DNA of 64,000 bases from Opitutus sp. ER46. Its GTDB lineage: Bacteria; Verrucomicrobiota; Verrucomicrobiia; Opitutales; Opitutaceae. This document shows positions 1 through 64,000 of this stretch, piece by piece. The stretch covers positions 62,001 through 126,000 of the forward strand of contig NZ_QAYX01000016.1 in assembly GCF_003054705.1 (NCBI RefSeq), in the 5' to 3' direction. Every line of letters starts with the position of its first letter. Position 1 is the stretch's first letter. The position numbers were made by a program, and so were the translations under genes. The notes under the pieces were generated by a model. It had not been told where the DNA came from. It searched no databases and saw only the letters and a program-made list of their open reading frames with translations.

Positions 1-538
1 GGATGAAGGCGGGCGTGTTCATTGCGAGGAACTTGCCGCCCAGGCGCTGCGCCACGAGCCGGCCGACCTCCTGCGAGTCCACCGTGCTGATCTGGGAATC
101 GACGCTGCCCATCGCCTGGACGATCGTGAGCGCCTTGTTGCCGCCCTCGGGCAGGTTTTGCGCCAGCTCCTGCAGGGTGCGGCCGCCGGCCACGGCGACC
201 GTGTCCCGGGGCTGGATCATCTCATCGACCAGGCTGGCGCCGAAGTGGCCGACGGAGCGGCGGAGCGAGGCCAGGTCCGAGCCCTCGTTAGACTTGATGA
301 CGATGACGGTGCCGAAACCGAAGCGGCGCTCGAGCTCCCGCTCCAGCTCCGGCCGGCGGGGATTGTAGTCGGCGATGGTGATCCGGACGATGCCGCGCTC
401 GCGCGCCAGCGCCAACAGGCGCGAGACCTTGGCCTGCGACACCTTGGCGAAACGCGCCACATCGCTCTGGCCCATGCCATCGATGTAGTAGAGCCGCGCC
501 ACCATGCGGAGCTGGTCGTCTGAATAATCATTCGCCAT
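1..538 (-). CDS. SorC-family sugar-responsive transcriptional regulator (partial)
   Basis: This is the N-terminal 179 codons of a regulator that continues beyond base 1. The start is the ATG at 538 (MANDYSDDQLRMVARLYYID). Residues 1-55 form the SorC-type helix-turn-helix, with SDVARFAKVSQAKVSRLL as the recognition region. From about residue 60 the phosphosugar-binding effector domain begins, containing DTVAVAGGRTLQEL. SorC proteins bind DNA through the N-terminal HTH and sense a sugar phosphate through the C-terminal domain. The gene is divergent from the GH106 enzyme at 718 across 179 bp, so it may control that enzyme; this is inferred from position only. The effector cannot be guessed because the rest of the domain is outside the window. 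Confidence 0.85.
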   Translation of the reverse strand, partial: MANDYSDDQLRMVARLYYIDGMGQSDVARFAKVSQAKVSRLLALARERGIVRITIADYNPRRPELERELERRFGFGTVIVIKSNEGSDLASLRRSVGHFGASLVDEMIQPRDTVAVAGGRTLQELAQNLPEGGNKALTIVQAMGSVDSQISTVDSQEVGRLVAQRLGGKFLAMNTPAFI

Positions 539-717
539 GCCGATGTTTTCCGAGGCCGCGCCGCAGGTGTCAAGGAGCCGACCGATACTGGGATCGGAGG
601 AAAAGTCCGGTGGCTTGGCCCTTTCCCTCGGGCGGCCGCGGCATCAGAAAGACGATGCCGAATCGAAATTCACGCGTAGACCCGGTTCCCGCCCACCATC
701 CTGACCTCTCTCCAACC

Positions 718-3700
718 ATGCATCTCGATCGACGTGAATTCATCAAACTGGGATCCCTGACCGGAGTGGCGCTGCTCGTGGCGCCCGGCCGCGTGGCGGC
801 GGAGGCGGCGGGCGGCGGGCTGGCCGCGGATGCCGCCGATGCGCTGGCCGCCGGGTTCGAGCGGGTGCCGGCGGCCGCTCGGGCCGGCGTGTACTGGTGG
901 TGGCTCGACGGCCGGGTGGACCGGGAGGGCATCACGCGCGACCTCGAGGCCTTCGCGGCCAAGGGCGTCGGTGAGGTGCTGCTGGTCAACTCGGTCAACT
1001 TCGGGCCCTCGAACGTGCCGCCGGACGCGGTGCCGTTCCTGTCGCCGGCGTGGCGCGAGCTGTACCGGCACGCGCTGCGTGAGGCGCGCCGGTTGGGCAT
1101 CGAGGTGGGCGTCAACCTGAGCGGCGGCTGGTGCATGGGCGGGCCGTGGGTGCCACCGCGGCTGGCGGGTCGGTGGTTCCTGCAGTCGCGACTGACGGTC
1201 GAGGGGCCGCAGCGTTTCACGGGCCAGCTGCCGCTGCCGGGCCACCGCGATGGCTACGACAAGGTTTTCAATCCGCCGGGCTTCAAGGAGTACATCGACC
1301 TTCCGCTCGAGCAGCTTGACTACCGCGACACCGCCGTGGTGGCGGTGCCGGAGCCGGCGGCGGGCGGCGTCCGCTTCGACGCCGAACGCACGGCGTTGCT
1401 GCCGGCCAAGACCAACCGGCGCGACGCGTCGAACTTCACGCGGGCGCGCGACGTCATGGGCCCGGCGAACCGGCCGCTGCCGGCGGCGCCCGGGGACCGG
1501 CCGGTGCCCGTCGACCAAGTGGTGGACCTGACGGCGAAGATGGACGCTGACGGTCGTCTCACCTGGGACGTGCCGCCGGGGCGCTGGACGATTGTGCGCA
1601 CGGGCCATCGCATGACCGGCTCGCGCCTGATGATCGCGCCGAAGGAGGGCGACGGGCTCTCGATTGGCTGGCTGGATCGGGCCGGCGTGGAGCTGCAGTT
1701 CGAACAGCTGGGCAAGCTGCTGCTCGAGGACGCGGCGGCGGCGGGCACGCGGTTAAGCTACTTCTGCGACGACAGCTTCGAGGACGGGTTTCCGAACTGG
1801 ACGGAGAAGATCGTCGCGCAGTTCCGGCGCTATCGCGGTTACGATCCGGTGCCGTACCTGCCGGTGCTGGCGGGCTACATCATTGGCAGCGCGGACGTGG
1901 CCGACCGTTTTCTGCACGATTACCGCAAGACCGTCGCCGACCTGATGGCGGACGAGCACTACGGCCGTTTCGCCGAGCTCTGCCATGCGCATGGCCTGCA
2001 GGTGCAGAACGAGGCGGCAGGACCGAGCCGCTCCGGCACGATGTGCATGGATGGGTTGAAAAACCTGGGGCGGAGCGACCGCCCGATGGGCGAGTTCTGG
2101 CTCGGGCTGCGGCACGATGAACCCGGCGGGCTGGATCCGAAGCTCGGCTACGGCGTCACGCGGCTGGAGGACCAGCAGAACAAGGTGACGAAGATGGTCT
2201 CGTCCGCCGCGCACATCTACGGCCGGCGCACGGCCTCGGCGGAGGCGTTCACCACCGGCCGCCACTGGCTCGATGCGCCCGGCACGCTGAAGCCGGCGGC
2301 GGACCGCGCGTTTTGCGAGGGCATCAACCGACTGATCGTGCACGAGTCCACCGCGGTGCGGGACCGCGACGGCAAGCCCGGGCACGAGTACTACGCCGGC
2401 TCGCATTTCAACCGGAACCAGACCTGGTGGCCGCTGGTGGGACCGTTCCTGGATTACCTCGGGCGGTGCCACTTCCTGCTGCAGCAGGGACTCTTCGTGG
2501 CCGACGTGCTCGCGTACACCGGCGATGGCGCGCCGAACGTCGCCGAACCGAAACGCGCGCTGCCGGGATTGGGCGCGGGCTATGACTACGATCAGTGCAA
2601 CGCCGAGGTGCTGCTCACGCGCGCCACGGTGCGCGACGGTCGCATCGTGTTGCCCGACGGCATGAGCTATCGGCTGCTGCTGTTGCCGGACACCGACCGG
2701 ATGCCGCGCGAGATTGCGGCGAAGATCCGCGAACTCGTCCGCGCCGGTGCGACCGTGGTGGGTCCGACGCCCCGGCAGGATCCGGGGCTCGATGCGTATC
2801 CGGCCTGCGACGACGAGGTGAAGGCGATCGCGGCCGAGGTTTGGGGCCCGTGCGATGGCAAGGCAGTCAAAACCCACACATGCGGCCGGGGGCGGGTGTT
2901 CTGGGGCGTGGCGCCGCGGGACATTCTCGCGGCCGACGGCGTGGGCCCGGACTTCGCGTTCACCGGCGGGAAAGCCTGGATCGACTTCGTGCACCGGCAG
3001 ACGCCGGAGGCGGAGATCTACTTCGTGGCGAACCGCAATGATCGACCAGAGTCGGGCGAGGCGAGTTTCCGCGTCGCCGGGCTCACGCCCGAGATTTGGG
3101 ACCCCGTCACGGGGGCGCGTCTGAAACCGGCCGCCGTGCGCAGTGCGGCGGGGCAGGCGGTCATCCCGCTGATGTTCGCGCCGCACCAGGCGTTCTTCGT
3201 CGTGTTTCGCCACGCCAAGGCGGCGCCGACGACCGGAGCGGTGCTGCCGCTCGAGCTGCCCGTGGCGCAGGAGGTTTCCGGGCCATGGCGCGTGCAGTTC
3301 GATCGCGCGTGGGGCGGACCGGCCGAGGTCGAGTTCGCGGCCCTCACCGATTGGACGCAGCGTCCGGAGGAGGGCATCCGCTTCTATTCCGGCCTCGCGA
3401 CCTATCGGAAACGCCTGGCTTTCGACCGCGAGCTCGCGCCGGGCGAGCGGCTGTTCCTCGACTTGGGCGTGGTAAAATCGATCGCGCAGGTGCGGCTCAA
3501 CGGCGTCGAGCTTGGCGTGGTCTGGACGGCGCCGTGGCGCGTGGAGATCACCGCGGCACTGCGTCGCGGCGAGAACGAGCTCGAGATCGACGTGGCGAAC
3601 CTCTGGCCCAACCGCCTCATCGGCGACGCCCAGCGTCCGCCGGAGGCGCGCCTCACGCGCACCAACATTCCGCTCGACCCGAAGGCGAAGCTCCTGCCGT

Positions 3701-3738
3701 CCGGCCTGCTCGGCCCGGTCCGGCTCACGCGAAGGTAA
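718..3738 (+). CDS. GH106-like glycoside hydrolase (alpha-L-rhamnosidase type), Tat-exported
   Basis: A protein of 1006 residues. The start is placed at the ATG at 718 because it opens a Tat signal (DRREFIKLGS, then a hydrophobic stretch ending near GRVAAEA); an upstream GTG at 610 would bury the signal. The catalytic part begins with GVYWWWLDGRVDREGI and LGIEVGVNLSGGWCMGG, typical of Glyco_hydro_106 proteins. The last 110 residues (YSGLATYRKRLAFD, later VRLNGVELGVVWTAPW) look like a GH2-type sugar-binding jelly roll. GH106 members remove L-rhamnose from plant or algal polysaccharides, and this one would act outside the cytoplasm. It is divergent from the SorC-type regulator and ends 5 nt before the convergent ClC gene. 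The exact substrate is not readable from the sequence. Confidence 0.82.
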   Translation: MHLDRREFIKLGSLTGVALLVAPGRVAAEAAGGGLAADAADALAAGFERVPAAARAGVYWWWLDGRVDREGITRDLEAFAAKGVGEVLLVNSVNFGPSNVPPDAVPFLSPAWRELYRHALREARRLGIEVGVNLSGGWCMGGPWVPPRLAGRWFLQSRLTVEGPQRFTGQLPLPGHRDGYDKVFNPPGFKEYIDLPLEQLDYRDTAVVAVPEPAAGGVRFDAERTALLPAKTNRRDASNFTRARDVMGPANRPLPAAPGDRPVPVDQVVDLTAKMDADGRLTWDVPPGRWTIVRTGHRMTGSRLMIAPKEGDGLSIGWLDRAGVELQFEQLGKLLLEDAAAAGTRLSYFCDDSFEDGFPNWTEKIVAQFRRYRGYDPVPYLPVLAGYIIGSADVADRFLHDYRKTVADLMADEHYGRFAELCHAHGLQVQNEAAGPSRSGTMCMDGLKNLGRSDRPMGEFWLGLRHDEPGGLDPKLGYGVTRLEDQQNKVTKMVSSAAHIYGRRTASAEAFTTGRHWLDAPGTLKPAADRAFCEGINRLIVHESTAVRDRDGKPGHEYYAGSHFNRNQTWWPLVGPFLDYLGRCHFLLQQGLFVADVLAYTGDGAPNVAEPKRALPGLGAGYDYDQCNAEVLLTRATVRDGRIVLPDGMSYRLLLLPDTDRMPREIAAKIRELVRAGATVVGPTPRQDPGLDAYPACDDEVKAIAAEVWGPCDGKAVKTHTCGRGRVFWGVAPRDILAADGVGPDFAFTGGKAWIDFVHRQTPEAEIYFVANRNDRPESGEASFRVAGLTPEIWDPVTGARLKPAAVRSAAGQAVIPLMFAPHQAFFVVFRHAKAAPTTGAVLPLELPVAQEVSGPWRVQFDRAWGGPAEVEFAALTDWTQRPEEGIRFYSGLATYRKRLAFDRELAPGERLFLDLGVVKSIAQVRLNGVELGVVWTAPWRVEITAALRRGENELEIDVANLWPNRLIGDAQRPPEARLTRTNIPLDPKAKLLPSGLLGPVRLTRR

Positions 3739-3743
3739 GCTGC

Positions 3744-5057
3744 TCAGCGGTTCTCGGTCGCGAGGCGTTTTGCCCGAAGGCGGAGCGCCTCGTAGATCGG
3801 CACGTCGCGGAGCCACTCCGCGACGCCGTACGCGGCCAGGCTGCAAACGAGCAGGGGGAGCATGAACTCATAGCGGCCGGTCAGCTCGATCATCATCACG
3901 AGCGCGGTCAGCGGTGCGCGCACGATCGCCGTGAGCAGTCCGCCCATGCCGAGCACGGCGAAGGCCGCGGGGTGGGCGGCGAGCGACGGCAGCAGCGCAT
4001 GCACGCCGTGGCCGAAGGCGAGGCCCCCGAGCGCGCCGAGCACGAGCAGCGGCGCGAAAATGCCCCCGGCCGCGCCCGAGCCGTAGCTCACCATCGTCAT
4101 GGCAAAACGCGCCACGAGCAGGGCCGGCAGCCAGCGCAGCGCGATTTCGCCCGCGAGCGCCTGCTGGGTCAGCGTGCCCCCCATGCCGGCCACCGGCGGA
4201 TAGATGCCGCTTGCGATGCCCACCAGCAGACCGGCGAGCGCGCCGACGGCCCAGCCGGGCCAGCGCAGACGGCCGTAGAGGTTGAGCGACGTCATCACGC
4301 AGCGGTTGAAGAACACGCCGCCCAGGCCGCAGGCGAGACCCAGGACCAGCGCGGCGGGCACGGTGCGCAGGTCGGGGACCGGCATCGCGTGCAGCGCGAA
4401 CACCGGCAGGTCGCCGGTGAGCAACCGCGCCACCATGTCGGCGACGACCGAAGCGAGAAAAGCCGCCACGAAAACGACGGGCGTGAAACTGCCGGCAAGC
4501 TCCTCGAGCACGAACATCACGCCGGCGAGCGGGGCGTTGAAGGCGGCCGCGAGCCCGGCGCCGGCCCCGGCCGCGATGAGCGCCTTGCGTTCGCCTTCAC
4601 CCGGTTTCACCCGAAACCACTCTGAGACCATCAGCCCGGTCGCGCCGCCGAGCTGGATGGTCGGACCCTCGCGGCCCAGCGCCAGGCCGCCGCCGATGCC
4701 GGCGAGCCCGCCGAAGAACTTCACCGGCACCATCCGACGCCACTCGATTCCGCGGTCACCGGCGATGAAGCCCTTGATCTGCGGAATGCCGCTGCCGCTG
4801 GCGTCCGGCGCAAAGCGGCGCACCAGCCACACGCCCAGTGCCCCGCCGGCCACGCAGAACGCGATTGCCACCGGGAGCCGCGAGGAAAAGGGCAGGGGCA
4901 GGAGAAACTCCACCCGCGCGCGCTCGGCTGTCACCAGCGCGAGGCGGAAGGCCGACGCCAGCAGCCCGGCCACGACGCCGACCACGAGCGCCTTCGGCAG
5001 GATATGCCGCCGGCGCACCTCCTGGGTGCCGAGTCCAAAGCCTGTGTCGTTCTGCAT
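3744..5057 (-). CDS. ClC-type chloride channel or H+/Cl- antiporter
   Basis: A 437-residue inner-membrane protein with about ten hydrophobic segments. All three ClC selectivity signatures are present: GSGIPQ near residue 90, GREGPTIQLGGATG near 130 (with the gating glutamate) and GGIFAPLLVLGALGG near 335. It lacks C-terminal CBS domains and so resembles short bacterial antiporter-type ClCs. Such proteins exchange chloride for protons and support acid or osmotic tolerance. The start ATG at 5057 is followed by a soluble N terminus of about 20 residues before the first helix. Upstream lies a CGGAGTGA repeat tract. A second ClC copy in the window (43.9-45.2 kb) is truncated, so this one appears to be the intact version. 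Confidence 0.92.
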   Translation of the reverse strand: MQNDTGFGLGTQEVRRRHILPKALVVGVVAGLLASAFRLALVTAERARVEFLLPLPFSSRLPVAIAFCVAGGALGVWLVRRFAPDASGSGIPQIKGFIAGDRGIEWRRMVPVKFFGGLAGIGGGLALGREGPTIQLGGATGLMVSEWFRVKPGEGERKALIAAGAGAGLAAAFNAPLAGVMFVLEELAGSFTPVVFVAAFLASVVADMVARLLTGDLPVFALHAMPVPDLRTVPAALVLGLACGLGGVFFNRCVMTSLNLYGRLRWPGWAVGALAGLLVGIASGIYPPVAGMGGTLTQQALAGEIALRWLPALLVARFAMTMVSYGSGAAGGIFAPLLVLGALGGLAFGHGVHALLPSLAAHPAAFAVLGMGGLLTAIVRAPLTALVMMIELTGRYEFMLPLLVCSLAAYGVAEWLRDVPIYEALRLRAKRLATENR

Positions 5058-5067
5058 GGTGATCTAC

Positions 5068-5216
5068 GGAGTGAGAGTGACCTTCGGAGTGAGAGTGAAA
5101 GTGGCCTGCGGAGTGAAAGTGAGAGTGAAAGTGAAAGGGGTCGACGGAGTGAAGTGCGTGATGTGAGCGCTGTGCCTGGGATCTTTCTCTTGCTCTTCCT
5201 CTTTCTCTTTCTCCCG
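5068..5216. repeat. Purine tract plus pyrimidine tract (CGGAGTGA repeat family)
   Basis: Four imperfect copies of CGGAGTGAGAGTGA-like units run from 5068 to 5157. A pyrimidine tract of CTTTCTCTT/CTTCCTC type follows at 5181-5214. The whole lies between the ClC start and the sensor kinase stop and codes for nothing recognisable. The same CGGAGTGA unit recurs at 23.3 and 62.2 kb, and similar paired tracts occur at 9.6 and 28.7 kb. Confidence 0.8.
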
Positions 5217-5284
5217 GCCGTCGCCCCAATCACGTCCGGTACTTTCAGCTGCGGCCATTCCATCTCGCGCTTCCGCACCGCCCC

Positions 5285-6613
5285 TTAGGTGCCTTGGATC
5301 GGCAGCCGGATCACGAAGTCCGTCCAGCCTGGCGCCGTCTCCTCGTGCCAAATCTCGCCGCCATGCGAGCGGGCGATTTCTCGGCAGAGGGCGAGGCCCA
5401 GGCCATGGCCGCCTCGCCGGCGCGCCGCATCAGCGCGGAAGAAGCGCTGGAACAGGTCGGCGCGGGCGGCTTCGGGAATGCCCGGGCCGGTGTTGCGTAC
5501 GCGCAGGAACGCGGTCTCGCCGATGCGCGTCAGGCTCAGCTCGGCGGCGCCGTGCCGCTCGTTGTAGTGCATCGCATTGTCGATGACATTGAGCAGCAGC
5601 CGACGCAGCAGCAGCGGGTCGCCCCGCACCCACACGTCGTCCGCGACCGTGCTGCGCAGGGTAATATCCTCGGCCGCCGCAAGCAGTTCGCCGTCTTCCG
5701 CGGCTTCGCGCACAAGCGCGGAGAAGTTGACGGGCTCGCGCGGAAGACCCGCAGCCTGGCCGGCATCGAACTGTGCGAGCATGAGCAGGTGCTCGGTGAT
5801 GCGATCGAGCCGGCTCAGTTCCTCCTGCAGGCTCATCAGCCGCTCCTCCGGGATCGGCGTGTGCGCGGGCAGCCGCAGGAGCTGCTCGATCTCCGTGCGC
5901 ATGATGGTCAGGGGCGTGCGCAACTCGTGCGAGGCGTCGGCGGCAAACCGCTGGGTCTGGCCAAACGAGGTCTGCAGTCGGCTGAGCATGACGTTGAACG
6001 CGCTGGCCAGTTGGCGGAGCTCGTCATTGGCGGCGGGCTGCGGCAGGCGGACGTCGAGCCGATCGGCGACGACGGTCTCGGTCGTCCGGGCAAAACTGCG
6101 CAGCGGTTGCAGGGCCCGGCGCGCCACCCAGCGGCCGCCGAGGGCTGCGGCCACGATTACCAAGGGCAGCGACATCAGGTACGAGAGCAGCAGGTTGTGC
6201 ACGATCTCGCCGACCTCATCGAGGTTGTAGCCGATCACGACGGTCTTGGGCCCCAGGTAGGCGCGGAGCCGCCAGCGACTGGGATCCTCTCCGGCGGTCA
6301 CCGGCTCCTTGCTCAGCAGCGCCGTGCGGGCCAGACCGGGATCGAGCCGGGGCGTGAGGTGCTCGAGCCGTCCATCCGGCCCGAAGACGGCGTAGGCCAT
6401 CGAGGGGTGAAAATCGATTCCCGCGGGCAGCGCGAGGTTGTCGCGCGCCAGGCGCTGCTGCACGACCGCCGCCTCCGAGGCCATCTCCTGATCCATGCCC
6501 TCAAGCTCGACGTGGTAGAGGTTGAGCAGCGTTCCGCTGGCGAAGAGGACAACCGCGGCCGTGGTCACGAGGGCCGACCACACGGCAAACTTGGACTGGA
6601 TGGAGAGCGCCAT
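5285..6613 (-). CDS. CusS-like sensor histidine kinase
   Basis: A 442-residue membrane kinase. Two hydrophobic helices (about residues 7-28 and 140-165) flank a periplasmic sensor region. A HAMP segment follows, then the H-box SHELRTPLTIMRTEIEQLL, the N-box NVIDNAMHYNE and the G-boxes GPGIPEA and GHGLGLALC. The phosphoacceptor histidine and ATP-binding residues are intact. The start is the ATG at 6613, whose A overlaps the regulator's TGA stop (TGATG), so the pair is translationally coupled. The architecture matches heavy-metal sensor kinases of the CusS/CopS class. Together with the Cus-box-like palindrome upstream of the regulator this favours copper or silver sensing, although the sensor domain itself shows no clear metal motif. 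Confidence 0.85.
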   Translation of the reverse strand: MALSIQSKFAVWSALVTTAAVVLFASGTLLNLYHVELEGMDQEMASEAAVVQQRLARDNLALPAGIDFHPSMAYAVFGPDGRLEHLTPRLDPGLARTALLSKEPVTAGEDPSRWRLRAYLGPKTVVIGYNLDEVGEIVHNLLLSYLMSLPLVIVAAALGGRWVARRALQPLRSFARTTETVVADRLDVRLPQPAANDELRQLASAFNVMLSRLQTSFGQTQRFAADASHELRTPLTIMRTEIEQLLRLPAHTPIPEERLMSLQEELSRLDRITEHLLMLAQFDAGQAAGLPREPVNFSALVREAAEDGELLAAAEDITLRSTVADDVWVRGDPLLLRRLLLNVIDNAMHYNERHGAAELSLTRIGETAFLRVRNTGPGIPEAARADLFQRFFRADAARRRGGHGLGLALCREIARSHGGEIWHEETAPGWTDFVIRLPIQGT

Positions 6614-7287
6614 CAAACGTCGGCCTGAAGCGCGTAACCGATGCCGCGAACCGTCTGCAGGAGCTTGCGCGGGAACGGGTCATCGAGCTTGCGGCGCAGC
6701 CGCTGGATCGCGACGTCGACGAAATTGGTGCCGGCGTCAAACTGATGGCCCCACACGGTCTGGCTGATCTCCACGCGGGTGACGACCTTGCCCGGGGTGC
6801 GCAACAGGCACTCGAGCAGCGAGAACTCGCGGGGGGTTAGGTCGATGCGTGTCGCGCCGCGACGGACCTCGCGCGTGACGAGGTTGAGCGAGAGATCCGC
6901 GAGCGTCAGGACGGTCAGCCCGGTGCCGGTGTGCCGGCGCAGGACAGCCCGGAGTCGGGCGATGAGCTCGACCACCGAGAACGGTTTCGGGATGTAGTCG
7001 TCGGCACCCAGGTTGAGGCCGGTGACGCGCTCATCGAGGTCGCCGCGCGCCGTGAGCAGGATGACGGGGGTTGAGTTGTGTTCGCGGCGAAGCTTCTGGA
7101 GCACGCTGAGCCCGTCGCGGCCCGGCAGCATGATATCCATGATGATGCCGTCGAAGCTGCCGGCGCTTGCGACGTCCGCCGCGGTGTCGCCGTCGTGGCA
7201 GACCTCGACTGCAAACCCCTGCTCCTCGAGGCCGGCCCGGACAAATGCCGCGACCTTCTTTTCGTCTTCGACCACCAGGATGCGCAT
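6613..7287 (-). CDS. OmpR/PhoB-type response regulator, CusR-like
   Basis: A 224-residue two-domain regulator. The receiver domain starts MRILVVEDEKKVAAFV and carries the phosphoacceptor Asp in GIIMDIMLPGRDG, the conserved Thr in VILLTARG and the Lys in YIPKPFS. The C-terminal winged helix is OmpR-type (LTPREFSLLECL, then TNFVDVAIQRLRRKLDD and VRGIGYAL). The sequence pattern is that of the CusR/CopR subgroup. It is the first gene of the regulator-kinase operon and is divergent from the LtaS-like gene at 7442. It probably binds the palindrome at 7382-7401 and so may control both its own operon and the divergent gene; this is an inference from site type and position. Confidence 0.9.
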   Translation of the reverse strand: MRILVVEDEKKVAAFVRAGLEEQGFAVEVCHDGDTAADVASAGSFDGIIMDIMLPGRDGLSVLQKLRREHNSTPVILLTARGDLDERVTGLNLGADDYIPKPFSVVELIARLRAVLRRHTGTGLTVLTLADLSLNLVTREVRRGATRIDLTPREFSLLECLLRTPGKVVTRVEISQTVWGHQFDAGTNFVDVAIQRLRRKLDDPFPRKLLQTVRGIGYALQADV

Positions 7288-7381
7288 CGGTGGCCAGCGT
7301 AGCCGGGGCGGGCGGGTGGACCAGAGCGAATTTACGCCGCCCCGGACCCGGAAAATCTGAGATGACGCTTGGCTAACGCCA

Positions 7382-7401
7382 AGATGACGGTTTTGTCATC
7401 T
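7382..7401. promoter_or_regulatory. Cus-box-like palindrome (candidate CusR-type operator)
   Basis: An inverted repeat AGATGAC-GGTTTT-GTCATCT lies in the 154-bp divergent gap between the response regulator and the LtaS-like gene. It fits the known CusR/CopR box pattern ATGACAA-NN-TTGTCAT with two mismatches. A second GATGAC half-site (7364-7369) and a short TTGGC/GCCAA inverted repeat lie just to the left. Confidence 0.6.
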
Positions 7402-7441
7402 TTCTAGCAGGAAACGTAGGAGACGCCTCTATCCGTATCGT

Positions 7442-9553
7442 ATGCCCGCTCCCACACCCTCCTCCGGTGCGCTTGCTCCGGACGCTGCCAACCTTTCCCC
7501 AACCCCCCTCGTCCCCAATTCCGAAGTGCCAGGCACTCCAGTCGAAGTCGGCAAGGACTCGCGGCCACCGGTCGCAGAGCTCCCTCGCCGAAGCTGGCTG
7601 GCGCGGCTGGTGAGCCGGCGGCATGGCGGGGCGTGGCTGACGGTGGGCCTGATCCTGGTCGCCAGCTGCCTGATGCGGCTGGCCTTGCTGGCGAAGGCGG
7701 GCGGGGAGGCGGGGTGGGATGCGAGCCTGTTGGGGGCCTTTGCCTGGGGCACGGCCTTCGACCTGGGTACCGCGCTTTGGTGGTCGCTGCCGGTGGCGCT
7801 GTTGCTGGCGGCCCTCCCGGCCCGGTTTTTCGAACGTCGCGTGGGGCGGGCGCTGGCGTGGCTCGCGCTCTTTGCCGGGGTGTACGCGTTGGGTTTTACG
7901 GCGCTCGCGGAGTGGGTGTTCTGGGATGAGTTTGGCGTCCGCTTCAACTTCATCGCGGTGGATTACCTCGTGTACACGACGGAGGTCGTGGGGAATATCC
8001 GCGAGTCGTACCCGATGCCCCTGCTCCTGGGCGGGCTGGCCGTGCTCTCGGCCGGCGGCGTGTGGCTCATCAGCCGCACCGGACTGATCGCCGCGTGGCT
8101 GGCGCATCCGGCGGAACCGGCGCGCCGCCGGTGGCGCGCGGCGGCCGGGTGGGCTGTCGCCGCAGTGCTGGTGGGGATGGCGCTGCAGCAGGACCGGCTG
8201 CCGCGGTTTGCCAATGCGTACAACGCGGAGCTCGCCAAGAACGGTCCCTGGTCGTTCTTCGCGGCGTTCCGGGCCAACGAGCTCGATTTCGACACGTTCT
8301 ATCCGACCGAAAACATTGACGCGGCCTTCTCCCGGGTGCGTCGCCGACTCGAGGGCTCCCCGAGCGCCGCGGCGGTGGCGACCGTGGCGGGCACCCGCGA
8401 CCTGCTCCGACCGGTGGTGCATGCCGGGCCCGAACGGCGGCTGAACGTGATCCAGATCACGGTGGAGAGCCTGAGCGCGAGCTTCCTGACGCGCTATGGC
8501 AACAAGGAGGGCATCACGCCGAACCTCGATGCGCTGATGCCCTCGGCGCTGGTCTTCGACCGCTTTTATGCGACGGGCAACCGCACCGACCGGGGCATGG
8601 AGGCGCTGACGCTCAGCGTGCCGCCCACGCCGGGGCGCTCGCTGGTGAAACGGCCCGTGAACGACGGGTTGTTCACGCTCGGCTCGGTCTTCCGCAGCAA
8701 GGGGTACGCGACGACGTTCGTGTACAGCGGCTACGGATACTTCGACAACATGAACGCCTTCTTTGGCGGCAATGGGTACAAGGTCGTGGACCGGGCCGGT
8801 GTGGCGAAGGAGGACATCACCTTTGCCAACGCTTGGGGCGCCTGCGACGAGGATCTCTATCGCTGGGCGCTGCGGGAGGCGGACGCCGAGTACGCCGCCG
8901 GCCGGCCCTTCTATCAGTTCGTGATGACGACCTCGAATCACCGCCCCTTCACGTTTCCCGACGGCCGGATTGACCTGCCGTCGAAGACGTCGCGCCGGGC
9001 GGGCGGGGTGAAGTACACCGACTATGCCATCGGCCAGCTCCTGCGGCAGGCGGCGACCAAGCCCTGGTTCAAGGACACGATCTTCGTGATCGTGGCGGAC
9101 CACTGTGCGTCGAGCGCCGGGAAGACCGAGCTGCCGGTTTGGAACTACCACATTCCGCTCATCATCTACGCGCCGGGCGGCCAGGTGCAGCCGGGCGTCG
9201 TCAGTACGCTTGCCAGCCAGGTCGACTATGCGCCGACGCTGCTCGGGCTGCTGGGCTGGTCGTATCCGAGCCGGTTCTTCGGCGTGGATGTGCTGGCGCC
9301 GGATCATCCGGAAGGCCGCGCCCTGATGGGCACGTATCAGAAGCTTGGCCTGTACCGCGGCGACAAGCTGGCGGTGATCGAGCCGGTGCGGCGGAGCGCG
9401 AGTTACTCGTACGACCGGACGACGCATGCGCAGCTGCCGATCGACCCCGATCCCGAACTCATGGCCGACGCGGTCGCCTACTATCAGACGGCAAGCTGGC
9501 TCTTCGCCCATCGCGTGCAGCGGGCTCTGGAGTCGAAGGGCGCGGGGCGCTGA
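7442..9553 (+). CDS. LtaS-like membrane sulfatase (phosphoglycerol transferase superfamily)
   Basis: A 703-residue protein with a proline-rich cytoplasmic N terminus of about 60 residues, then five hydrophobic helices between roughly residues 65 and 255. A large alkaline-phosphatase-fold domain starts near residue 335. Fold signatures are NVIQITVESLSASFLTRYG (metal-binding Glu), the nucleophile region GNRTDRGMEAL, and VIVADHCASSAGK near the C-terminal metal site. The family transfers phosphoglycerol or phosphoethanolamine from lipids onto surface glycans. A Gram-negative host makes OpgB- or EptA-like envelope modification more likely than lipoteichoic acid synthesis. It is divergent from a CusRS-like pair and shares its candidate operator, which would make sense if envelope charge is adjusted under metal stress. 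The specific substrate is not determinable here. Confidence 0.8.
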   Translation: MPAPTPSSGALAPDAANLSPTPLVPNSEVPGTPVEVGKDSRPPVAELPRRSWLARLVSRRHGGAWLTVGLILVASCLMRLALLAKAGGEAGWDASLLGAFAWGTAFDLGTALWWSLPVALLLAALPARFFERRVGRALAWLALFAGVYALGFTALAEWVFWDEFGVRFNFIAVDYLVYTTEVVGNIRESYPMPLLLGGLAVLSAGGVWLISRTGLIAAWLAHPAEPARRRWRAAAGWAVAAVLVGMALQQDRLPRFANAYNAELAKNGPWSFFAAFRANELDFDTFYPTENIDAAFSRVRRRLEGSPSAAAVATVAGTRDLLRPVVHAGPERRLNVIQITVESLSASFLTRYGNKEGITPNLDALMPSALVFDRFYATGNRTDRGMEALTLSVPPTPGRSLVKRPVNDGLFTLGSVFRSKGYATTFVYSGYGYFDNMNAFFGGNGYKVVDRAGVAKEDITFANAWGACDEDLYRWALREADAEYAAGRPFYQFVMTTSNHRPFTFPDGRIDLPSKTSRRAGGVKYTDYAIGQLLRQAATKPWFKDTIFVIVADHCASSAGKTELPVWNYHIPLIIYAPGGQVQPGVVSTLASQVDYAPTLLGLLGWSYPSRFFGVDVLAPDHPEGRALMGTYQKLGLYRGDKLAVIEPVRRSASYSYDRTTHAQLPIDPDPELMADAVAYYQTASWLFAHRVQRALESKGAGR

Positions 9554-9564
9554 GCCTCCCCGGG

Positions 9565-9711
9565 TCTTCCTCTTTCTCTTTATCTTCCTCTTTCTCTCCG
9601 ACCTCGTCGGCCGGGGGTCGTGGATCGAGTGGTGACCCTCCCGCTGCCGTGTTCGTAGAGCGAGAACTGAGCAATCGAGAGTAAGAGAAAGAGGAAGAGT
9701 AAGAGAAAGAG
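9565..9711. repeat. Mirrored pyrimidine/purine tracts
   Basis: A pyrimidine tract at 9565-9598 (units TCTTCCTCTTTCTCTT) is followed about 80 nt later by a purine tract at 9677-9711 (units AGAGAAAGAGGAAGAG). The second is close to the reverse complement of the first, so the pair could fold into a long stem. It fills most of the gap between two co-directional genes. Confidence 0.8.
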
Positions 9712-9777
9712 CCGAGTCCCGGAGGGACGAGCGGCTTGCGCTCGCAAGGTGAGGGAGGGTAGCGTGTTGGCGTGCCC

Positions 9778-10875
9778 ATGACACCCCCGCGGCAAAGCAT
9801 CCTGGTGGTCGACGATACGCCGGCGAACCTGCAACTGCTCGATGGCATGTTGAAGGAATGTGGGTACCGCGTGCGACCGGTGACCAATGGAGCGCATGCC
9901 TTGCGGGCGGTGCGCACCGAGCCGCCGGATCTGGTGTTGCTGGACGTCACGATGCCCGAAATGAACGGCTACGACGTCTGCCGGCAGCTCAAGGCCGATC
10001 CCGCGACGGCGGACATTCCGGTCCTGTTCATCAGCGCGTTGTCGGAGACCGAGGACAAGCTGCGGGCCTTTGAGGCGGGCGGCGTGGACTACGTGAGCAA
10101 GCCTTTCCAATTCGCCGAAGTGGCGGCCCGCGTGAAGACGCACCTCCAGCTGCGCCGCCAGCAGCGCGAACTGCAGGAGAGCCTGCTGCGGGAGCGCAAT
10201 CTCGAGCGGCTGCGCGACCAGCTGACGCACCTGATCGTGCACGACATGCGTTCCCCGTTGCTGGCGCTGAAACTCACGATGGACGTGCTGCAGCCGTCGG
10301 CGCCGCCCGAAGATGCCGAATTGGTCGCGGGGGCGAAGGCCGAGATCGAGGGGTTGGTGGAGATGGTGGCGCAGTTGCTCGACGTCGCGAAAATGGAGTC
10401 GGGAACCCTCCAGCCGCTGCTGACGCCCGTGAACCTGCCCGAACTGGCGCAGTCCGTCCTGGCCGGGCTGAAGCCGTTGGTGCGCGAGACCGAAGTGCGT
10501 TTTGAGGCGCCGGCGACGCTGACGGTCCAGGCTGACCGCGAGCTGATCCGCCGTGTGCTGCTGAACCTGATGACGAACGCGCTGAAACTCGCGCGCCGCG
10601 GGCATGTCGCCATTCGGCTGATACCGACGGAGGGCGGCGCGCGCATCGAGGTGCAGGACGATGGTCCCGGAATCGCGCCGGAGCTCCACACGGTCATCTT
10701 CGAGAAGTTCGGCCAGGTGGAGCGCGAGCATGCCAAATACGGCACGGCCCTTGGCCTCGCGTTCGCGAAGATGGCGGTCGAGGCGCATTACGGCACGATT
10801 GGGGTCACGAGTGCCGAGGGGCAGGGCAGCACGTTCTGGTTCACGCTGCCTGCCAACGCCGCGCCGGCACAATGA
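9778..10875 (+). CDS. Receiver domain-histidine kinase (REC-HK) signalling protein
   Basis: About 365 residues and soluble. An N-terminal receiver (SILVVDDTPANLQLLDGML, phosphoacceptor Asp in LVLLDVTMPEMNGYD, Lys in DYVSKPFQ) is joined by a coiled coil (QQRELQESLLRERNLERL) to a kinase core. The core has H-box LIVHDMRSPLLALKL, N-box NLMTNALKL and G-box DDGPGIAPEL. No membrane segment or separate output domain is present, so it may act as a phosphorelay intermediate or sense its signal through the receiver. An in-frame GTG at 9772 is better spaced from the GAGGGAGGG ribosome site at 9751, so the start could be six bases upstream. It converges with the PL9-like gene, leaving 4 nt between stops. 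Confidence 0.85.
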   Translation: MTPPRQSILVVDDTPANLQLLDGMLKECGYRVRPVTNGAHALRAVRTEPPDLVLLDVTMPEMNGYDVCRQLKADPATADIPVLFISALSETEDKLRAFEAGGVDYVSKPFQFAEVAARVKTHLQLRRQQRELQESLLRERNLERLRDQLTHLIVHDMRSPLLALKLTMDVLQPSAPPEDAELVAGAKAEIEGLVEMVAQLLDVAKMESGTLQPLLTPVNLPELAQSVLAGLKPLVRETEVRFEAPATLTVQADRELIRRVLLNLMTNALKLARRGHVAIRLIPTEGGARIEVQDDGPGIAPELHTVIFEKFGQVEREHAKYGTALGLAFAKMAVEAHYGTIGVTSAEGQGSTFWFTLPANAAPAQ

Positions 10876-10879
10876 GCGC

Positions 10880-12253
10880 CTACGGCGTCTCGTAGGGCCC
10901 GACGTCGGGCGCCGCCCCGCGGTAGGGAATTGGCGGGAGCGAGTAGCCGCGGTCAGCGATGGCTTCGGTGCGCGCGCCGGCATCGATCAACCGGCTGCTC
11001 GGACGCAGCCGGCCGAAGCGGTCGGGAAGAGAACCATCGGCGTGCCGCGGCGCGGCGGCGTCGGCTCGATCGAGCGAGACGAAGTCCGCCGGCGTGGCGG
11101 TGATGGCGCCCTGCCAGGTGTTCGCTTCCGCGAGATGTGGAATCTTGATCGCACTCTCGGCGGTGCCGCGGCCGAGCAGGACGTTGTTGCGGAAGACGAA
11201 ACGGCGGCCGGGGTTCGGCTGGTTCCAGAAGTTGATGTTCCGCCGGTTGTCGAAGCTCAGGCAGTTTTCCACGTACATGCCGTCCTGGTGATTGTTCTGG
11301 TCGATGCCGGTGGCGCGATTGCCGAAGCTGATGCCGTTGCGCAGCACGTTCGTGCCGCGGGAAAGTGCGGAGCATTTGCCGCCGCCGGTGCTGTGATTGC
11401 CGCCCAGCTTGAAGCCGTTGCCGTCGCCGCGGAACAGCGTCTCGGTCAGCGGCTTGCCGGTCCGGGCCTGATAGACCTCGGCGTGATCGCTCCAGACACC
11501 GTTGCTCCAGGTCCAGCAGTTCTCGATCACCACGCCGTAGCCCGACTCAAAGCAGTCCCAGCCGTCGTCGGAGTTGCTCCAGCTGCGGCAGCCGAAGAAC
11601 GAGTTGCCCTGGCCGGAGCTGAGGCTGCAGCCAAAGCCGTCGGCATCGGTTCCCGGGTATTGCGCGCCGCCCGGCCTGGTCTTGTACCAGTCGAAATTGT
11701 GGTGCGCGTCGCAGTTGACGAAGCGGTTGAACGCGGCGCGTTCGCCGGCCGCGTTGCCTGTCTCGCCGTGCTCGAGCGTCACGCTGAACCCGGAGCCGCC
11801 GTTGTGGTGCGAGACGCAACGCTCGAACTGATTGTGGCTGCCCTGGATGAAGACACCCTGGTTGTACGCGCCCGTGATCTCGAGGCCGCGGAGCACGTAG
11901 TAGTTGCCGGTGATCGTGATCGCGCGGGCGGAGCCGCTCGGGGCCAGGGCGCTGCCGTCGATGATCGGGTGCTCGCCCGGCGCGGCTTCGAGCGTGAGGG
12001 GAGCGCCAGGCTGGCCGCTGGAGGCGAGGACAAGTGTCTGGGTCAGGGCATAGCGGCCGCCGTGTAGGATCACGGTGTCGCCCGGCCGCAGCTGGCCCGC
12101 AGCCTTGGCGAGTGTGGTCGGGGCGTTGGCCAACGTGCCGGGCTGGGAGACGGCACCGTCAGGGGCGGCGTGGAACGTCGTGCCGGAGGCGGGGGGCACC
12201 GCCAGGCAGAGAAGGAGGGGGAGGAGGGGTTTCACGCGTAGCAGCGAATACAT
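10880..12253 (-). CDS. PL9-like pectate lyase (secreted right-handed beta-helix protein)
   Basis: A 457-residue protein with a clear Sec signal (MYSLLRVKPLLPLLLCLAVP, cleavage near ASG). The mature protein begins with FHAAPDGAVSQPGTLANAP, the start typical of beta-helix lyases. It has repeated coils such as YNQGVFIQGSHNQFERC and NSFFGCRSWSNSDDGWDCF, the latter resembling the PelL/PelX region of family PL9 that binds catalytic calcium. Such enzymes cleave polygalacturonate by beta-elimination outside the cell. A general right-handed beta-helix protein without lyase activity cannot be excluded. No neighbouring pectin genes are seen. The gene stands alone between convergent and co-directional genes, with 290 bp of featureless DNA upstream. 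Confidence 0.72.
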   Translation of the reverse strand: MYSLLRVKPLLPLLLCLAVPPASGTTFHAAPDGAVSQPGTLANAPTTLAKAAGQLRPGDTVILHGGRYALTQTLVLASSGQPGAPLTLEAAPGEHPIIDGSALAPSGSARAITITGNYYVLRGLEITGAYNQGVFIQGSHNQFERCVSHHNGGSGFSVTLEHGETGNAAGERAAFNRFVNCDAHHNFDWYKTRPGGAQYPGTDADGFGCSLSSGQGNSFFGCRSWSNSDDGWDCFESGYGVVIENCWTWSNGVWSDHAEVYQARTGKPLTETLFRGDGNGFKLGGNHSTGGGKCSALSRGTNVLRNGISFGNRATGIDQNNHQDGMYVENCLSFDNRRNINFWNQPNPGRRFVFRNNVLLGRGTAESAIKIPHLAEANTWQGAITATPADFVSLDRADAAAPRHADGSLPDRFGRLRPSSRLIDAGARTEAIADRGYSLPPIPYRGAAPDVGPYETP

Positions 12254-12543
12254 CTCCAGGGTGGGAAGGCGAGCGACGGCGAATCGGTGCCGGGTGAGCT
12301 GGAGTGGGGCGGCACAAAGCAGGACGAGCGCGCCGTTGTCATTTAGCCGGGCGCCCGGTGTGCCGATGATGCCGATGTGGTCCGATCCCGTTTCAACGTG
12401 GGTTCATTGTTTGCCGGCACGTGGCAGGTCGCCGCGCGCGGGACGCGCTTTGCCACGTCCGCTTGCGCGGCTTGGGTGAACCCCACGGTGCATGCCTGGA
12501 CCGAGGCCAGGTCGCGGCAGGCGAAGGGGCGGAAAGTAGTCTC

Positions 12544-14769
12544 TCAGCGCGCGAGTTCGCGGGCGGGGGCGTAGGCAGGATCGATCGCCAGCGCGCGGCG
12601 TGCGGCGGCGCGGGCGGCCTCCGGTTGGCCCTGGCCCCAGAGAATCGTGGCGCGGGCGTACGGGTAATCTGCGACATCGGGTGCGGCGTGCTCGGCCCGC
12701 TCGAGCGCGGTGATGCCCTCGGCCGCGCGGCCAGTCTGCGCGAGGAGCAGCCCGAGATTGTACCACGCGCGATGGAGCATGGCGTCGCGGCGCACGGCTT
12801 CGCGCAGCGCCAGCTCAGCGTCAGGCAGGCGGTTGGAGGCGGCGAAGGTGAGCGCGGCCTCGAAGGCGAGATGGGCGTTGGACGGCGCGAGTTGCGCGGC
12901 GCGCCAGAATTCGGCGGCGGCGCCGGCGGCATCGCCCTGCTCGTTGAGGAAGAGCGCGAGCGTTTCACGGATGCCGGGTGAGTTCGGGTCCCACGCGATG
13001 GCCTGGCGGAAGCACGCCTCGGCGGCGGCGGTCTCGCCCCGCGCGGCGCGGGCTTGGCCCAGCTGGACCTGACCGAGCGGTTGGTCGGCGTTGAAACGCA
13101 GGTAGGCATCGAGGTCGGCGCGCGCGGGTGCGTCGGCGGGCAGGTCGCGGGCGAGGGCCCAGGCGGCTTCGAGCCTCACGAGTCGGCTCGTATCCTGCAG
13201 TGCGGCGCGGACGGATTCGGGCGCGGCGTTGGCGGCGGCCAGCAGGCGGACGGCCTCGGCGCGGACGAGCGGGTGCGGGTCGGCGCGGGCGGCTTGGGCG
13301 GCCTGCGTGACTGCCGGATCCGCCGCCCACGGGAGAGTGAGTTGGAGGAGGGTGGCCTTCCACGCGGGGACGTCCTCGCCGGCGATCAGCGCGAGGAGCC
13401 GGGCGGGGGCCTCGGGCGCGCCGCGCTGGGCGGCGGCGACGGCGCGGGCGCGGGCGCGTTGGCGGGAGTCAAGCTTGGCGCCGTACCACTGGGCGTTCGC
13501 CGCGATCTGCCAATCAATGCCGCGGTCGGCGTGGCAGCGATCGCAGGCGTTGGGGATGCCGAGTTCCTTCGTGAGTAGCGGGTCGGGCTTGAGAAACCCG
13601 TGGTCGTGGCGCGGGTCGCGCTGCATGTAGGTGGTCGTCGGCATGTGGCAGGCGACGCACTGGTTGCCGGTGCTGTCTGGCTTGTGGTGCGAGTGCGCCA
13701 ACGGGTCGATGATGGGCGCGTTGCGCGGGTTGGGCTGGCCGTGGCATTGCTGGCACAGGGCGTTGGTCGCGGCCGGCAGGCGGGTCTTGCCGCTGTGCGG
13801 GTCGTGACAATCGAGGCATGTGACGCGGGCCTTGCCGCCCATCCGGCTCGTGAGGAGGGACGTCCAGTTGAAGTCCTCGTCGCGGACCTGGCCGTCGGGG
13901 TAGAACGTGGCGGCGTCGACCGGCAGCGTGACGCGGAAGTGGTCGAAGTAGGCCAGACCGGGGCGCGGTTCGCCGACGAGGACCTCGTTGCGGGCGTGGC
14001 ACGGGGCGCAGGTTTCGGTGGCGCGTGCGCGGTCGGTCGCCTGCCGCCAGAGCGCGGGCGGCGTGCGGTAACCGGGCGTCGCGTGGTCGGGCGTGAGCCC
14101 GTCGTGACACTGGACGCAGCCGACGCCGTGCTCGAGCCACGTGGAGGCGTAGGCGTCGGTCGCCGGCTCGTAGTTCTTGGCAAAGTCGGTGAGGTGGCAC
14201 TGGGCGCACATCGAGTTCCAGTTCATGCCGCGGCCGCGCCAGTGGCCCCATTCGCCGGGCTGGCGGCGCTCGTTGCCGAAGACGTTGAACCAGTCTTTGC
14301 GCGCCGGATCGTAGGCGATTTCGCTGGCCTGGTAGCGTCCGCGCCCGGTGGGCACGATGTACTGGCGCAGGGGCGTGTGGCCGAGGACGAAGTCGGCCGT
14401 GTAGGTGTCGGCAGGCTGGCCGGCGCGCTGCTCGGAGAACGCGGGCTTCCCGGTGTCGAGCCGAAGCTGATACGTGACGTCGTGGAGTGCGAACAGGGCG
14501 CGCGGGGTGAATGCCTCGGCATCCTGCGCGACGTCGAACGGGCGGTGCGCTTTCGCGTGATGCGAGTCGGCCCAGGCCCGGTGGATGTCGGCGTGGCACT
14601 GCTGACACGACGCGGAGTTGCGGGCGAGTGGCCGCGGCGGCGGGGTGGGGCGGGCGCGCAGCGACCAGAACAGTGCGCCGAGTTGCCAGGCCGCGCCGAG
14701 CAGCAGCAACGTGCTGCCCCCGGCGAGTAGCCAGGTGAGCAGGCGTTTGCGGGCGGGCGACGGCGGCAT
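12544..14769 (-). CDS. Octaheme c-type cytochrome with HEAT/TPR-like C terminus
   Basis: A 741-residue protein anchored by one N-terminal helix (LLTWLLAGGSTLLLLGAAW), with the rest in the periplasm. Eight CxxCH haem-binding motifs are visible in order: CQQCH, CAQCH, CVQCH, CAPCH, CLDCH, CQQCH, CVACH and CDRCH, all before about residue 420. The remaining 320 residues are alanine-rich helical repeats, first HEAT-like (ALQDTSRLVRLEAAWALA), then TPR-like (AWYNLGLLLAQTGRAAEGI). Such fusions occur in Planctomycetes and Verrucomicrobia and are thought to carry electrons between membrane quinol oxidation and a periplasmic partner, held by the repeats; the partner is unknown. No reductase or cytochrome maturation gene lies nearby. 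The upstream DNA is the long hairpin-rich gap. Confidence 0.88.
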   Translation of the reverse strand: MPPSPARKRLLTWLLAGGSTLLLLGAAWQLGALFWSLRARPTPPPRPLARNSASCQQCHADIHRAWADSHHAKAHRPFDVAQDAEAFTPRALFALHDVTYQLRLDTGKPAFSEQRAGQPADTYTADFVLGHTPLRQYIVPTGRGRYQASEIAYDPARKDWFNVFGNERRQPGEWGHWRGRGMNWNSMCAQCHLTDFAKNYEPATDAYASTWLEHGVGCVQCHDGLTPDHATPGYRTPPALWRQATDRARATETCAPCHARNEVLVGEPRPGLAYFDHFRVTLPVDAATFYPDGQVRDEDFNWTSLLTSRMGGKARVTCLDCHDPHSGKTRLPAATNALCQQCHGQPNPRNAPIIDPLAHSHHKPDSTGNQCVACHMPTTTYMQRDPRHDHGFLKPDPLLTKELGIPNACDRCHADRGIDWQIAANAQWYGAKLDSRQRARARAVAAAQRGAPEAPARLLALIAGEDVPAWKATLLQLTLPWAADPAVTQAAQAARADPHPLVRAEAVRLLAAANAAPESVRAALQDTSRLVRLEAAWALARDLPADAPARADLDAYLRFNADQPLGQVQLGQARAARGETAAAEACFRQAIAWDPNSPGIRETLALFLNEQGDAAGAAAEFWRAAQLAPSNAHLAFEAALTFAASNRLPDAELALREAVRRDAMLHRAWYNLGLLLAQTGRAAEGITALERAEHAAPDVADYPYARATILWGQGQPEAARAAARRALAIDPAYAPARELAR

Positions 14770-14839
14770 GAACGGAAAGCCAAGAGCAAGCGCAGCGCGC
14801 GGGGAGGTCTCAACCTGAAAGCAGAAGCAGCCTGTCGGA

Positions 14840-14872
14840 AGCAGCCTGTCGGACTTCGTCCGACAGGCTGCT
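14840..14872. repeat. 15-bp perfect hairpin with preceding direct repeat
   Basis: AGCAGCCTGTCGGAC pairs perfectly with GTCCGACAGGCTGCT around a TTC loop. Just before it, AAGCAGCCTGTCGG occurs twice in tandem. A second hairpin (CAAAATGG/CCATTTTG, 14876-14896) follows. These lie 70-130 bp upstream of the cytochrome gene and could shape its transcript start or block read-through. Confidence 0.75.
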
Positions 14873-14896
14873 TATCAAAATGGCTGCGCCATTTTG

Positions 14897-15377
14897 GGAG
14901 GTGGGGCAGGAGCGCAATCGAAGGGAAATTTCCCCCGGAAAGGCGCGGCGAATCCGAGGAGCAGTAGGGCCGCAAGGAAGCGCAAAAGGCGCAAAGGACA
15001 GACAGGACCCGACGTCAGAACTAAACAGGAGTTCGCCGAGGAAGCAGAGAATGGTCGTTGTTCCGCTCCGCGCCCCGGTGGGCGCTCGGAAACGACAGGC
15101 TTCGCGCCCCCCATGGGCGCGGCGAAAGGCACGGTCGTTGCCCCTTTGGGCGCGCACAAACAGTACGGTCCGTGTCCTGATGCCGCATGGTTGCCGCCCT
15201 TTCCGTGCAGATTTCTGCCCGGCTCGTGCACGCAGAGTGTTCGTGTCGCGCCCTCTTTCGCCCCGGCGCGCCCTTTTCGCGCCCCAATTCCGCCCCGAGT
15301 TCGCTCCCAGGGGCGCCCCGATTCTGCCACGATCCGGCCCTGAATCGCCCCTCCCACCTGCTCACCGCTCGACCCAT
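14897..15377. other. Non-coding, hairpin-rich stretch
   Basis: No convincing gene is seen: the open frames here are Arg/Pro-rich and lack any domain. Three GCGCCC...GGGCGC-type hairpins occur at 15070-15085, 15104-15120 and (shorter, GCCC/GGGC) 15140-15151. They are followed by degenerate CGCGCCC/TTCG repeats to about 15320. Confidence 0.5.
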
Positions 15378-15402
15378 TCGGTTTTCGCGTCGCGAAAACC
15401 GA
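15378..15402. repeat. Perfect 12-bp-arm palindrome (TTTTCGCG/CGCGAAAA)
   Basis: Arms TCGGTTTTCGCG and CGCGAAAACCGA surround a single T. A related hairpin, TTGTTTTCGCC/GGCGAAAACAA with a CGT loop, sits at 15541-15565. The two flank the triple-repeat element at 15427-15519. Confidence 0.75.
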
Positions 15403-15426
15403 GGACGTCGAGGGGACGATGGCTGC

Positions 15427-15519
15427 AATTATAATTAGCTCAATCGCAACGAGTAGCGTGATAATGTCCAGATACTCGGGAATAATGTCCGGATACTCCT
15501 GCGATAATGTCCGGATACT
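15427..15519 (+). repeat. Two-copy element: AATTATAA box plus three ATAATGTCCGGATACT repeats (copy 1)
   Basis: An AATTATAATT palindrome starts at 15427. The first 16-nt repeat starts 34 nt later at 15461 (one mismatch, CCAGATACT), with exact copies at 15482 and 15504. The period of 21-22 nt puts the copies on one face of the helix. The same layout with the same 34-nt spacing occurs at 61273-61365. No transposase gene is adjacent. Confidence 0.85.
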
Positions 15520-15799
15520 TTCGCGTCGTGTCCGGCGCTCTTGTTTTCGCCCGTGGCGAAAACAAAGGCGCGCTGCAGCTGCTCGTCATGGGACGGTTCC
15601 TCGACGTGGCGGTGCGCGACATCGTGATCGCGCTGAGCGGCCCGCTCGTGCTGGCGCGGCTGACGTCGCTGGTGTTCGATCGCGGGCACGCAGCGGCGAA
15701 TCGGCACGACTGAGAATTCGCGTCGCGGATGAAGTCTCGACGCACCGCAGGTGCGAGGGAGGGGCGAGAGGCGCGTGAGGCGAAACGCGCCGCCGCCGG

Positions 15800-15979
15800 C
15801 TAGTGCGACCCGGCGGGCGCGGCGGCGTGCTGTTCCACCGGCACCTTGGCGGGGAACGTGTGCGCGAGGAACCAACCGCCGGCAATGACGGCGGCGATCA
15901 CCGCAATGGCGACGGCCTTCGGCACCTTCTTCTCACGAGAATCCATCCCGATTTCACGGGTGTAATCACGGCTAACCAT
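15800..15979 (-). CDS. Small single-helix membrane protein (59 residues)
   Basis: The reverse strand encodes MVSRDYTREIG followed by MDSREKK, a hydrophobic helix (VAIAVIAAVIAGGWFLAHTF, about residues 21-40) and a short hydrophilic tail ending in APAGSH and TAG. A basic N terminus followed by one helix suggests a membrane protein with its tail outside the cytoplasm. Two in-frame ATGs are possible (15979 and 15946); the longer is given because the extra 11 residues look protein-like. I do not recognise the family. Codon use matches the GC-rich neighbours, which argues for a real gene rather than noise. It is divergent from the Sde182-like gene at 16112. Confidence 0.6.
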   Translation of the reverse strand: MVSRDYTREIGMDSREKKVPKAVAIAVIAAVIAGGWFLAHTFPAKVPVEQHAAAPAGSH

Positions 15980-16111
15980 ACCCGAATATACCGCCCGGAG
16001 CGCGGCCGACGGAAATGCTTCGTTGGTGCTGACGGTGATACCGGAAAGGTATGGGACGGGCCCTGTTCACGGAGGTCGCGTTTCATTCGGTAATCGTTTC
16101 TCTCGGGCGCC

Positions 16112-17455
16112 ATGAGGCTCTCCGACATCATTGCGGCGGCGTGTTGCGCACGGCCTCGCTCGCTCACGCAAGTCGTCGGAGTCGTGGCCGTCGGCCTCGT
16201 GTCGTGGTCCGCGGCCGGCGCCCCACCGCCGGTGGCGCCGGAGGCGACGGTCCGACCGCGCGTGATCGTGACGTCGGACATCGGCGGGACTGATTTCGAC
16301 GACTTCCAGTCGTTCGTGCACCTGCTGGTGAACGCGGACCGCATTGATCTGGAAGGCATGATCGCGTCGCCCTGGGGCACGGCGCGGAACCGCGTCCGGC
16401 ACATTCACGAGATGGTCGACGCCTACGCGCAGGACTTCCCGCGGCTGCGGACCTACTCCGACGCGTACCCCACACCGGAGCGGCTGCATGCGATCGCGAA
16501 GCAGGGCGGCTCGGATGCGGCTGATCTGCGCGGCTGGGGCAAGCCGACCGAGGGCTCGAACTGGATCATCACGTGCGCGCGCCGCGCGGATCCGCGTCCG
16601 CTCTGGGTGCTCGTCTGGGGCGGCATCGATGATCTGGCACAGGCGTTGCACGACGATCCATCGATCACGCCGCAGCTGCGCGTGTACTTCATTGGCGGAC
16701 CGAATAAGAAGTGGTCGACGACCGCATACGACTACCTTGCGCGGGCGCACCGGAACCTCTGGATCATCGAGGCGAACGCGACCTACCGCGGCTGGTTCAC
16801 CGGCGGCAACCAGGCGGGCGAGTGGGGCAACGCGGCGTTTGTTTCGACCCACGTGCAAGGCTGCGGCGCGCTCGGCGACACCTTCGTGCGCATCGCGCCC
16901 AAGGTGAAGATGGGCGACACGCCGTCGCTCGTGTATCTGTTCGGCGCCGAGCCGGAGAATCCGGCGAAGCCCTCGTGGGGCGGGCAATTCGTGCGGGCGT
17001 GGGACCGGCCGCGCTACCGCTTCGATACGCCGCCGAACGCCGCCGACACCGTGGAGACCTACAGCATCGTGGAACTCATGGCGCGGACTCCGACGGCGCC
17101 GGGTGCGACGCGCGCCGAACTGATCGTCGACGGGCAGTCTTTCGCCGGCTTCCGGGCGGAGGATGGCACCTGGCGTTTCCTGTTTTCGCCGAAAGAGGCG
17201 AAGCGCTGGACCTACCGGATCAAGAGCGACGACGCGCGGCTCGACGGACGGGCTGGGGCGTTCACTTCGGTGCTGCCCTCGCCGGAACGCGCGCGGACGC
17301 CGTCGGCTGACTATCCCAACTGGTGGACGGACGACCCGGATCCACGTTGGCGGGAGGGCAACGAGCCGGGCGCGAAGACCGTGAGCCAGTGGCGCGAGGA
17401 TTTCCTGCGCGACTTCGCGGCGCGGATGCAGCGCTGCAAAGCGCCGGCGCGCTGA
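16112..17455 (+). CDS. Sde182-like protein with nucleoside-hydrolase-like domain (DUF1593), copy 1
   Basis: A 447-residue secreted protein with an N-terminal hydrophobic segment ([17 protein letters not shown]). The core begins with [20 protein letters not shown], matching the Asp-rich calcium site of nucleoside hydrolases, and continues [23 protein letters not shown]. This is the pattern of the cellulose-binding Sde182 nucleoside-hydrolase-like family. Near residues 330-385 it differs from its neighbour by carrying a short beta-rich insert ([18 protein letters not shown]) resembling DUF5060-type domains of glycosidases. It ends without the cadherin-like tail seen in copy 2. The biochemical role of the family is unsettled; extracellular polysaccharide binding or glycoside cleavage are the main options. 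It is 60 bp upstream of the paralogue and likely co-transcribed. Confidence 0.8.
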
Positions 17456-17515
17456 ACCGCCCCGCCTCCGGCCCGGTGCGCTGCCGCCCGACTTTTTGCA
17501 GTTTTTAATCCCGCC

Positions 17516-18937
17516 ATGAGAACGTTTGCCTGCCTGATCCTGCTGCTGTCGCTGCTGCTCCCGTCACTTGGAGCGGTGGAGAAACCGCGCGTGCTGGTCC
17601 TGACTGACATCGAGAACGAGCCCGACGACGCGATGTCGATGGTGCGGTTCCTCACGTACGCGAACCAGTACGACATCGAAGGACTCGTCGCGACCACCTC
17701 GGTGCATCAGCGGAATCGCGTGGCGCCGGAACGGATCCGGCGGATCGTCACGGCGTATGGGAAGGTGCGCGACAACCTCGAGCGGCATGAGCCCGGCTTC
17801 CCGGCGGCGGACGCGCTGCTGAGCCGCGTCAGCGAAGGACTCCCGCTGTGCGGCATGGAAGGCGTGGGGCCGGGCAAGGATTCGCCGGGATCGGAGCTGC
17901 TGATACGGGCGGTGGATGCGGCCGACCCGCGGCCACTGTGGGTGCCCGTGTGGGGCGGGCCGAACGTGCTGGCACAGGCGTTGTGGAAAGTCCGCGCGAC
18001 GCGCCGCGCGGCGGAGGTGCAGCGGTTTGTGGCGCGCCTGCGCGTGTACGCCATCTCGGATCAGGACGACTCGGGCCCCTGGCTGCGGCGGGAGTTTCCC
18101 GAGCTGTTCTACATCACGAGCCCCGGCTCGAACGCCGGCGGCGCGTACCATCACGCCACCTGGAGCGGAATCAGCGGAGACACCTTTCACGGCCGGTTTG
18201 CCGGGGCTGATTTCTCGCTGGTGACGAACGAATGGCTCGAAACCAACGTGCGCCGGAAGGGCCCGCTCGGGGCGGAGTACCCGCGCTGGGAGTACCTGAT
18301 GGAAGGCGACACGCCGTCGTTTTTGAACCTGGTAAACAATGGTCTGAGCGTGCCGGAGCATCCCGAGTGGGGCGGGTGGGGTGGACGTTACGAATGCTAC
18401 ACGCCGCGCTTTCAGAAATGGCACCTCCAGCCCGAGACCCGGCCGATCTGGACGGATGCGGACGACGAGGTGCTGGGAGTGGATGGCCGCTGGCACACGG
18501 ACAATCATGCGACCATCTGGCGCTGGCGGCAGGCGTTCCAGAACGACTTTGCCGCGCGGATGGATTGGACCGTGAAGGCGCCGGCGGAGGCGAATCATCC
18601 GCCGGTGGCGAAGCTCGGGCATCCAGCCGAGCTGGTGGCGAAGCGCGGCGCGCGCGTGGATCTGAGCGCGGCGGGCTCGACCGACCCGGACGGCGACGCG
18701 CTGGCCTACGAGTGGTTCTACTACGGCGAGGCGGGGACGCTCGCGACCTCGAGCGGACGCTCCGGTCAGCCATTGGAGATTCGAAACTTCGACCAGCCCC
18801 AGGCCTGGTTCCTCGTGCCCACGGGTCGCGTCATGCCCCCGGGGACCGGGACCATGCACATCATCCTCGCGGTGACCGACCACGGCTCCCCGCGCCTCAC
18901 GCGCTACCAGCGCGTGATCGTCACGGTCGTGCCCTGA
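17516..18937 (+). CDS. Sde182-like protein with nucleoside-hydrolase-like domain (DUF1593), copy 2
   Basis: 473 residues with a Sec signal ([16 protein letters not shown]). The core starts [20 protein letters not shown], retaining the paired Asp of the nucleoside-hydrolase metal site, then [20 protein letters not shown]. The last 100 residues ([20 protein letters not shown], then [20 protein letters not shown]) form the Ig/cadherin-like C-terminal domain typical of Sde182 proteins. It is a paralogue of the preceding gene, sharing order and motifs but not the C terminus. The two may act as a pair on one polymer; this is inferred from tandem placement. The gene is followed by a low-complexity repeat tract. 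Confidence 0.85.
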
Positions 18938-18950
18938 GGGCTGGCCAGAG

Positions 18951-19042
18951 GACGGAAGCCGGAGGCCGGAAGCCAGAAGCCGGAGGCCGGAAGCCGGAGG
19001 CCAGATGTCAGAGGTCAGACGTCAGAGGTCGGATGTCGGAGG
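18951..19042. repeat. Low-complexity GGAAGCCGGAGGCC and GTCAGAGGTCAGAC tract
   Basis: Imperfect repeats of GGAAGCCGGAGGCC run to about 19004, followed by AGATGTCAGAGGTC-type repeats to 19042. No coding sense is seen. It lies directly after the Sde182-like gene stop, and a CGGTGTCCTCGGTGTCTCTG motif follows near 19110. Confidence 0.7.
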
Positions 19043-19192
19043 GAAGCGCATATCAGAAGCTCGGTGACCTCCCCGAGGTCTGTGGCCCAACGAATCAACC
19101 GGTTTTCTCGGTGTCCTCGGTGTCTCTGTGGTTCATTTCAGATCGATCACCGAGGGGCGGGTCTCGGCCAGATCGCCCAGGCCGCGTGGCGG

Positions 19193-19368
19193 CTACAGCG
19201 CGCGCTTGAGGGCGGCGATGATCTCGGCGTATTCGGGCTCGGCCAGCAGCTTCTTCGTTGCCGGCATCATCTCGAAGGTGGAGCCGAACGAAGCGCCGCC
19301 CTCATACTTCGGCACGAGATGCATGTGCAGGTGCGGCAGCTTGTCCGAGGCAATCGGGGAGTTCGCTC
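19193..19368 (-). pseudogene. C-terminal fragment of a HIT-family hydrolase
   Basis: The reverse strand from 19368 to the TAG at 19193 encodes SPIASDKLPHLHMHLVPKYE and continues to AEIIAALKRAL. HLHMHLV is the His-triad catalytic motif (HxHxH) of HIT nucleotide hydrolases. The residues after it match the usual C-terminal helix. An in-frame TGA lies at 19371-19369 and no N-terminal half is recognisable upstream, so about 60% of the gene is missing. The break lies about 50 bp from the paired palindromes at 19423-19485, which may mark the event that removed the rest. Confidence 0.75.
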
Positions 19369-19422
19369 ACGGTGCCGCTTGCGTAGGCGCGCCCAAAGAT
19401 CGCAGCAACCGCATTCCCGTCC

Positions 19423-19485
19423 GAGATAACTAGCCAGATCTGGCTAGTTACGGGCGATAAGTAGCCAGATTTGGCTAGTTATCTC
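19423..19485. repeat. Paired 24-nt palindromes within an outer inverted repeat
   Basis: The first unit (19427-19450) is a perfect palindrome with arms TAACTAGCCAGA and TCTGGCTAGTTA. The second (19458-19481, arms TAAGTAGCCAGA and TTTGGCTAGTTA) is near-perfect. The outer ends GAGATAACTAGCCA (19423-19436) and TGGCTAGTTATCTC (19472-19485) are exact inverted repeats. The sequence could be a double operator or the relic of a mobile-element end. Confidence 0.85.
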
Positions 19486-19523
19486 CATTCAAGGGCCGGG
19501 CCGGGCTCGTGGACCGACGTGGT

Positions 19524-20315
19524 TCAGTTGGCGTTCGGCCGGAGGCGGGAGGCGAGGTAGCCGGTGGCGAGGTCGAGATCGAGGTCGGCCACGAGCAGGC
19601 CGGCGCGGCCGTAGGGCTGGAAGGCGAGGAGCGTGCCGTCGGGCCGCGCGATGGCGGAGGTCGTGGCCGTGCCGGCGTCGGCGCAGTTCACGCTGGCGAA
19701 GTAGCAGGTGTTTTCCGCGGCGCGGCAGAGCATCGCCTTTTCGTGAAAGGTGTTCGCCGGATCGGCGAAACCGGGACGCGCGGGACCGGCCGGGTCGGTG
19801 TCGAAATGCGGATGGAAGACGACTTGCGCGCCCTGGCGGGCGGCGGCGCGGACGGTCTCAGGATAGCGCCAGCCCTCGTGGCAGATGACGATGCCGAAGG
19901 TGAGCGCGCCGATCTTGAAGACGCGGCGGCCGGCGCCCGGCCGGTAGATGGGCTCCTCGGAAGGGTCGAGCTGCACCTTGTCCTGGAATCCGAGCCGCGA
20001 ACCGTCGCGATCGAATACCAGCGCCGTGAGCCGCCGATCGCCGTCGACGACGCGCTCCGTGCCGAGGATCACGCCGACCTGCGCGCGGGCCGCCGCGGCG
20101 CCGACGCGCGTCCACGCGGCCTCGAGAAAGGCCGGATCGGCCGGTGCGACCGGCTGGTTCGGATACGGGTATCCGGGGATGTAACACTCCGGGAAGCAGA
20201 CCAGCCCGGCCTGGGCGGCGCCGGCTTCGGCCACGATCTGTTCGGCGAGCGAAACGGACTCCTCGGGGCGGGCGGGAATCCGGGCATTGGCGAGCGCGAC
20301 GCGAAAGCGGTTCAT
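19524..20315 (-). CDS. Nitrilase-superfamily carbon-nitrogen hydrolase
   Basis: A 263-residue cytoplasmic enzyme. The Glu-Lys-Cys triad of the superfamily is in place: Glu in LVCFPECYIPGYPYPNQP, Lys in RLGFQDKVQL and Cys in FGIVICHEGWRYPE. The length is normal for the family (260-300 residues). Members hydrolyse nitriles or amides, or condense amines; the aromatic-rich loop after the Glu does not settle the substrate. It starts at ATG 20315 and stands alone between the palindrome pair and the DUF2202 gene's terminator, in the same orientation as the latter. Confidence 0.88.
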   Translation of the reverse strand: MNRFRVALANARIPARPEESVSLAEQIVAEAGAAQAGLVCFPECYIPGYPYPNQPVAPADPAFLEAAWTRVGAAAARAQVGVILGTERVVDGDRRLTALVFDRDGSRLGFQDKVQLDPSEEPIYRPGAGRRVFKIGALTFGIVICHEGWRYPETVRAAARQGAQVVFHPHFDTDPAGPARPGFADPANTFHEKAMLCRAAENTCYFASVNCADAGTATTSAIARPDGTLLAFQPYGRAGLLVADLDLDLATGYLASRLRPNAN

Positions 20316-20546
20316 GCGGCCGAGAACGTGGCGACACCGGCGTGGGGTTCAAGCGGCTCGTCGCGATGTAATAGGTACACGTGGCATCACGACGGCGAGC
20401 GCACTGCACGGCCGCGCCTTCCCCGGACCCGGCGCCTGAGGTCGCGGGCGACGATGTAACCCAAGACCGAAGGCAGGATGGTGCGGAACGCACCGCTTGA
20501 GTCTCCGACACGCGATACGGCGGGCGTCGTTCGTGTGTACCCGAAT

Positions 20547-20578
20547 GACAAGAAAACCGCAGCCGGTGGGCTGCGGTT
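20547..20578 (-). terminator. Intrinsic terminator for the DUF2202 gene
   Basis: On the reverse strand, AACCGCAGCC pairs with GGCTGCGGTT over 10 bp around CACC and is followed by a TTTTC run. It lies 30 bp past the DUF2202 stop codon. Confidence 0.75.
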
Positions 20579-20607
20579 GGGAGGAAACGGGAAAATACGC
20601 GGTTCGC

Positions 20608-21438
20608 TTACCGGCCGCCGTGGTAACCGGTACCGGTGCCGCTGCCGGTTCCCCGGCCAGTGCCGTTGACCGGACAGGTGGCCGTTCCGTTGACCGGGCA
20701 AGTGGCCGAGCCCGGGCCGGTACCGTCGCAGACGCCGTTGCCGACGGCGAGGCCGAGGCCGCGACCGGGTCCGCGACGCTGGCTGCGGCCCTGGCCGGGC
20801 GTCGCGATGACGGCGCTGTAGTCAGCGGCGGCGAGGATCTGGGGCGCGTAGGTGATGCCCTGGCTGGCGAGAGTGCGCGTGAGGGCGGCCAGGTGGTGCC
20901 CCGAGGCGCGCTCGAGATTCGCGAGCACGGCACGAGTCGGGTCGTCGGTGGCCGTCGCCTGGAGCTGACGCAGGTCGCGGATGTCGGTCTCCTCGAGGAG
21001 CGCGCCAGCCTTGAGCGCGCCGGTGGCGGATTCATTCACCAGGGCCATCAACGCGGTGTGGAGCTCACCCAGGTTGGCGCTCGTGTAGACGCCGGCTTGG
21101 GCGGCGGGGAGCGAAACGTTGGCGGTCGTGGCGAGCCGCACGAGCGCGACCTCGTGGCGGGCCTCGGCCTGGGCGATGCGGGTGAACATCGGGAGGTCCC
21201 ACTTGGCGGCGGCGGCGAGATAGAGGTCGCGTGCCATGCGCTCTTCCTCGACGGCGCCGACGAGCGCAGCGACGGGAAGCGTGGTCGGCGTCGCGGCCGT
21301 GACCGTGTTCAAGGGGCAGTCCGGGCGGACCGGGTTCGGGTTGGCGGGCGATCCGGCGCCGGCTCCCTGGCCCTGGCGGGCCGGAGCGGCGAAGACGAGG
21401 GCGGGAGTGAGGAGGAGCAGAGCGAGTTTCGTTTTCAT
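20608..21438 (-). CDS. DUF2202 ferritin-like secreted protein
   Basis: 276 residues. The start at ATG 21438 opens a Sec signal (MKTKLALLLLTPALVFAAPA). The central part (LVGAVEEERMARDLYLAAAA, FTRIAQAEARHEVAL, LVNESATGALKAGALLEE) is the four-helix DUF2202 domain with ferritin-like carboxylate and histidine ligands in EEERMARDLY and EARHE. The C terminus is low-complexity, with tandem ATCPVNGT units and GTG repeats. The function of DUF2202 proteins is not established; metal or peroxide handling in the envelope is a reasonable guess. The upstream region contains a very strong 26-bp hairpin at 21606. Confidence 0.85.
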   Translation of the reverse strand: MKTKLALLLLTPALVFAAPARQGQGAGAGSPANPNPVRPDCPLNTVTAATPTTLPVAALVGAVEEERMARDLYLAAAAKWDLPMFTRIAQAEARHEVALVRLATTANVSLPAAQAGVYTSANLGELHTALMALVNESATGALKAGALLEETDIRDLRQLQATATDDPTRAVLANLERASGHHLAALTRTLASQGITYAPQILAAADYSAVIATPGQGRSQRRGPGRGLGLAVGNGVCDGTGPGSATCPVNGTATCPVNGTGRGTGSGTGTGYHGGR

Positions 21439-21605
21439 GGATGGAATCGAGTTCGCTAAGGGAAACACCGCGGCGGGGCGGACATTACGTCGCGCGCGGA
21501 ATTTTCGGCGCGGCAGCGAGCGGGCGCTGGGCCTGAATGTGACGCCGTGACACCATCGAAACGGCCGCAAACGTGTGACAAAGTGACGGCCTGACCCCGT
21601 GGAAA

Positions 21606-21665
21606 ATGTGACGCGGTGACGCCCTGACCCCATCCGAACGGGGTCAGGGCGTCACCGCGTCACAT
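21606..21665. repeat. 26-bp perfect inverted repeat (REP-like hairpin)
   Basis: Arm ATGTGACGCGGTGACG...ACCCC (21606-21631) pairs without mismatch with 21640-21665 around the 8-nt loop ATCCGAAC. Further GTGACG and CCTGACCCC pieces occur upstream from 21538, giving a mosaic of related fragments. It lies between the DUF2202 start and the DUF3106-like stop and resembles REP sequences mobilised by RAYT transposases. Confidence 0.85.
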
Positions 21666-21713
21666 GCTGATGAGGTCGCGGGTCAGCGGACCCTCCGCGT
21701 TGGCGTGTGCCCG

Positions 21714-22184
21714 CTATTTCCGGGGTTTCACCTTCAGGTACTCCTCGACCAGGGCGCGCCGGTACTGGGCCTTTTCGTCGGGCGGAAGCGACTGCAGCTT
21801 TGACTGAATCTCAGCGCGCCGCTCGGGCGTGGCGGCGTGCATCATGTCGCGCCAGCCGGCCTGGATGTCGGGCGGCACCGCGCCCCAGCCCTGCCGCAAC
21901 TGCCGGCGCTGCGGCTCGGGCAAACGGCGAAAGGCGACGATCTCGTCGCGGAGCTTGGCACGATCGACGGCCGTCATCGCGCGCAGCCGGGCTATCGCCT
22001 GCTGCAGTTGGGCGAGCTCGGCGTCGGAGAGGTTCAGGAACTGCTCGAGCGCGGCGAGTTCGCCGGGGGCGATGGACGTGGTCGTGGCCGCAGGCGCGCT
22101 GGGGCCGGTGGAGGCCGGAGCGTTCTGGGCGATCGCGGCGACGGGCAACGCGCAGGCGAGGACGAGTGCGGAGAGAGTCTTCAT
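21714..22184 (-). CDS. DUF3106-like periplasmic protein
   Basis: 156 residues with a Sec signal (LSALVLACALPVAAIAQ). The mature part is a set of charged helices (LRAMTAVDRAKLRDEIVAF, LPEPQRRQLRQGWGAVPPD, RAEIQSKLQSLPPDEKAQYR) of the DUF3106 style, also reminiscent of Spy/CpxP-type envelope proteins. The role is unknown. It is the third gene of the ECF operon; its ATG overlaps the anti-sigma stop (ATGA), so its product is made in step with the other two. This points to an envelope-stress signal or target. Confidence 0.7.
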   Translation of the reverse strand: MKTLSALVLACALPVAAIAQNAPASTGPSAPAATTTSIAPGELAALEQFLNLSDAELAQLQQAIARLRAMTAVDRAKLRDEIVAFRRLPEPQRRQLRQGWGAVPPDIQAGWRDMMHAATPERRAEIQSKLQSLPPDEKAQYRRALVEEYLKVKPRK

Positions 22185-22555
22185 GGCACAACGGAATCTG
22201 GGACGATGGAAATCTGGATCAGCGCATCGCGATTCTCGGTGTCGAGCAGCGGACGGGCGGGCGCGAGAGCGGCGTCGAGCGCGATGAGTTCCTCAAAGCG
22301 TGCGGCATCGGCCGGTGCGATTGCCGGCGCCGGTGACCGCGTGACGAGGAAGAGGGCCACGGCGGCGAGGCCCGCGGTGGCGAGCCCGGGCCACCACAGC
22401 CAGCGCGTCCAGTTAGGCCGGCGCGGGCCGGTGCGGCCGACCAAGTCGCCGCGCAGTTCGCGCCAGCGCTGCTCAAAGGCGGGTGACGTGCGGTTCAACT
22501 GGCTGCCCAGCAGCCGGTCGAGTTCACGGTCGGTGGGTTCTTGGTTCGGGTTCAT
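22181..22555 (-). CDS. Putative anti-sigma factor, single-pass membrane
   Basis: 124 residues. A short cytoplasmic domain (MNPNQEPTDRELDRLLGSQL) is followed by one transmembrane helix (about residues 53-72, PGLATAGLAAVALFLVT) and a periplasmic tail. No zinc-binding HxxxCxxC motif is present, so it is not a classical ZAS anti-sigma. The call rests on topology and on its position directly after an ECF sigma gene, with ATGA overlaps at both ends. It presumably holds the sigma factor at the membrane. Confidence 0.65.
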   Translation of the reverse strand: MNPNQEPTDRELDRLLGSQLNRTSPAFEQRWRELRGDLVGRTGPRRPNWTRWLWWPGLATAGLAAVALFLVTRSPAPAIAPADAARFEELIALDAALAPARPLLDTENRDALIQISIVPDSVVP

Positions 22556-23166
22556 GGGACGTTGGACATGATTTCCTTCAGGCGGGCGCGGGCGCGGTGG
22601 AGCTGTACGCGCAGCGCGTTCTCGGTGAGGCCGAGAATTGTGGCGGCGGCACGCTGGTCGAGGTCCTGCTGTTGGACGAGCAGCAGCAAGGTGCGCTGCG
22701 CCTCGGGCAGCTGGGCGAGGGCGTGCTGGAACGACTCCTCGAGTTCGGACACGCGGCGGGCCTCCTCGCTCTCGGGGGCGACGAGGTAGTCGAAGGCTTC
22801 GGGCGCGACCGGCTGGGCCGGCTTGCGCCGCCGGTGGCGCAGGGCGTTGAGGAGGAGGTTGCGGGCGATGTGAAAGAGGAACGTGGCGAAGGCCGCGCGC
22901 GGCTCGTAGCGATCTGCCGCGCGGTGCAGGCGGACGAAGACCTCGAGCGTGAGGTCCTCGGCCTCTGGCATGGTGCCGAGCGAACGGTAGAAGAAGGCGA
23001 GCAGCGGCTTCTTCCAGCGGTCGAACAACTCCTGCCACGCTTGCTCGTCGCCGCTGCTGGCGCGTTGGAAGACGGCGCCCTCGGGATCGAGCGCGTCGGG
23101 CGCCGACGCGGTCGCATCCGCCGGCGGGTCGAGTCGCCACCACAGGAACAGACTGGAGAGGGCCAT
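22552..23166 (-). CDS. ECF-type RNA polymerase sigma factor
   Basis: 204 residues. Region 2 is AWQELFDRWKKPLLAFFYRS, then AEDLTLEVFVRLHRAADRYE and FATFLFHIARNLLLNALRHR. Region 4 is LAQLPEAQRTLLLLVQQQDL, then AAATILGLTENALRVQLHRARARLKE, with the helix-turn-helix intact. The start ATG at 23166 is chosen because a nearby alternative start is a weaker GTG. It is the first gene of a three-gene operon with an anti-sigma and a secreted DUF3106-like protein, which suggests a self-contained envelope-sensing circuit. I did not find a convincing own promoter in the repeat-bearing DNA upstream. Confidence 0.9.
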   Translation of the reverse strand: MALSSLFLWWRLDPPADATASAPDALDPEGAVFQRASSGDEQAWQELFDRWKKPLLAFFYRSLGTMPEAEDLTLEVFVRLHRAADRYEPRAAFATFLFHIARNLLLNALRHRRRKPAQPVAPEAFDYLVAPESEEARRVSELEESFQHALAQLPEAQRTLLLLVQQQDLDQRAAATILGLTENALRVQLHRARARLKEIMSNVP

Positions 23167-23313
23167 GGCATGGTTCACCAGTGAGGTGAACCCCGGAAAC
23201 GCGCCGACATTACAGGGCGCGGATATCGGGTTTGGGACCATGGGTTTCGGCGGAGTTGGCCGGTGCGCAGACTGCCAACTCAGGCGCGGGCTGGCGAGGC
23301 GGGAGGCGTCGGC

Positions 23314-23365
23314 TGCGGAGTGAAAGCGAGACGGAGAGTGACCGTGGGAGTGGAAGTGGAGTGGC
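23314..23365. repeat. CGGAGTGA repeat tract
   Basis: GCGGAGTGAAAGCGAGACGG is followed by AGAGTGACCGTGGGAGTGGAAGTGG, the same unit family as at 5.1 and 62.2 kb. It occupies the 300-bp gap between the sigma-factor start and the GH31 stop; nothing else is recognised in that gap. Confidence 0.65.
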
Positions 23366-23468
23366 GACCGATGGACCGCTTCGGGGTCGGGCCCGCGACG
23401 GCACGCCGAGGCCAGCCCAGTTGGCGAGCTTAGGTAACCAAGAACGAGGCGACCGCGGCGCGGCTGAC

Positions 23469-25940
23469 TCAGGTCTGGAAGGCGACAGTCAGGGCGGCGC
23501 CGGTGTAGGTGACCGTTTTGGTCGTGCGCTGGCCGTCGGCGAGGAGGACGACGCGGTATTCGCGGGTGGTTACCTGCGTCGGGAACGTGCCCTGGCGCGC
23601 GCCGATGGTGAGCCGGCGGCTGCGTTGCTTCCACGTGAGCCGGATCAGCGAGTAGGCGCCCTGCTCGTAGGCGTAGGAGTCACCGGCGTCCTCGTAGAGG
23701 TCGAACGTGCCGTTGGCGCCGGCGTAGATCCGGATCTCGTACGGGGCGTCGGGCTTCTCGTCGGTGTACTGCTGCGGCTCGGGCGACAACGGGAGAATCG
23801 TGCCGGCGGGCACGAAGACCGGGATCGTCTCCAGCGGCGCGGCGGCCTCGATGGTGCGTCCGCCCTTGTGCGCCGCCCCGGTCCAGAAGTCGCACCAAGT
23901 CGTGCCGGCGGGCAGGTAAACGGACCGGCTCTTCGCGGCGCCCTCGATCGGCGTCGAGTTGGGACCGAAGTACATCGGTTGCGTCACGGGGCAGACCATG
24001 AGTGACGGGCCGAACCGGAACTGATCGGTGACGGCGTGCGTGCGCGGGTCGGCGGGGAAGTCGAGCGCCAGCGGGCGCATCAGCGTGGCGCTGGCGAGCG
24101 TCACCTGGGCGGCGGCCGAGTAGATGTAAGGGAGAAGCTCATACCGGAGGCGGATGTACTCCGCGATCGTGTCGTAGAAGGGCGTGCCGGCTTCGCCGAA
24201 GCGCCAGATCTCGCGCGCGGCGTCAGTGCCGTGCGAGCGGAAGATCGGCAGGAACGCGCCGTACTGCAGCCAGCGCGTGTAGAGCTCCCAGTAACCTCGG
24301 TCCTGGCAGCCGGTGTCCTTCGGGTCGGGCTCCAGGGCGGTCATCTCGGTCAGCCCGCGGCAGCCATCGGCGTAGTCGCCGCGCCAGAACCAGAGCTTGG
24401 GGTCGTGGTTGATGAAGAACCCGCCGATATCGACGCTCCAGTAGGGTTCGCCGGTGACGCAGAAGTTGAGCCCTTCGGGGATCGAGCGGCGGAGGGTCTC
24501 CCAGGTGGCGCAGATGTCACCCGACCACGTGATGGTGCCGTAGCGGTGCTGGCCGGCGTAGGACGAGCGGGTGAGGTTGATGACGCGCTTCGCCGCGGTG
24601 GCGCGGCGCTGGCCCTCGTAGATGCCCTTGGAGTGGAGAAGTGAATACGCGCTGAGGCAGCCCTCGTCGAGGTAGCGCCGGGCCTGGCCGGTGTTGATCG
24701 CGAGCCGGTGGTGCGGCTCGGGTTTGACCGCGCCGGACCAGTCGGCCTCGAACGGCTCGGTGCAGTCGCACCACCAGGCATCGATGCCCTGGGCGAACAG
24801 CCCGCGGTTGGCCTGCTCCCAGTAGCACGCGCGCGCCTCCGGGGAGAACGCGTTGTACGTCGCCTGGTTGCCGAGCATGAGGTCGCGCTCGAGCAACTCG
24901 CGCTGGTTCGGGCAGTCGCCCGTCATGATCGGCCAGATCGAGACCATCAGCCGCGCGCCGAGGTCGTGCAGCGCGGCGGTGAACGCCGGCGGGTCGGGGA
25001 AGCGGACGGGGTCGAAGGACTTCTGGCCCCAGCCGTTGCCGTTGGGCCAGGACTTCCAGTCGAGGACGATCACATCGAGCGGGATCCGGCGGCGGCGGTA
25101 TTCGCGGACGACGTCGAGCATCTCGCGGGCGTTGACGTAGCGCTCCTTTGACTGCGTGTAGCCGAAGGCCCACTTCGGCAGCATCGGCGTGGGGCCGGTG
25201 AGCAGATGGCAGCCGCGGGTCACGGCATCGAACGAGTCGCCGGTGATGACGTAGTAGTCCAACTCGTCGACGACCTCGGCCCAGACGTAGGAGCCGAAGG
25301 CGTCGTCGTGAAAGGTCATCAGTGAGTACGCGTCGAGCAGGACGCCGTAGTTCCGGGTCGAGACGAAGTACGGCACGACGGCCTTCATGTTCTGCTGGTA
25401 GAGCTCGCGGGCCTTGCCGCGCAGGTTGCCGTAGCCCTCCTCGTGCGAGCCGAAGCCAAACAGCGCCTCATCGGGCGAGAACACGAACTCCAGCTTGGCC
25501 TCGAACGCGTGCCGGTCGAAGACGCGGTCGCATTCCTCCACGTTGGCGCGGGCGCCGTCGATGCTCTGGCCGGCGGCGATCGCGGCGTCCTTGCGGTACA
25601 CATTGCGAATGACGTCCCGCGGCGTGAGCCATTTTCCGCCGCGCTCGGGCTCGCGAACCAGAAGCCGGTCGGCGGCGTCGAAGTAGGACAGCGCGCCGGT
25701 GGCGCGCGCGACGTGCACGCGGAGGGCGGCGGTGCGCAGGACGAAGGCCTCGGGCTGCTCCTCGAGCGTGCAGGCGACCGCGGGCGGCGGCGTTTCGACG
25801 ATGAGGCTCGTGTGGGGCTTGAACGGCCGGCCCTCGGTGACGGTCACGCGCACGATGGCGGACGTGACGAACTGGACGCGGAGGCGGCGTTCGCCGCAGG
25901 CGAAGATCACGGCGGGGCCGTGGCTTTCGAGCGTGTACAT
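23469..25940 (-). CDS. GH31 family alpha-glucosidase/alpha-xylosidase
   Basis: 823 residues, no signal peptide. The N-terminal beta-sandwich (MYTLESHGPAVIFACGE) precedes the barrel. Motifs include VIVLDWKSWPNGNGWGQKSF, the nucleophile region GIDAWWCDCTEPFEADW and GDYADGCRGLTEM, typical of GH31. A C-terminal beta domain (YEIRIYAGANGTFDLYEDAG, the classic GH31 C-terminal motif) completes the fold. The enzyme would release alpha-linked glucose or xylose from imported oligosaccharides in the cytoplasm. It is the last gene of an operon after a GPH symporter and a Gfo/Idh/MocA oxidoreductase, 58 bp after the symporter stop. Glucosidase and xylosidase activity cannot be separated by eye. Confidence 0.9.
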   Translation of the reverse strand: MYTLESHGPAVIFACGERRLRVQFVTSAIVRVTVTEGRPFKPHTSLIVETPPPAVACTLEEQPEAFVLRTAALRVHVARATGALSYFDAADRLLVREPERGGKWLTPRDVIRNVYRKDAAIAAGQSIDGARANVEECDRVFDRHAFEAKLEFVFSPDEALFGFGSHEEGYGNLRGKARELYQQNMKAVVPYFVSTRNYGVLLDAYSLMTFHDDAFGSYVWAEVVDELDYYVITGDSFDAVTRGCHLLTGPTPMLPKWAFGYTQSKERYVNAREMLDVVREYRRRRIPLDVIVLDWKSWPNGNGWGQKSFDPVRFPDPPAFTAALHDLGARLMVSIWPIMTGDCPNQRELLERDLMLGNQATYNAFSPEARACYWEQANRGLFAQGIDAWWCDCTEPFEADWSGAVKPEPHHRLAINTGQARRYLDEGCLSAYSLLHSKGIYEGQRRATAAKRVINLTRSSYAGQHRYGTITWSGDICATWETLRRSIPEGLNFCVTGEPYWSVDIGGFFINHDPKLWFWRGDYADGCRGLTEMTALEPDPKDTGCQDRGYWELYTRWLQYGAFLPIFRSHGTDAAREIWRFGEAGTPFYDTIAEYIRLRYELLPYIYSAAAQVTLASATLMRPLALDFPADPRTHAVTDQFRFGPSLMVCPVTQPMYFGPNSTPIEGAAKSRSVYLPAGTTWCDFWTGAAHKGGRTIEAAAPLETIPVFVPAGTILPLSPEPQQYTDEKPDAPYEIRIYAGANGTFDLYEDAGDSYAYEQGAYSLIRLTWKQRSRRLTIGARQGTFPTQVTTREYRVVLLADGQRTTKTVTYTGAALTVAFQT

Positions 25941-25998
25941 GACGGATGCTGGAAGAGGACGAAGCGGAGCGACGGACGGAAAGGCGGGCGGACGGGAC

Positions 25999-27366
25999 TC
26001 AGCGCGTGGGGGCCGGCGCGGGCGTGGCGTGCTGGCGCCGCTGCTGCAACTCGGCCTGGATCTGCGGCTCGAGGGACTCGAAGCGGCGGTAGAAGAGCAC
26101 CGGGAGCGCGGCGACGGCGAAGCAGATCGCGGGCAGCCAGATCAGGCCGAACTTCATGCCCGCGAGCGAGGCGGCGGACTGGGCGACGTTGGGCACGTAG
26201 CCGGCGCGGTCGAGAATCCACATCGGAATCGCGCCGCCCAGGCCGGCCCCGGCCTTGAGACAGAACGCGGCGCCGACGGCGGTGAGCAGCCCGGCGGCGC
26301 GGATCCCGGTTTTCCATTCGCCGTAGTCCACGCTGTCGGACAGCACCGCGAACGGCATCGCCATCGCGACGCCGCTGGCGAGGAACCCGATCGTCCAGCC
26401 CGCCATGATGAGCGGGATCGACGGTCCCTGCTGCACGCCGAGGAAAACGATCACCTGGCCGAGCGCCATGCCGAGGAGTCCCACGGCCCAGACCGTGCCC
26501 TTCGAGGCGTGCCGGCAGAACCAGGGCAGGAGGAAGGCGGTGGCGAGCGAGGCGAAGTCGAGGGAGGTCGCGACCTTGATGAGGTCCTCGCGGTGCAGCG
26601 CGTACTTGAAGAAGTGGGGCAGGACCGTGACGCGGGAGATGAAGCCGATCCAGAAGAGGAAGCTGCTCGCGAAAATGATGAACCACGGCCAGTTCCCGCG
26701 CAGCGCGCCGAAGGTGCCGAGGATCGGCTGCGGCTTCGACTCCACGGGCACGACCTCCTTGAGGTTCTTGAACGCGAGCAGGAACAGCAGCAGCGAGAGG
26801 ACGGCGAAGATCGGGACGGCGAGGAGGAAGCCCTTGCGGTCGTCGCCGCCGCCGAGCCGGGCGACGAGGGCCAGGCCGGTGAGGTTGACGATGAGGACGC
26901 CGAGCTTGGAACCGAACATCCGGAACGTGGTGAGCGTGACGCGCTCCTTCGAGTCGGGCGTGAGCGCCGAGAGGATCGACGTCACCGGGGTGTTGATGCC
27001 GGTGTAGAGGACGTTGCACGCGATGTAGGTCAGCGCGGCGTAGATGATCTTGGCGGTGTGCCCGAGATCGGGCGTGAGGAACGTCAGCGTGCCGAACACC
27101 GCGAACGGCGCGCTGAGCCAGAGGAACCACGGCCGGCTCTTGCCCCAGCGGCTGCGCGTGCGGTCGAAGATGATGCCCCACACGGGCGCATCGATCGCGT
27201 CGACCCAGCGCGCGACGAGCAGGATCGTGCCGACGGCCGCGGCGGAGAGGCCGTAGACGTCGGTGTAGAAGTAGGGCAGGTACCACATGATCCAGCAAAA
27301 CAGGAGCTGGCCGGCGACATCGCTTGCGGCGTAGCTGAACCGGGTGGCGTAGGAGGTGCGGTGCAT
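25999..27366 (-). CDS. GPH-type sugar:cation symporter (MFS)
   Basis: 455 residues with about twelve transmembrane helices. The N terminus MHRTSYATRFSYAASDVAGQ and YLPYFYTDVYGLSAAAVGTI are typical of glycoside-pentoside-hexuronide symporters. The loop RTRSRWGKSRPWFLW is the family motif between helices 2 and 3. The start at ATG 27366 is set by this conserved N terminus. It sits between the oxidoreductase (43 bp upstream) and GH31 (58 bp downstream), so it most likely imports the oligosaccharide that GH31 cleaves. A second GPH symporter at 57.7 kb serves the glucan locus. Confidence 0.9.
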   Translation of the reverse strand: MHRTSYATRFSYAASDVAGQLLFCWIMWYLPYFYTDVYGLSAAAVGTILLVARWVDAIDAPVWGIIFDRTRSRWGKSRPWFLWLSAPFAVFGTLTFLTPDLGHTAKIIYAALTYIACNVLYTGINTPVTSILSALTPDSKERVTLTTFRMFGSKLGVLIVNLTGLALVARLGGGDDRKGFLLAVPIFAVLSLLLFLLAFKNLKEVVPVESKPQPILGTFGALRGNWPWFIIFASSFLFWIGFISRVTVLPHFFKYALHREDLIKVATSLDFASLATAFLLPWFCRHASKGTVWAVGLLGMALGQVIVFLGVQQGPSIPLIMAGWTIGFLASGVAMAMPFAVLSDSVDYGEWKTGIRAAGLLTAVGAAFCLKAGAGLGGAIPMWILDRAGYVPNVAQSAASLAGMKFGLIWLPAICFAVAALPVLFYRRFESLEPQIQAELQQRRQHATPAPAPTR

Positions 27367-27409
27367 GCGTTTTGGGGGGGCTGGAAGAAAGCGGAGCGGC
27401 GCCGGGGGA

Positions 27410-28510
27410 TTAGGCGAGATCGCCGAGTCCGTGACGGTCAAGGATGGCGCGGACCTGGACGGGTTGGCCGCGGGTGGTGGACTCCTCCATCGCCTGCAAC
27501 AGCGCGACGGTGACGATCCCCTCGCGCGCGTCGGGCTTGGGCGTCTCACCGGCGGCGATACCGCGGGCGAAGTATTCGATGTAGTTCTGGTATTCGCCGG
27601 CGTGGTGGCGGTGACCCTCGAAGCGGAAGTAGTAGTCCTCGGCGCCCTCAAACGCCTCGACGACGGCCTGTGAGCCGATCTTCCACGCGTACCGCAGCTC
27701 GTGGTAGTCGGCCTGGCTCGCGCCCCCGGTGCAGCGCAGGATGCAGCTCATCCCGCTGTCGCGCTGGGCGGGGACGGTCGGGCTGGAATACGTGCCGCTC
27801 ACGCGCGCGATGCGGCCGGCGGCGGATTTGAAGATGAAGTGGAACGTGTCGGGATTGACCAGGCCGCCGGCCCGGCCGGTCGGGCTGAGGTCGGCGTAGC
27901 CCATGACCTCGGTGACATCGGGCAGGTACCAGCGGATGAAATCGGCGGGGTGGCTGAGTCCGCCGAAGAGCCACTTGAAGGAGGCGCTGCGGGCCCAGGG
28001 CTTCTCGAGGAACCAGCGGTGGTCGGCGTGGTACTGGGCCTCGATCGTGATGAGTTCGCCGAACGCGCCGGAGAGAAAATGCTCCCGCTGGCGGGCGAAC
28101 GGCGCGAAGAAACGCGAGCTCTGGCCGACCATGACCTGGCGGCCGCTGCGCTGCTGGGCGGCGAGGACGTCACGCGCCTGCGTGAGGTCGTTGAGGAACG
28201 GCTTGGTGCAGATGACGTGTTTGCCGGCGTTGAGCGCCTGGATGACGTGCGTGGCGTGCAGGTGGTCGGGCGTGTAGATGCCGACGGCGTCGACGCGCGG
28301 GTCGGCGAGCACCTGTTCGAAGGAGGAGGTGAACTGCGTCAGGCCAAACTCGGCGCAGCGCTGGCGACCGAGAGCCTCGTTGAGATCGCAGAGCCAGACG
28401 ACGTCCCAGAGGGGACTCTGGACGCCGGCGGAGATGATGCTGCGGCCCTCGCCGAGGCCGAGGACGGCGAGGCCGAGTTTGCGGGGGGGAGGTGGAGTGG
28501 GAGTGGGCAT
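27410..28510 (-). CDS. Gfo/Idh/MocA-family NAD(P)-dependent oxidoreductase
   Basis: 366 residues. The Rossmann nucleotide-binding start is LGLAVLGLGEGRSIISAG, followed by DAVGIYTPDHLHATHVIQAL and the family motif KHVICTKPFLNDLTQAR with its catalytic Lys. The C-terminal substrate domain contains GGLSHPADFIRWYLPDVTEV, whose His and Asp probably act in catalysis. Enzymes of this family oxidise or epimerise sugars, inositols or glycosides. As first gene of the operon with the GPH symporter and GH31 it may process the released sugar. An alternative start 11 codons upstream (28543) is possible. Confidence 0.88.
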   Translation of the reverse strand: MPTPTPPPPRKLGLAVLGLGEGRSIISAGVQSPLWDVVWLCDLNEALGRQRCAEFGLTQFTSSFEQVLADPRVDAVGIYTPDHLHATHVIQALNAGKHVICTKPFLNDLTQARDVLAAQQRSGRQVMVGQSSRFFAPFARQREHFLSGAFGELITIEAQYHADHRWFLEKPWARSASFKWLFGGLSHPADFIRWYLPDVTEVMGYADLSPTGRAGGLVNPDTFHFIFKSAAGRIARVSGTYSSPTVPAQRDSGMSCILRCTGGASQADYHELRYAWKIGSQAVVEAFEGAEDYYFRFEGHRHHAGEYQNYIEYFARGIAAGETPKPDAREGIVTVALLQAMEESTTRGQPVQVRAILDRHGLGDLA

Positions 28511-28673
28511 GCGGAGGCCGGGGTGGTGGGAAGCCCCGAGCATCCATCAGCCGCGACACGGCACGCAACCCCGGGGTTTACCGGGCCGGCGTGCGACGGA
28601 ACGCGGGCGCAATCAAGACCGGGGTTGGCCACGAAGAGGCACAAAGAGTCACGAAGATGCGGGCCACGGAAAA

Positions 28674-28788
28674 TCTTTCTCGTTCTCTTTCTCTTTCTCG
28701 TTCTCCCAATCCGTCACCCTCCTCCGGCTTCCCGCTCCCCCGATCCCCGAGAGAACGAGAACGAGAACGAGAACGAGGGGAGGGGAGG
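28674..28788. repeat. Mirrored pyrimidine/purine tracts
   Basis: TCTTTCTCGTTCTCTTTCTC-type sequence at 28674-28707 is matched about 40 nt later by GAGAACGAGAACGAGAACGA at 28749-28788, roughly its reverse complement. A purine tract (GAGGAAGAGTAGGAGTAAGA) follows the octamer array at 28872. The 490-bp gap between the oxidoreductase and the next gene is made almost wholly of such repeats. Confidence 0.8.
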
Positions 28789-28811
28789 GCGGCTATGATA
28801 ACCGGGGACGA

Positions 28812-28864
28812 CCCTCAATCCCTCAATCCCTCAATCCCTCAATCCCTCAATCCCTCAATCCCTC
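28812..28864. repeat. Octamer tandem repeat, six units of AATCCCTC
   Basis: Six exact head-to-tail copies of AATCCCTC run from 28817 to 28864, preceded by a partial CCCTC. This is a simple tandem array without spacers, so not a CRISPR, and is likely to vary in copy number by slippage. Confidence 0.9.
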
Positions 28865-28999
28865 GCGAGAATGAGGAAGAGTAGGAGTAAGAGAAAGACC
28901 CCCAAGGGACCGACCGTGGTCTCGATCGCGATGAGCGGGCCGGGGAGAGAAAACGTGGTTTACGGCGAGTCAGGTAACGATAAACCAATTACGTTCACC

Positions 29000-30808
29000 A
29001 TGAGACTTACCCCGCTCGTGCTGGTGGGTATCGCGTTTGGCGCTGCGGCGATGGCCGCGGCGGCCGGAAACCCCACGGAGGATTCCCCCGGGCAGTTGCC
29101 GTCGCTCGAGCGCGAGGTGCAGCGACCATACCTCTATGCCGAGGTATCCGGTGTGCGGATCCTGTCGCTCGCTGACCGGCGGACGACGCGCGATTTCGCG
29201 GACACCGTGGCCGACAATGTCGCGATCTTCCACCAGCTGCTGCCGGAGAGGGGCCGCACGTCGGCAGACAACGCGTTTGCCGTGCTGCTCGCGCCTCCCG
29301 GCTTCGATGCGCTGACACCCGCCAGAATGGTGAGAATGAGTGGAACACGTATGCCCGGCCGAACCATGGTGCTGCACGGCGTCGGCGATGTCCCGATCGT
29401 GTTAGCCGAGGCGATGGCGAAAGATGCCAGGGATCCGCTGAGGCCGGTGTATGAGAATATCGACCCCGAAAAGGAGCTGTTGCGTCAGGGCCGGCACCAG
29501 TTGCGCCCGGCGGAATGGTGGGCGCTGCATTTCTGCGTGGATTACAGCAACCATGTCCTCGAACGGCACCGGAGGCTGCCAATGTGGTACCGGGTGGGCT
29601 TGCGGAAGGCGGCGATTCGGAGCGGCTCCGTGCATGGCGTAGTGGTGGAGGGAAGCTCGGTCTTGATCCCCCGGGGGCCTGGTGCGGCCAAGCCCGCGTC
29701 GGTGCAGCTCATGCCGCTGGCGGAGTTTCTCGCGATCACGGACCAGGCGGGGAGGTCACGGACTCTAGCCCGGATGCCGGCGGCCTTGCGGGTGGCCCAC
29801 GAAGTCCAGAGCAATATCTTCCTGTATTGGGGGCTGACGGACGGGGACGCAGACCACCGGGAGCGGTTTCGTCAGTTTGTCGCCGCGGCGTGCGATCGCC
29901 CGATCGACGAGCGCCTGTTTGAGAGTTGTTTCGGCTACGGTTTCGCCGAGGCCGAAAAGCGTCTGGCAAAGTTTGCGGAACGCCTGCTGGTACGCGATGG
30001 CCGGCTGGAAAACGGGAAACTGGACTTTTTGTTGGAGCAAAGCGCGGGCGGAAAGAAGCGCGAAGTCGAGGTGCGAGCCGCGACGCGGGAAGAGGTGATT
30101 GGACTGATCGGAGAGGCCATCCTATGGCGCAGCGTGGATGAGGAAGCGCTGTTTGCGGTGGTGGGGCCCGTGGCGCTGAATCGCGGGCGCTGGGGGTATT
30201 GGCCGAGTCCGTGGCTGAAGACGTCGGCGCCCTTCGGGGCGGAGACCCTGGTGCCGGCTCACAAGGTCATTGCCGAGGCGGCGGCGGCGAGCCGCGACCC
30301 GCGCCTGATCGCTTTGCTGGGATCGTATGAACTCCGGATGGGCAATGTGGCGGAAGGGGAGCGTTGGCTGCGCGAGGCCGTGGCGGCGAAGGTGCGGCGG
30401 CCGCGCGTATACGTGGACCTGGCTTGGCTGACGCTGGAGCGCGCGCTCACGGCGCCGGCGGGAACGAAGGGAAGGTTGAGCCGCGAACAGATCCAGCCTG
30501 CCCTTGAACTCCTGCGCGAAGGCGCGCGGCAGATGCCGGAGATGGTGGCGGCATACCTGATGCAGTTGTACGCCTGGGGGATCTCAGATGCGGTGACCTC
30601 TCCGGAGGAACTCGCCGCACTCGCGACGGCGGTCCGTCTTTACCCCGACACCGAGAGCATGGCGGCCATTGCGCTCCTCTGCGAACGCGCCGGCCGACAC
30701 GCGGAGGCCGTTGAGTTCGCGAACGCCGCGCTGGCGTCGACGCCGTACCACCGGGTCCTGCGCCAGCAACTGGTCCCGGTGCTTGGCGCGGCGGACGGGC
30801 AGAAATAA
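29000..30808 (+). CDS. Secreted protein with degenerate peptidase-MA-like domain and TPRs
   Basis: 602 residues from the ATG at 29000, which opens a Sec signal (LTPLVLVGIAFGAAAMAAAA). The middle part resembles the gluzincin (peptidase MA) domain found before TPRs in PVC bacteria: LPMWYRVGLRKAAIRSG fits the usual LPxWFxEGLA pattern, and the preceding helix reads WALHFCVDYSNHVLERHRRL. The HExxH zinc motif expected there is absent (CVDYSNH), so the domain looks inactive. From about residue 430 helical repeats follow (LIALLGSYELRMGNVAEGER; IALLCERAGRHAEAVEFANA). The function is unknown; a scaffold in the periplasm is likely. The gene stands alone. Confidence 0.7.
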   Translation: MRLTPLVLVGIAFGAAAMAAAAGNPTEDSPGQLPSLEREVQRPYLYAEVSGVRILSLADRRTTRDFADTVADNVAIFHQLLPERGRTSADNAFAVLLAPPGFDALTPARMVRMSGTRMPGRTMVLHGVGDVPIVLAEAMAKDARDPLRPVYENIDPEKELLRQGRHQLRPAEWWALHFCVDYSNHVLERHRRLPMWYRVGLRKAAIRSGSVHGVVVEGSSVLIPRGPGAAKPASVQLMPLAEFLAITDQAGRSRTLARMPAALRVAHEVQSNIFLYWGLTDGDADHRERFRQFVAAACDRPIDERLFESCFGYGFAEAEKRLAKFAERLLVRDGRLENGKLDFLLEQSAGGKKREVEVRAATREEVIGLIGEAILWRSVDEEALFAVVGPVALNRGRWGYWPSPWLKTSAPFGAETLVPAHKVIAEAAAASRDPRLIALLGSYELRMGNVAEGERWLREAVAAKVRRPRVYVDLAWLTLERALTAPAGTKGRLSREQIQPALELLREGARQMPEMVAAYLMQLYAWGISDAVTSPEELAALATAVRLYPDTESMAAIALLCERAGRHAEAVEFANAALASTPYHRVLRQQLVPVLGAADGQK

Positions 30809-30921
30809 TCCGCGCTGGTCGGGCGGCGGTTCGCACGCTAGTCAAACTTCCACGCTCAGGTGATGCGCTCCCCCCGCCGCATTGACGGCGCGGCGGGCGA
30901 ATATCGCCGAGTCATCCTGCC

Positions 30922-32481
30922 ATGAGAAATCCCCTGACGTTCTTCCTCACCCTGGCTGCCGCGGCGGCGTTGTGGGCGCAGCCTCAGACCCCGGCGCCGG
31001 TCATGACCGAGTCCGGGCTTGTGCAAGGCGCGGCCGAGCCGGGTTTGACGGTCTACCGGGGCGTGCCGTTTGCGGCGGCGCCGATCGGGGCGCTGCGCTG
31101 GCGGGTGCCGCAGCCGGCGGCGCGTTGGGAGGGCGTGCGGGCGGCGACGACCTTTGCGCCGGATCCGATCCAAGGGCGCGCGCAGAACGGCGGGGTGAGC
31201 GAGGATTGTCTGTATCTGAATATTTGGACGCCGGCGAAGGCGGCGACCGAACGCCTGCCCGTGCTCGTATGGATTTACGGCGGCGGCTTTGCCTTCGGCT
31301 CGACCTCGGTGCCGGTGCACAACGGCGAGCATCTCGCGCGGCGGGGCGTGGTGCTGGTGAGCGTTGCCTACCGCGTGGGGCCGTTGGGTTTTCTCGCGCA
31401 CCCGGAGCTGAGCGCGGAGTCGCCGCATCACACGTCGGGCAACTACGGGCTGATGGATCTCTTCGCCGGGCTGCGGTGGGTGCAGCGCAACATCGGGGCG
31501 TTTGGTGGCGATCCGGCGAAGGTGACGATCTTTGGCGAATCGGCCGGCGGCATTGCCGTCAGCATGCTGTGCGCCTCGCCGGAGGGGAAGGGGCTGTTCC
31601 GTGGGGCGATTTCGCAGAGCGGCGGCTCGTTTGGCCCGCCGCGGCCGACGACTTACCCGGGCGAGAACATGAAGCGCCTCGCTGACGCGGAGAAGGCCGG
31701 GGCGGCCTACGCGACACGCCTCGGGGCGAAATCGCTGGCCGAGCTCAGGCAACTGCCGGCCGAGCGTTTTGCCGGCACGCCGATGGGAGGATTCTGGCCG
31801 GTGATCGACGGGTGGTTGATCCCCGACGACCAGCACAAGCTGTACGAAGCGGGCCAATACAACGACGTTGCGATCCTCGTGGGCTACAACTCGGACGAAG
31901 GCCTGAGCTTCGCGCGCGAGAAGACGGCGGACGAGTACGAGGCCAGCACGCGGTTGCGATACGGGCGTTTTGCGGACGCGCTGCTCAAAGCATATCCGGC
32001 CGAGGCGGGGAAGGTATCCTGGGCGGCGCGGAACCTGATGCGCGACGCGGCGTTTGGCTGGCAGGCCTGGAGCTGGGCCGTGTTGCAGGCCCGCACCGGG
32101 AAGTCGCCGGTCTATTTCTACCACCTCGACCTCCACCCCGAGCGCCGGGTCGGAGGCGCGCCAGCGAACCACGGGACGCCGCACGGCGTGGACGTGCCCT
32201 ATGTGTTCCAGACGCTGGACCGAAAGAACCCGCGGATAACCGCGGAGGACTTTGCGGTGTCGGACACGCTCGCGACCTACTGGACCAACTTTGCGAAGAC
32301 CGGGAATCCCAACGGTGAAGGCGCCGTCTCGTGGCCGCGCTTCACGGACCAGGATCCGCAGGTCCTCTACCTCGGCGGGCAGCCTCACGTTGGCCCGGTG
32401 CCCGATGCTGCGGCGCTGAAGGTGCTCGACGAGTACTTCGCCTGGCGCCGCACCCCAGAAGGCGAGGCTTGGGCAAAGTAA
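30922..32481 (+). CDS. Type-B carboxylesterase
   Basis: 519 residues with a Sec signal (PLTFFLTLAAAAALWAQ). Family landmarks in order are YRGVPFAAAPIGALRW, SEDCLYLNIWTP, the oxyanion loop VLVWIYGGGFAFGS, the nucleophile elbow TIFGESAGGIAVSM, an acidic residue in YNSDEGLSFARE, and the catalytic His in APANHGTPHGVDVPY. The triad therefore appears complete. Such enzymes cleave esters of carbohydrates, xenobiotics or p-nitrobenzyl groups; here an exported esterase that deacylates plant material is plausible. It is convergent with the PaaK-like ligase across 98 bp, in which I see no clear terminator. Confidence 0.9.
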   Translation: MRNPLTFFLTLAAAAALWAQPQTPAPVMTESGLVQGAAEPGLTVYRGVPFAAAPIGALRWRVPQPAARWEGVRAATTFAPDPIQGRAQNGGVSEDCLYLNIWTPAKAATERLPVLVWIYGGGFAFGSTSVPVHNGEHLARRGVVLVSVAYRVGPLGFLAHPELSAESPHHTSGNYGLMDLFAGLRWVQRNIGAFGGDPAKVTIFGESAGGIAVSMLCASPEGKGLFRGAISQSGGSFGPPRPTTYPGENMKRLADAEKAGAAYATRLGAKSLAELRQLPAERFAGTPMGGFWPVIDGWLIPDDQHKLYEAGQYNDVAILVGYNSDEGLSFAREKTADEYEASTRLRYGRFADALLKAYPAEAGKVSWAARNLMRDAAFGWQAWSWAVLQARTGKSPVYFYHLDLHPERRVGGAPANHGTPHGVDVPYVFQTLDRKNPRITAEDFAVSDTLATYWTNFAKTGNPNGEGAVSWPRFTDQDPQVLYLGGQPHVGPVPDAAALKVLDEYFAWRRTPEGEAWAK

Positions 32482-32579
32482 GAGCCCTGCGGCGGGGGTG
32501 CGCCAGCCGCCCGTTCACGGTCGCCTTCGCGCTCGTATCCTGAGGCGGACAGCGCGCCACAAGCGGAGCGCTGCAATCC

Positions 32580-33827
32580 TTACCGGGCCAGCGGATAGCT
32601 GAGGACGAACTTACCTGAGCCTTCGGGCAGGAGAAACTTCACCGGTTTGGCCTCGATGCTGCGGGGGCGGCCGACGAGTTGCTCGAGTTTTCCCACGACG
32701 GCGCGAACGGAGGCGGCGGGATCGCAGTCAGGCTCCGGAATGTAGCTCAGGACGTACTTCCCGGCATCGGTTTCGTGCAGGCGATAGTGCTGGATGCCCT
32801 CGGCGCCGACGAAGCATTGGTCGACGTCGCGCGTCGTGATGCGCCGGCCATCGGCAGTCTGGAGGGCGTCGGGGGCGCGACCGTGCAAGACGTAGGTCGG
32901 AGCGCTGCTCCCGGCGGTGGGTGCGCGACGTTCCACGAGGTCGCCGATCCGGTACTTGAGCAGCGGCATGTAGTCGTTGGTCAGGGTCGATACGACCAGA
33001 TCACCAATGCCGCGGTCGTCCTGGTTGATGACGTCGAGCAGCGCGATGTTGGGGCTCGGCACCATCTGGTGATCGGCGCCCTCCATCATGAGGTGGCCCG
33101 TCTCTGTCGAGCCGTAGAGGTTGTACACGGGGACGCCGAACGCGCGCTCGAGGATGCGCTGGTGCAGGACGCTCGTGTACTCGTAGCTCGTAAACATGAA
33201 CTGCAGCTTCGGAAACCTGACCCTCCGTCGCTCGCAATGGAGCGCGAACACCACCGCGTAAGCCGGATCGGTATCCAGGAAGACCGGATCCCACGCGAGC
33301 GCCTCCTCGAGCATCTGGTCGAGGTCGTCGGGCCCGAGCAGGAAAGGAAAGCGCGACAGGCTCACGACGCGCGTGAGGCCGAGCGTGCGCCGCTCGACGG
33401 ACGGCGTGCCGTTGGCGAAAGTGATGTCGCCGTTGCACGCGGGGGAGGAAATCGTGACGCGATGTGCGCCGGGGGTGGCCTGGAGCACCTGGGCCACGTG
33501 CGGATTGAGCGCGAGGGCCCACTGCTCCTGGCGCGCCCACCAACCGCGTTCCAACAGGAGGTCGGCGCGGTTGTCCGTGGTGCCGGCGGTGTGCTCGACC
33601 TCGACCAGGTTCCGGGCGACGAGCGCGTCGAGCGACTGGCCGGCCCGGAGGAAGTTGTTCGGGAACCCGTGCTTGATGTCCTGCTTCGTGATGTACGGCA
33701 GGGCGGCCAAGACGGCGGACGCCGAGGTGGCGCCGGCGGCTGCCTGGTAGAGCGGCACCTCACGGGCATAGGTGAGCAGCTTTTCGTCAGGACTGATCGA
33801 AGTCGGGGAAGCGGAGATGGATTGCAC
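32580..33827 (-). CDS. PaaK-like adenylate-forming ligase
   Basis: About 415 residues. It has the adenylation-domain motifs of the phenylacetate-CoA ligase branch: NLVEVEHTAGTTDNRADLLL (phosphate loop), GVPVYNLYGSTETGHLM (A5) and LLKYRIGDLVERR (A7/A8). A compact C-terminal domain has the RPRSIEAKPVKFLL end. The start is uncertain: GTG 33827 gives a normal PaaK-like N terminus, while GTG 33896 adds 23 residues of little resemblance. The enzyme would activate a carboxylate as an acyl-AMP. It follows a cysteine desulfurase by 117 bp on the same strand, so a sulfur-transfer or thiocarboxylate function is possible, but no carrier protein is present nearby. Confidence 0.72.
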   Translation of the reverse strand: MQSISASPTSISPDEKLLTYAREVPLYQAAAGATSASAVLAALPYITKQDIKHGFPNNFLRAGQSLDALVARNLVEVEHTAGTTDNRADLLLERGWWARQEQWALALNPHVAQVLQATPGAHRVTISSPACNGDITFANGTPSVERRTLGLTRVVSLSRFPFLLGPDDLDQMLEEALAWDPVFLDTDPAYAVVFALHCERRRVRFPKLQFMFTSYEYTSVLHQRILERAFGVPVYNLYGSTETGHLMMEGADHQMVPSPNIALLDVINQDDRGIGDLVVSTLTNDYMPLLKYRIGDLVERRAPTAGSSAPTYVLHGRAPDALQTADGRRITTRDVDQCFVGAEGIQHYRLHETDAGKYVLSYIPEPDCDPAASVRAVVGKLEQLVGRPRSIEAKPVKFLLPEGSGKFVLSYPLAR

Positions 33828-33944
33828 GGTGGGTGAGGCGCGGGGCGCAGGAAGGAAGAGCGAAAGTCGATGGAGGGGAGCCAGGGCCAGAACCACGCCG
33901 CGGTGGCATGGAGCCGGTTGCGGGCCGGAGGCGTCGTGGTCGCG

Positions 33945-35144
33945 TCAGCTCGCGCGGGCGAGAGCGGGCGAGACGCGTGCGGCGGTGCGCGGGGACGCGG
34001 CGGCCCGGAGTTCGGCGACGAGGCGCGGGAGATGGCTCATGAGATAGGCGACGTCCTCGGCGGTGTTCTCGTAGTCGAGGCTGAAGCGGAGCGTGCTGCG
34101 CGCCTCCGCGGGGCTGAGCCCCATGGCGGTCAGCACGTGGGAGGGCGCGACGGAGCCGGTGGTGCAGGCCGAGCCGCTCGACGCGCAGATGCCGAGCTGG
34201 TCGAGCAACAGGAGGAGCGCCTCGGCCTCTACGCCGACGAAGGAGATGCTCGTGGTGTTGGGCAGGCGAGGTTCCTTGGCGCCGTTCCGAGTCGTGTGCG
34301 GAATCTGAGTGAGGATCTGTTGCTCGAGGGAGTCGCGCAGCGCCGCAAGGGTGCGCCGCTGCTCCGGTGTGACGGCGCGGGCGAGTTCGGCGGCGCGGCC
34401 GAAGCCAACCAGATAAGGCATGTTCTCGGTGCCGCCGCGATGGCCCTCCTCCTGGTGGCCGCCGATGATCAGCGGCTGGAACGGGGTGCCCTTGCGCACG
34501 TAGAGGAGGCCGACGCCTTTGGGACCATGGAGCTTGTGGGCGGAGAGGGACAGCAGGTCGACGCCCAGTTCGTTGACGTCGATCTTGAGTTTGCCGGGCA
34601 CCTGGACGGCGTCGGTGTGGATCAGAATGCCGCGCTGACGGCAGAGGGCCGCGATCTGCGGGATGGGAAAGAGGACGCCGGTCTCGTTGTTGGCCCACAT
34701 GATCGAGACCACGGCGGTGTCGGGCCGGAGGGCCTGCTCGAAGCGCGCGAGATCGAGCGAACCGTCGCGGTTCACCGGCAGAAACGTGACCGCGTAGCCC
34801 CGCTCGGCCAGCGCGGCGCAGCAGTTGCGCGTGGCGGAGTGCTCGACCGCGGTGGTGACGATATGCCGCTTGGCCGGCTGCGTGTAGAGGCAGCTCGTGA
34901 TGGCGGTGTTGCTGCTTTCCGTGCCGCAACTCGTGAAAACGATCTCGGTGGGATCGGCGCCGATGAGCGCGGCGGCGGACTCACGCGCGGCCTGGAGCGG
35001 GGCCACGAGGTTCTTGCCCAACCGGTACGGGCTGGAGGGATTGCCCCACTTCTCGGTCAGGTAGGGAAGCATCGCTTCCAACACCTCCGGGGCGACGCTC
35101 GTGGTTGCATTGCTGTCAAAGTAATAGGTCCGGGAAGCGGTCAT
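33945..35144 (-). CDS. Cysteine desulfurase, NifS/IscS class
   Basis: 399 residues. PLP-enzyme landmarks: YFDSNATTSVAPEVLEAML at the start, VEHSATRNC with the PLP-stacking His, TDAVQVPGK, the PLP lysine in SLSAHKLHGPKGVGLL, and the catalytic cysteine loop GICASSGSACTTG. All key residues are present. It converts cysteine to alanine and a protein persulfide that feeds Fe-S cluster or thiolation pathways. No isc or suf genes adjoin; the only partner is the PaaK-like ligase downstream, so this copy may be dedicated to a specialised thiolation rather than housekeeping. The start is ATG 35144. Confidence 0.92.
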   Translation of the reverse strand: MTASRTYYFDSNATTSVAPEVLEAMLPYLTEKWGNPSSPYRLGKNLVAPLQAARESAAALIGADPTEIVFTSCGTESSNTAITSCLYTQPAKRHIVTTAVEHSATRNCCAALAERGYAVTFLPVNRDGSLDLARFEQALRPDTAVVSIMWANNETGVLFPIPQIAALCRQRGILIHTDAVQVPGKLKIDVNELGVDLLSLSAHKLHGPKGVGLLYVRKGTPFQPLIIGGHQEEGHRGGTENMPYLVGFGRAAELARAVTPEQRRTLAALRDSLEQQILTQIPHTTRNGAKEPRLPNTTSISFVGVEAEALLLLLDQLGICASSGSACTTGSVAPSHVLTAMGLSPAEARSTLRFSLDYENTAEDVAYLMSHLPRLVAELRAAASPRTAARVSPALARAS

Positions 35145-35307
35145 GTGACACGTGGGACTTATTTACGGTCGCGCGCAGTGCAACCGTCGAGCGCGACATC
35201 TGCCGGGCGGCCGCGCGGCGGCGGAGTCGCGCGTCGTGCGGCGGGGGGCCCGGCCCGGGCGGATCGCCTGGGGACCAAGCGGTTGGGCGGATGCCTGGCT
35301 GACGCGC

Positions 35308-36477
35308 TCACGGAAACGGAATGACCGCCAAGGGATGCTCGCCAGAGTTCCAGAAGGCAAAGAAGCGTCCGTTGTGCGTCAGCAGGCTCGGGTGATCCGA
35401 CAACCCAGCGGCAGAGGAAAGCTCACTCGGGCGCCAGGTGTGGCCCGCGTCCTCGGAGATCAGGCCGCGCAGGGCGGTGCGGCCATCGCGGTACTCTTTC
35501 CAGGCGATCGCGATCCTCCGGCCCGTTGCGCCGATGGCGGCGTGGCCGGCGCTGTCGGCGCCGATCCGCTGGGCAGCGTCGCCGCGCGAGGCGGAGAGCC
35601 GGCCATAGAACACTCCGTGGTTGCGGGCAGCGCCGCTGAACCACACGCCGTGAAGCGCGCCGTCGCCATCGATCGCCATCGCCGGCCCGTGGTGTGGGCA
35701 CGCGTCGATCCGCCAGTCCTCAAAGGTCGCGCGCTGCACAGCCTCCGCGTGACCATCCGGGCGCAGATTCGCGATCGCGTGATCCCGAATGTTCGGATCG
35801 AAAATGTGCCGCCAAAACGCGGTCACGGTGCCGTCGCGGTGCGAGACGAGCGCGAGGCGGCAGCATTCGCAGCAATGGTCGGCAACTTTAAAGTCGCCGC
35901 GAAACGACGCGCCCTGGTCGGAGGAGACGGCGTAGTAGAGGGCGGCACCGCGATAGGCGGATGGCGTCGAGGCGACGAGGTCGCGCTTGTCGATCCAGGC
36001 CGCGAACACCTCGCCGTCCTGGTTGACCGCAATCGTGTCGAAGCGATGCGTGATCACCTGTCGGTCGTGATGCACCACGATGGGCGGGGAGAAGGTTCGG
36101 CCCGCATCCAGTGAGCGCGAAAACCGGATCTCGCCGGTGTACGGTTCGGCGAGCGGGCGGGTCCAGCTGACGTAGATCTCGCCCTTGGGGCCGAGCGCGA
36201 TCTTGGGCCGCGCGTCGCCTCCGGCGTCGATCGCCTCGGGCGTCCGCGTGACCAGGACCGCGTTGGACCAGGACTGGCCTTCGTCCGCCGAACGGCTGAC
36301 CGCGATGTGACCACTGACGCGGTGCACCGCCCAGAGGACGCCGCTGGCATCGAAGGCGGCCTGCGCGCCGAGTTCGGCCTGATCGGGCGCCATGACGTGG
36401 CGGTGGGCTGCGTCGGCGGCGGCGGACATGCCGGCGGGCGCGAAGATAGAGAGGAAGAGCAAAACGAATCGGGGCAT
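35308..36477 (-). CDS. Sialidase-like beta-propeller protein with CCECC motif
   Basis: 389 residues with a signal peptide (FVLLFLSIFAPAGMSAAA). Four Asp-box repeats mark a sialidase-type propeller: SRSADEGQSWS, SRSLDAGRTFS, AVSSDQGASFR and SEDAGHTWR. The catalytic arginine triad of true sialidases is not evident. Instead the unusual cluster DHCCECCRLAL occurs near residue 200, followed by ACPHHGPAM, giving cysteine and histidine ligands. This suggests metal binding instead of sugar cleavage. It starts 11 bp after the TonB receptor gene, so both are surely one transcript. Automatic annotation would call it an exo-alpha-sialidase; I consider that misleading. Confidence 0.75.
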   Translation of the reverse strand: MPRFVLLFLSIFAPAGMSAAADAAHRHVMAPDQAELGAQAAFDASGVLWAVHRVSGHIAVSRSADEGQSWSNAVLVTRTPEAIDAGGDARPKIALGPKGEIYVSWTRPLAEPYTGEIRFSRSLDAGRTFSPPIVVHHDRQVITHRFDTIAVNQDGEVFAAWIDKRDLVASTPSAYRGAALYYAVSSDQGASFRGDFKVADHCCECCRLALVSHRDGTVTAFWRHIFDPNIRDHAIANLRPDGHAEAVQRATFEDWRIDACPHHGPAMAIDGDGALHGVWFSGAARNHGVFYGRLSASRGDAAQRIGADSAGHAAIGATGRRIAIAWKEYRDGRTALRGLISEDAGHTWRPSELSSAAGLSDHPSLLTHNGRFFAFWNSGEHPLAVIPFP

Positions 36478-36488
36478 GAGGAGGGTGT

Positions 36489-38627
36489 TTACCAGTTGTA
36501 CTCGATCGCGACGTAGCCGGCGCGAGGCAGGCCGGGACTGAAGACCGGCGTATTTGAAGCTATGGACGCACTTTCGGCATAGCGTTTGTCGGCGAGGTTC
36601 ATCACGCGGGCCGACACGGAGAGATGCGGACTCAGCCGGTAACTGCCGCGGAGATTGATGAGGTCGTGCCCGGGATAACGGCCAAACGCCGGTGAGTTTC
36701 CGGGCTCGAGCCAGTAGGCGCCAATGCGAATCCACTCCAGCTGGAGCATGGCCGCCTTGGTGGGGCGCCAGGTGAGGCGGGTGTTCGCCATGACCTTGGG
36801 CGCGGCCTCGATGTCCTTGCCATTGAAGTTGGCGGTGCTTGTAACCCACCGTACGTAGCGCTGGCGAGAATACGAGAGGGCGGTGCCGAGTCGGAGCTTG
36901 TACCCCAGGTCGGCGCCGATCGCCGCCTCGACTCCGCGGTGCTCGGTCTCGCCGGCGTTCACGCTGGTCGCGACGTTCGTGGCCAGGTTGCGCTGGCTCA
37001 CGAGGTCGTCCTGTTTGGTCAGGTCGTACGCGACCAAATCGTAGGTCCATCCGCCGTGATCGCCGCGGACGCCGAGTTCGAACTGACGGGCCTGGATTGG
37101 CTTGAGTGCGCGGGCGAGCTGGGCCTTGGCGACGGCGTTCGCGGCCCCGGCGTCATTGCCGGCGCGATACAGCTGGCTCTCCGAAGGGGCGCGAAACCCG
37201 AAGTGGTAGGACGCATAGAGGTGCGTGTGGGCGTTGAGGGCATAGGTGGCGCCGAGTTTGGGGCTGGTGTGGGCGAAGCGCGCGTCGTCCCGCGCGATCT
37301 GGCCGTAGTACCGCGTGGCCCCGAGCACCACGGCCGACACCGTGCCGGGCGCGAGATGATTGCGCAGGGCGAACCTGAGGGTGTCGTGACGCAGACCGGC
37401 GGTCACCCGCAGCCGGGCGAGGGGCGAGAACTCGACGTGGACGTAGGGAGAGAGGCTCTGAAAGGTGACCCGGTAGTCGTAGATCCGGGTGCCGCGGGCG
37501 TAATCGCTGAAAAGGGTGTTGGCGCCGGTGCCGGAACGGGTGACGAGCAGGTTGTCCTCCTGCCGGGACCCGGCGCTGGAGTCGAAGTCGACCCCGCCGA
37601 TGAGGCGGGCGCGCCAGAACGGAAGGTTCTGTCGCCCCTTGGCCATCAGGCCGTACGAGACGTTGTGCGTCTGCTCGATCCGCGGGTCCGAGTTCAGATT
37701 GTAGGATCCATTCAGGTCCATCGCGTTGTCGCGGAAGTAGGGGATCAGCGAAATCGCGGCCGAGTCGAACACCTGCTCGTACTCGACGGACGCGCGGACG
37801 GCGCTTACCTGGCGAAACGCGATCGGCAGCAGATTCCGGGTGGGATGGTCGAGGTAGTCAGCGTAGGTGAGGGGCGAGTTGGCGCCCGTCTGCTGGTCGA
37901 TCTTCGAGACGGCGAGGACGGACTTAATTGTCACGCCGCGGCCGAGAGACTGGTCGACGCGGACGTTGGCGCTCTGCCGATCATAGCCGGTGTGGTTGCG
38001 CCAGCCGTCGGTGTGCGTGAGGTTCAGATTGACCCCGTAGGCGCCGTGGTCGCTGGCCGCGCCGCCGGCGGCGCCCAGGAAACGCCAGGTGCCGAACGAG
38101 CCACCTTCGGCGGTCAGGGTGGCGAGCGGCGTCGCAGTGGGGGCGCGGGTGAGAATGTTCACGACGCCGCCGATCGCATCCGAGCCGTGCAGCGCGGTGC
38201 CGGGGCCGCGGATCACCTCGACGCGGCCGGCCATGGGCACGTTCACCTCGTAGAGCGCGTTGTGATTGAAGAAGCCGGTGGCGCGAATCGGGATGCCGTC
38301 CTCGAGGAATAAATACACCGGGCTGGTGGTGAATGGCTGGCGGATGGCGGTCGTATGGCCCTCGCCGTTGGTGACGGCGACCGCCACTCCCGGGATTTGG
38401 CTGAGCAGCTGGGCCGGATGCATGGGGGCAGTTTCGCGGATTGAGGCGGCGGAGATGATGCCGATGGCCGCAGGCGTCTCGGTGAGCGGGGCGCTTTCGC
38501 GGGTGCCGGTGACGGTCATCGGCGCCAGGATGGCGGGCGGCGGCCCGTCTGATGGGCGGGAGGACTGCGCCAGCGCGGCGGGCACGAGGAAGGAGAGGAG
38601 AATCAGGGAGGTGGGAAAGGGTTTCAT
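36489..38627 (-). CDS. TonB-dependent outer-membrane receptor
   Basis: 712 residues with a Sec signal (TSLILLSFLVPAALAQ). The plug domain begins APMTVTGTRESAPLTETPAA and contains LLSQIPGVAVAV, then VNVPMAGRVEVIRGPGTALHGSDAIGGVVNI split across the canonical plug motif. A 22-strand barrel follows and ends in the aromatic C terminus VAIEYNW. The length is that of metal or siderophore receptors and much shorter than SusC-type receptors. Its operon partners are a cysteine-motif small protein and a cysteine-rich propeller, so a metal or metallophore, perhaps copper, is the favoured cargo; this is inferred. Confidence 0.9.
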   Translation of the reverse strand: MKPFPTSLILLSFLVPAALAQSSRPSDGPPPAILAPMTVTGTRESAPLTETPAAIGIISAASIRETAPMHPAQLLSQIPGVAVAVTNGEGHTTAIRQPFTTSPVYLFLEDGIPIRATGFFNHNALYEVNVPMAGRVEVIRGPGTALHGSDAIGGVVNILTRAPTATPLATLTAEGGSFGTWRFLGAAGGAASDHGAYGVNLNLTHTDGWRNHTGYDRQSANVRVDQSLGRGVTIKSVLAVSKIDQQTGANSPLTYADYLDHPTRNLLPIAFRQVSAVRASVEYEQVFDSAAISLIPYFRDNAMDLNGSYNLNSDPRIEQTHNVSYGLMAKGRQNLPFWRARLIGGVDFDSSAGSRQEDNLLVTRSGTGANTLFSDYARGTRIYDYRVTFQSLSPYVHVEFSPLARLRVTAGLRHDTLRFALRNHLAPGTVSAVVLGATRYYGQIARDDARFAHTSPKLGATYALNAHTHLYASYHFGFRAPSESQLYRAGNDAGAANAVAKAQLARALKPIQARQFELGVRGDHGGWTYDLVAYDLTKQDDLVSQRNLATNVATSVNAGETEHRGVEAAIGADLGYKLRLGTALSYSRQRYVRWVTSTANFNGKDIEAAPKVMANTRLTWRPTKAAMLQLEWIRIGAYWLEPGNSPAFGRYPGHDLINLRGSYRLSPHLSVSARVMNLADKRYAESASIASNTPVFSPGLPRAGYVAIEYNW

Positions 38628-38779
38628 GGGAGGACACCCCGGTGGGGTGTTGGCGCGATCCGCGCGCCCGGCTGCGCGACCGTTTCGGCGGCTGGCCGAC
38701 GGTTCGGGGCAGAGCTGTGCGTCCGCCGTGTTAGGTCACGGTCTGGACACGTTTCGCTGGTGATGACGTCCGAGGACGC

Positions 38780-39172
38780 TCAGGCCGCGCGTGGCGGGGG
38801 CAGCGGTGGGCAGGCTCGGCCACGGCCGAGCATTGGGCTCGCTGCGGTCGAATACCGCAGGTGTTGCGTGGCCGGAGGAACCACGGCCGCTGCGTGGAGG
38901 GGCGGGTAGAGCTCGACAAGCTTCCCTGAAGCCCTGGCTCCGGGCGTCTTTCCGTGGTTGCGCTCATGCTCCTGCCGCCGCTGTTGGACGGCTCGGCACA
39001 TGCGGCACATTTCGCCGGAGAAGGTTTTCTCGACCGCCGCGCCAACGGTCATCTGCGTGACGTAGCCGGAGAACATGTTGCCCCACGCGACCAGTTGCGC
39101 GACGTCCCATTGGCAACCCGTGGCGAGAAACCACGCGAGAAAGGCCAGGATGACTTGGAGGCGGCGGCGCAC
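38780..39172 (-). CDS. Small secreted protein with CxxC motif (DUF2946-like)
   Basis: 130 residues. It has a hydrophobic N terminus (LQVILAFLAWFLATGCQW). A central segment GNMFSGYVTQMTVGAAVEKTFSGEMCRMCRAVQ, broken here as GNMFSGYVTQ and AVEKTFSGEMCRMCRAVQ, matches small PVC and proteobacterial proteins encoded beside metal-related TonB receptors. The two cysteines of MCRMC would be the functional centre. The C terminus is proline-rich and probably disordered. It lies 152 bp upstream of the TonB receptor on the same strand and is likely the first gene of that operon. Confidence 0.65.
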   Translation of the reverse strand: MRRRLQVILAFLAWFLATGCQWDVAQLVAWGNMFSGYVTQMTVGAAVEKTFSGEMCRMCRAVQQRRQEHERNHGKTPGARASGKLVELYPPLHAAAVVPPATQHLRYSTAASPMLGRGRACPPLPPPRAA

Positions 39173-39435
39173 GCGTCGTCACAGATGGGGGCGAATGCCA
39201 TTCGTGCAACTCGCGACCCCTTTTCCGATTGATGCGGATCAACGGGCGGGGCGGTGGGCCAACTCGGCAGGGCGCTCGTGGGCGCCCAGTGAAGACCTCG
39301 GCGCGGATCGGCGTGGCGGATCTCGGGAATCGGTTCGCGCCGGTCAGTTGACACCGGTGTGTTTTCGCTGCCCCGGGTGTCTGCCACGGCCGGATTCGTT
39401 CGTTGAGGTGCCGGAACGCAAAACCCACACCTCCC

Positions 39436-40017
39436 ATGCGCAAATTGATCGTTTCTGAATTCATCACCCTGGATGGCGTCATCCAGGCCCCCGGCGGCGC
39501 CGACGAAGACCGCGACGGCGGATTTACCCACGGCGGGTGGACCCTGCCGTACTGGCACGACGACATCGGCAAAGCCTTCGTCGGGCTGATGCAGGACGTG
39601 GACGCGTTCCTCCTGGGCCGGCGGACGTACGTCACCCACGCGCAGGCGTTCGAGCCGCTGCCGAAGGGCGACTTCTTTGGGGACCTGATGAACGGGCCGG
39701 CGAAATACGTGGTTTCGACCACGCTGGAGAAGCCGATCTGGCGGAACACGACGGTGATCCGCGGGAACATCATTGAGTCGGTGCGCGCGCTGAAGGCGCA
39801 GTCCGGTGGGAGCATCATCACGGACGGCAGCAGCCAGTTGGTGCACACCCTCCTGGCGCACGACCTCGTCGACGAACTGCACCTGCTGTTGTACCCGCTC
39901 GCGCTGGGTGGCGGGAAACGGCTGTTCCCGGATGGGAAGACGACGAGGTTCTCGCTGCGCCAGGCGACGCCGTACCCCAGCGGGGTAGTGGGCCTGGACT
40001 ACGTCAGGGCCGCATAG
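39436..40017 (+). CDS. Dihydrofolate-reductase-like protein (RibD C-terminal family)
   Basis: 193 residues from the ATG at 39436 (MRKLIVSEFITLDGVIQAPG). The DHFR/RibD-C fold is shown by DAFLLGRRTYVTHAQAFEPL, the NADPH-binding loop GGSIITDGSSQLVHTLL and LVDELHLLLYPLALGGGKRLF. Members are small NADPH-dependent reductases, mostly of unknown substrate; only a few act in riboflavin or folate synthesis. No riboflavin genes adjoin. The stop overlaps the convergent alpha/beta hydrolase stop by 14 bp. Confidence 0.88.
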   Translation: MRKLIVSEFITLDGVIQAPGGADEDRDGGFTHGGWTLPYWHDDIGKAFVGLMQDVDAFLLGRRTYVTHAQAFEPLPKGDFFGDLMNGPAKYVVSTTLEKPIWRNTTVIRGNIIESVRALKAQSGGSIITDGSSQLVHTLLAHDLVDELHLLLYPLALGGGKRLFPDGKTTRFSLRQATPYPSGVVGLDYVRAA

Positions 40018-40732
40018 GTTGGGTCGCCGCGGTGTGGATGATCGCGCTCACGGCTTCCGCCGCGTCGACATGGCAATCGTGCCCGGTGGGCAGCTCGAAA
40101 TAGCCCCAATGTTCGCGCTGCGCCCGGGCGGCGAATGATTCGAAGACGGGGCGCGCTCCGTTTTGCGGGCCGACGCACGCGATGTAGGTTCGTCGCACGG
40201 TGAGCGCGCGGCAGTCCTCCCGGAGCGGCTGTTCGAAGCACCTCAGGGAGAAGTTCCACCAGCGTTCGCGGACGAATGTCCGGGCCTCGCCCTCGAGGTG
40301 CCAGAGATCGAGCAGCGCTTCATCGGGCACGATGCTGAATCCGTCCGCGGCGACACGGGCGACAAACCCGTCGCGGATGTGCGGTGGCATGAAGTCGAAA
40401 GCCGACTGGCCCTGTTCCGGCACAAAGGCGTCGACATACACGAGGTGGTCCAGCCGCGAGGCACAGTGGGTCGCTACGCCGGTGGTCACCATGCCGGCGT
40501 AGCTGTGTCCAACCAAGACCACGCACTGCAGGTCGTGGCGCTTGATGAAACCGACGAGATTGGCGATGTGGGTGTCCAGGCTGATGCCGGCGGTCATGGG
40601 GCCGCCGCGAGGGCCCATGCCGCTGAGTTCCGGCGTGAACACCTCGTGGCCGAGACGCCGCAATCGCGGCGCGACGAGGTCCCAGGTGGCGGACGTCTGC
40701 AGGGCGCCGTGAACGAGGACGATCGTGCTCAC
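40004..40732 (-). CDS. Alpha/beta-hydrolase (MES-type esterase)
   Basis: 242 residues. It starts with GTG at 40732 (MSTIVLVHGALQTSATWDLV), whose GTGA overlaps the upstream gene's stop, so the two are coupled. The oxyanion loop VHGALQ, the nucleophile elbow VVLVGHSYAGMV, and the catalytic His in LPTGHDCHVDAAE are present. The compact size and cap resemble plant methyl-esterase/hydroxynitrile-lyase-like proteins common in bacteria. The substrate is unknown. Confidence 0.85.
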   Translation of the reverse strand: MSTIVLVHGALQTSATWDLVAPRLRRLGHEVFTPELSGMGPRGGPMTAGISLDTHIANLVGFIKRHDLQCVVLVGHSYAGMVTTGVATHCASRLDHLVYVDAFVPEQGQSAFDFMPPHIRDGFVARVAADGFSIVPDEALLDLWHLEGEARTFVRERWWNFSLRCFEQPLREDCRALTVRRTYIACVGPQNGARPVFESFAARAQREHWGYFELPTGHDCHVDAAEAVSAIIHTAATQPMRP

Positions 40733-41628
40733 GAGCCGGCCACCGCGCGCTGGGCGAGCAGGCTGGCCACGTAGTCACGGACGGTGGCGAGCGGAATGGG
40801 AAAAAGCGCCGTCATCGGCCCGGTGTCCATCGCGTCGCCCGCGGCGTAGCCGAGCATCAGCGCGGCGAACGATTTCTGCATCGGATCGGTGGCGGCCTCG
40901 TACTGCGCCTGCAGCGTGGCGGTCGGCACGTGCTCCGGACTGATTTCCGCGGCGCCGGCGGCTTCGAACATGCGCACCACCTGGTGCGGGGAGAGGGCCT
41001 CCGGTCCGCCGACGTCGAGGACGATCTCCCGCGCCTGCGGATGGTGCGCCGCCAGGGCGGCCACGCGCGCGACGTCACGGAAGGAGACCCAGCTCAGCTT
41101 GTTCTCTCCCTCGCCGTAGATCCGGACGGTGCCGTGAAGGGGATCGAAGCCGAGCATCGGGGTGAGCCAGACCTCCATGAAGTACGAGGCGCGCAGCACG
41201 ACGTACTCGATTCCCGCGCTTTTCAGCCGGTTTTCGACCGCGAGCTTGGCGGAGGTGAGCGGACAAGGGTACGGGAGCTTCGGCCGGTAGGAGACGAAGA
41301 CGAAGCGCCTGACGCCGGCGCCTTTCGCGGCATCGATGAGGGCCAGTTGGCCCTCCTGGTCGACGGTGGCGATCGAGTCGCCAGGCTGCCGCGAGAACGT
41401 TGACGACGCGGTGGAGATGACGGTGGAGATGCCCGCGCAGGCGCGACGCAGCGACGACGGTTCCCTTAGGTCGCCCTCCATCAGCTGGACGGCCAGGCCT
41501 TGCAGCGTGGCGCGCTTGCCCGCCTCGGCCGACGGGCGGATCAGCGCGCGCACGGGCTGCCCCCGCGCGCGCAACTGCCGACAGATTTCGAGTCCCAACA
41601 ACCCTGTGCTGCCGATGACCAAGTTCAT
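40729..41628 (-). CDS. NmrA-like NAD(P)-binding protein (atypical SDR)
   Basis: 299 residues. The start ATG at 41628 is preceded by GGAGG at a good distance. The Rossmann loop MNLVIGSTGLLGLEICRQL is followed by RALIRPSAEAGKR, typical of NmrA-like atypical SDRs, and VEGDL-like QLMEGDLREPSSL. The SDR Tyr/Lys pair is absent, as in NmrA proteins that sense NAD(P) state. It is the upstream gene of a two-gene operon with the alpha/beta hydrolase. Confidence 0.85.
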   Translation of the reverse strand: MNLVIGSTGLLGLEICRQLRARGQPVRALIRPSAEAGKRATLQGLAVQLMEGDLREPSSLRRACAGISTVISTASSTFSRQPGDSIATVDQEGQLALIDAAKGAGVRRFVFVSYRPKLPYPCPLTSAKLAVENRLKSAGIEYVVLRASYFMEVWLTPMLGFDPLHGTVRIYGEGENKLSWVSFRDVARVAALAAHHPQAREIVLDVGGPEALSPHQVVRMFEAAGAAEISPEHVPTATLQAQYEAATDPMQKSFAALMLGYAAGDAMDTGPMTALFPIPLATVRDYVASLLAQRAVAGS

Positions 41629-41750
41629 GATGTTGCCTCCGGGCGCCGAGGATAGCGCGGCGGCGCGGAACGCGGGAGTAACGGTTACGGTAAACGTGCG
41701 CCGAGCCGCGCGGCCGCTTGGCGGGCCGGTCGGAAGAGACAGGTCGCGGT

Positions 41751-43568
41751 TCAGCCGCGGGTCGCTTGTGGGGCGGGCTCCGGCGTCCTGGCGGCGGTGG
41801 CGGTTGCAGCCCTCGGGAGCGCGCACGGTGCGGGCTTCTGCGCCAGCTCGCGGAGCGTTGGCCAGACGTTGGTGAACAGCGCGTACGACTCGAGGCCGGT
41901 GGCGGCGGCTTCGAGTTCTCTCCATGCATTGGTGGGGTCGCCGAGGCCCGCGTGAACCTGGGCGATATCCCAACGTGGCACATAGCGGCGCTGGCCGAGA
42001 TCGTGGAGCTCGCGCAAGACGCCCTGGGCTTCGCGCCGTTTACCCCAGCGTCCGTAACAGAAGCCGAGGGTGCCCAGGATGCGCGTGTGAAAGGCGGCGT
42101 CGGGGCACAAGCGCAGCGCTTCGTGCAGCGCGTGTTCGGCCTCGGCGAACCGGTGCTGCACGGCGAGGCTCAGGCCCAGGAACCAATGCGGCCGGTGGAA
42201 ATGCGGCGCCAGTTCGAGGCTGCGCTGCAGGGCGGACTCGGCCTCGCGGTGATGGTCGGCGAAGCAGTGGATCAGGCCGAGGTCGGCGATGATCGGCACG
42301 GCGAGGGGGTCGAGTTCAACGGCGCGCTCGATCTCATCGACGGCTTCGCTCAGTCGCCGGGCGGGCGCGTGGTGGAGCAGACCGAGCCAATGGTGCGCGG
42401 TCGCATAGCTCGGATCGAGGTGGACGGCGCGCAGGAGCGATGCGGCCGCGAAGGTGGCGTCGCGCGGATGGATGGCGTGGATGGCTCCGAGCGAGGCGTG
42501 GGCTTCGGGAGCGTCGGCATCGAGGGCCAGCGCACGTCGCGCGGCCGCCTGGGCTGCGGGCATCGCCTCCGCCGGCGCGGTGGCACCGGACAACCCGAGG
42601 AGCACGTGGCAGTCCGCAATGCCGGCGAAGGCGCGGGCGAAGCGGGGATCGATTTTGGCGGCGCGGGTGAAATGGCCGAGCGCGGCCAGAAGGCCGGTGG
42701 CGGTCCGGCGGTTCCACAGGCAACGGCCGCGCAGGTACTCGTTGTAGGCATCCAGCACCTGGCTGCCGCGCGTGGCGACCGCGGCTGGAGCGGGGTCGGG
42801 GCCGACCGCGAGCCACGGGCGCAGCGCAGCGTGGATCGCGGCGGTGATCTCGTCGTGGATGGCGAAGATGTCCTGCAGTTCGCGATCGTAGCGTTCGGAC
42901 CAGAGGTGGCAGCCGTCGCTGGCGTTGATGAGCTGCGCGGTGATCCGCACGCGACTGCCGGAACGGCGGATGCTGCCTTCGACGATCTTGCCGACATCGA
43001 GCAGGCGGCCGATCTCGCGGACGTCCCGCGCCTGCTGCTTGAACTGAAACGTGGAGGTTCGGGCGACCACCTGCAGCCGGGCGTCGCGGGCGAGCACGTG
43101 GATCAATTCCTCGGTGAGGCCGTCGCTGAAGTACTCGGTATCCGGCTCGGAGCACATGTTAACGAACGGCAGGACGGCGACGCGGTTGGCCGCGGTGGAG
43201 GCGGGGCTGGACCCGGTCCGGCGCAGCGGCACGTCGGTCCCGCGCATCTGGAACACCGGCCGGTAGCCGCCTTTGGGCACCTCGATCAGGACCAGATCGA
43301 CGCTGTGATCGTAATACGCCTGGAGCCGGCGGCGGAGACGGCCCATTTGCACGCGGACGATGGGATCAATGGCGGGATCGTAGTGGGCCGCGGGCCGGCC
43401 GAAGACCGCCACACCCAGCCGGTGCTCTTTCAATTCGTCACCCCGGCCCTGGAGGGTCTCGTCGACAACAAACTGGAGGAGCCTCGCCAGCGCGTCGGAA
43501 TGCGAGAGCTGGGAACTGGCGAGGAGGCGCTTAACCTGGTCCCGAATCTGTTCGGGGGTGGCAGACAC
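41751..43568 (-). CDS. FlgO/TolB-like domain protein with TPRs
   Basis: About 605 residues. The N-terminal 110 residues (QIRDQVKRLLASSQLSHSDA, VQMGRLRRRLQAYYD) form a small helical region common before this architecture. A FlgO/TolB-N-like domain follows: RVAVLPFVNM, YFSDGLTEELIHVLARDARL and the ITAQLINASDGCHLWSERYD hallmark. TPR repeats occupy the C-terminal half. Related proteins in Acidobacteria and Verrucomicrobia are usually annotated as adenylate-cyclase-like or CadC-like; no cyclase domain is present. The start is uncertain, with a GTG at 43568 preferred over a TTG at 43631. The function is unknown. Confidence 0.75.
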   Translation of the reverse strand: MSATPEQIRDQVKRLLASSQLSHSDALARLLQFVVDETLQGRGDELKEHRLGVAVFGRPAAHYDPAIDPIVRVQMGRLRRRLQAYYDHSVDLVLIEVPKGGYRPVFQMRGTDVPLRRTGSSPASTAANRVAVLPFVNMCSEPDTEYFSDGLTEELIHVLARDARLQVVARTSTFQFKQQARDVREIGRLLDVGKIVEGSIRRSGSRVRITAQLINASDGCHLWSERYDRELQDIFAIHDEITAAIHAALRPWLAVGPDPAPAAVATRGSQVLDAYNEYLRGRCLWNRRTATGLLAALGHFTRAAKIDPRFARAFAGIADCHVLLGLSGATAPAEAMPAAQAAARRALALDADAPEAHASLGAIHAIHPRDATFAAASLLRAVHLDPSYATAHHWLGLLHHAPARRLSEAVDEIERAVELDPLAVPIIADLGLIHCFADHHREAESALQRSLELAPHFHRPHWFLGLSLAVQHRFAEAEHALHEALRLCPDAAFHTRILGTLGFCYGRWGKRREAQGVLRELHDLGQRRYVPRWDIAQVHAGLGDPTNAWRELEAAATGLESYALFTNVWPTLRELAQKPAPCALPRAATATAARTPEPAPQATRG

Positions 43569-43864
43569 GGCGGGATGGAGCCGACCGGCGGTGGGGTAAT
43601 GCCCGGCAGGGCGGAACTGAGACTGAGGCAAACCCCGTCAGTCCGCAAGCGGGCTGTCTCGCGTGCCGCTCCCCAAAACGCGGCCTCTTCTTGTCGGAAA
43701 TTTGTCGGGAATCGGGTGTTCGGGGGTGACGAGGAGCGAGGCAAATCCGGCGGCGGGTTCCTGCGGGGTGGGCTCGTTGTCGATCCACGCACGCCGGAGC
43801 GAGAAAACTCGCGCCGCGTCGCAGTCCGCTCCCGCGCCGCCACGGCGCGCCTCCCGCTGAGGTG

Positions 43865-45244
43865 TCAGGCCGTCCCGGCGTCCGGAGATCGGGGCGGCAC
43901 CAGCAGCGCGCGTTCACGCCGTTCCTCCTCGTCGTGCCACCGCTGCCGCGCGGCGAGAATCTCCGCGCGTCCGAGGTATCCGAGCAGCCGGGGGTGCTCC
44001 ACTTCGCGCGAAATGACCGGCAGGCGTCCGATGTCATGCCGCAGCATCCGCGCCACGGCGTCCTGCAGCGTCTCGTCGGGATACGCCACCTGCAGGTTCC
44101 GCTCCGCCATGAGCGCGCCCAGCGGCGCCTGCGGATTCTCCTCGAGCGCCCGCATCAGATCCCCGCGCGTGACGATGCCGCGGAGCGTTCCGTCCGCATC
44201 CACGAGCAGCGTTGCCTGCCGGCGGGCGAGCACCGGATCGCTGTGCGCGATGCGATCGGCCAGTTCAGACACCACCAGGTCGGGCGGCACCACTGGCGGT
44301 CGTTGATCCATCACCTCGCCCACCCGCACCAGGTCGAAGAGGTCCACGCCGTAGTCGTAGGAGATGTGTTGCCCCCGGCGGGCGAGCTTCTCCGTGAGGA
44401 TCGAACGCCGGAGCAGGAGGACGGTGACGGCGACCGCCGCCACGCTGCCCACCAGCAGCGCCGGCAGGACATTCTGGTCGCGCGTGAGCTCGAACATGAA
44501 AACCGTCCCCGTGAGCGGCGCCCGCATCGTGCCGCCCATCATGGCGGCCATGCCGATCACCGCTCCGAGGCCGGGATCGCCCCAGCCGGTGACCGCCGCC
44601 AGCGCCGCTCCCACCGCGCCGCCGATCATCAGCAGCGGGGCGAGCACGCCGCCCGAGGTGCCGGAGCCCAGGGCCACCGACCACACGAACGCCTTCGTGA
44701 GCAACAGCGTCAGGAGGGTGAGCCCCAGCACGTCGCCGCGCAACAGACCGTGGATCGTCTCGTAGCCAACCCCGAGCACCCGCGGATCCACCAGCCCGCC
44801 CACCCCCACGACCAGCCCGCCCAGCGCTGGCCACCACATCCAGTGCACCGGCAGCCGCGCAAACGCGTCCTCGCACGCATACACCAGCGTGGTCAGGGCG
44901 CCGGAAACCAGCCCCGCCACCACGCCGATGCCGAGCGCGAGCCCCAGCAGGGGCAGATCGGGCGCCCCATGGGCGGCAATGGGAAACACGGGCCCGGCGC
45001 CGAGCAGCGGCTGACGCAGGACCGAGGCGATGATCGCCGCCACGGCCACGGGAATGAAGCTGCGCGGCTTCCATTCGAACAGGAGCAACTCGACCGCGAG
45101 GAGCACCGCGGCCAGCGGCGTCGCGAACACCGCCGCCATCCCGGCGGACGCTCCCGCCACCAGCAACGTCTTCCGCTCCGCCGCCGACAGGTGAAAGAGC
45201 TGGGCGAACAACGATCCGAAAGCCGACCCGACAGGGATCGGCCA
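43865..45244 (-). pseudogene. 5'-truncated ClC chloride transporter with CBS domains
   Basis: The readable frame opens after a TAG at 45247-45245 and starts WPIPVGSAFGSLFAQLFHLS. This corresponds to the middle of the ClC GREGP region (GREGPIVQIGSAFGS in family terms), so the first 150-190 residues, including GSGIP and the gating Glu, are gone. The rest is intact: GGVLAPLLMIGGAVGA, then two CBS domains (LDLVRVGEVM-like start, LLVDADGTLRGIVTRGDLM, and DIGRLPVI). The frame has no native-looking start codon; TTG 45211 is the earliest. The break coincides with the left edge of the low-GC segment, so I infer that the island event removed the 5' end. Confidence 0.78.
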
Positions 45245-45307
45245 CTATTCCTTCCGCACCGCGGGCCTCTTGTGAGGCCCGTTCTCTGTCGGACCCCGTG
45301 GATGCCG

Positions 45308-45333
45308 AAAAAAGCCGGTCAATCTACCGGCTT
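45308..45333 (-). terminator. Intrinsic terminator overlapping a stop codon
   Basis: On the reverse strand AAGCCGGT pairs with ACCGGCTT over 8 bp around AGATTG and is followed by TTTTTT. The stem begins within the last codons of the 186-residue gene. A second hairpin (CGGGCCTC/GAGGCCCG, 45262-45281) lies between it and the ClC break. Confidence 0.8.
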
Positions 45334-45879
45334 GAATCTGAATTCCCGGCGTAGGCGATCGAGGTATGCGATACCCCCATCTTTCCGAGGAAGACTAGCT
45401 CCGGAAAGGCAGACATAATGGCCATTGGGGTTCCAATTCTCAGCGTATTGTGCGTGTGCCGTAAAATCGAACCACGACATGACTCCCTCTTCGGCGTCGA
45501 AAAAGAAAAGATACGGAAATGTGCGGCCTGATTCGGGCCACAGCACGTGCGGTGCCTTCTCAAATCGGCGCCACGGGATGGCCTTCACGATTCCGAAATA
45601 CTGGATGAGGCCCTCCGAGCGACTTGCGGAAGGTGCGAAAAGCACCACGTCGCCGACAGCAGTCTTTTCATATGGAGCCTCGGCTCCTTCTGGCACGCCC
45701 CAAACGTTGCACGAACCGTTCGGAAACTTGGCGTGAAGCTCCGAATCGTGCTCGAAATAATCTCTTTCCCAGCCGCGCGGCAGTGACCGCGCAATCTGCT
45801 CGAATGTTCGCCGCTGACGAACGGTGTAGTCGAGGTCGTACGAGTTCTCGGCCCCGACATGTGCCAGGAACCAACGCAT
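45319..45879 (-). CDS. Hypothetical protein, EVE/PUA-like pattern
   Basis: 186 residues, no signal or membrane segment. It begins MRWFLAHVGAENSYDLDYT and contains VGDVVLFAPSASRSEGLIQY, then YFGIVKAIPWRRFEKAPHV and a PYLFFFDAEEG strand. The order of a short WFL start, a GDxVLFAP strand, a GIVK strand and a proline-rich loop before an aromatic strand is reminiscent of EVE or PUA-like folds that read modified bases. That is a weak, shape-based guess. Lower GC than flanking genes suggests transfer. It is divergent from the zinc-motif gene at 45974. Confidence 0.55.
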   Translation of the reverse strand: MRWFLAHVGAENSYDLDYTVRQRRTFEQIARSLPRGWERDYFEHDSELHAKFPNGSCNVWGVPEGAEAPYEKTAVGDVVLFAPSASRSEGLIQYFGIVKAIPWRRFEKAPHVLWPESGRTFPYLFFFDAEEGVMSWFDFTAHAQYAENWNPNGHYVCLSGASLPRKDGGIAYLDRLRREFRFKPVD

Positions 45880-45973
45880 CCCCTACATATACTCAGCAGC
45901 CTCCGGTCGTTCCAGATAGTTTTCCGGCTGGATGGCGGCGCCCGGCGCGAGCAATCTCGTGATCCTTATCATC

Positions 45974-46801
45974 ATGTTCACCGAGGAACGCGCGCGTTGG
46001 ATCTATCAACACTATCGTTGGCTCGAAACACATTTGCCAAAACGTGCGGCTGGAAAGCAGCCGGTCCTGGTGACGCCCACGCCGGAATTCTACCCGCAGG
46101 CCAACACGCGCAACCATGCGTTCGCGGCTGCAATGTTCGAGGCCACAAAAGAGCTAATGGAACTGCAAAACTGGAAGTGCCGGCTCTCCAGTCAGCGTGA
46201 GGATCACGCCGACCGCGACGCGGCTTTGGCTCGCTCTGGCGTCTACGGACGAACTGAACACAAGGGCGCAGCGGGAACGTTCCAGATCGACGAGGAAATT
46301 CAGATTACTTACTCGCCGCAATTGGTGCACGAACCTGTAGCTTTGGTGGCGACGTTTTCCCACGAGCTATGCCATTACCTGCTTGCGACAGTGAAAACTG
46401 AGCCGCCGTGTGGTTGGAAGGAACACGAACCACTCACGGATCTCGCAGCGGTTCACGAGGGGTTCGGCGTATTTCTCTGCAATAGTGCCTTTCAGTTCAG
46501 CCAATGGACGGACAGCCAATACCAAGGGTGGAAATGGCGGAAACAAGGGTACCTAACGGAAGCCGAGTTGGGCTTTGCCCTCGGAGTGTATTGTGTGCGA
46601 AGCGGCATTCAGCCAGACACCGCCGGGAAATTCTTGAAAATGAATCCAGGGGAGGTCTTTTGGGATTCGATCGGCTACATCACCGAACTCGAGGAAAAGG
46701 AACGTGCTGCTCAAATGGGAGCACCCTCGATTGCGCCGCGCCGCCGTTCGGTGTTTTCGTCGCTGGCCAGCCTCTGGCGGCGCAAGTCGGCTCAGAAGTG
46801 A
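45974..46801 (+). CDS. Hypothetical protein with HExxH zinc-protease motif
   Basis: 275 residues from ATG 45974 (MFTEERARWIYQHYRWLETH); an upstream in-frame start at 45932 adds only a hydrophobic-looking leader. The motif SHELCHYLLATVK contains HELCH, a canonical HExxH metallopeptidase site, with EHEPLTDLAAVHEGFGVFL downstream offering the third ligand (Glu or His). No signal peptide is evident, so it is probably cytosolic. I do not recognise the family. It lies in the low-GC segment and overlaps the convergent 46792 gene by 10 bp. Confidence 0.6.
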   Translation: MFTEERARWIYQHYRWLETHLPKRAAGKQPVLVTPTPEFYPQANTRNHAFAAAMFEATKELMELQNWKCRLSSQREDHADRDAALARSGVYGRTEHKGAAGTFQIDEEIQITYSPQLVHEPVALVATFSHELCHYLLATVKTEPPCGWKEHEPLTDLAAVHEGFGVFLCNSAFQFSQWTDSQYQGWKWRKQGYLTEAELGFALGVYCVRSGIQPDTAGKFLKMNPGEVFWDSIGYITELEEKERAAQMGAPSIAPRRRSVFSSLASLWRRKSAQK

Positions 46802-47262
46802 CCACGATACTCGTCATCGCCTCGCAGCGGGATCGGCTCCGAAGAGTGTCTGCACCACTTAACCGTCTGTTCGACGATGTAGCGGACCTCTTCACCAGCC
46901 GGGAGCAGCGTTGTCTCGCCCTCACCGACAGCAGCCGTTCGCTTCGCGTTCTCGCGGCCTATCGCGACAATCGCATCGAGTTTGTCGGTGATATGCTCGC
47001 ACTCGCTTTCTGAAAACACATCGCGAGTCACCAGATGCTCGCGGAGCGGCGCGATGTAATCTTCCTCACAGCTCTCGTCCCAGCCGAGCCCGCCGTTTCC
47101 GTTCCACAGTCGATCGAGAACGCTGGCTGCGCTCACGACGACAGCCTTTTTCGTCGTCGCGAGTTCGATCGCCGGGTCCGCGTACCGATTCTGCAGGCCC
47201 AGCCATTCGGAGTCGTAGTCGACCGGGATGGCCGCCTTTCGGCGCTTCAGAAAACCAAACAC
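46792..47262 (-). CDS. Hypothetical island protein (156 residues)
   Basis: The start is GTG 47262 (MFGFLKRRKAAIPVDYDSEW), with a strong AGGAGGA ribosome site 6-7 bp upstream, which decides it over a longer frame from 47292. The protein is soluble and acidic in the middle (GWDESCEEDYIAPLREHLVT), with no recognised domain. It follows the 236-residue secreted protein by one base, so the two are translationally coupled and may act together. Confidence 0.6.
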   Translation of the reverse strand: MFGFLKRRKAAIPVDYDSEWLGLQNRYADPAIELATTKKAVVVSAASVLDRLWNGNGGLGWDESCEEDYIAPLREHLVTRDVFSESECEHITDKLDAIVAIGRENAKRTAAVGEGETTLLPAGEEVRYIVEQTVKWCRHSSEPIPLRGDDEYRGHF

Positions 47263-47263
47263 G

Positions 47264-47974
47264 TTAGTCCTCCTTTTTCGGCGCAGGGGCATTTTTGCCC
47301 TGCTTAACCCCGTTCATCATCTCGATCATCAACGCAGCTCCGGCTTCAACCACGGATTGCGGCGGGTTCACGATGACGTAATTGCCAGAGCGCGTAAGGA
47401 GTGTCACCTGAGCGTCGCCTTTGGGCAACGAAAGCGTGGTTCGAGGTCGGGCCGCACCGCTCGCGGGAATCGTCGAATCAATCAGACTCTTGCACAGTGC
47501 CTTGATCTTCTCGTCCGGCTGATCCCAGAAGATCGCTTTGCCGGAGAAATTGAGATACCGAGCCGTCCCGTCGGCGTAGGCGGCGAGGGTGTCGTACCCG
47601 CCGCCGGACGGCATTTCGATCACGGCGCCCAACACTTCGCCCGCAACGCTTCCGTCGGGTTGCATGCCGAGCTCACGGAGACCGGCCCATGTCCAGAGAA
47701 TGATTCTTGTTTCGTTGTCCGGATGCTGAAGTGCATTTTGCAGTCGAGCGATTGCATCCTGTTTCTTCCCTTCACGCGCTAGTTTTGCTGCATCGGCGAT
47801 GTCTTGAAAACCTCCAGGTTCGCCGTTCAGGTGCATCTGCTTCACCTGCTCCTCCAGCGACTGTGAAGCGAAGAGCATGCGTCGAATCGGATCTCCATCG
47901 GAGCCAAGTTTCGCCCCATCCGCCTTCGAAAACGGCGCCAGTAGAGCTGAAAGGAAGTAAAGCAGGCGTTTCAT
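47264..47974 (-). CDS. Hypothetical secreted island protein (236 residues)
   Basis: From ATG 47974, MKRLLYFLSALLAPFSKADG is a probable Sec signal. The mature part contains a helical segment (DIADAAKLAREGKKQDAIAR) that resembles one TPR, then a domain with SGGGYDTLAAYADGTARYLN and GKAIFWDQPDEKIKALCKSL. No family is recognised. It is co-oriented with the gene that follows by 1 bp and with the 101-residue gene upstream, forming a small cargo cluster behind the relaxase remnant. Confidence 0.6.
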   Translation of the reverse strand: MKRLLYFLSALLAPFSKADGAKLGSDGDPIRRMLFASQSLEEQVKQMHLNGEPGGFQDIADAAKLAREGKKQDAIARLQNALQHPDNETRIILWTWAGLRELGMQPDGSVAGEVLGAVIEMPSGGGYDTLAAYADGTARYLNFSGKAIFWDQPDEKIKALCKSLIDSTIPASGAARPRTTLSLPKGDAQVTLLTRSGNYVIVNPPQSVVEAGAALMIEMMNGVKQGKNAPAPKKED

Positions 47975-48030
47975 TGTCGAGCACCTGAGAGTGACAGCTG
48001 GGGCTTGCTGGTAGCAAGCTAGCCGCGCAC

Positions 48031-48336
48031 CTACGCGGAATCGTGTGCCGTTATCTTGTCCACTCGACACGCTTCGTACACGCCGGCCCGGATCGATTTC
48101 ACTCGTCCCGAGAGAAGATGCTCGAAAAGCGGCTCAAGTCCGCTGCCTTCAATGACCAGCTGCAGCTCAGCGAAACTGAGGACGATCTCGGCGCTGCGTT
48201 CACCGCGCAGGATTGCTTTGCTGAGCGACAATAGGGGCAGCGCGACAGCATCGCCGATCTCGAACGTGATGAATGCTCCGCTTCCGTGAACGTGGAGGTC
48301 AAATGGTGGGCGGGTGGGTTCGTTCATGTGCTTCAT
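48031..48336 (-). CDS. Hypothetical small island protein (101 residues)
   Basis: Starts at ATG 48336 (MKHMNEPTRPPFDLHVHGSG) with GGAGA 8 bp upstream. The predicted product is acidic and soluble (LSKAILRGERSAEIVLSFAE), with no recognised domain. It overlaps the end of the relaxase remnant by 38 bp. Its position downstream of the relaxase suggests it came in as cargo of the same element. Confidence 0.55.
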   Translation of the reverse strand: MKHMNEPTRPPFDLHVHGSGAFITFEIGDAVALPLLSLSKAILRGERSAEIVLSFAELQLVIEGSGLEPLFEHLLSGRVKSIRAGVYEACRVDKITAHDSA

Positions 48337-48784
48337 GATGTTCTCCTTGGTGATGATGATGTTGTTGTTGTTGATCTTCTCGTGAGTCTGCGCCGCGTCC
48401 CTGCCACAGCCCATTGAGGTGCTTTCGCCACCAGTCGCGCGTAAGTGCGGCCTTCAGCCGTTCATGCCACCGCTGCGAGGGAGCTGGGCGGCGCTGCGCA
48501 TCCGACCTGCGGTGCTCATGGTCCGCCATTACGTCAAGAACGCCCGGGCGGGCCCCGGACGGGAGACGCTCAAGCAGGTGGACCTTGTCGGGCGTATGAA
48601 CCGAGCAACTTAGCCGACCGCGCGAGCAGGCGACGTAGGCCGATTTGGCATCCAGCCGCTGGGCGGCCACAACGACGTGATCCACCGTCTTGCTTTGTGA
48701 CTTGTGGCTGGTCACTGCGTAACCGTAGCTGAGATCGCGGACACGGCGGGTATCGAAGGACCGACCGTCGTCCGTCGTGATCGC
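48299..48784 (-). pseudogene. C-terminal remnant of a MobF/TrwC-type relaxase-helicase
   Basis: The frame reads TDDGRSFDTRRVRDLSYGYA and then VTSHKSQSKTVDHVVVAAQR, followed by AKSAYVACSRGRLS. YGYAVTSHKSQSKT and YVACSRGR are the C-terminal helicase motifs of conjugative MobF relaxases. The nickase and most of the helicase domain (about 600-800 residues in family terms) are missing. The remnant begins exactly where the AbiEii start ends, at about 48784. A CAA/CAT microsatellite at 48352-48377 encodes QQQQHHHH near its tail. This shows that a mobilisable or conjugative element once lay here. Confidence 0.75.
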
Positions 48785-48845
48785 TCAGTTTGAGGAGCCG
48801 CTGACGGACCGACGCTGCGAGATTCTTCTTCGGCGGCGCGCTCAC
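48784..48845 (-). pseudogene. 5' remnant of an AbiEii-type toxin gene
   Basis: GTG 48845, overlapping the AbiEi stop (ACGTGAGC), starts MSAPPKKNLAASVRQRLLKL. This matches the N terminus of AbiEii/AbiGii nucleotidyltransferase toxins. After about 21 codons the reading passes into relaxase DNA in another frame, so the catalytic domain is absent. The toxin half of the type IV system is therefore lost. Confidence 0.7.
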
Positions 48846-49444
48846 GTCAGTGACTCAAGATAGGGACGGACGACATTAGCCACTCGGCAGACCCGCGCAT
48901 ACTTCATGATCTCGTCGGGTGTACAGCGACGCTCGCGACGCGCTTCGCGCAGAGCCTCGATGGCAACGTCGATTCCGATCTTCTTCCGGTACTTGAAACA
49001 GTCTGCGACGGTCTTCGCGACGCCGTAGGTTTTCACGTCGACGCCATCGATCCGGTGCTGCTCGACGCCTTCGGTGAGGGCGGGACCCGAGAACCACACA
49101 AATCGGATAGGTTGGCCGCCAGCGTTGGGTTGCCAGCCTTTCACTGGCAGCGCCATTCATACCTCGTGTGGGCTCTGCGTTGTAAGGTTGTGAAACCGCA
49201 GAGCGCTGTGCAGGCACACGATACCGTTCGGGATTCGCTTAGCCGCGATCGCGAGTGAATGGCTTTCTGTCACTCGGGCATCAGGCAGCCGATAGAGACC
49301 TCGACCCACTCGTTCAACGGCACCGTTCTTAACTGCCTGCCGGAGTTGCATCCGCGAAAATCCCGCAGCCTCCAGCTCACGGCTCCGCTTGAGTGCCGAG
49401 CCGGCAAAGAGCTGCTTCATGGATTGTTGCGGTGGTCCTTTCAT
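48842..49444 (-). pseudogene. AbiEi-type antitoxin gene with an in-frame TGA at codon 96
   Basis: Starting at ATG 49444, the first part encodes a winged-helix domain (SMKQLFAGSALKRSRELEAA, GLYRLPDARVTESHSLA) followed by LHNLTTQ-type LRFHNLTTQSPHEV. A TGA at 49159-49157 interrupts, and the same frame then continues MALPVKGWQPNAGGQPIRFV to KYARVCRVANVVRPYLESLT. AbiEi relatives have a Trp at this place (PHEVW), so a TGG-to-TGA change explains it. Without the stop the product would be 200 residues, normal for the family. AbiEi represses its operon and neutralises AbiEii. The gene is probably inactive, in line with the broken toxin. Confidence 0.78.
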
Positions 49445-49562
49445 TACAAAACCTCGGTAGTTATTGGCATCTACCTAGGATTTGTAAAGCCAGCCGGATT
49501 GCGGCCGTTCCGCTCTTGCCCGGCCGATCGCGACGCCAGCGCGACAGCCAAACCTCGCTCTT

Positions 49563-49661
49563 TCAGAGACAGATCGTTTGACCAACTTCCAGTTCAGCAA
49601 ATCGCCATGAGATCGCGCCGTTCTGGTTGTCGAACCGAGTGACGATGAAACGCTGATTCAT
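49563..49661 (-). pseudogene. Possible integrase N-terminal fragment (32 codons)
   Basis: The reverse strand reads MNQRFIVTRFDNQNGAISWR and stops after GQTICL. The pattern of a short beta strand, then SWR, resembles the start of tyrosine integrases seen in Opitutaceae islands. The match is by memory of pattern only. Its place, just inside the duplicated tRNA end, is where an integrase gene would be expected. Confidence 0.3.
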
Positions 49662-49690
49662 GCTTAGGTTGTCGGCCTCATCGGTCCCAG

Positions 49691-49961
<271 letters not shown>

Positions 49962-50265
49962 GGAAGCAGGTGGCGGAACGTAGAGGGCACCTCCTAAAAC
50001 GGAAGCAGAAAAATCGGGCGCTGAGATTTTCCAAGTGCGAGCCCGCTTCATGGTTCGCCCGTCCGTCCTGCCGGCGGAGTCCTGTCAGGCGCTTGGGCGT
50101 TACTAACGACGCAAGCGGCGGGGCGTCAATTACTTGGCGTTAGGCTCGCCCGGATGACTTTTGCGGGCGTCTTGGCGTTCGTGCTTCTTCCGGGAGGCTT
50201 CGGTTGGCCTCACGACATCTTCTCTCGGGAAATCCACCTGCGCGGCGGCGGACGCTGCACTCGGT
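49962..50265. other. Gap without recognised gene
   Basis: The 304 bp between tRNA-Ser and the pyruvyl-transferase gene contain no convincing open frame or RNA. A reverse frame ending at 50130 is Ser/Pro-rich in one half and charged in the other and has no domain support. Confidence 0.4.
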
Positions 50266-51534
50266 TCAGCCCAGGACGGCTTTTCGCAGCGTGGCGACCA
50301 TCTCGCGCTGGCGGCGGCGGACGAGGTCGCGGCCTCGGGCGACTTTTGCGCGGGCGGCGGCGGGATCCTTCGCGAGGGAGAGTGCGGTAGGGACCACACG
50401 GGCGTAGTCGTTCGGGTCGTCGAGGTCGAAGAGCCAGTCGCCGAGGCCGATGTCCCGCCACATGAGCCCCTTGGTTGTCTGCTCGGCGAAGCGGCACACG
50501 AGCGCCGGCACGCCGTGGCCGATGCTCATGATCGGGCTGTGCATTTCGTTGCTCACGAGCCCGGCCGAGCGGCGGTACGTGCTGATCGCTTCGTCGGTGA
50601 GCCAGAATTTTTCCCGCCACACCACGCGCGGCTTCACGTCGGCCGGCAACGGATCCACGAGCAACTCCTTGCCGGTGCTCATCTGGGTCGAGTCCTCCGG
50701 ACACACCAGCACCTTCAGGTCGGTTTCGCGCACGATCCGGACGATCGCCTCGCGGAGTGGCGCGTGGTCGTGCTCCTTCATCTCCTCGTTGCGGCGGTGC
50801 TTCGCGGCGTCGAAGGCATAGTTCGGCTTCACCAGCCAGTACGGCGCGTTGCGGAGGTTGGGCAGGAAGCACATGAACTTCCCGTCCTCCAGGCCATGCG
50901 CCTTGAGAAAGGCGTCCGCCGCCGCGTCGTTGCGCACGTCGGCGGAGAACGCGCCATCCGGCCCGAACTCGACCACCGGGCTCTTCACGCCCGACTTTCG
51001 CACGACCTCGACCGAGGGGCCGTCGCGGAGGAAAACGAATCGCGCGCCGTCGAGCAGCTCGCGGGTGGCGTCGTCGAGTCCGTTCGTGCGCATGATCTTC
51101 ATGCCGGGGTCGCCCGCCGGGGCCATGGTGATGCCCCACACGCCGTACGGCTTGCCGGTCTCCTTCCGCCACGCGGCGACGTTGCGGTGCGCGACCAGGT
51201 AAGGCCCGGAGCCGTGCAGGAGGAAATCGCAGGCAAACGCCTCCTGCTGCTCGCGGATGATCCGCAGGTGCGGAAAGCGGGCGCGCAGCATCTCTTCGAC
51301 GCCGTTGCGCACGTTCACGGGCCAGAGCACGACCTCGGCTTCGGGGAGTTCCTTTTCCAGCAGCGCCAGCACGCCCGGCGTGTGCCCGATGTCACCGATG
51401 TTCACCGTCTGCCACGACGACCGGAGCACGATCCGGGGGCGGCGGGTCGCGCCGGACCCCGCCCCGCGCAGTTGGGTGGCCGCGGTGGCGGCGAGAGCGG
51501 CAAGGAGGAAATCGCGACGGGTGAAGGCGGTCAT
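50266..51534 (-). CDS. Polysaccharide pyruvyl transferase-like protein, Tat-exported
   Basis: 422 residues. The start at ATG 51534 opens a Tat signal (MTAFTRRDFLLAALAATAAT). The body carries the pyruvyl-transferase (CsaB/WcaK) pattern: WQTVNIGDIGHTPGVLALL at the start, VNVRNGVEEMLRARFP, FVFLRDGPSVEVVRKSG and a late LVSNEMHSPIMSIGHGVPAL, equivalent to the donor-binding end of the family. Known members add pyruvate ketals to polysaccharides in the cytoplasm, where PEP is available. Tat export is therefore odd and suggests another reaction or a binding role. It stands alone, downstream of the glucan locus on the same strand as GH1. Confidence 0.75.
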   Translation of the reverse strand: MTAFTRRDFLLAALAATAATQLRGAGSGATRRPRIVLRSSWQTVNIGDIGHTPGVLALLEKELPEAEVVLWPVNVRNGVEEMLRARFPHLRIIREQQEAFACDFLLHGSGPYLVAHRNVAAWRKETGKPYGVWGITMAPAGDPGMKIMRTNGLDDATRELLDGARFVFLRDGPSVEVVRKSGVKSPVVEFGPDGAFSADVRNDAAADAFLKAHGLEDGKFMCFLPNLRNAPYWLVKPNYAFDAAKHRRNEEMKEHDHAPLREAIVRIVRETDLKVLVCPEDSTQMSTGKELLVDPLPADVKPRVVWREKFWLTDEAISTYRRSAGLVSNEMHSPIMSIGHGVPALVCRFAEQTTKGLMWRDIGLGDWLFDLDDPNDYARVVPTALSLAKDPAAARAKVARGRDLVRRRQREMVATLRKAVLG

Positions 51535-51734
51535 GATCATTAGCGCGGGCGGACGCGCGTCCTCCCGCAGCGAAGACGCCATCGGAGCAATCGTGGTGCG
51601 CTGGTGCAAGCGTCCCGGCGGGACCTGGGCGAATGCGCGTCGCCGTGTAAGCCTGCGTTGAGCTCACCCGGGCCGGGGGCACCACGATGTCCCGGTCCCC
51701 GGTCCCTTGGCGCGTCCTCTCCGATCGGTGACGC

Positions 51735-53087
51735 CTAAAGCACGCGGTTCTCGCGGGCAACCGACGCGTACCATTTCGCGCTGAGCTTGGGCGTGCGGCG
51801 CTGGGTGGCGTAGTCGACGTGCACGATGCCGAAACGCTTCGCGTAGCCGTACGCCCACTCGAAGTTGTCCAGCAGCGACCAGACAAAATACCCGCGTACC
51901 GGAATACCCTCGGCGGCGGCCCGGTGCACGGCGTGGAGGTAACCCCGCAGGTACTCGCAGCGATGGAGGTCGAGCACCTCGCCCTGGGCGTCGGGGGCCT
52001 CCTCGTAGCCGACGCCGTTCTCGGTGATGTGGAAGGCGCGCGGGGCGTACAGGGTGTGGAGGTGGCGCATCGCCCAGTAGATGGCCGGCGGCGCCAGGTG
52101 AAGCCACGGCAGCCCGGCGAGGGGATATTGCGGCGGCAACGGGAGCACCTCGGGCTTACCGCGTGCGGCCGCGCGGATGAAGTTTCCGGTGTAGACGTTG
52201 AGCCCGAGGAAGTCGGTCGGCTGCGAAATCAGGGCGAGGTCGCCGCGGGCAATCTGCGGGCGGTCCGCGCCGAGCGAGCGCAGGTAACGGGTCGGATAGC
52301 GGCCGCAGAACACCGGGTTGAGCAGGTGCTCGTTGTGCAGCTCAGTCCAAGCCTGGGCGGCGGCGATGTCCGGCGGCAGCTCGGTCACGGGGATGCCGAT
52401 GGCCGGGTTTTGGGTGAGTCCGACCTGCGCGCCGCGACCGCCGAAGGCGCGCACGGCGCGCACCGCCTCGCCGTGGGCGAGCAGCGCGTGGTGGTAGGCC
52501 TGGGCCAGGACGCGGCGGTTCTCGCGCGCGCCCGGGGCGTGTTCGCCGGTGCCATAGCCCATGCCGATGAAGCACGGGATCTCGTTCATCGTGATCCAGC
52601 GCTTCACGCGGTCGCCGAGCGCCCGCACGACGGTATCGGCGTAGTGAGCGAACGCGGTGACGGTGGCACGCTCGCGCCAGCCGCCGGCGTCCTCGAGCGT
52701 CTGGGGCAGGTCCCAATGATAAAGCGTCACCCAGGGCGTGATGCCGCGGGCGAGCAGCGCATCGATGAGCCGGTCGTAGAAGGCGAGCCCGGCAGGATTC
52801 ACCCGGCCGGTGCCCGTGGGGAAGAGCCGGGGCCAGCCGATCGAGAGCCGGTAGTGCCGGAGCCCGAGCCGCTGCAGGAGCGCGAAGTCCTCCTCGTAGC
52901 GATGAAAGTGGTCGCAGGCGTCCGCCGGCGTGTCGCCATGGGCGACCGCGCCCGCGCGACGGGAAAAGGTATCCCACACCGAAGGCCCGCGGCCGTCGGC
53001 GTCCGCCGCGCCCTCGATCTGCGTCGCCGCGGTGGCGGCGCCCCAGATGAACTTGGGCGGAAAGCGATAGGAGAGGGGGGCGGGCAT
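51735..53087 (-). CDS. GH1 beta-glucosidase
   Basis: 450 residues, the normal length for GH1, and no signal peptide. Signatures: FIWGAATAATQIEGAADADG at the N terminus, RLSIGWPRLFP, the acid/base region WITMNEIPCFIGMGYG and the nucleophile region FHITENGVGYEE. The acid/base Glu sits in NEIP instead of the usual NEP, one residue longer, which other family members may tolerate. The enzyme would hydrolyse short beta-glucosides in the cytoplasm. It is encoded 43 bp downstream of the LacI-type regulator on the same strand and is likely co-transcribed with it. It fits a beta-1,3-glucan pathway with the divergent GH17 gene. Confidence 0.92.
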   Translation of the reverse strand: MPAPLSYRFPPKFIWGAATAATQIEGAADADGRGPSVWDTFSRRAGAVAHGDTPADACDHFHRYEEDFALLQRLGLRHYRLSIGWPRLFPTGTGRVNPAGLAFYDRLIDALLARGITPWVTLYHWDLPQTLEDAGGWRERATVTAFAHYADTVVRALGDRVKRWITMNEIPCFIGMGYGTGEHAPGARENRRVLAQAYHHALLAHGEAVRAVRAFGGRGAQVGLTQNPAIGIPVTELPPDIAAAQAWTELHNEHLLNPVFCGRYPTRYLRSLGADRPQIARGDLALISQPTDFLGLNVYTGNFIRAAARGKPEVLPLPPQYPLAGLPWLHLAPPAIYWAMRHLHTLYAPRAFHITENGVGYEEAPDAQGEVLDLHRCEYLRGYLHAVHRAAAEGIPVRGYFVWSLLDNFEWAYGYAKRFGIVHVDYATQRRTPKLSAKWYASVARENRVL

Positions 53088-53130
53088 GAGCTTGGGGTGG
53101 AGACGGGAGTTGAGGTGCGGTCGCCGGCGG

Positions 53131-54180
53131 TCACGCGCGCGGCGCGGCGACGGTGGTGCCTTCGACAGGATGGGCCTCGACGAGGATCTTTCGGCGGGGC
53201 GCGTGGGGCTGCATCATGCGGCCGAGCAGCCGGCCGACGGCGGAATCGCCGATGTCCTCGTGCGGCACGCGCATCGACGACATCCGCGGGAGGTTGGCGG
53301 GCGGCTCGAGGCCGTCGAAGCCGGTGATGGAGCAGTCGTGCGGCACGCGCACGCCGCGCGCGGTCAGGTCCTGGATAAGCTGATACGCCTGGTGGTCGGC
53401 GGCGCAGACCCACGCGGTGACGTGGTCCTCGCGCATCCGGCGCACGACGCCGTCCGCGATCGGCGCGGCGGCGAGGGTCGGCTCGTTGCGCCGGACGTTG
53501 AACGCCCAGTGCGGGTTGAACTCGAGCCCGAGGGAGAAGAGGCCGTCGACGTAGCCGCCGAAGCGCCGGGTGGTCCAGTTGCCGCCGATCGGGTAGCGCC
53601 AGGCGACGAAGCCGATGCGGCGGTGGCCGGCGGCCGCGAGCCGGTGCACGAGGGCGCGGATGCCGGCGTAATCGTCGGTGTCGACCGTATCCACGTACGG
53701 GTGCTCATAGCTCTCGAGCACGGCGACGGTGGAGATCTTGCGGGCGAACATGGCGACGGCGGCCTCGGCGAACGGGTAGATGAGAATCATGCCCCGCCAG
53801 TCGCCGCTGCGGATGTGGCGGAAGACCGGCAGGCGCTTGGCGTCGGGGGTGAGCGAGGCGGGTTCTTGATAGCAGACGTCGATGGCGAGGTGCTCGGCCT
53901 CGGCGCGCGCGCGGATGCCCTGCAGCACGTAGGGGAAGGTGGCGAGCGCGACATTCTGGGTGGGCACGCCGATCAGCACGCCGATGGTGATGGGCTTGCT
54001 GCGGCGCGAACGGCGGATTGTGCGCGTCGGGTTGCCGCGATAGCCGAGGGCGGCGGCCATGCTCTTCACTTTGGCGCGCGTTTCGGCGGCGATGGCGGGG
54101 TGGTTGGCGAGGCTGCGCGAGACGGTCGTCCGGGAAAGGTTCAGACGCTCGGCGAGCAGTTGCTGGTTGACGGAGCGCAT
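53131..54180 (-). CDS. LacI-family transcriptional regulator
   Basis: 349 residues from ATG 54180. The LacI helix-turn-helix and hinge are clear: NQQLLAERLNLSRTTVSRSL, then KVKSMAAALGYRGNPTRTIR. The periplasmic-binding-like sensor follows (ITIGVLIGVPTQNVAL, VDTVDTDDYAGIRALVHRLA, GHRRIGFVAWRYP, CSITGFDGLEPPANLPRMSS). It is divergent from the TonB receptor, with 414 bp between starts that contain three GTGCAC-centred sites, the likely operators. It presumably represses the glucan genes until a sugar from glucan breakdown binds. Confidence 0.92.
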   Translation of the reverse strand: MRSVNQQLLAERLNLSRTTVSRSLANHPAIAAETRAKVKSMAAALGYRGNPTRTIRRSRRSKPITIGVLIGVPTQNVALATFPYVLQGIRARAEAEHLAIDVCYQEPASLTPDAKRLPVFRHIRSGDWRGMILIYPFAEAAVAMFARKISTVAVLESYEHPYVDTVDTDDYAGIRALVHRLAAAGHRRIGFVAWRYPIGGNWTTRRFGGYVDGLFSLGLEFNPHWAFNVRRNEPTLAAAPIADGVVRRMREDHVTAWVCAADHQAYQLIQDLTARGVRVPHDCSITGFDGLEPPANLPRMSSMRVPHEDIGDSAVGRLLGRMMQPHAPRRKILVEAHPVEGTTVAAPRA

Positions 54181-54257
54181 CAAGAAAGCGGGGCAGGGGT
54201 AAACGTAACGGCGGCGACTGTGGACGGTAAGCGTGCAATTTCAAGTGTTAAAAACCG

Positions 54258-54285
54258 TGTGCACAAAAATGAAAAGGTGCACAAA
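54258..54285. promoter_or_regulatory. Candidate LacI operators 1 and 2 (GTGCAC cores)
   Basis: CGTGTGCACAAAA (core palindrome TGTGCACA at 54258-54265) and GGTGCACAAAT (core GTGCAC at 54277-54282) lie 18 bp apart, centre to centre, about 80-100 bp upstream of the LacI start codon. Paired sites of this spacing suit a dimeric regulator acting on its own promoter. Confidence 0.5.
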
Positions 54286-54395
54286 TATCGCGGCCGTATC
54301 TGCGCCGAATAATCCAAGCTGTCTCGCCTGACTCCATAGGTGAAAGAACCGGGTTGAGCGGCGTCGGGCGTCCGGCGAGCAAGGCTGTTTCGTTG

Positions 54396-54415
54396 TGTGC
54401 ACAATTGCGTTGACA
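54396..54415 (+). promoter_or_regulatory. Candidate operator 3 and -35 box for the TonB receptor
   Basis: TGTGCACA at 54396-54403, within TTGTGTGCACAATTG, is followed directly by TTGACA (54410-54415). A matching -10 is not obvious. The site shares its core with those at 54258 and 54277, so one regulator could control both divergent units. Confidence 0.5.
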
Positions 54416-54594
54416 GGACCCTGCAACTCCGACTCATTCCCGGCCCAAGCGACGCCCCCAACCGGCGTCTAGACCTACCCCGCCTGCCCCATGATTACCC
54501 CCGGGTTCCGTTTTGCGGCGACAGCTCTGTCGCAGTGTCACGGCGCTTCCGCGGGGTGTTTGTCGGGTGGGCTTCGTTCTTGACCAACACCCCC

Positions 54595-57504
54595 ATGAAG
54601 CTTCCCCAACGGATCACTCCGTCCCTGCTGACTGCCGCGCTGGCGTTGTTCGCCTCGCGACCTGTTGCCATCGCGGCCGAGGCCGCGCCGGCCGACGCCA
54701 ATCTCGCCGCCGAAGAGCCCGTCGTGCTGAGCCCGTTCACCGTCGATGCCTCGAAGGATCGCGGTTACCTGGCGACGAATGCGACCTCCGGCACGCGCCT
54801 CAACACGCCGATCAAGGATCTGCCGATGCCGATCTCGGTGATCACCGAGCAGTTCATCCGCGACACCGGCTCCACCAACCTGCGCCAGGGCCTGCGCTAT
54901 GTGTCCGGCATCCAGCTCACCTCCCAGAACGACCAGGGCACGCCGGGCGGCGCCTACCAGGGCGCGGGCGGCGTCAACAACGCCGAGGGCGCAACGGCCA
55001 ATCCCACCCAGACTTCGTACAAGATTCGTGGCTACGTGACCGATGCGGTGCTGCGCGACGGCTTCCGTCGCCAGAACTCGACCGACGCCATCAACATCGA
55101 GCGCGTCGAGGTGGTGTTCGGCCCGTCGGCACTGTTGTACGGCTTCGGCCAGTACGGCGGCATCGTGAACTACCACCCGAAGACGCCGGCCGCGAAGCGC
55201 TCCGCCGAACTCGGCCTCGCCTACGGCAGCTATGATTTCATGCGAGGCACGCTCGATGTCACCGGGCCGATCGCACCGCGCGTCGGTCTGAACTACCGGC
55301 TGACCGGGGCATACGAGGACACCAATTCCTACACCGACTTCAATTCCCAGCAGCACTACTTCATCTCCCCGGCCATCACGCTGCGGCCGTGGAAGCAGAC
55401 CCAGATCGATATCGATCTCGAGGACGGCAAGATGTGGCAGGACGGCATCGGTTTCCAGCGGGTGCGCGCGATGGCCAACGTGGGCGTCAACAGCGACCAG
55501 AACGAGCACGCGGACTTCTTCACCGTGCCCGGCACCGATCCGTACCGGTTCCGCTGGAGCGGTCCCGACACCTTCCAGGACACCCAGGCGTCCAACTTCC
55601 GCGCGCAGATCACGCAGACCCTCGTGCCGAACCTCACCCTGCTCGTGGGCTACAACCGTTCGAAGGCCGACTTCCAGCGCCGCGACGTCATCGGCAATCT
55701 CAACCAGAACGTCGGCCCGGTGGCGCTGCGGGCCCGCGTGTTCTTCAACACCCTCAGCACGAGTCTCGGTGACTCGAACCAGAACGCCGTCAACGGCTAC
55801 GTCGACAACGTCGCGCTCCAGTACACCTGGACGGTGTCGGACTCGAGCACGCTGCTCGACCAGGTCCGCGCCGAGTTGAACTACAAGCTCACGCTGTTCG
55901 ACCGCGGCAACAAGTGGCTGAAGATCACCAACTCGGTGCTGCTCGGCCACTCGGAGGACAGCAACCACAACGACTCCGTCACCGGCGGCACGCAGGACAA
56001 TCTCTTCAACTACAAGAGCCCGGTCGACGCCTCCTACATCCGTTTCGGCAAACAGGGTGACGGCACGGCCGACGTGCCGATCATCGCGCGCAAGAATGGC
56101 AGCTTCTCCCGCGGCTGGGACCAGGCCAGCTATCTCGTGTACCAGGGCCAGGTGCTCGACGATCGCCTCACGGTCGTTGCCGGTATCCGCAATGATCGGA
56201 CGGACAATTTCACGCGCACCGAGAACTACCTTGCCGGGACGAGCACGTCGACCCGCAGCAAGAAGGTGAGCGAGTACACGCGCCAGTACGGCGCGAGCCT
56301 GCAGCTGACCCGCCAGATCTCCATTTACGCCCTCAAGGCCGGCGGCCTGCAGCCGAACTTCAGCGGCCACCTCGACGTGGACGGCAACCCCGTCGGCCCC
56401 GTGATCGCCAAGAGCCGCGAGTACGGCCTCAAGTTCGACCTGTTCGACGGCAAAATCTCGGGCTCGGTGAGCAAGTACAAGATCCGCCGCACCGGCTCGG
56501 AAATGTTCTTCTGGTGGGCGCCGACCTCGAACTACAAGAACTTCAACCCCGCCAAAGACATCGTTTACAACGTCAGCAACTTCTCGCCGACGTCCGTGCC
56601 GGGCGGCAGCAACGGCGGCAACGGCGCGGCTGATGCCGCGCTCCCCCAGTGGAACGCCGGTGTGGCCGCGGGCGCGATCTACCAGAAGTCCGTCGGCGGC
56701 GCCACCAACTGGTACGTCAATGCCTCCAAGGCGACGGGGGCTGCGTACATGGACGCGGTCTTCGATTACACGAAGTCGCATGGCATGAGCTGGCCGGGCT
56801 GGCTCTACAACTACGACGCGGAGACGAACAACTCCTGGAACGACCGCGCGTCGGGCCCGCAGGGCAACGAGTACCTCGTTGGCTCCGACTCCGCCAAAGG
56901 CTGGAGCGCCGAGCTCGTGTTCACGCTGACGAAGGACTTCCAGATCATCGCCAACTACGCCAACACGAAGCGCGTGATCGACCAGGCCGGCAAGTTCGCC
57001 AAGTCGCCCAATCCGCAGGATCGCTGGGCGGTGTGGTATTTCCCGAACACCGACTGGGGCCTGACCGGCAAGCCGCTGTCCACGGTGTACACCGATCCCA
57101 ACGACACTTCGACTTGGACGGGCATCGGCTACGGCAGTGGTGAACGGCAGGACGACACCCCCGATCACTCGGTCTCGATGTGGGCGCACTACCAGTTCCC
57201 GAAGGGCCGGCTGTTCGGTCTCTCCGTTGGCGTCGGTGGCACGTGGGAGTCGCCGCGTGAATACCAGTCCGGCATCACGCATGGCGGTGGTCAGCGCATC
57301 ACCGACAAAAACGGCGGCATCATCGTCCTGGAGACCCCGGAGCGCTACAACGTCGACCTCATGGTGCGGTACGCGTTCAAGATGCACACGCACGATGCGG
57401 CGGTGCAGTTGAACATCTTCAACCTGCTCGATGACCGGAAGCTCTACGGCCTGATGTATTCGGCGCCCCGGTCGGCCCGCCTCGAGTTCAGCTACAAGTT
57501 CTAG
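54595..57504 (+). CDS. TonB-dependent receptor for glucan oligosaccharides (SusC-like size)
   Basis: 969 residues. The start ATG 54595 opens a Sec signal (SLLTAALALFASRPVAIAAE). The plug begins VVLSPFTVDASKDRGYLATN, a start common to Opitutaceae receptors, with PMPISVITEQFIRD and VEVVFGPSALLYGFGQYGG as plug motifs. The 22-strand barrel ends in YSAPRSARLEFSYKF with the terminal Phe needed for outer-membrane assembly. It is the first gene of an operon with a GPH symporter, a GH17 enzyme and a phosphoesterase, so beta-glucan oligosaccharide uptake is the likely role (inferred). No SusD homologue is present, as usual in this phylum. Confidence 0.9.
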   Translation: MKLPQRITPSLLTAALALFASRPVAIAAEAAPADANLAAEEPVVLSPFTVDASKDRGYLATNATSGTRLNTPIKDLPMPISVITEQFIRDTGSTNLRQGLRYVSGIQLTSQNDQGTPGGAYQGAGGVNNAEGATANPTQTSYKIRGYVTDAVLRDGFRRQNSTDAINIERVEVVFGPSALLYGFGQYGGIVNYHPKTPAAKRSAELGLAYGSYDFMRGTLDVTGPIAPRVGLNYRLTGAYEDTNSYTDFNSQQHYFISPAITLRPWKQTQIDIDLEDGKMWQDGIGFQRVRAMANVGVNSDQNEHADFFTVPGTDPYRFRWSGPDTFQDTQASNFRAQITQTLVPNLTLLVGYNRSKADFQRRDVIGNLNQNVGPVALRARVFFNTLSTSLGDSNQNAVNGYVDNVALQYTWTVSDSSTLLDQVRAELNYKLTLFDRGNKWLKITNSVLLGHSEDSNHNDSVTGGTQDNLFNYKSPVDASYIRFGKQGDGTADVPIIARKNGSFSRGWDQASYLVYQGQVLDDRLTVVAGIRNDRTDNFTRTENYLAGTSTSTRSKKVSEYTRQYGASLQLTRQISIYALKAGGLQPNFSGHLDVDGNPVGPVIAKSREYGLKFDLFDGKISGSVSKYKIRRTGSEMFFWWAPTSNYKNFNPAKDIVYNVSNFSPTSVPGGSNGGNGAADAALPQWNAGVAAGAIYQKSVGGATNWYVNASKATGAAYMDAVFDYTKSHGMSWPGWLYNYDAETNNSWNDRASGPQGNEYLVGSDSAKGWSAELVFTLTKDFQIIANYANTKRVIDQAGKFAKSPNPQDRWAVWYFPNTDWGLTGKPLSTVYTDPNDTSTWTGIGYGSGERQDDTPDHSVSMWAHYQFPKGRLFGLSVGVGGTWESPREYQSGITHGGGQRITDKNGGIIVLETPERYNVDLMVRYAFKMHTHDAAVQLNIFNLLDDRKLYGLMYSAPRSARLEFSYKF

Positions 57505-57657
57505 GTTCGCCGCTTCGCGCGGCCTGGGGTGTTCCGGTCCGGTGGCTCCGCGTGGAGTTGCCGGACCGGCCTGCCTCGGCCCCGCGCGCCGCCACGCCAG
57601 TCTCGCCTATCCCGCCGTCGTCGCTTTCCTCGCCGCCAACCCCAACCCCCGTCCTCC

Positions 57658-59040
57658 GTGCCGGAAAAACTGCGTTTCAAGGAGAAGTTCGCCTACGGCC
57701 TCGGCGACACCGCGTCCAATTTCTACTTTCAGGCGTTCAACCTGTTTCTCGCCTACTACTACACCGACATCTTCGGCCTGCCGTCGGCGGCGGTCGGCAC
57801 GCTGATGTTCATCACGCCGCTGCTCGCCGCGGTGATGAATCCGGTGATCGGGATGATTGCCGACCGCACGCAGACCCGCTGGGGCAAGTTCCGGCCGTAC
57901 ATTCTCTGGGGTTCGATCCCGTACGGCATCCTCGGCTTCCTCATGTTTGCCAACCCCGGCTTTGGGCCCGGCGGCAAGCTGGCGTATGCCTATGTCACCT
58001 ACACGCTCGTGCTCTTCGCCTACGCGGCGATCAACACGCCGTACTCCGCGCTGATGGGCGTGATGTCCTCCTCCTCTGACGATCGCACCTCGCTTTCCAC
58101 CTACCGGTTTGCCTGCGCCTTCACGGGCACGCTGTTGATCGGCTGGCTGGTGCCGGAGCTGAAGGACGCGCTCGCCGGCGAAGGCGGCAACCCGGCCACG
58201 GGCTTCCGGAACACAATGGCGATCTTCGCCGTGCTCTCGGTCGGCATGTTTCTCTACACCTTCTTCAATACCCGGGAGCGCGTCACCGCGCCGGCCGCGC
58301 AGCCGTCCTCGGCGCGGCGGGACCTGGCGGACCTCGGCCGCAACCGGCCGTGGGTGATCCTCGTGTTCGCCGGGTTCCTGACGCTCGCCAACGTCGGCCT
58401 GCGCAACGGGTCGGCGATCTACTACTTCAAGTACTGCATCGGCAGCGAGGCGGGTCTCGGCCAGTTCAACCTCGTCGGCTTCCTGGCGTTCATTGCCGGT
58501 GCGCTGTCGACGAAGCTCTTCCTCCGCTACTTTGCCCGGCGCGGGCTGATGATCACCCTGACGATCCTCAACGCGCTCGCCCTCCTGGCGTTCTATTTCG
58601 TCGATCCGCACGCCATGCCCGCGCTGTACGCGCTGAACATCTTCGCGTCGTTTGTCGCCGGCCCGACGCCCGCATTGGTCTGGTCGATGTACGCCGACAC
58701 GGCGGACTTTGGCGAGTGGCGCTTCGGCCGCCGCGCCACCGGCCTCGTGTTCTCCGCCGCAGTGTTTGCGCAAAAGGTCGGGCTCGCCATCGGCGGCGCG
58801 CTGCTGGGCTGGCTGCTGGCCGGCTTTGGCTTCGTGCCCAACACCACCCAGACCCCGGAGGTCGTGCACGGCATCATCCTCCTGTACAGCCTCCTGCCCG
58901 GCGCGTTCGCGCTGCTGAGCGGCTTCGTGATCTTCTTCTACACCCTCGACGAGCCAATGGTGAAACGCATCGAACGCGAGCTGGCCGAGCGCCAGTCCGC
59001 CACCGCCACGCCGGCGGTCTCGTCGCCTCCCGCCTCCTGA
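57658..59040 (+). CDS. GPH-type sugar:cation symporter (MFS)
   Basis: 460 residues from GTG 57658, chosen because MPEKLRFKEKFAYGLGDTAS is the conserved N terminus and the sequence before it is unlike protein. About twelve transmembrane helices; the family loop RTQTRWGKFRPYILW is present. It is homologous to the symporter at 26 kb but from the other carbohydrate cluster. The stop and the ATG of the GH17 gene are separated by one base, so they are coupled. It would carry glucosides across the inner membrane to the cytosolic GH1 enzyme. Confidence 0.9.
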   Translation: MPEKLRFKEKFAYGLGDTASNFYFQAFNLFLAYYYTDIFGLPSAAVGTLMFITPLLAAVMNPVIGMIADRTQTRWGKFRPYILWGSIPYGILGFLMFANPGFGPGGKLAYAYVTYTLVLFAYAAINTPYSALMGVMSSSSDDRTSLSTYRFACAFTGTLLIGWLVPELKDALAGEGGNPATGFRNTMAIFAVLSVGMFLYTFFNTRERVTAPAAQPSSARRDLADLGRNRPWVILVFAGFLTLANVGLRNGSAIYYFKYCIGSEAGLGQFNLVGFLAFIAGALSTKLFLRYFARRGLMITLTILNALALLAFYFVDPHAMPALYALNIFASFVAGPTPALVWSMYADTADFGEWRFGRRATGLVFSAAVFAQKVGLAIGGALLGWLLAGFGFVPNTTQTPEVVHGIILLYSLLPGAFALLSGFVIFFYTLDEPMVKRIERELAERQSATATPAVSSPPAS

Positions 59041-59041
59041 C

Positions 59042-60178
59042 ATGACCACTGTTCCCTCCTGCGCCGGCGCCCCGGTGGCCCCGGTATCCGCGGTGCGCGT
59101 CCCGCTGCTGCGTTCCCTCCTTCTGCTCGTCACGTGCGCCGCAGCCTGGGCGGCTGCGCCCGCCGCATCGGCGCCCGCCGGCGACGTCGGGGGCTCGCTC
59201 CCGAGCGGTCGCCGGCCGCTTCAGCTCGAGCTCAATGGCCGATGGATCGGCAACGCCGTCTCGTTCAGTCCGTATCGCGACGGCCAGGAGCCCGATGGCC
59301 GCGCGCCCTCCGCGGCGGAAATTGCCGCGGATCTCCGGCTGGTCAGCCGCTACTGGAATCTGATCCGGATGTACGACGCCTCGCCGGTGACGGAGCAGAC
59401 GCTCCGCATCATCCATGAGGAGCGCCTGCCGATCCGGCTGCTGCTCGGGGCCTGGCTGGTCAACGAGGACACCCCCGCGGCGAAGGCGAAGAACGAGGCG
59501 CAGATCGCGAACGCGATCCGGCTCGCGAACCAGTATCCCGACGAGGTGATCGCCGTTTCCGCCGGCAACGAAGCGGGCGTCGAATGGTCCGCGCACCACG
59601 CACCGGCGGCGACGATCGCCGGTTGGGCGCGTCGCCTGCGTGCCGGCATCCGGCAGCCCGTGACGTGTGCCGACGACTACAACTTCTGGAACAAGGAGGC
59701 CTCGCGGGTCGTGGCCGCTGAGCTCGATTTCATCACCTTCCACGCCTACGCGCTCTGGAACGGCCGGCGGCTGGACGAGGCGATGGCCTGGACCGCGGCG
59801 CAGTACGATGCGTGCGTGGCCTTCCACCGCGGCGTGCCCGTGATCATCGGCGAGACCGGGTGGGCGACGGAGCACAACGCCAGCCGTACCGGCCCGGGCG
59901 GCGAGGGGACCCTGATGAAGGCGGAGGTGTCCGTCGCGGCGCAGGCCGAGTATCTGCGCCAGCATTGGCGCTGGGTGGCGGAGCGGCGCGTGCCCACGTT
60001 CCTGTTCGAGGCCTTCGACGAGTCGTGGAAGGGCGGCGGCGCGGCGACCCCGCCCAGCATGGCGGAGAAGCACTGGGGCGTGTTCGACACCCAGCGCCGG
60101 CCCAAGGCCTCGTTTGCCGCGATCATCCGCGAGTTCTATACGCCGGCGCCGCCGGCTCCCGCCGGTGCGGCGCGGTGA
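59042..60178 (+). CDS. GH17-like beta-1,3-glucanase, exported
   Basis: 378 residues with a hydrophobic segment (LLRSLLLLVTCAAAWAAAPA) acting as signal. The barrel shows VSRYWNLIRMYD at strand 2, the acid/base Glu in VIAVSAGNEAGVEWS and the nucleophile Glu in VPVIIGETGWATEHN; ETGW is a GH17 hallmark. FLFEAFDESWKG near the end matches the family's C-terminal strand. GH17 enzymes hydrolyse or transglycosylate beta-1,3-glucans such as laminarin. With GH1, a TonB receptor and a symporter around it, this is the key enzyme of the locus. Confidence 0.85.
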   Translation: MTTVPSCAGAPVAPVSAVRVPLLRSLLLLVTCAAAWAAAPAASAPAGDVGGSLPSGRRPLQLELNGRWIGNAVSFSPYRDGQEPDGRAPSAAEIAADLRLVSRYWNLIRMYDASPVTEQTLRIIHEERLPIRLLLGAWLVNEDTPAAKAKNEAQIANAIRLANQYPDEVIAVSAGNEAGVEWSAHHAPAATIAGWARRLRAGIRQPVTCADDYNFWNKEASRVVAAELDFITFHAYALWNGRRLDEAMAWTAAQYDACVAFHRGVPVIIGETGWATEHNASRTGPGGEGTLMKAEVSVAAQAEYLRQHWRWVAERRVPTFLFEAFDESWKGGGAATPPSMAEKHWGVFDTQRRPKASFAAIIREFYTPAPPAPAGAAR

Positions 60179-60239
60179 CGCGGCGTGCGGGTGTTTATTC
60201 GCCTAGACGAGGGTGGGCCCCCTCGTAACTTCGCCGGTC

Positions 60240-61130
60240 ATGGCTTCATTCACCCCCCGCGACCCGGATACCGCCGCTTTGCTTTCCCGCCGTGACGCCG
60301 TGAAGACCCTCGGTCTCGGCGCGCTGTTCAGTCTCGGGCTCTGGCCCGGCGCCCTGCGTGCCGCGGGCACGCCGCCGCCCGCCGGCAAGTTCACGTTCAT
60401 CGCGATCAACGACACGCACTACCTATCCCCGGAGTGTGGCCCGTGGCTGGAGAAAGTGACGGGGCTCATCGCGCCGGAGAAGCCGGACTTCGTCCTCCAC
60501 ATCGGCGACGTGTGCGACAAGGGCCTGAAGGCGCAGCACCTCGCGGTGCGCGACATCTTCGCCCGGCTGCAGGTGCCGATGTATCCGGTCATCGGGAACC
60601 ACGACTGGACGACGCAGACGGATCGCAGCGCGTACGAGGAAGTCTTCCCAAATCGCATCAATTACACGTTCGAGCACGCCGGCTGGCAGTTCGTCGGGCT
60701 CGATTCGTCGGAGGGCTTGCGCTGGCACGACACGAAGATCGGCGACGCCACCTTCGCCTGGCTCGATGCGAACCTGCCGAAGCTCGACCGCCAGCGGCCG
60801 CTGGTGCTGTTCACGCATTTCCCGCTGATCGACGGCCCGTCGCTGCGACCGATCACCGACAAGACCAATGCCCGCATGCAGCCGGCCAACGCCAACGCGC
60901 TGCTGGAGCGGTTCCGCGACTTCAACCTGCAGGCTGTCTTCAACGGCCACTTCCACGGCTACAAGGAGGCAACCTTTGGCGCGGCGACGATCACCACGAA
61001 CCGCTGCTGCGCCCTGAAGCGCTTCAATTTCGACGGGACGAAGGAGAAGGGCTTCTTCGTCTGCACCGCCGCCGACGGCCGCGTGACGCGCCGGTTCGTG
61101 GAAGTGAAAGCTGAAGGAAGCGAAGGCTGA
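60240..61130 (+). CDS. Calcineurin-like metallophosphoesterase, Tat-exported
   Basis: 296 residues from ATG 60240. A Tat-like signal (SRRDAVKTLGLGALFSLGLW) leads into the metal-site motifs in order: INDTHYLSP (D-x-H), HIGDVCDKG (GD-xx-D), VIGNHDWTT (GNHD), VLFTHFPLID and FNGHFHGYKE (GHxH). All ligands for the di-metal centre are present. It lies 61 bp after the GH17 gene and is probably in the same operon. The role in glucan use is unclear; phosphate-ester removal from substrates or a general phosphatase are options. Its last codons run into a GAAGCTGAAGG repeat tract. Confidence 0.88.
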   Translation: MASFTPRDPDTAALLSRRDAVKTLGLGALFSLGLWPGALRAAGTPPPAGKFTFIAINDTHYLSPECGPWLEKVTGLIAPEKPDFVLHIGDVCDKGLKAQHLAVRDIFARLQVPMYPVIGNHDWTTQTDRSAYEEVFPNRINYTFEHAGWQFVGLDSSEGLRWHDTKIGDATFAWLDANLPKLDRQRPLVLFTHFPLIDGPSLRPITDKTNARMQPANANALLERFRDFNLQAVFNGHFHGYKEATFGAATITTNRCCALKRFNFDGTKEKGFFVCTAADGRVTRRFVEVKAEGSEG

Positions 61131-61153
61131 AAGCTGAAGGCCGAAGGCTGAAG
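61107..61153. repeat. GAAGGCTGAAGCTGAAGG low-complexity tract
   Basis: Short imperfect repeats of GAAGCTGAAG and GAAGGCTGAAG start inside the last codons of the phosphoesterase and continue past its stop. A perfect 16-nt palindrome (GACGCGCCGGCGCGTC, 61161-61176) follows. Confidence 0.7.
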
Positions 61154-61272
61154 CGAATCGGACGCGCCGGCGCGTCGTGAAACTCCGACCTTTGGGTATG
61201 TGCGGAGCCGGCGGTCGAGCATTGTGGCCTCGAGCGCCTCGGTCGCGTCGACGACGAGGGTACGAGGGCAGT

Positions 61273-61365
61273 AATTATAACTGCCCGAGATTCGGACGGT
61301 TACGGGATAATGTCCGGATACTTGGAATAATGTCCGGATACTCTCGGGAATAATGTCCGGATACT
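61273..61365 (+). repeat. Two-copy element: AATTATAA box plus three ATAATGTCCGGATACT repeats (copy 2)
   Basis: AATTATAA starts at 61273 within a GGCAGT/ACTGCC hairpin. Exact 16-nt repeats start at 61307, 61327 and 61350. The box-to-first-repeat distance is 34 nt, as in copy 1 at 15427. Orientation is also the same. The gap up to the RibD-like gene has nothing else. Confidence 0.85.
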
Positions 61366-61410
61366 TCCGGCCGCGATGGGATCCTCCACGGCGGCCGGGA
61401 GGCTCGGTGA

Positions 61411-62127
61411 CTAGGGATTTTGCTGCACGCGGTAGCGGAGCCAAACGACGTCGCCGGGACGCTTCTGGACGGACAGGAGTTTCAGCGTGGTGCCGAGCTT
61501 GTCCTCGCGGCCGACGGGCAGGTCAAAGACGGTCGGGCTGCAGCGGTCGCCATCGATCTGGGCGCAGAGCAGCAGGCTGATTTCGTCGACGAGGCCGGCG
61601 GCGAGGACCGAGCCGTTGATGCCGCCGCCACCTTCGAGTGCCAGTTTGCGGATGCCGAAGATGCGGTGCAGGCGCTCGAGCGCGGCGCCGAAGTCGACCT
61701 CCTTCTTGCCTGCGACCAGGTACGAGATCGACTTGGCGCGCAGGTCGGCGAGGTAGCCGGACGGTGCCTGCTGTGTCGTGATCACCACGAAACGGTCCCC
61801 ACGCATGACGTTGTTGTCCCAGCGAATCCGGCCCGCGGGGTCGACGGCAACGGCGTAGACGACCTTCTCGCCTTTGCGGCGCAATTGCTCCGGCGCGATG
61901 AAGTCAACCGGCGGCACCTTGGCGGCGCGGCCGAACTTCGCGTCCCGGGGCTGTTCCATGAAGTCGCCTTGAAAGGTCTTCCGGCCGCACATCCAGGCGT
62001 CGACCCGGTGCAGCGCATGCACGGCTTCGTACTGTTTCTCGGCGGCGGGCGTGAGCGCCCAGCGCTCTGTGACGATCCGGCCGTCGATCGATCCCATCAT
62101 GTGACAGACAACGTGAGGACGTTTCAT
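61411..62127 (-). CDS. RibD C-terminal/DHFR-like reductase
   Basis: 238 residues from ATG 62127 (MKRPHVVCHMMGSIDGRIVT). SIDGRIV is the RibD-C start; DAWMCGRKTFQGDF and LALEGGGGINGSVLAAGLVD with DEISLLL form the NADPH site and end of the fold. Larger than the other DHFR-like protein at 39.4 kb and closer to true RibD reductase domains, it may reduce a pyrimidine or similar heterocycle. No rib genes adjoin; it stands alone with repeats on both sides. Confidence 0.85.
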   Translation of the reverse strand: MKRPHVVCHMMGSIDGRIVTERWALTPAAEKQYEAVHALHRVDAWMCGRKTFQGDFMEQPRDAKFGRAAKVPPVDFIAPEQLRRKGEKVVYAVAVDPAGRIRWDNNVMRGDRFVVITTQQAPSGYLADLRAKSISYLVAGKKEVDFGAALERLHRIFGIRKLALEGGGGINGSVLAAGLVDEISLLLCAQIDGDRCSPTVFDLPVGREDKLGTTLKLLSVQKRPGDVVWLRYRVQQNP

Positions 62128-62163
62128 GCGGGGACGGTAGCGGAAACGCGGCGGGGCGCAAAG

Positions 62164-62262
62164 CCGGTACGTGGCCCCGGCCGGGGCCACGTACCGGAGT
62201 GAAAGTGAGAGTGAAAGTGAAAGTGAGAGTGGGACGGAGTGAGGGTGAAAGTGGGACGGAGC
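62164..62262. repeat. 34-nt perfect palindrome followed by CGGAGTGA repeat tract
   Basis: 62164-62197 is a perfect loop-less palindrome with arms CCGGTACGTGGCCCCGG and CCGGGGCCACGTACCGG. Its last bases (CCGG) are shared with the start of a CGGAGTGAAAGTGAGAGTGA tract that runs to 62262. The rest of the gap up to 62430 shows nothing recognisable. Confidence 0.85.
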
Positions 62263-62429
62263 TTGGGGGTGGAGCGACGGAAGGAGAGGGAGCGAGGACA
62301 GCGAATGGGCAGCCCGTGCGGGCGGAAGCGGGGGCGCCGACCACGGGGAAGAGACTCGACGCGCGGCGCGCGGCTCGGAAGGCTGGCGGCGAGTTCTGTC
62401 CTGCGATCGGTTCACCCCTGCTTCCTCCC

Positions 62430-64000
62430 ATGCGCACGTCACACCTCCTCGGCTCCTTGTTCCTGCTGCTCGTCGCGACGCTCGCCGCCGCCAAACCCCC
62501 GGCGGATCTGCAGGCCAAGGTGGACGCGTTCGCGGCCGGCGGGCCGGGCGGCGTGGCGGTCGCCTGGATTGATCGCGATGGCGTCACGTTCGCCACCGCC
62601 GGGCAGTTCGCGGCGGATGACGCGCGGCCGATCACGCCCGACACCGTGTTCGAGATCGGATCGGTGACGAAGGTTTTCACCGCGATCCTGCTCGCCGAGA
62701 GTGAGCGGCAGGGGAAGGTGTCTCGCCAGGATCCGGCGGCGAAGTACCTGCTGCCGCCCGACGATGCGGCGCAGGCGGCGCTGGCAAAGATCACGCTGCT
62801 CTCGCTCACGACGCACACCTCCGGCTTGCCGCGCCTGTCCAGCAACTTCACGACCGGGCACACCGCCGACCCCTACGCGGGCTACGATCGGGCGGCGCTC
62901 GTCGAAGCGTTGCGACGCGACGGTCCCGGCGCGCCAGCCGGGGCCAAGCTCGCGTATTCGAATTTCGGTGTCGCCGTGCTCGGCGAGGCGCTGGCGGCGG
63001 CCTGGGGGCAGCCCTATGCGCAGGTGCTGCGGGCGCAGGTGCTGGAGCCGATGGGACTGAAGACGACCACGCTGGGCCTGGCGGGAGAACCGGCGCCGAC
63101 GGATTTCGCGCCGCCGCATGAGCACGGTCGCCGCGGGGCGCCCTGGACGTTTGAGGCGTATGCACCGGCGGGAGCCCTGCGCAGCACCGCGCGAGACCTC
63201 GCGGCCTTTGTCGCCGCCTGTGCCGGACTCGCCGAGACGCCGCTGCGCGCGGCGATCGACGCGACGCTCGTGCCGCAGCGGGTCAACGCCGACTCCGGGG
63301 AGAAAATTGGGCTGGGCTGGTTCGTGGTCCCGGCGGAGGGACGCACGGTGTTTAGTCACGGGGGCCGGACGGGTGGCACGCAGGCGTTCGTCGCCTTCGA
63401 GCGCCCGGCGGGCCGGGGCGTGGTGTTGCTCTCGACGCGCGGTCAGGACCCCGCAGGGTGGGTGCTTCCGCTGCTGGACGTGAAACGGCCCGGCGCCGCG
63501 CCGAGCGCGCTCCAGGACGCGGAGAGCTATGTCGGCCGGTATCCGCTCACGCCCCAGTTCGCCATCGACATCACGGCCGCTCATGGCGCGCTCTTGGCGC
63601 AGGCGACGGGCCAGGGGAAGCTCGCGTTGCGCGAGTCGAAGCCCGACCGCTTCTCCGTGGTCGACGTGCCGGCGGAAATTTCCTTTGAACGCGACGCCGC
63701 GGGCAAGGTTGTCGCGCTCGTGTTGCATCAGAACGGGCTCGACCAGCGCGGCGCGCGGCAGGCGCTCCCGGCGGCTCCGCGTGAGATCACGCTCCGGGCC
63801 GAGGTCCTGCGGGAGTACGCGGGGGCGTATCCGCTCGCACCAACATTTGTCCTGACCGTCACCGAGGAGCAGGGCGCGCTGTTCGTGCAGGCGACGGGCC
63901 AGCCGAAGTTCCCGGTGTTCGCCACGGCGAAAGACGAGTTTTTCTACAAGGTCGTCGACGCGCGGCTCTCGTTCCAGCGCGACGCGACGGGCAAAGTCAG
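62430..64000 (+). CDS. Serine beta-lactamase-like hydrolase (partial)
   Basis: The gene starts at ATG 62430 with a Sec signal (SHLLGSLFLLLVATLAAAKP) and runs off the window after 523 codons. The class C/PBP-type motifs are complete: SxxK in GSVTKVF, YxN in LAYSNFGVAVLG, and HGG in VFSHGGRTGGTQAF. Two homologous C-terminal repeats follow (YVGRYPLTPQFAIDIT with ISFERDAAGKVV; YAGAYPLAPTFVLTVT with LSFQRDATGKV), the DUF3471-type lipocalin-like modules often attached to these enzymes. Such proteins are usually esterases or D-aminopeptidases, not true antibiotic hydrolases. The right end is outside the window. Confidence 0.88.
   Translation, partial: MRTSHLLGSLFLLLVATLAAAKPPADLQAKVDAFAAGGPGGVAVAWIDRDGVTFATAGQFAADDARPITPDTVFEIGSVTKVFTAILLAESERQGKVSRQDPAAKYLLPPDDAAQAALAKITLLSLTTHTSGLPRLSSNFTTGHTADPYAGYDRAALVEALRRDGPGAPAGAKLAYSNFGVAVLGEALAAAWGQPYAQVLRAQVLEPMGLKTTTLGLAGEPAPTDFAPPHEHGRRGAPWTFEAYAPAGALRSTARDLAAFVAACAGLAETPLRAAIDATLVPQRVNADSGEKIGLGWFVVPAEGRTVFSHGGRTGGTQAFVAFERPAGRGVVLLSTRGQDPAGWVLPLLDVKRPGAAPSALQDAESYVGRYPLTPQFAIDITAAHGALLAQATGQGKLALRESKPDRFSVVDVPAEISFERDAAGKVVALVLHQNGLDQRGARQALPAAPREITLRAEVLREYAGAYPLAPTFVLTVTEEQGALFVQATGQPKFPVFATAKDEFFYKVVDARLSFQRDATGKV

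Follow-up and report, generated by a model that had tools for sequence, protein, structure and literature searches.

A stretch of 64,000 nucleotides from the genome of Opitutus sp. ER46 (C16:62001-126000; hereinafter, the window) contains two copies of an array of short direct repeats preceded by a box, which raises the question of what such arrays do and whether they serve the host or only their own spread. An earlier note on this DNA described a two-copy element with a 34-nt spacing between the box and three 16-nt repeats and suggested a protein-binding array, namely, either the solo end of an IS21-type element or a site for a regulator or a nucleoid protein. Both copies are present at the positions given there, 15427-15519 and 61273-61365 of the window. 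Six matches to the 16-mers with at most three mismatches are found in the window, all on the plus strand, with starts at 15461, 15482 and 15504 (copy 1) and 61307, 61327 and 61350 (copy 2), against a chance expectation of 0.04 and with none of 100 shuffles reaching six. The repeat period of 20-23 nt holds (steps of 21 and 22 nt in copy 1, and of 20 and 23 nt in copy 2), and so does the 34-nt spacing, measured start to start from AATTATAA to the first repeat (R1); each copy contains three repeats, except that the first repeat of copy 1 reads ATAATGTCCAGATACT, with one mismatch. The two copies include the following features.

15381-15399, unstranded: copy 1, left palindrome GTTTTCG..CGAAAAC, here in a minority of copies only
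15396-15425, plus strand: copy 1, GA-rich left block, consensus about CCnAGGAnnnnGAGGGnACGAGGGCTG (60-copy profile)
15426-15434, plus strand: copy 1, box CAATTATAA (profile)
15435-15460, plus strand: copy 1, 26-nt spacer of variable sequence and fixed length (profile)
15461-15476, plus strand: copy 1, repeat R1, ATAATGTCCAGATACT (16-mer search)
15482-15497, plus strand: copy 1, repeat R2 (16-mer search)
15504-15519, plus strand: copy 1, repeat R3 (16-mer search)
15543-15563, unstranded: copy 1, right palindrome GTTTTCG..CGAAAAC (palindrome search)
61242-61271, plus strand: copy 2, GA-rich left block (profile)
61272-61280, plus strand: copy 2, box TAATTATAA, first base changed from C to T (alignment)
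61281-61306, plus strand: copy 2, 26-nt spacer (alignment)
61307-61322, plus strand: copy 2, repeat R1, with G at position 10 as in 7 of 87 copies (16-mer search)
61327-61342, plus strand: copy 2, repeat R2 (16-mer search)
61350-61365, plus strand: copy 2, repeat R3 (16-mer search)

Copy number, architecture and conservation

The whole-genome pattern search that the earlier note had proposed shows that the element, far from being limited to two copies, is present in about 87 whole copies. In the ER46 genome (5,714,369 bases, 5.71 Mb, in 25 contigs), the exact 16-mers occur 96 times (52 forward, 44 reverse) and their reversed-pattern control not at all; with up to three mismatches allowed, there are 247 occurrences, compared to four for the control. 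From 80 fetched stretches and the window, 87 elements were defined, and a sequence-only covariance model derived from 60 copies was used for the element search. The model scores of whole or split elements ranged from 38 to 106 bits, with two or three elements split in pieces; one further hit that was not such a piece (C14:62424, 13.2 bits, E 0.31) was left out of the count. No graded series of decayed copies was seen in this model search, in which 150 of 697 first-look candidates were scored, so that decayed copies could be missed.

The element spans about 115 bases and consists, in this order, of the GA-rich left block of approximately 30 nt, the box CAATTATWA, the 26-nt spacer and one to four repeats of the form ATAATGTCC(A/G)GATACT. 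The dinucleotide after CAATTAT is AA in 43, TA in 30 and AT in 14 of the 87 copies. At up to three mismatches, three repeats are found in 57 elements and two in 28, with a single element each carrying one and four. The tenth repeat position is occupied by A in R1 (80/87), and by G in R2 (62/86) and R3 (50/58).

The conservation of the element is distributed unevenly. R1 departs from the consensus ATAATGTCCAGATACT at 15 of 1392 positions, with 72 of the 87 copies perfect, and CAATTAT is exact in 84 of the 87, whereas the spacers of the 78 copies with a 35-nt distance between box and R1 differ, on average, at 13.26 of 22 positions per pair. The distances are constrained, too. The box-to-R1 distance is 35 nt in these 78 copies, 33 nt in eight and 36 nt in one. 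The 145 distances between successive repeats, again at up to three mismatches, are close to whole helical turns: 140 are within 19-23 nt (19 nt in 1, 20 in 16, 21 in 84, 22 in 26 and 23 in 13), with none in the ranges of 12-18 and 24-31 nt, four of 32 nt and one of 11 nt. From box to R2, the distance is 56 nt in 57 of 84 copies (two duplicates dropped), 55 nt in 15, 57 nt in six, 54 nt in two and 67 nt, that is, one turn more than 56 nt, in four; of the eight copies with an R1 displaced by 2 nt, six retain the 56-nt distance. Indeed, the box-R1 and R1-R2 distances compensate for each other (r = -0.69, n = 80, 0 of 10,000 permutations), as do R1-R2 and R2-R3 (r = -0.36, n = 56, p = 0.0037); this compensation may, in part, reflect a single inherited subfamily because six of the eight copies of the 33-nt class carry a 23-nt step.

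The combination of near-invariant blocks, a spacer that is free in sequence and fixed in length, near-whole-turn distances and distance compensation suggests a protein complex that would read the element as one unit, with selection acting at nearly every copy. To the extent that such patterns are indicative of binding, they favor the reading of the array as a protein-binding one.

Context, spacing and spread in the genome

When gene context was examined (genes were called with a custom codon-usage script, not with a standard gene caller), 34 of the 87 elements were found between convergent genes, 41 between codirectional ones and eight between divergent ones, and four overlapped a predicted ORF; thus, 75 of the 83 copies not overlapping a predicted ORF are in convergent or codirectional locations. 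Among the gaps in these stretches that contain no element and are at least 115 nt long, 15 are convergent, 70 codirectional and 41 divergent, so that convergent regions are enriched (odds ratio 5.1, p = 2e-6) and divergent regions are depleted (0.22, p = 1e-4) in elements; an earlier count of 67 copies pointed in the same direction. The codirectional elements are split almost evenly, with 21 oriented in the gene direction and 20 against it, and element strand shows no link to GC skew (48 of 87 positive). This lack of orientation preference, together with the avoidance of divergent regions, argues against promoters and makes a site acting in cis on the neighboring genes unlikely. Genes always next to solo copies, another possibility envisaged in the earlier note, were not detected: among 454 predicted proteins, no gene family recurs next to most of the elements, the largest similarity group covering 8 of 81 sources.

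The elements are spaced more evenly than expected by chance. For 70 gaps on 14 contigs (the tandem duplicate was dropped and the contig of the window was excluded), the coefficient of variation is 0.667 compared to 0.950 for random placement, under a null that puts sites anywhere rather than only between genes, and none of 5000 simulations gave a value as low. Gaps shorter than 5 kb are lacking (5.7 expected; the smallest is 7.4 kb), there are 11 gaps shorter than 20 kb (20.1 expected), six longer than 100 kb (12.6 expected) and four longer than 150 kb (5.1 expected), and 53 of the 70 measure 20-100 kb. Neighbors less than 12.5 kb apart share orientation in seven of eight cases, the tandem duplicate included. 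The even spacing and the location of the elements, taken together, suggest a role on the scale of the chromosome.

At least some copies have spread as discrete units. Nine of 3003 spacer pairs differ at no more than 5 of 26 positions, compared to a mean of 0.13 and a maximum of 2 in 500 column-shuffled controls; five of these nine pairs are on different contigs, each differing at 5 of the 26 spacer positions. The clearest case is that of C23:49467 and C23:61216, 11.7 kb apart, in which the spacers are identical and homology extends from -72 to +56 relative to the start of R1 (about 129 bp), with unrelated DNA outside. The same pattern of shared element and unshared flanks, with more differences, is seen for C23:30848 and for the pair C24:311244/322597; C20:314592 and C25:880968 are alike from about -95, including a left stem-loop, to at least +69. 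In these copies, the similarity extends over spacer and blocks and ends at the flanks, which means that the element is being, or has been, copied as a discrete unit some 130 bp long. A different case is the pair C22:368730/370557, which is part of a 1.8-kb tandem duplication (C22:365700-373500) that includes the element, a gene for a Y1 transposase-like protein and further DNA, with one element copy that has a different left block at the junction. Copies less than 100 kb apart are slightly more alike than expected at random (14.0 vs 14.7 mismatches, p = 0.02). At the edge of the element at C23:61216, the DNA immediately after R3 resembles the 3' portion of a tRNA (TTTCTAA..GGGTTCGAGCCC) and is possibly a tRNA remnant; ARAGORN reports no tRNA to the right of this element.

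The family appears to be confined to ER46. The exact 16-mer is absent from 56 relatives, including 26 congeners, and, with stricter filters, the model gives one partial hit in each of six of these relatives (best E 0.036). Among 252 genomes of the family searched at up to one mismatch, 219 hits are in ER46 itself and the reversed control gives three; 19 other genomes contain one hit each, or two in one case, and no array was seen in any of the 251. The isolated near-matches (for example, ATAATGTCCGGGTCCT or ATAATGTCCGGATCCT), including L062:1107 on the minus strand and the single hits in relatives, look like coding sequence, possibly for a secretion ATPase motif, rather than elements.

The fetched congeners are distant (best protein hits of 81-88% and median identities of 35-51%, for 21, 17 and 3 proteins), and synteny was judged at two loci, where the divergence from the relatives is too great for an empty site to be delimited cleanly. 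At C21:462936, two relatives, G018 and G023, do not contain the element in the corresponding region; at C24:651165, the counterpart gap in G018 is 86 nt long compared to 1285 nt in ER46, where there is also a further predicted ORF. The lack of the element at these syntenic places implies that these copies were either acquired by this lineage or have disappeared from the others. Counts of 14-mers revealed no analogous arrays in 400 kb of G008, 240 kb of G018 and 160 kb of G023, the positive-control stretches being biased in that they were chosen for the element.

What the element might be

The explanation that we consider the best, with a probability of roughly 0.45, is that the element serves an oligomeric protein as a composite site, is dispersed and maintained by selection, and plays a role on the chromosome scale. 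Under this scenario, one or two sequence-specific proteins would assemble on each copy as a single rigid complex, with a first set of contacts to the GA-rich block and CAATTATWA and a second set made by subunits lined up along one face of the helix over R1-R2(-R3). These subunits would be held at a fixed distance from the box across a spacer of nearly indifferent sequence. A unit of about 130 bp would have spread through the genome, after which the blocks would have been kept by selection while the spacer drifted, yielding some 87 sites in either orientation, mainly behind genes. The role would be chromosome-wide and independent of the neighbors: conceivably, domain organization, marking for segregation or the cell cycle, or insulation of transcription units that face each other. 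The copies, their architecture, the pattern of conservation, the context, the even spacing and the spread as a unit are observed directly; protein binding, the oligomeric nature of the complex and the chromosomal role are what we infer. Among the options raised in the earlier note, that of a nucleoid protein fits these observations best, and that of a regulator of the adjacent genes appears unlikely.

The principal alternative, which we regard as a serious one while giving it clearly less than an even chance, is a non-autonomous mobile family (a MITE or a REPIN/REP-like element) without a host role, copied in trans by an enzyme that we did not recognize. The blocks then would be the binding sites of this enzyme, the 3' intergenic bias would reflect tolerance, and the even spacing would result from target immunity. 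The confinement of the family to one genome, the lack of the element in the corresponding region of two relatives for one locus and of one relative for the other, the copying of a ~129-bp unit between C23:49467 and C23:61216 and the related pairs on different contigs all fit this possibility, and REPs have been reported with a similar context bias (PMC3733652). The same facts count against a host role, inasmuch as no other genome searched contains the site and the relatives lack it at both loci judged; spread as a unit would be possible for a mobile family without such a role, and target immunity could space the copies. Known sites that organize the chromosome of the host are usually kept across related species.

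Palindromes next to some copies also are compatible with mobility. The only two GTTTTCG..CGAAAAC palindromes in the window (0.00 expected) both flank copy 1. In the fetched DNA, 30 looser TTTTC..GAAAA matches are located within 150 nt of the 87 elements and 15 farther away; some of these palindromes, in which the 5' arm is T-rich, adjoin copies at constant offsets: six end 26-28 nt to the left of the box (copy 1 of the window among them), and six start 3 nt and four 8-9 nt to the right of the last repeat. In 15 of the 87 copies, a strong stem-loop, of one of several sequences, is located within 50 nt to the right of the last repeat, whereas two control offsets gave 1 of 87 each; on the left side, no excess was detected (1/87 at a score of at least 24; p = 0.12). 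Given that the stem-loops are absent from most copies, they are accessories. We also considered these stem-loops as intrinsic terminators and rejected this interpretation because the most frequent stem-loops have a T-rich 5' arm and an A-rich 3' arm whichever strand is read, the reverse of a terminator. A general palindrome family, (C)AGTTTTCGC..GCGAAAACT(G), is present in the ER46 genome also far from the elements; its places include the flanks of copy 1 in the window, L044 and L051, and 8 of the 15 far matches are in one 4.5-kb stretch (L009).

Several observations speak against the purely mobile alternative. Most spacers look unrelated whereas the blocks are near-invariant, a contrast that neutral decay after insertion does not give; target immunity could produce the even spacing but not easily this contrast, and no graded decay was seen among the candidates scored. 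Of the 13 matches to Y1 transposases in the genome, one is between two element copies, which could favor mobility, but it sits within the tandem duplication described above, and 7 of the other 12 Y1 loci, which we read, contain no element repeats. Terminal inverted repeats and target duplications are not evident by eye. The spread of some copies as discrete units does support a mobile nature of the element as such, independently of any IS21 origin. A dispersing unit that was put to use by the host would join the mobile and the selected features. An elaboration along these lines, namely, a lineage-specific chromosome architecture system that spreads its own evenly spaced, two-part sites, which selection then maintains at almost all of the about 87 copies, with an oligomeric protein bound in helical register, segments of about 20-100 kb and sites placed in transcription-poor ground behind genes, has an appreciable probability, although clearly less than an even chance.

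Under another explanation, the elements would be transcription factor operator arrays that control the neighboring genes, or else small RNAs would start at the box. The phased repeats are operator-like, and the A that follows CAATTAT in 57 of 87 copies makes an intact box read TATAAT on its minus strand; however, T follows in the other 30, divergent regions are avoided, the codirectional orientations are split 21 to 20 and no neighboring gene family recurs, so we consider a regulon improbable.

Less probable still is a structured RNA that would act in 3' untranslated regions; the 3' intergenic bias might speak for it, but elements occur in both orientations relative to genes. RNAalifold applied to 16 copies predicted pairs exclusively within or adjacent to the repeats; 1 of 13 pairs showed a two-sided change, and neither this analysis nor a fixed-pair check of the spacer revealed fixed covarying pairs. 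The spacer does fold better than column-shuffled controls (z = -2.3 for RNA and -5.1 for DNA, 75 copies), compared to z = +1.7 for the flank and -0.1 for the left block, but no fixed pair explains this signal; the signal between R1 and R2 (z = -5.8) is expected from register shifts. Mutual information was discarded as evidence of structure because it is dominated by R2/R3 register shifts. Rfam yielded no gathering-score match in seven loci, and two stretches of the window gave sub-threshold matches only.

Finally, that the copies are solo ends of an IS21-type element, an option in the earlier note given that IS21 ends carry several transposase sites, is hardly credible because the genome contains a single rve-domain match, more than 30 kb from the nearest element, and no gene family recurs beside the sites. 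Judging from its translation, the rve protein may be IS3-like.

Relationship to known systems

The closest parallels to the distribution of the element are found among REP, BIME and REPIN sequences. According to PMC3733652, REPs are high-copy, short and extragenic, are located mostly between convergent or unidirectional genes, are dispersed as units and, in E. coli, are targets of gyrase. The ER46 element shares with them the high copy number, the extragenic position in convergent or unidirectional settings (the 75 of 83 copies noted above) and the dispersal as a unit. However, REPs are described in the same paper as palindromes of 20-40 bp, most of them in a GTAG or a CGTC super-family, whereas the core of the ER46 element consists of a non-palindromic box, direct repeats and a free spacer, with palindromes flanking a minority of copies only; no invariant tetranucleotide of the GTAG/CGTC kind was found in the 60-copy profile from the left side to R1 or in the alignment to R3.

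With respect to the possible role, the parallel would be to matS/MatP, Noc and SlmA, the sites of which number tens per chromosome and are read by a protein in trans, independently of the neighboring gene. The dispersed, even sites described here, without preference for orientation or gene family, are consistent with such a system and do not prove it. The known matS, Noc and SlmA sites are single short palindromes, in contrast to the two-part site of about 115 bp with phased repeats in ER46, to which no known organizer could be tied. Sequence-specific chromosome organizers are treated in PMC4726725 and PMC3116907.

The ER46 repeats also recall iterons in being direct repeats about two turns apart. 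Iteron arrays belong to plasmid replication initiators. The box read on the opposite strand (ATAATTGCAG) is, by eye, faintly similar to the repeat (ATAATGTCCAG). By contrast, there are some 87 dispersed copies here, with one to four repeats each and no recurring gene, and the one copy that was searched (window:61240-61370) has no match among plasmids (PLSDB) or phages. Transposons of the IS21, Tn7 and Mu types have multiple sites for the transposase lined up close to one end, and the row of sites in the ER46 element is similar in that respect, as is the possibility that target immunity spaces the copies; the single rve match is, however, away from the elements, and we recognized no second end or larger mobile unit. 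To our knowledge, few families of bacterial sites combine high copy number, a long rigid two-part architecture and even spacing. If one protein binds these sites, it would be a new bacterial chromosome organizer or insulator, and the system would make it possible to study how about 87 such sites were acquired and are retained by the genome of a single lineage. Should the family be purely mobile, it would be an unusual one, with intact blocks and copies that stay apart from one another.

Neither the two 16-mers nor their reverse complements occur in the literature searched, and a strict pair of repeats is found in neither the GTDB genome contigs nor IMG/VR. A looser pair retrieves five stretches from GTDB and none from IMG/VR. 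Two of the five, L190 and L193 from gammaproteobacterial MAGs, contain arrays of TGTCCAGATAC with an 11-nt period in front of a gene for a 475-aa protein, which in L193 matches Fic and in L190 is near-identical by eye; the model scores these two arrays at 26.1 and 19.9 bits, with E values of 1.7e-7 and 1.5e-5 that refer to 34 kb preselected by pattern. Thus, a loose likeness to the element exists outside ER46, without the box or the left block. Searches of the ER46 genome with the L193 protein, whole or as its N-terminal 82 residues, gave no match, a negative that carries little weight as the search included no positive control. The ACGGGATTGTCCAGATACTGTCCAGATA arrays at L193:2341-2404 and L190:6137-6188 resemble the R1 region beyond the letters searched. 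The looser pattern also retrieved tandem GTCCGGATACGTCCC-like units in Phocaeicola abscessus (L192:6766-7000), which apparently are unrelated. Among the relatives, other dispersed words were seen, namely, GGATCGATCTCTCA/CTCTCAACTCTCAG and GTTGAAAGTTGAAA at 5-8 places in 400 kb of G008 (C3:1-400000), and TCGCCCCGCCTACA at 6 places in 160 kb of G023 (C13:1-160000). In the window itself, a simple repeat of GAAAGTGAGAGT-like units is located at 62200-62260, beyond the 5' end of a RibD-like gene.
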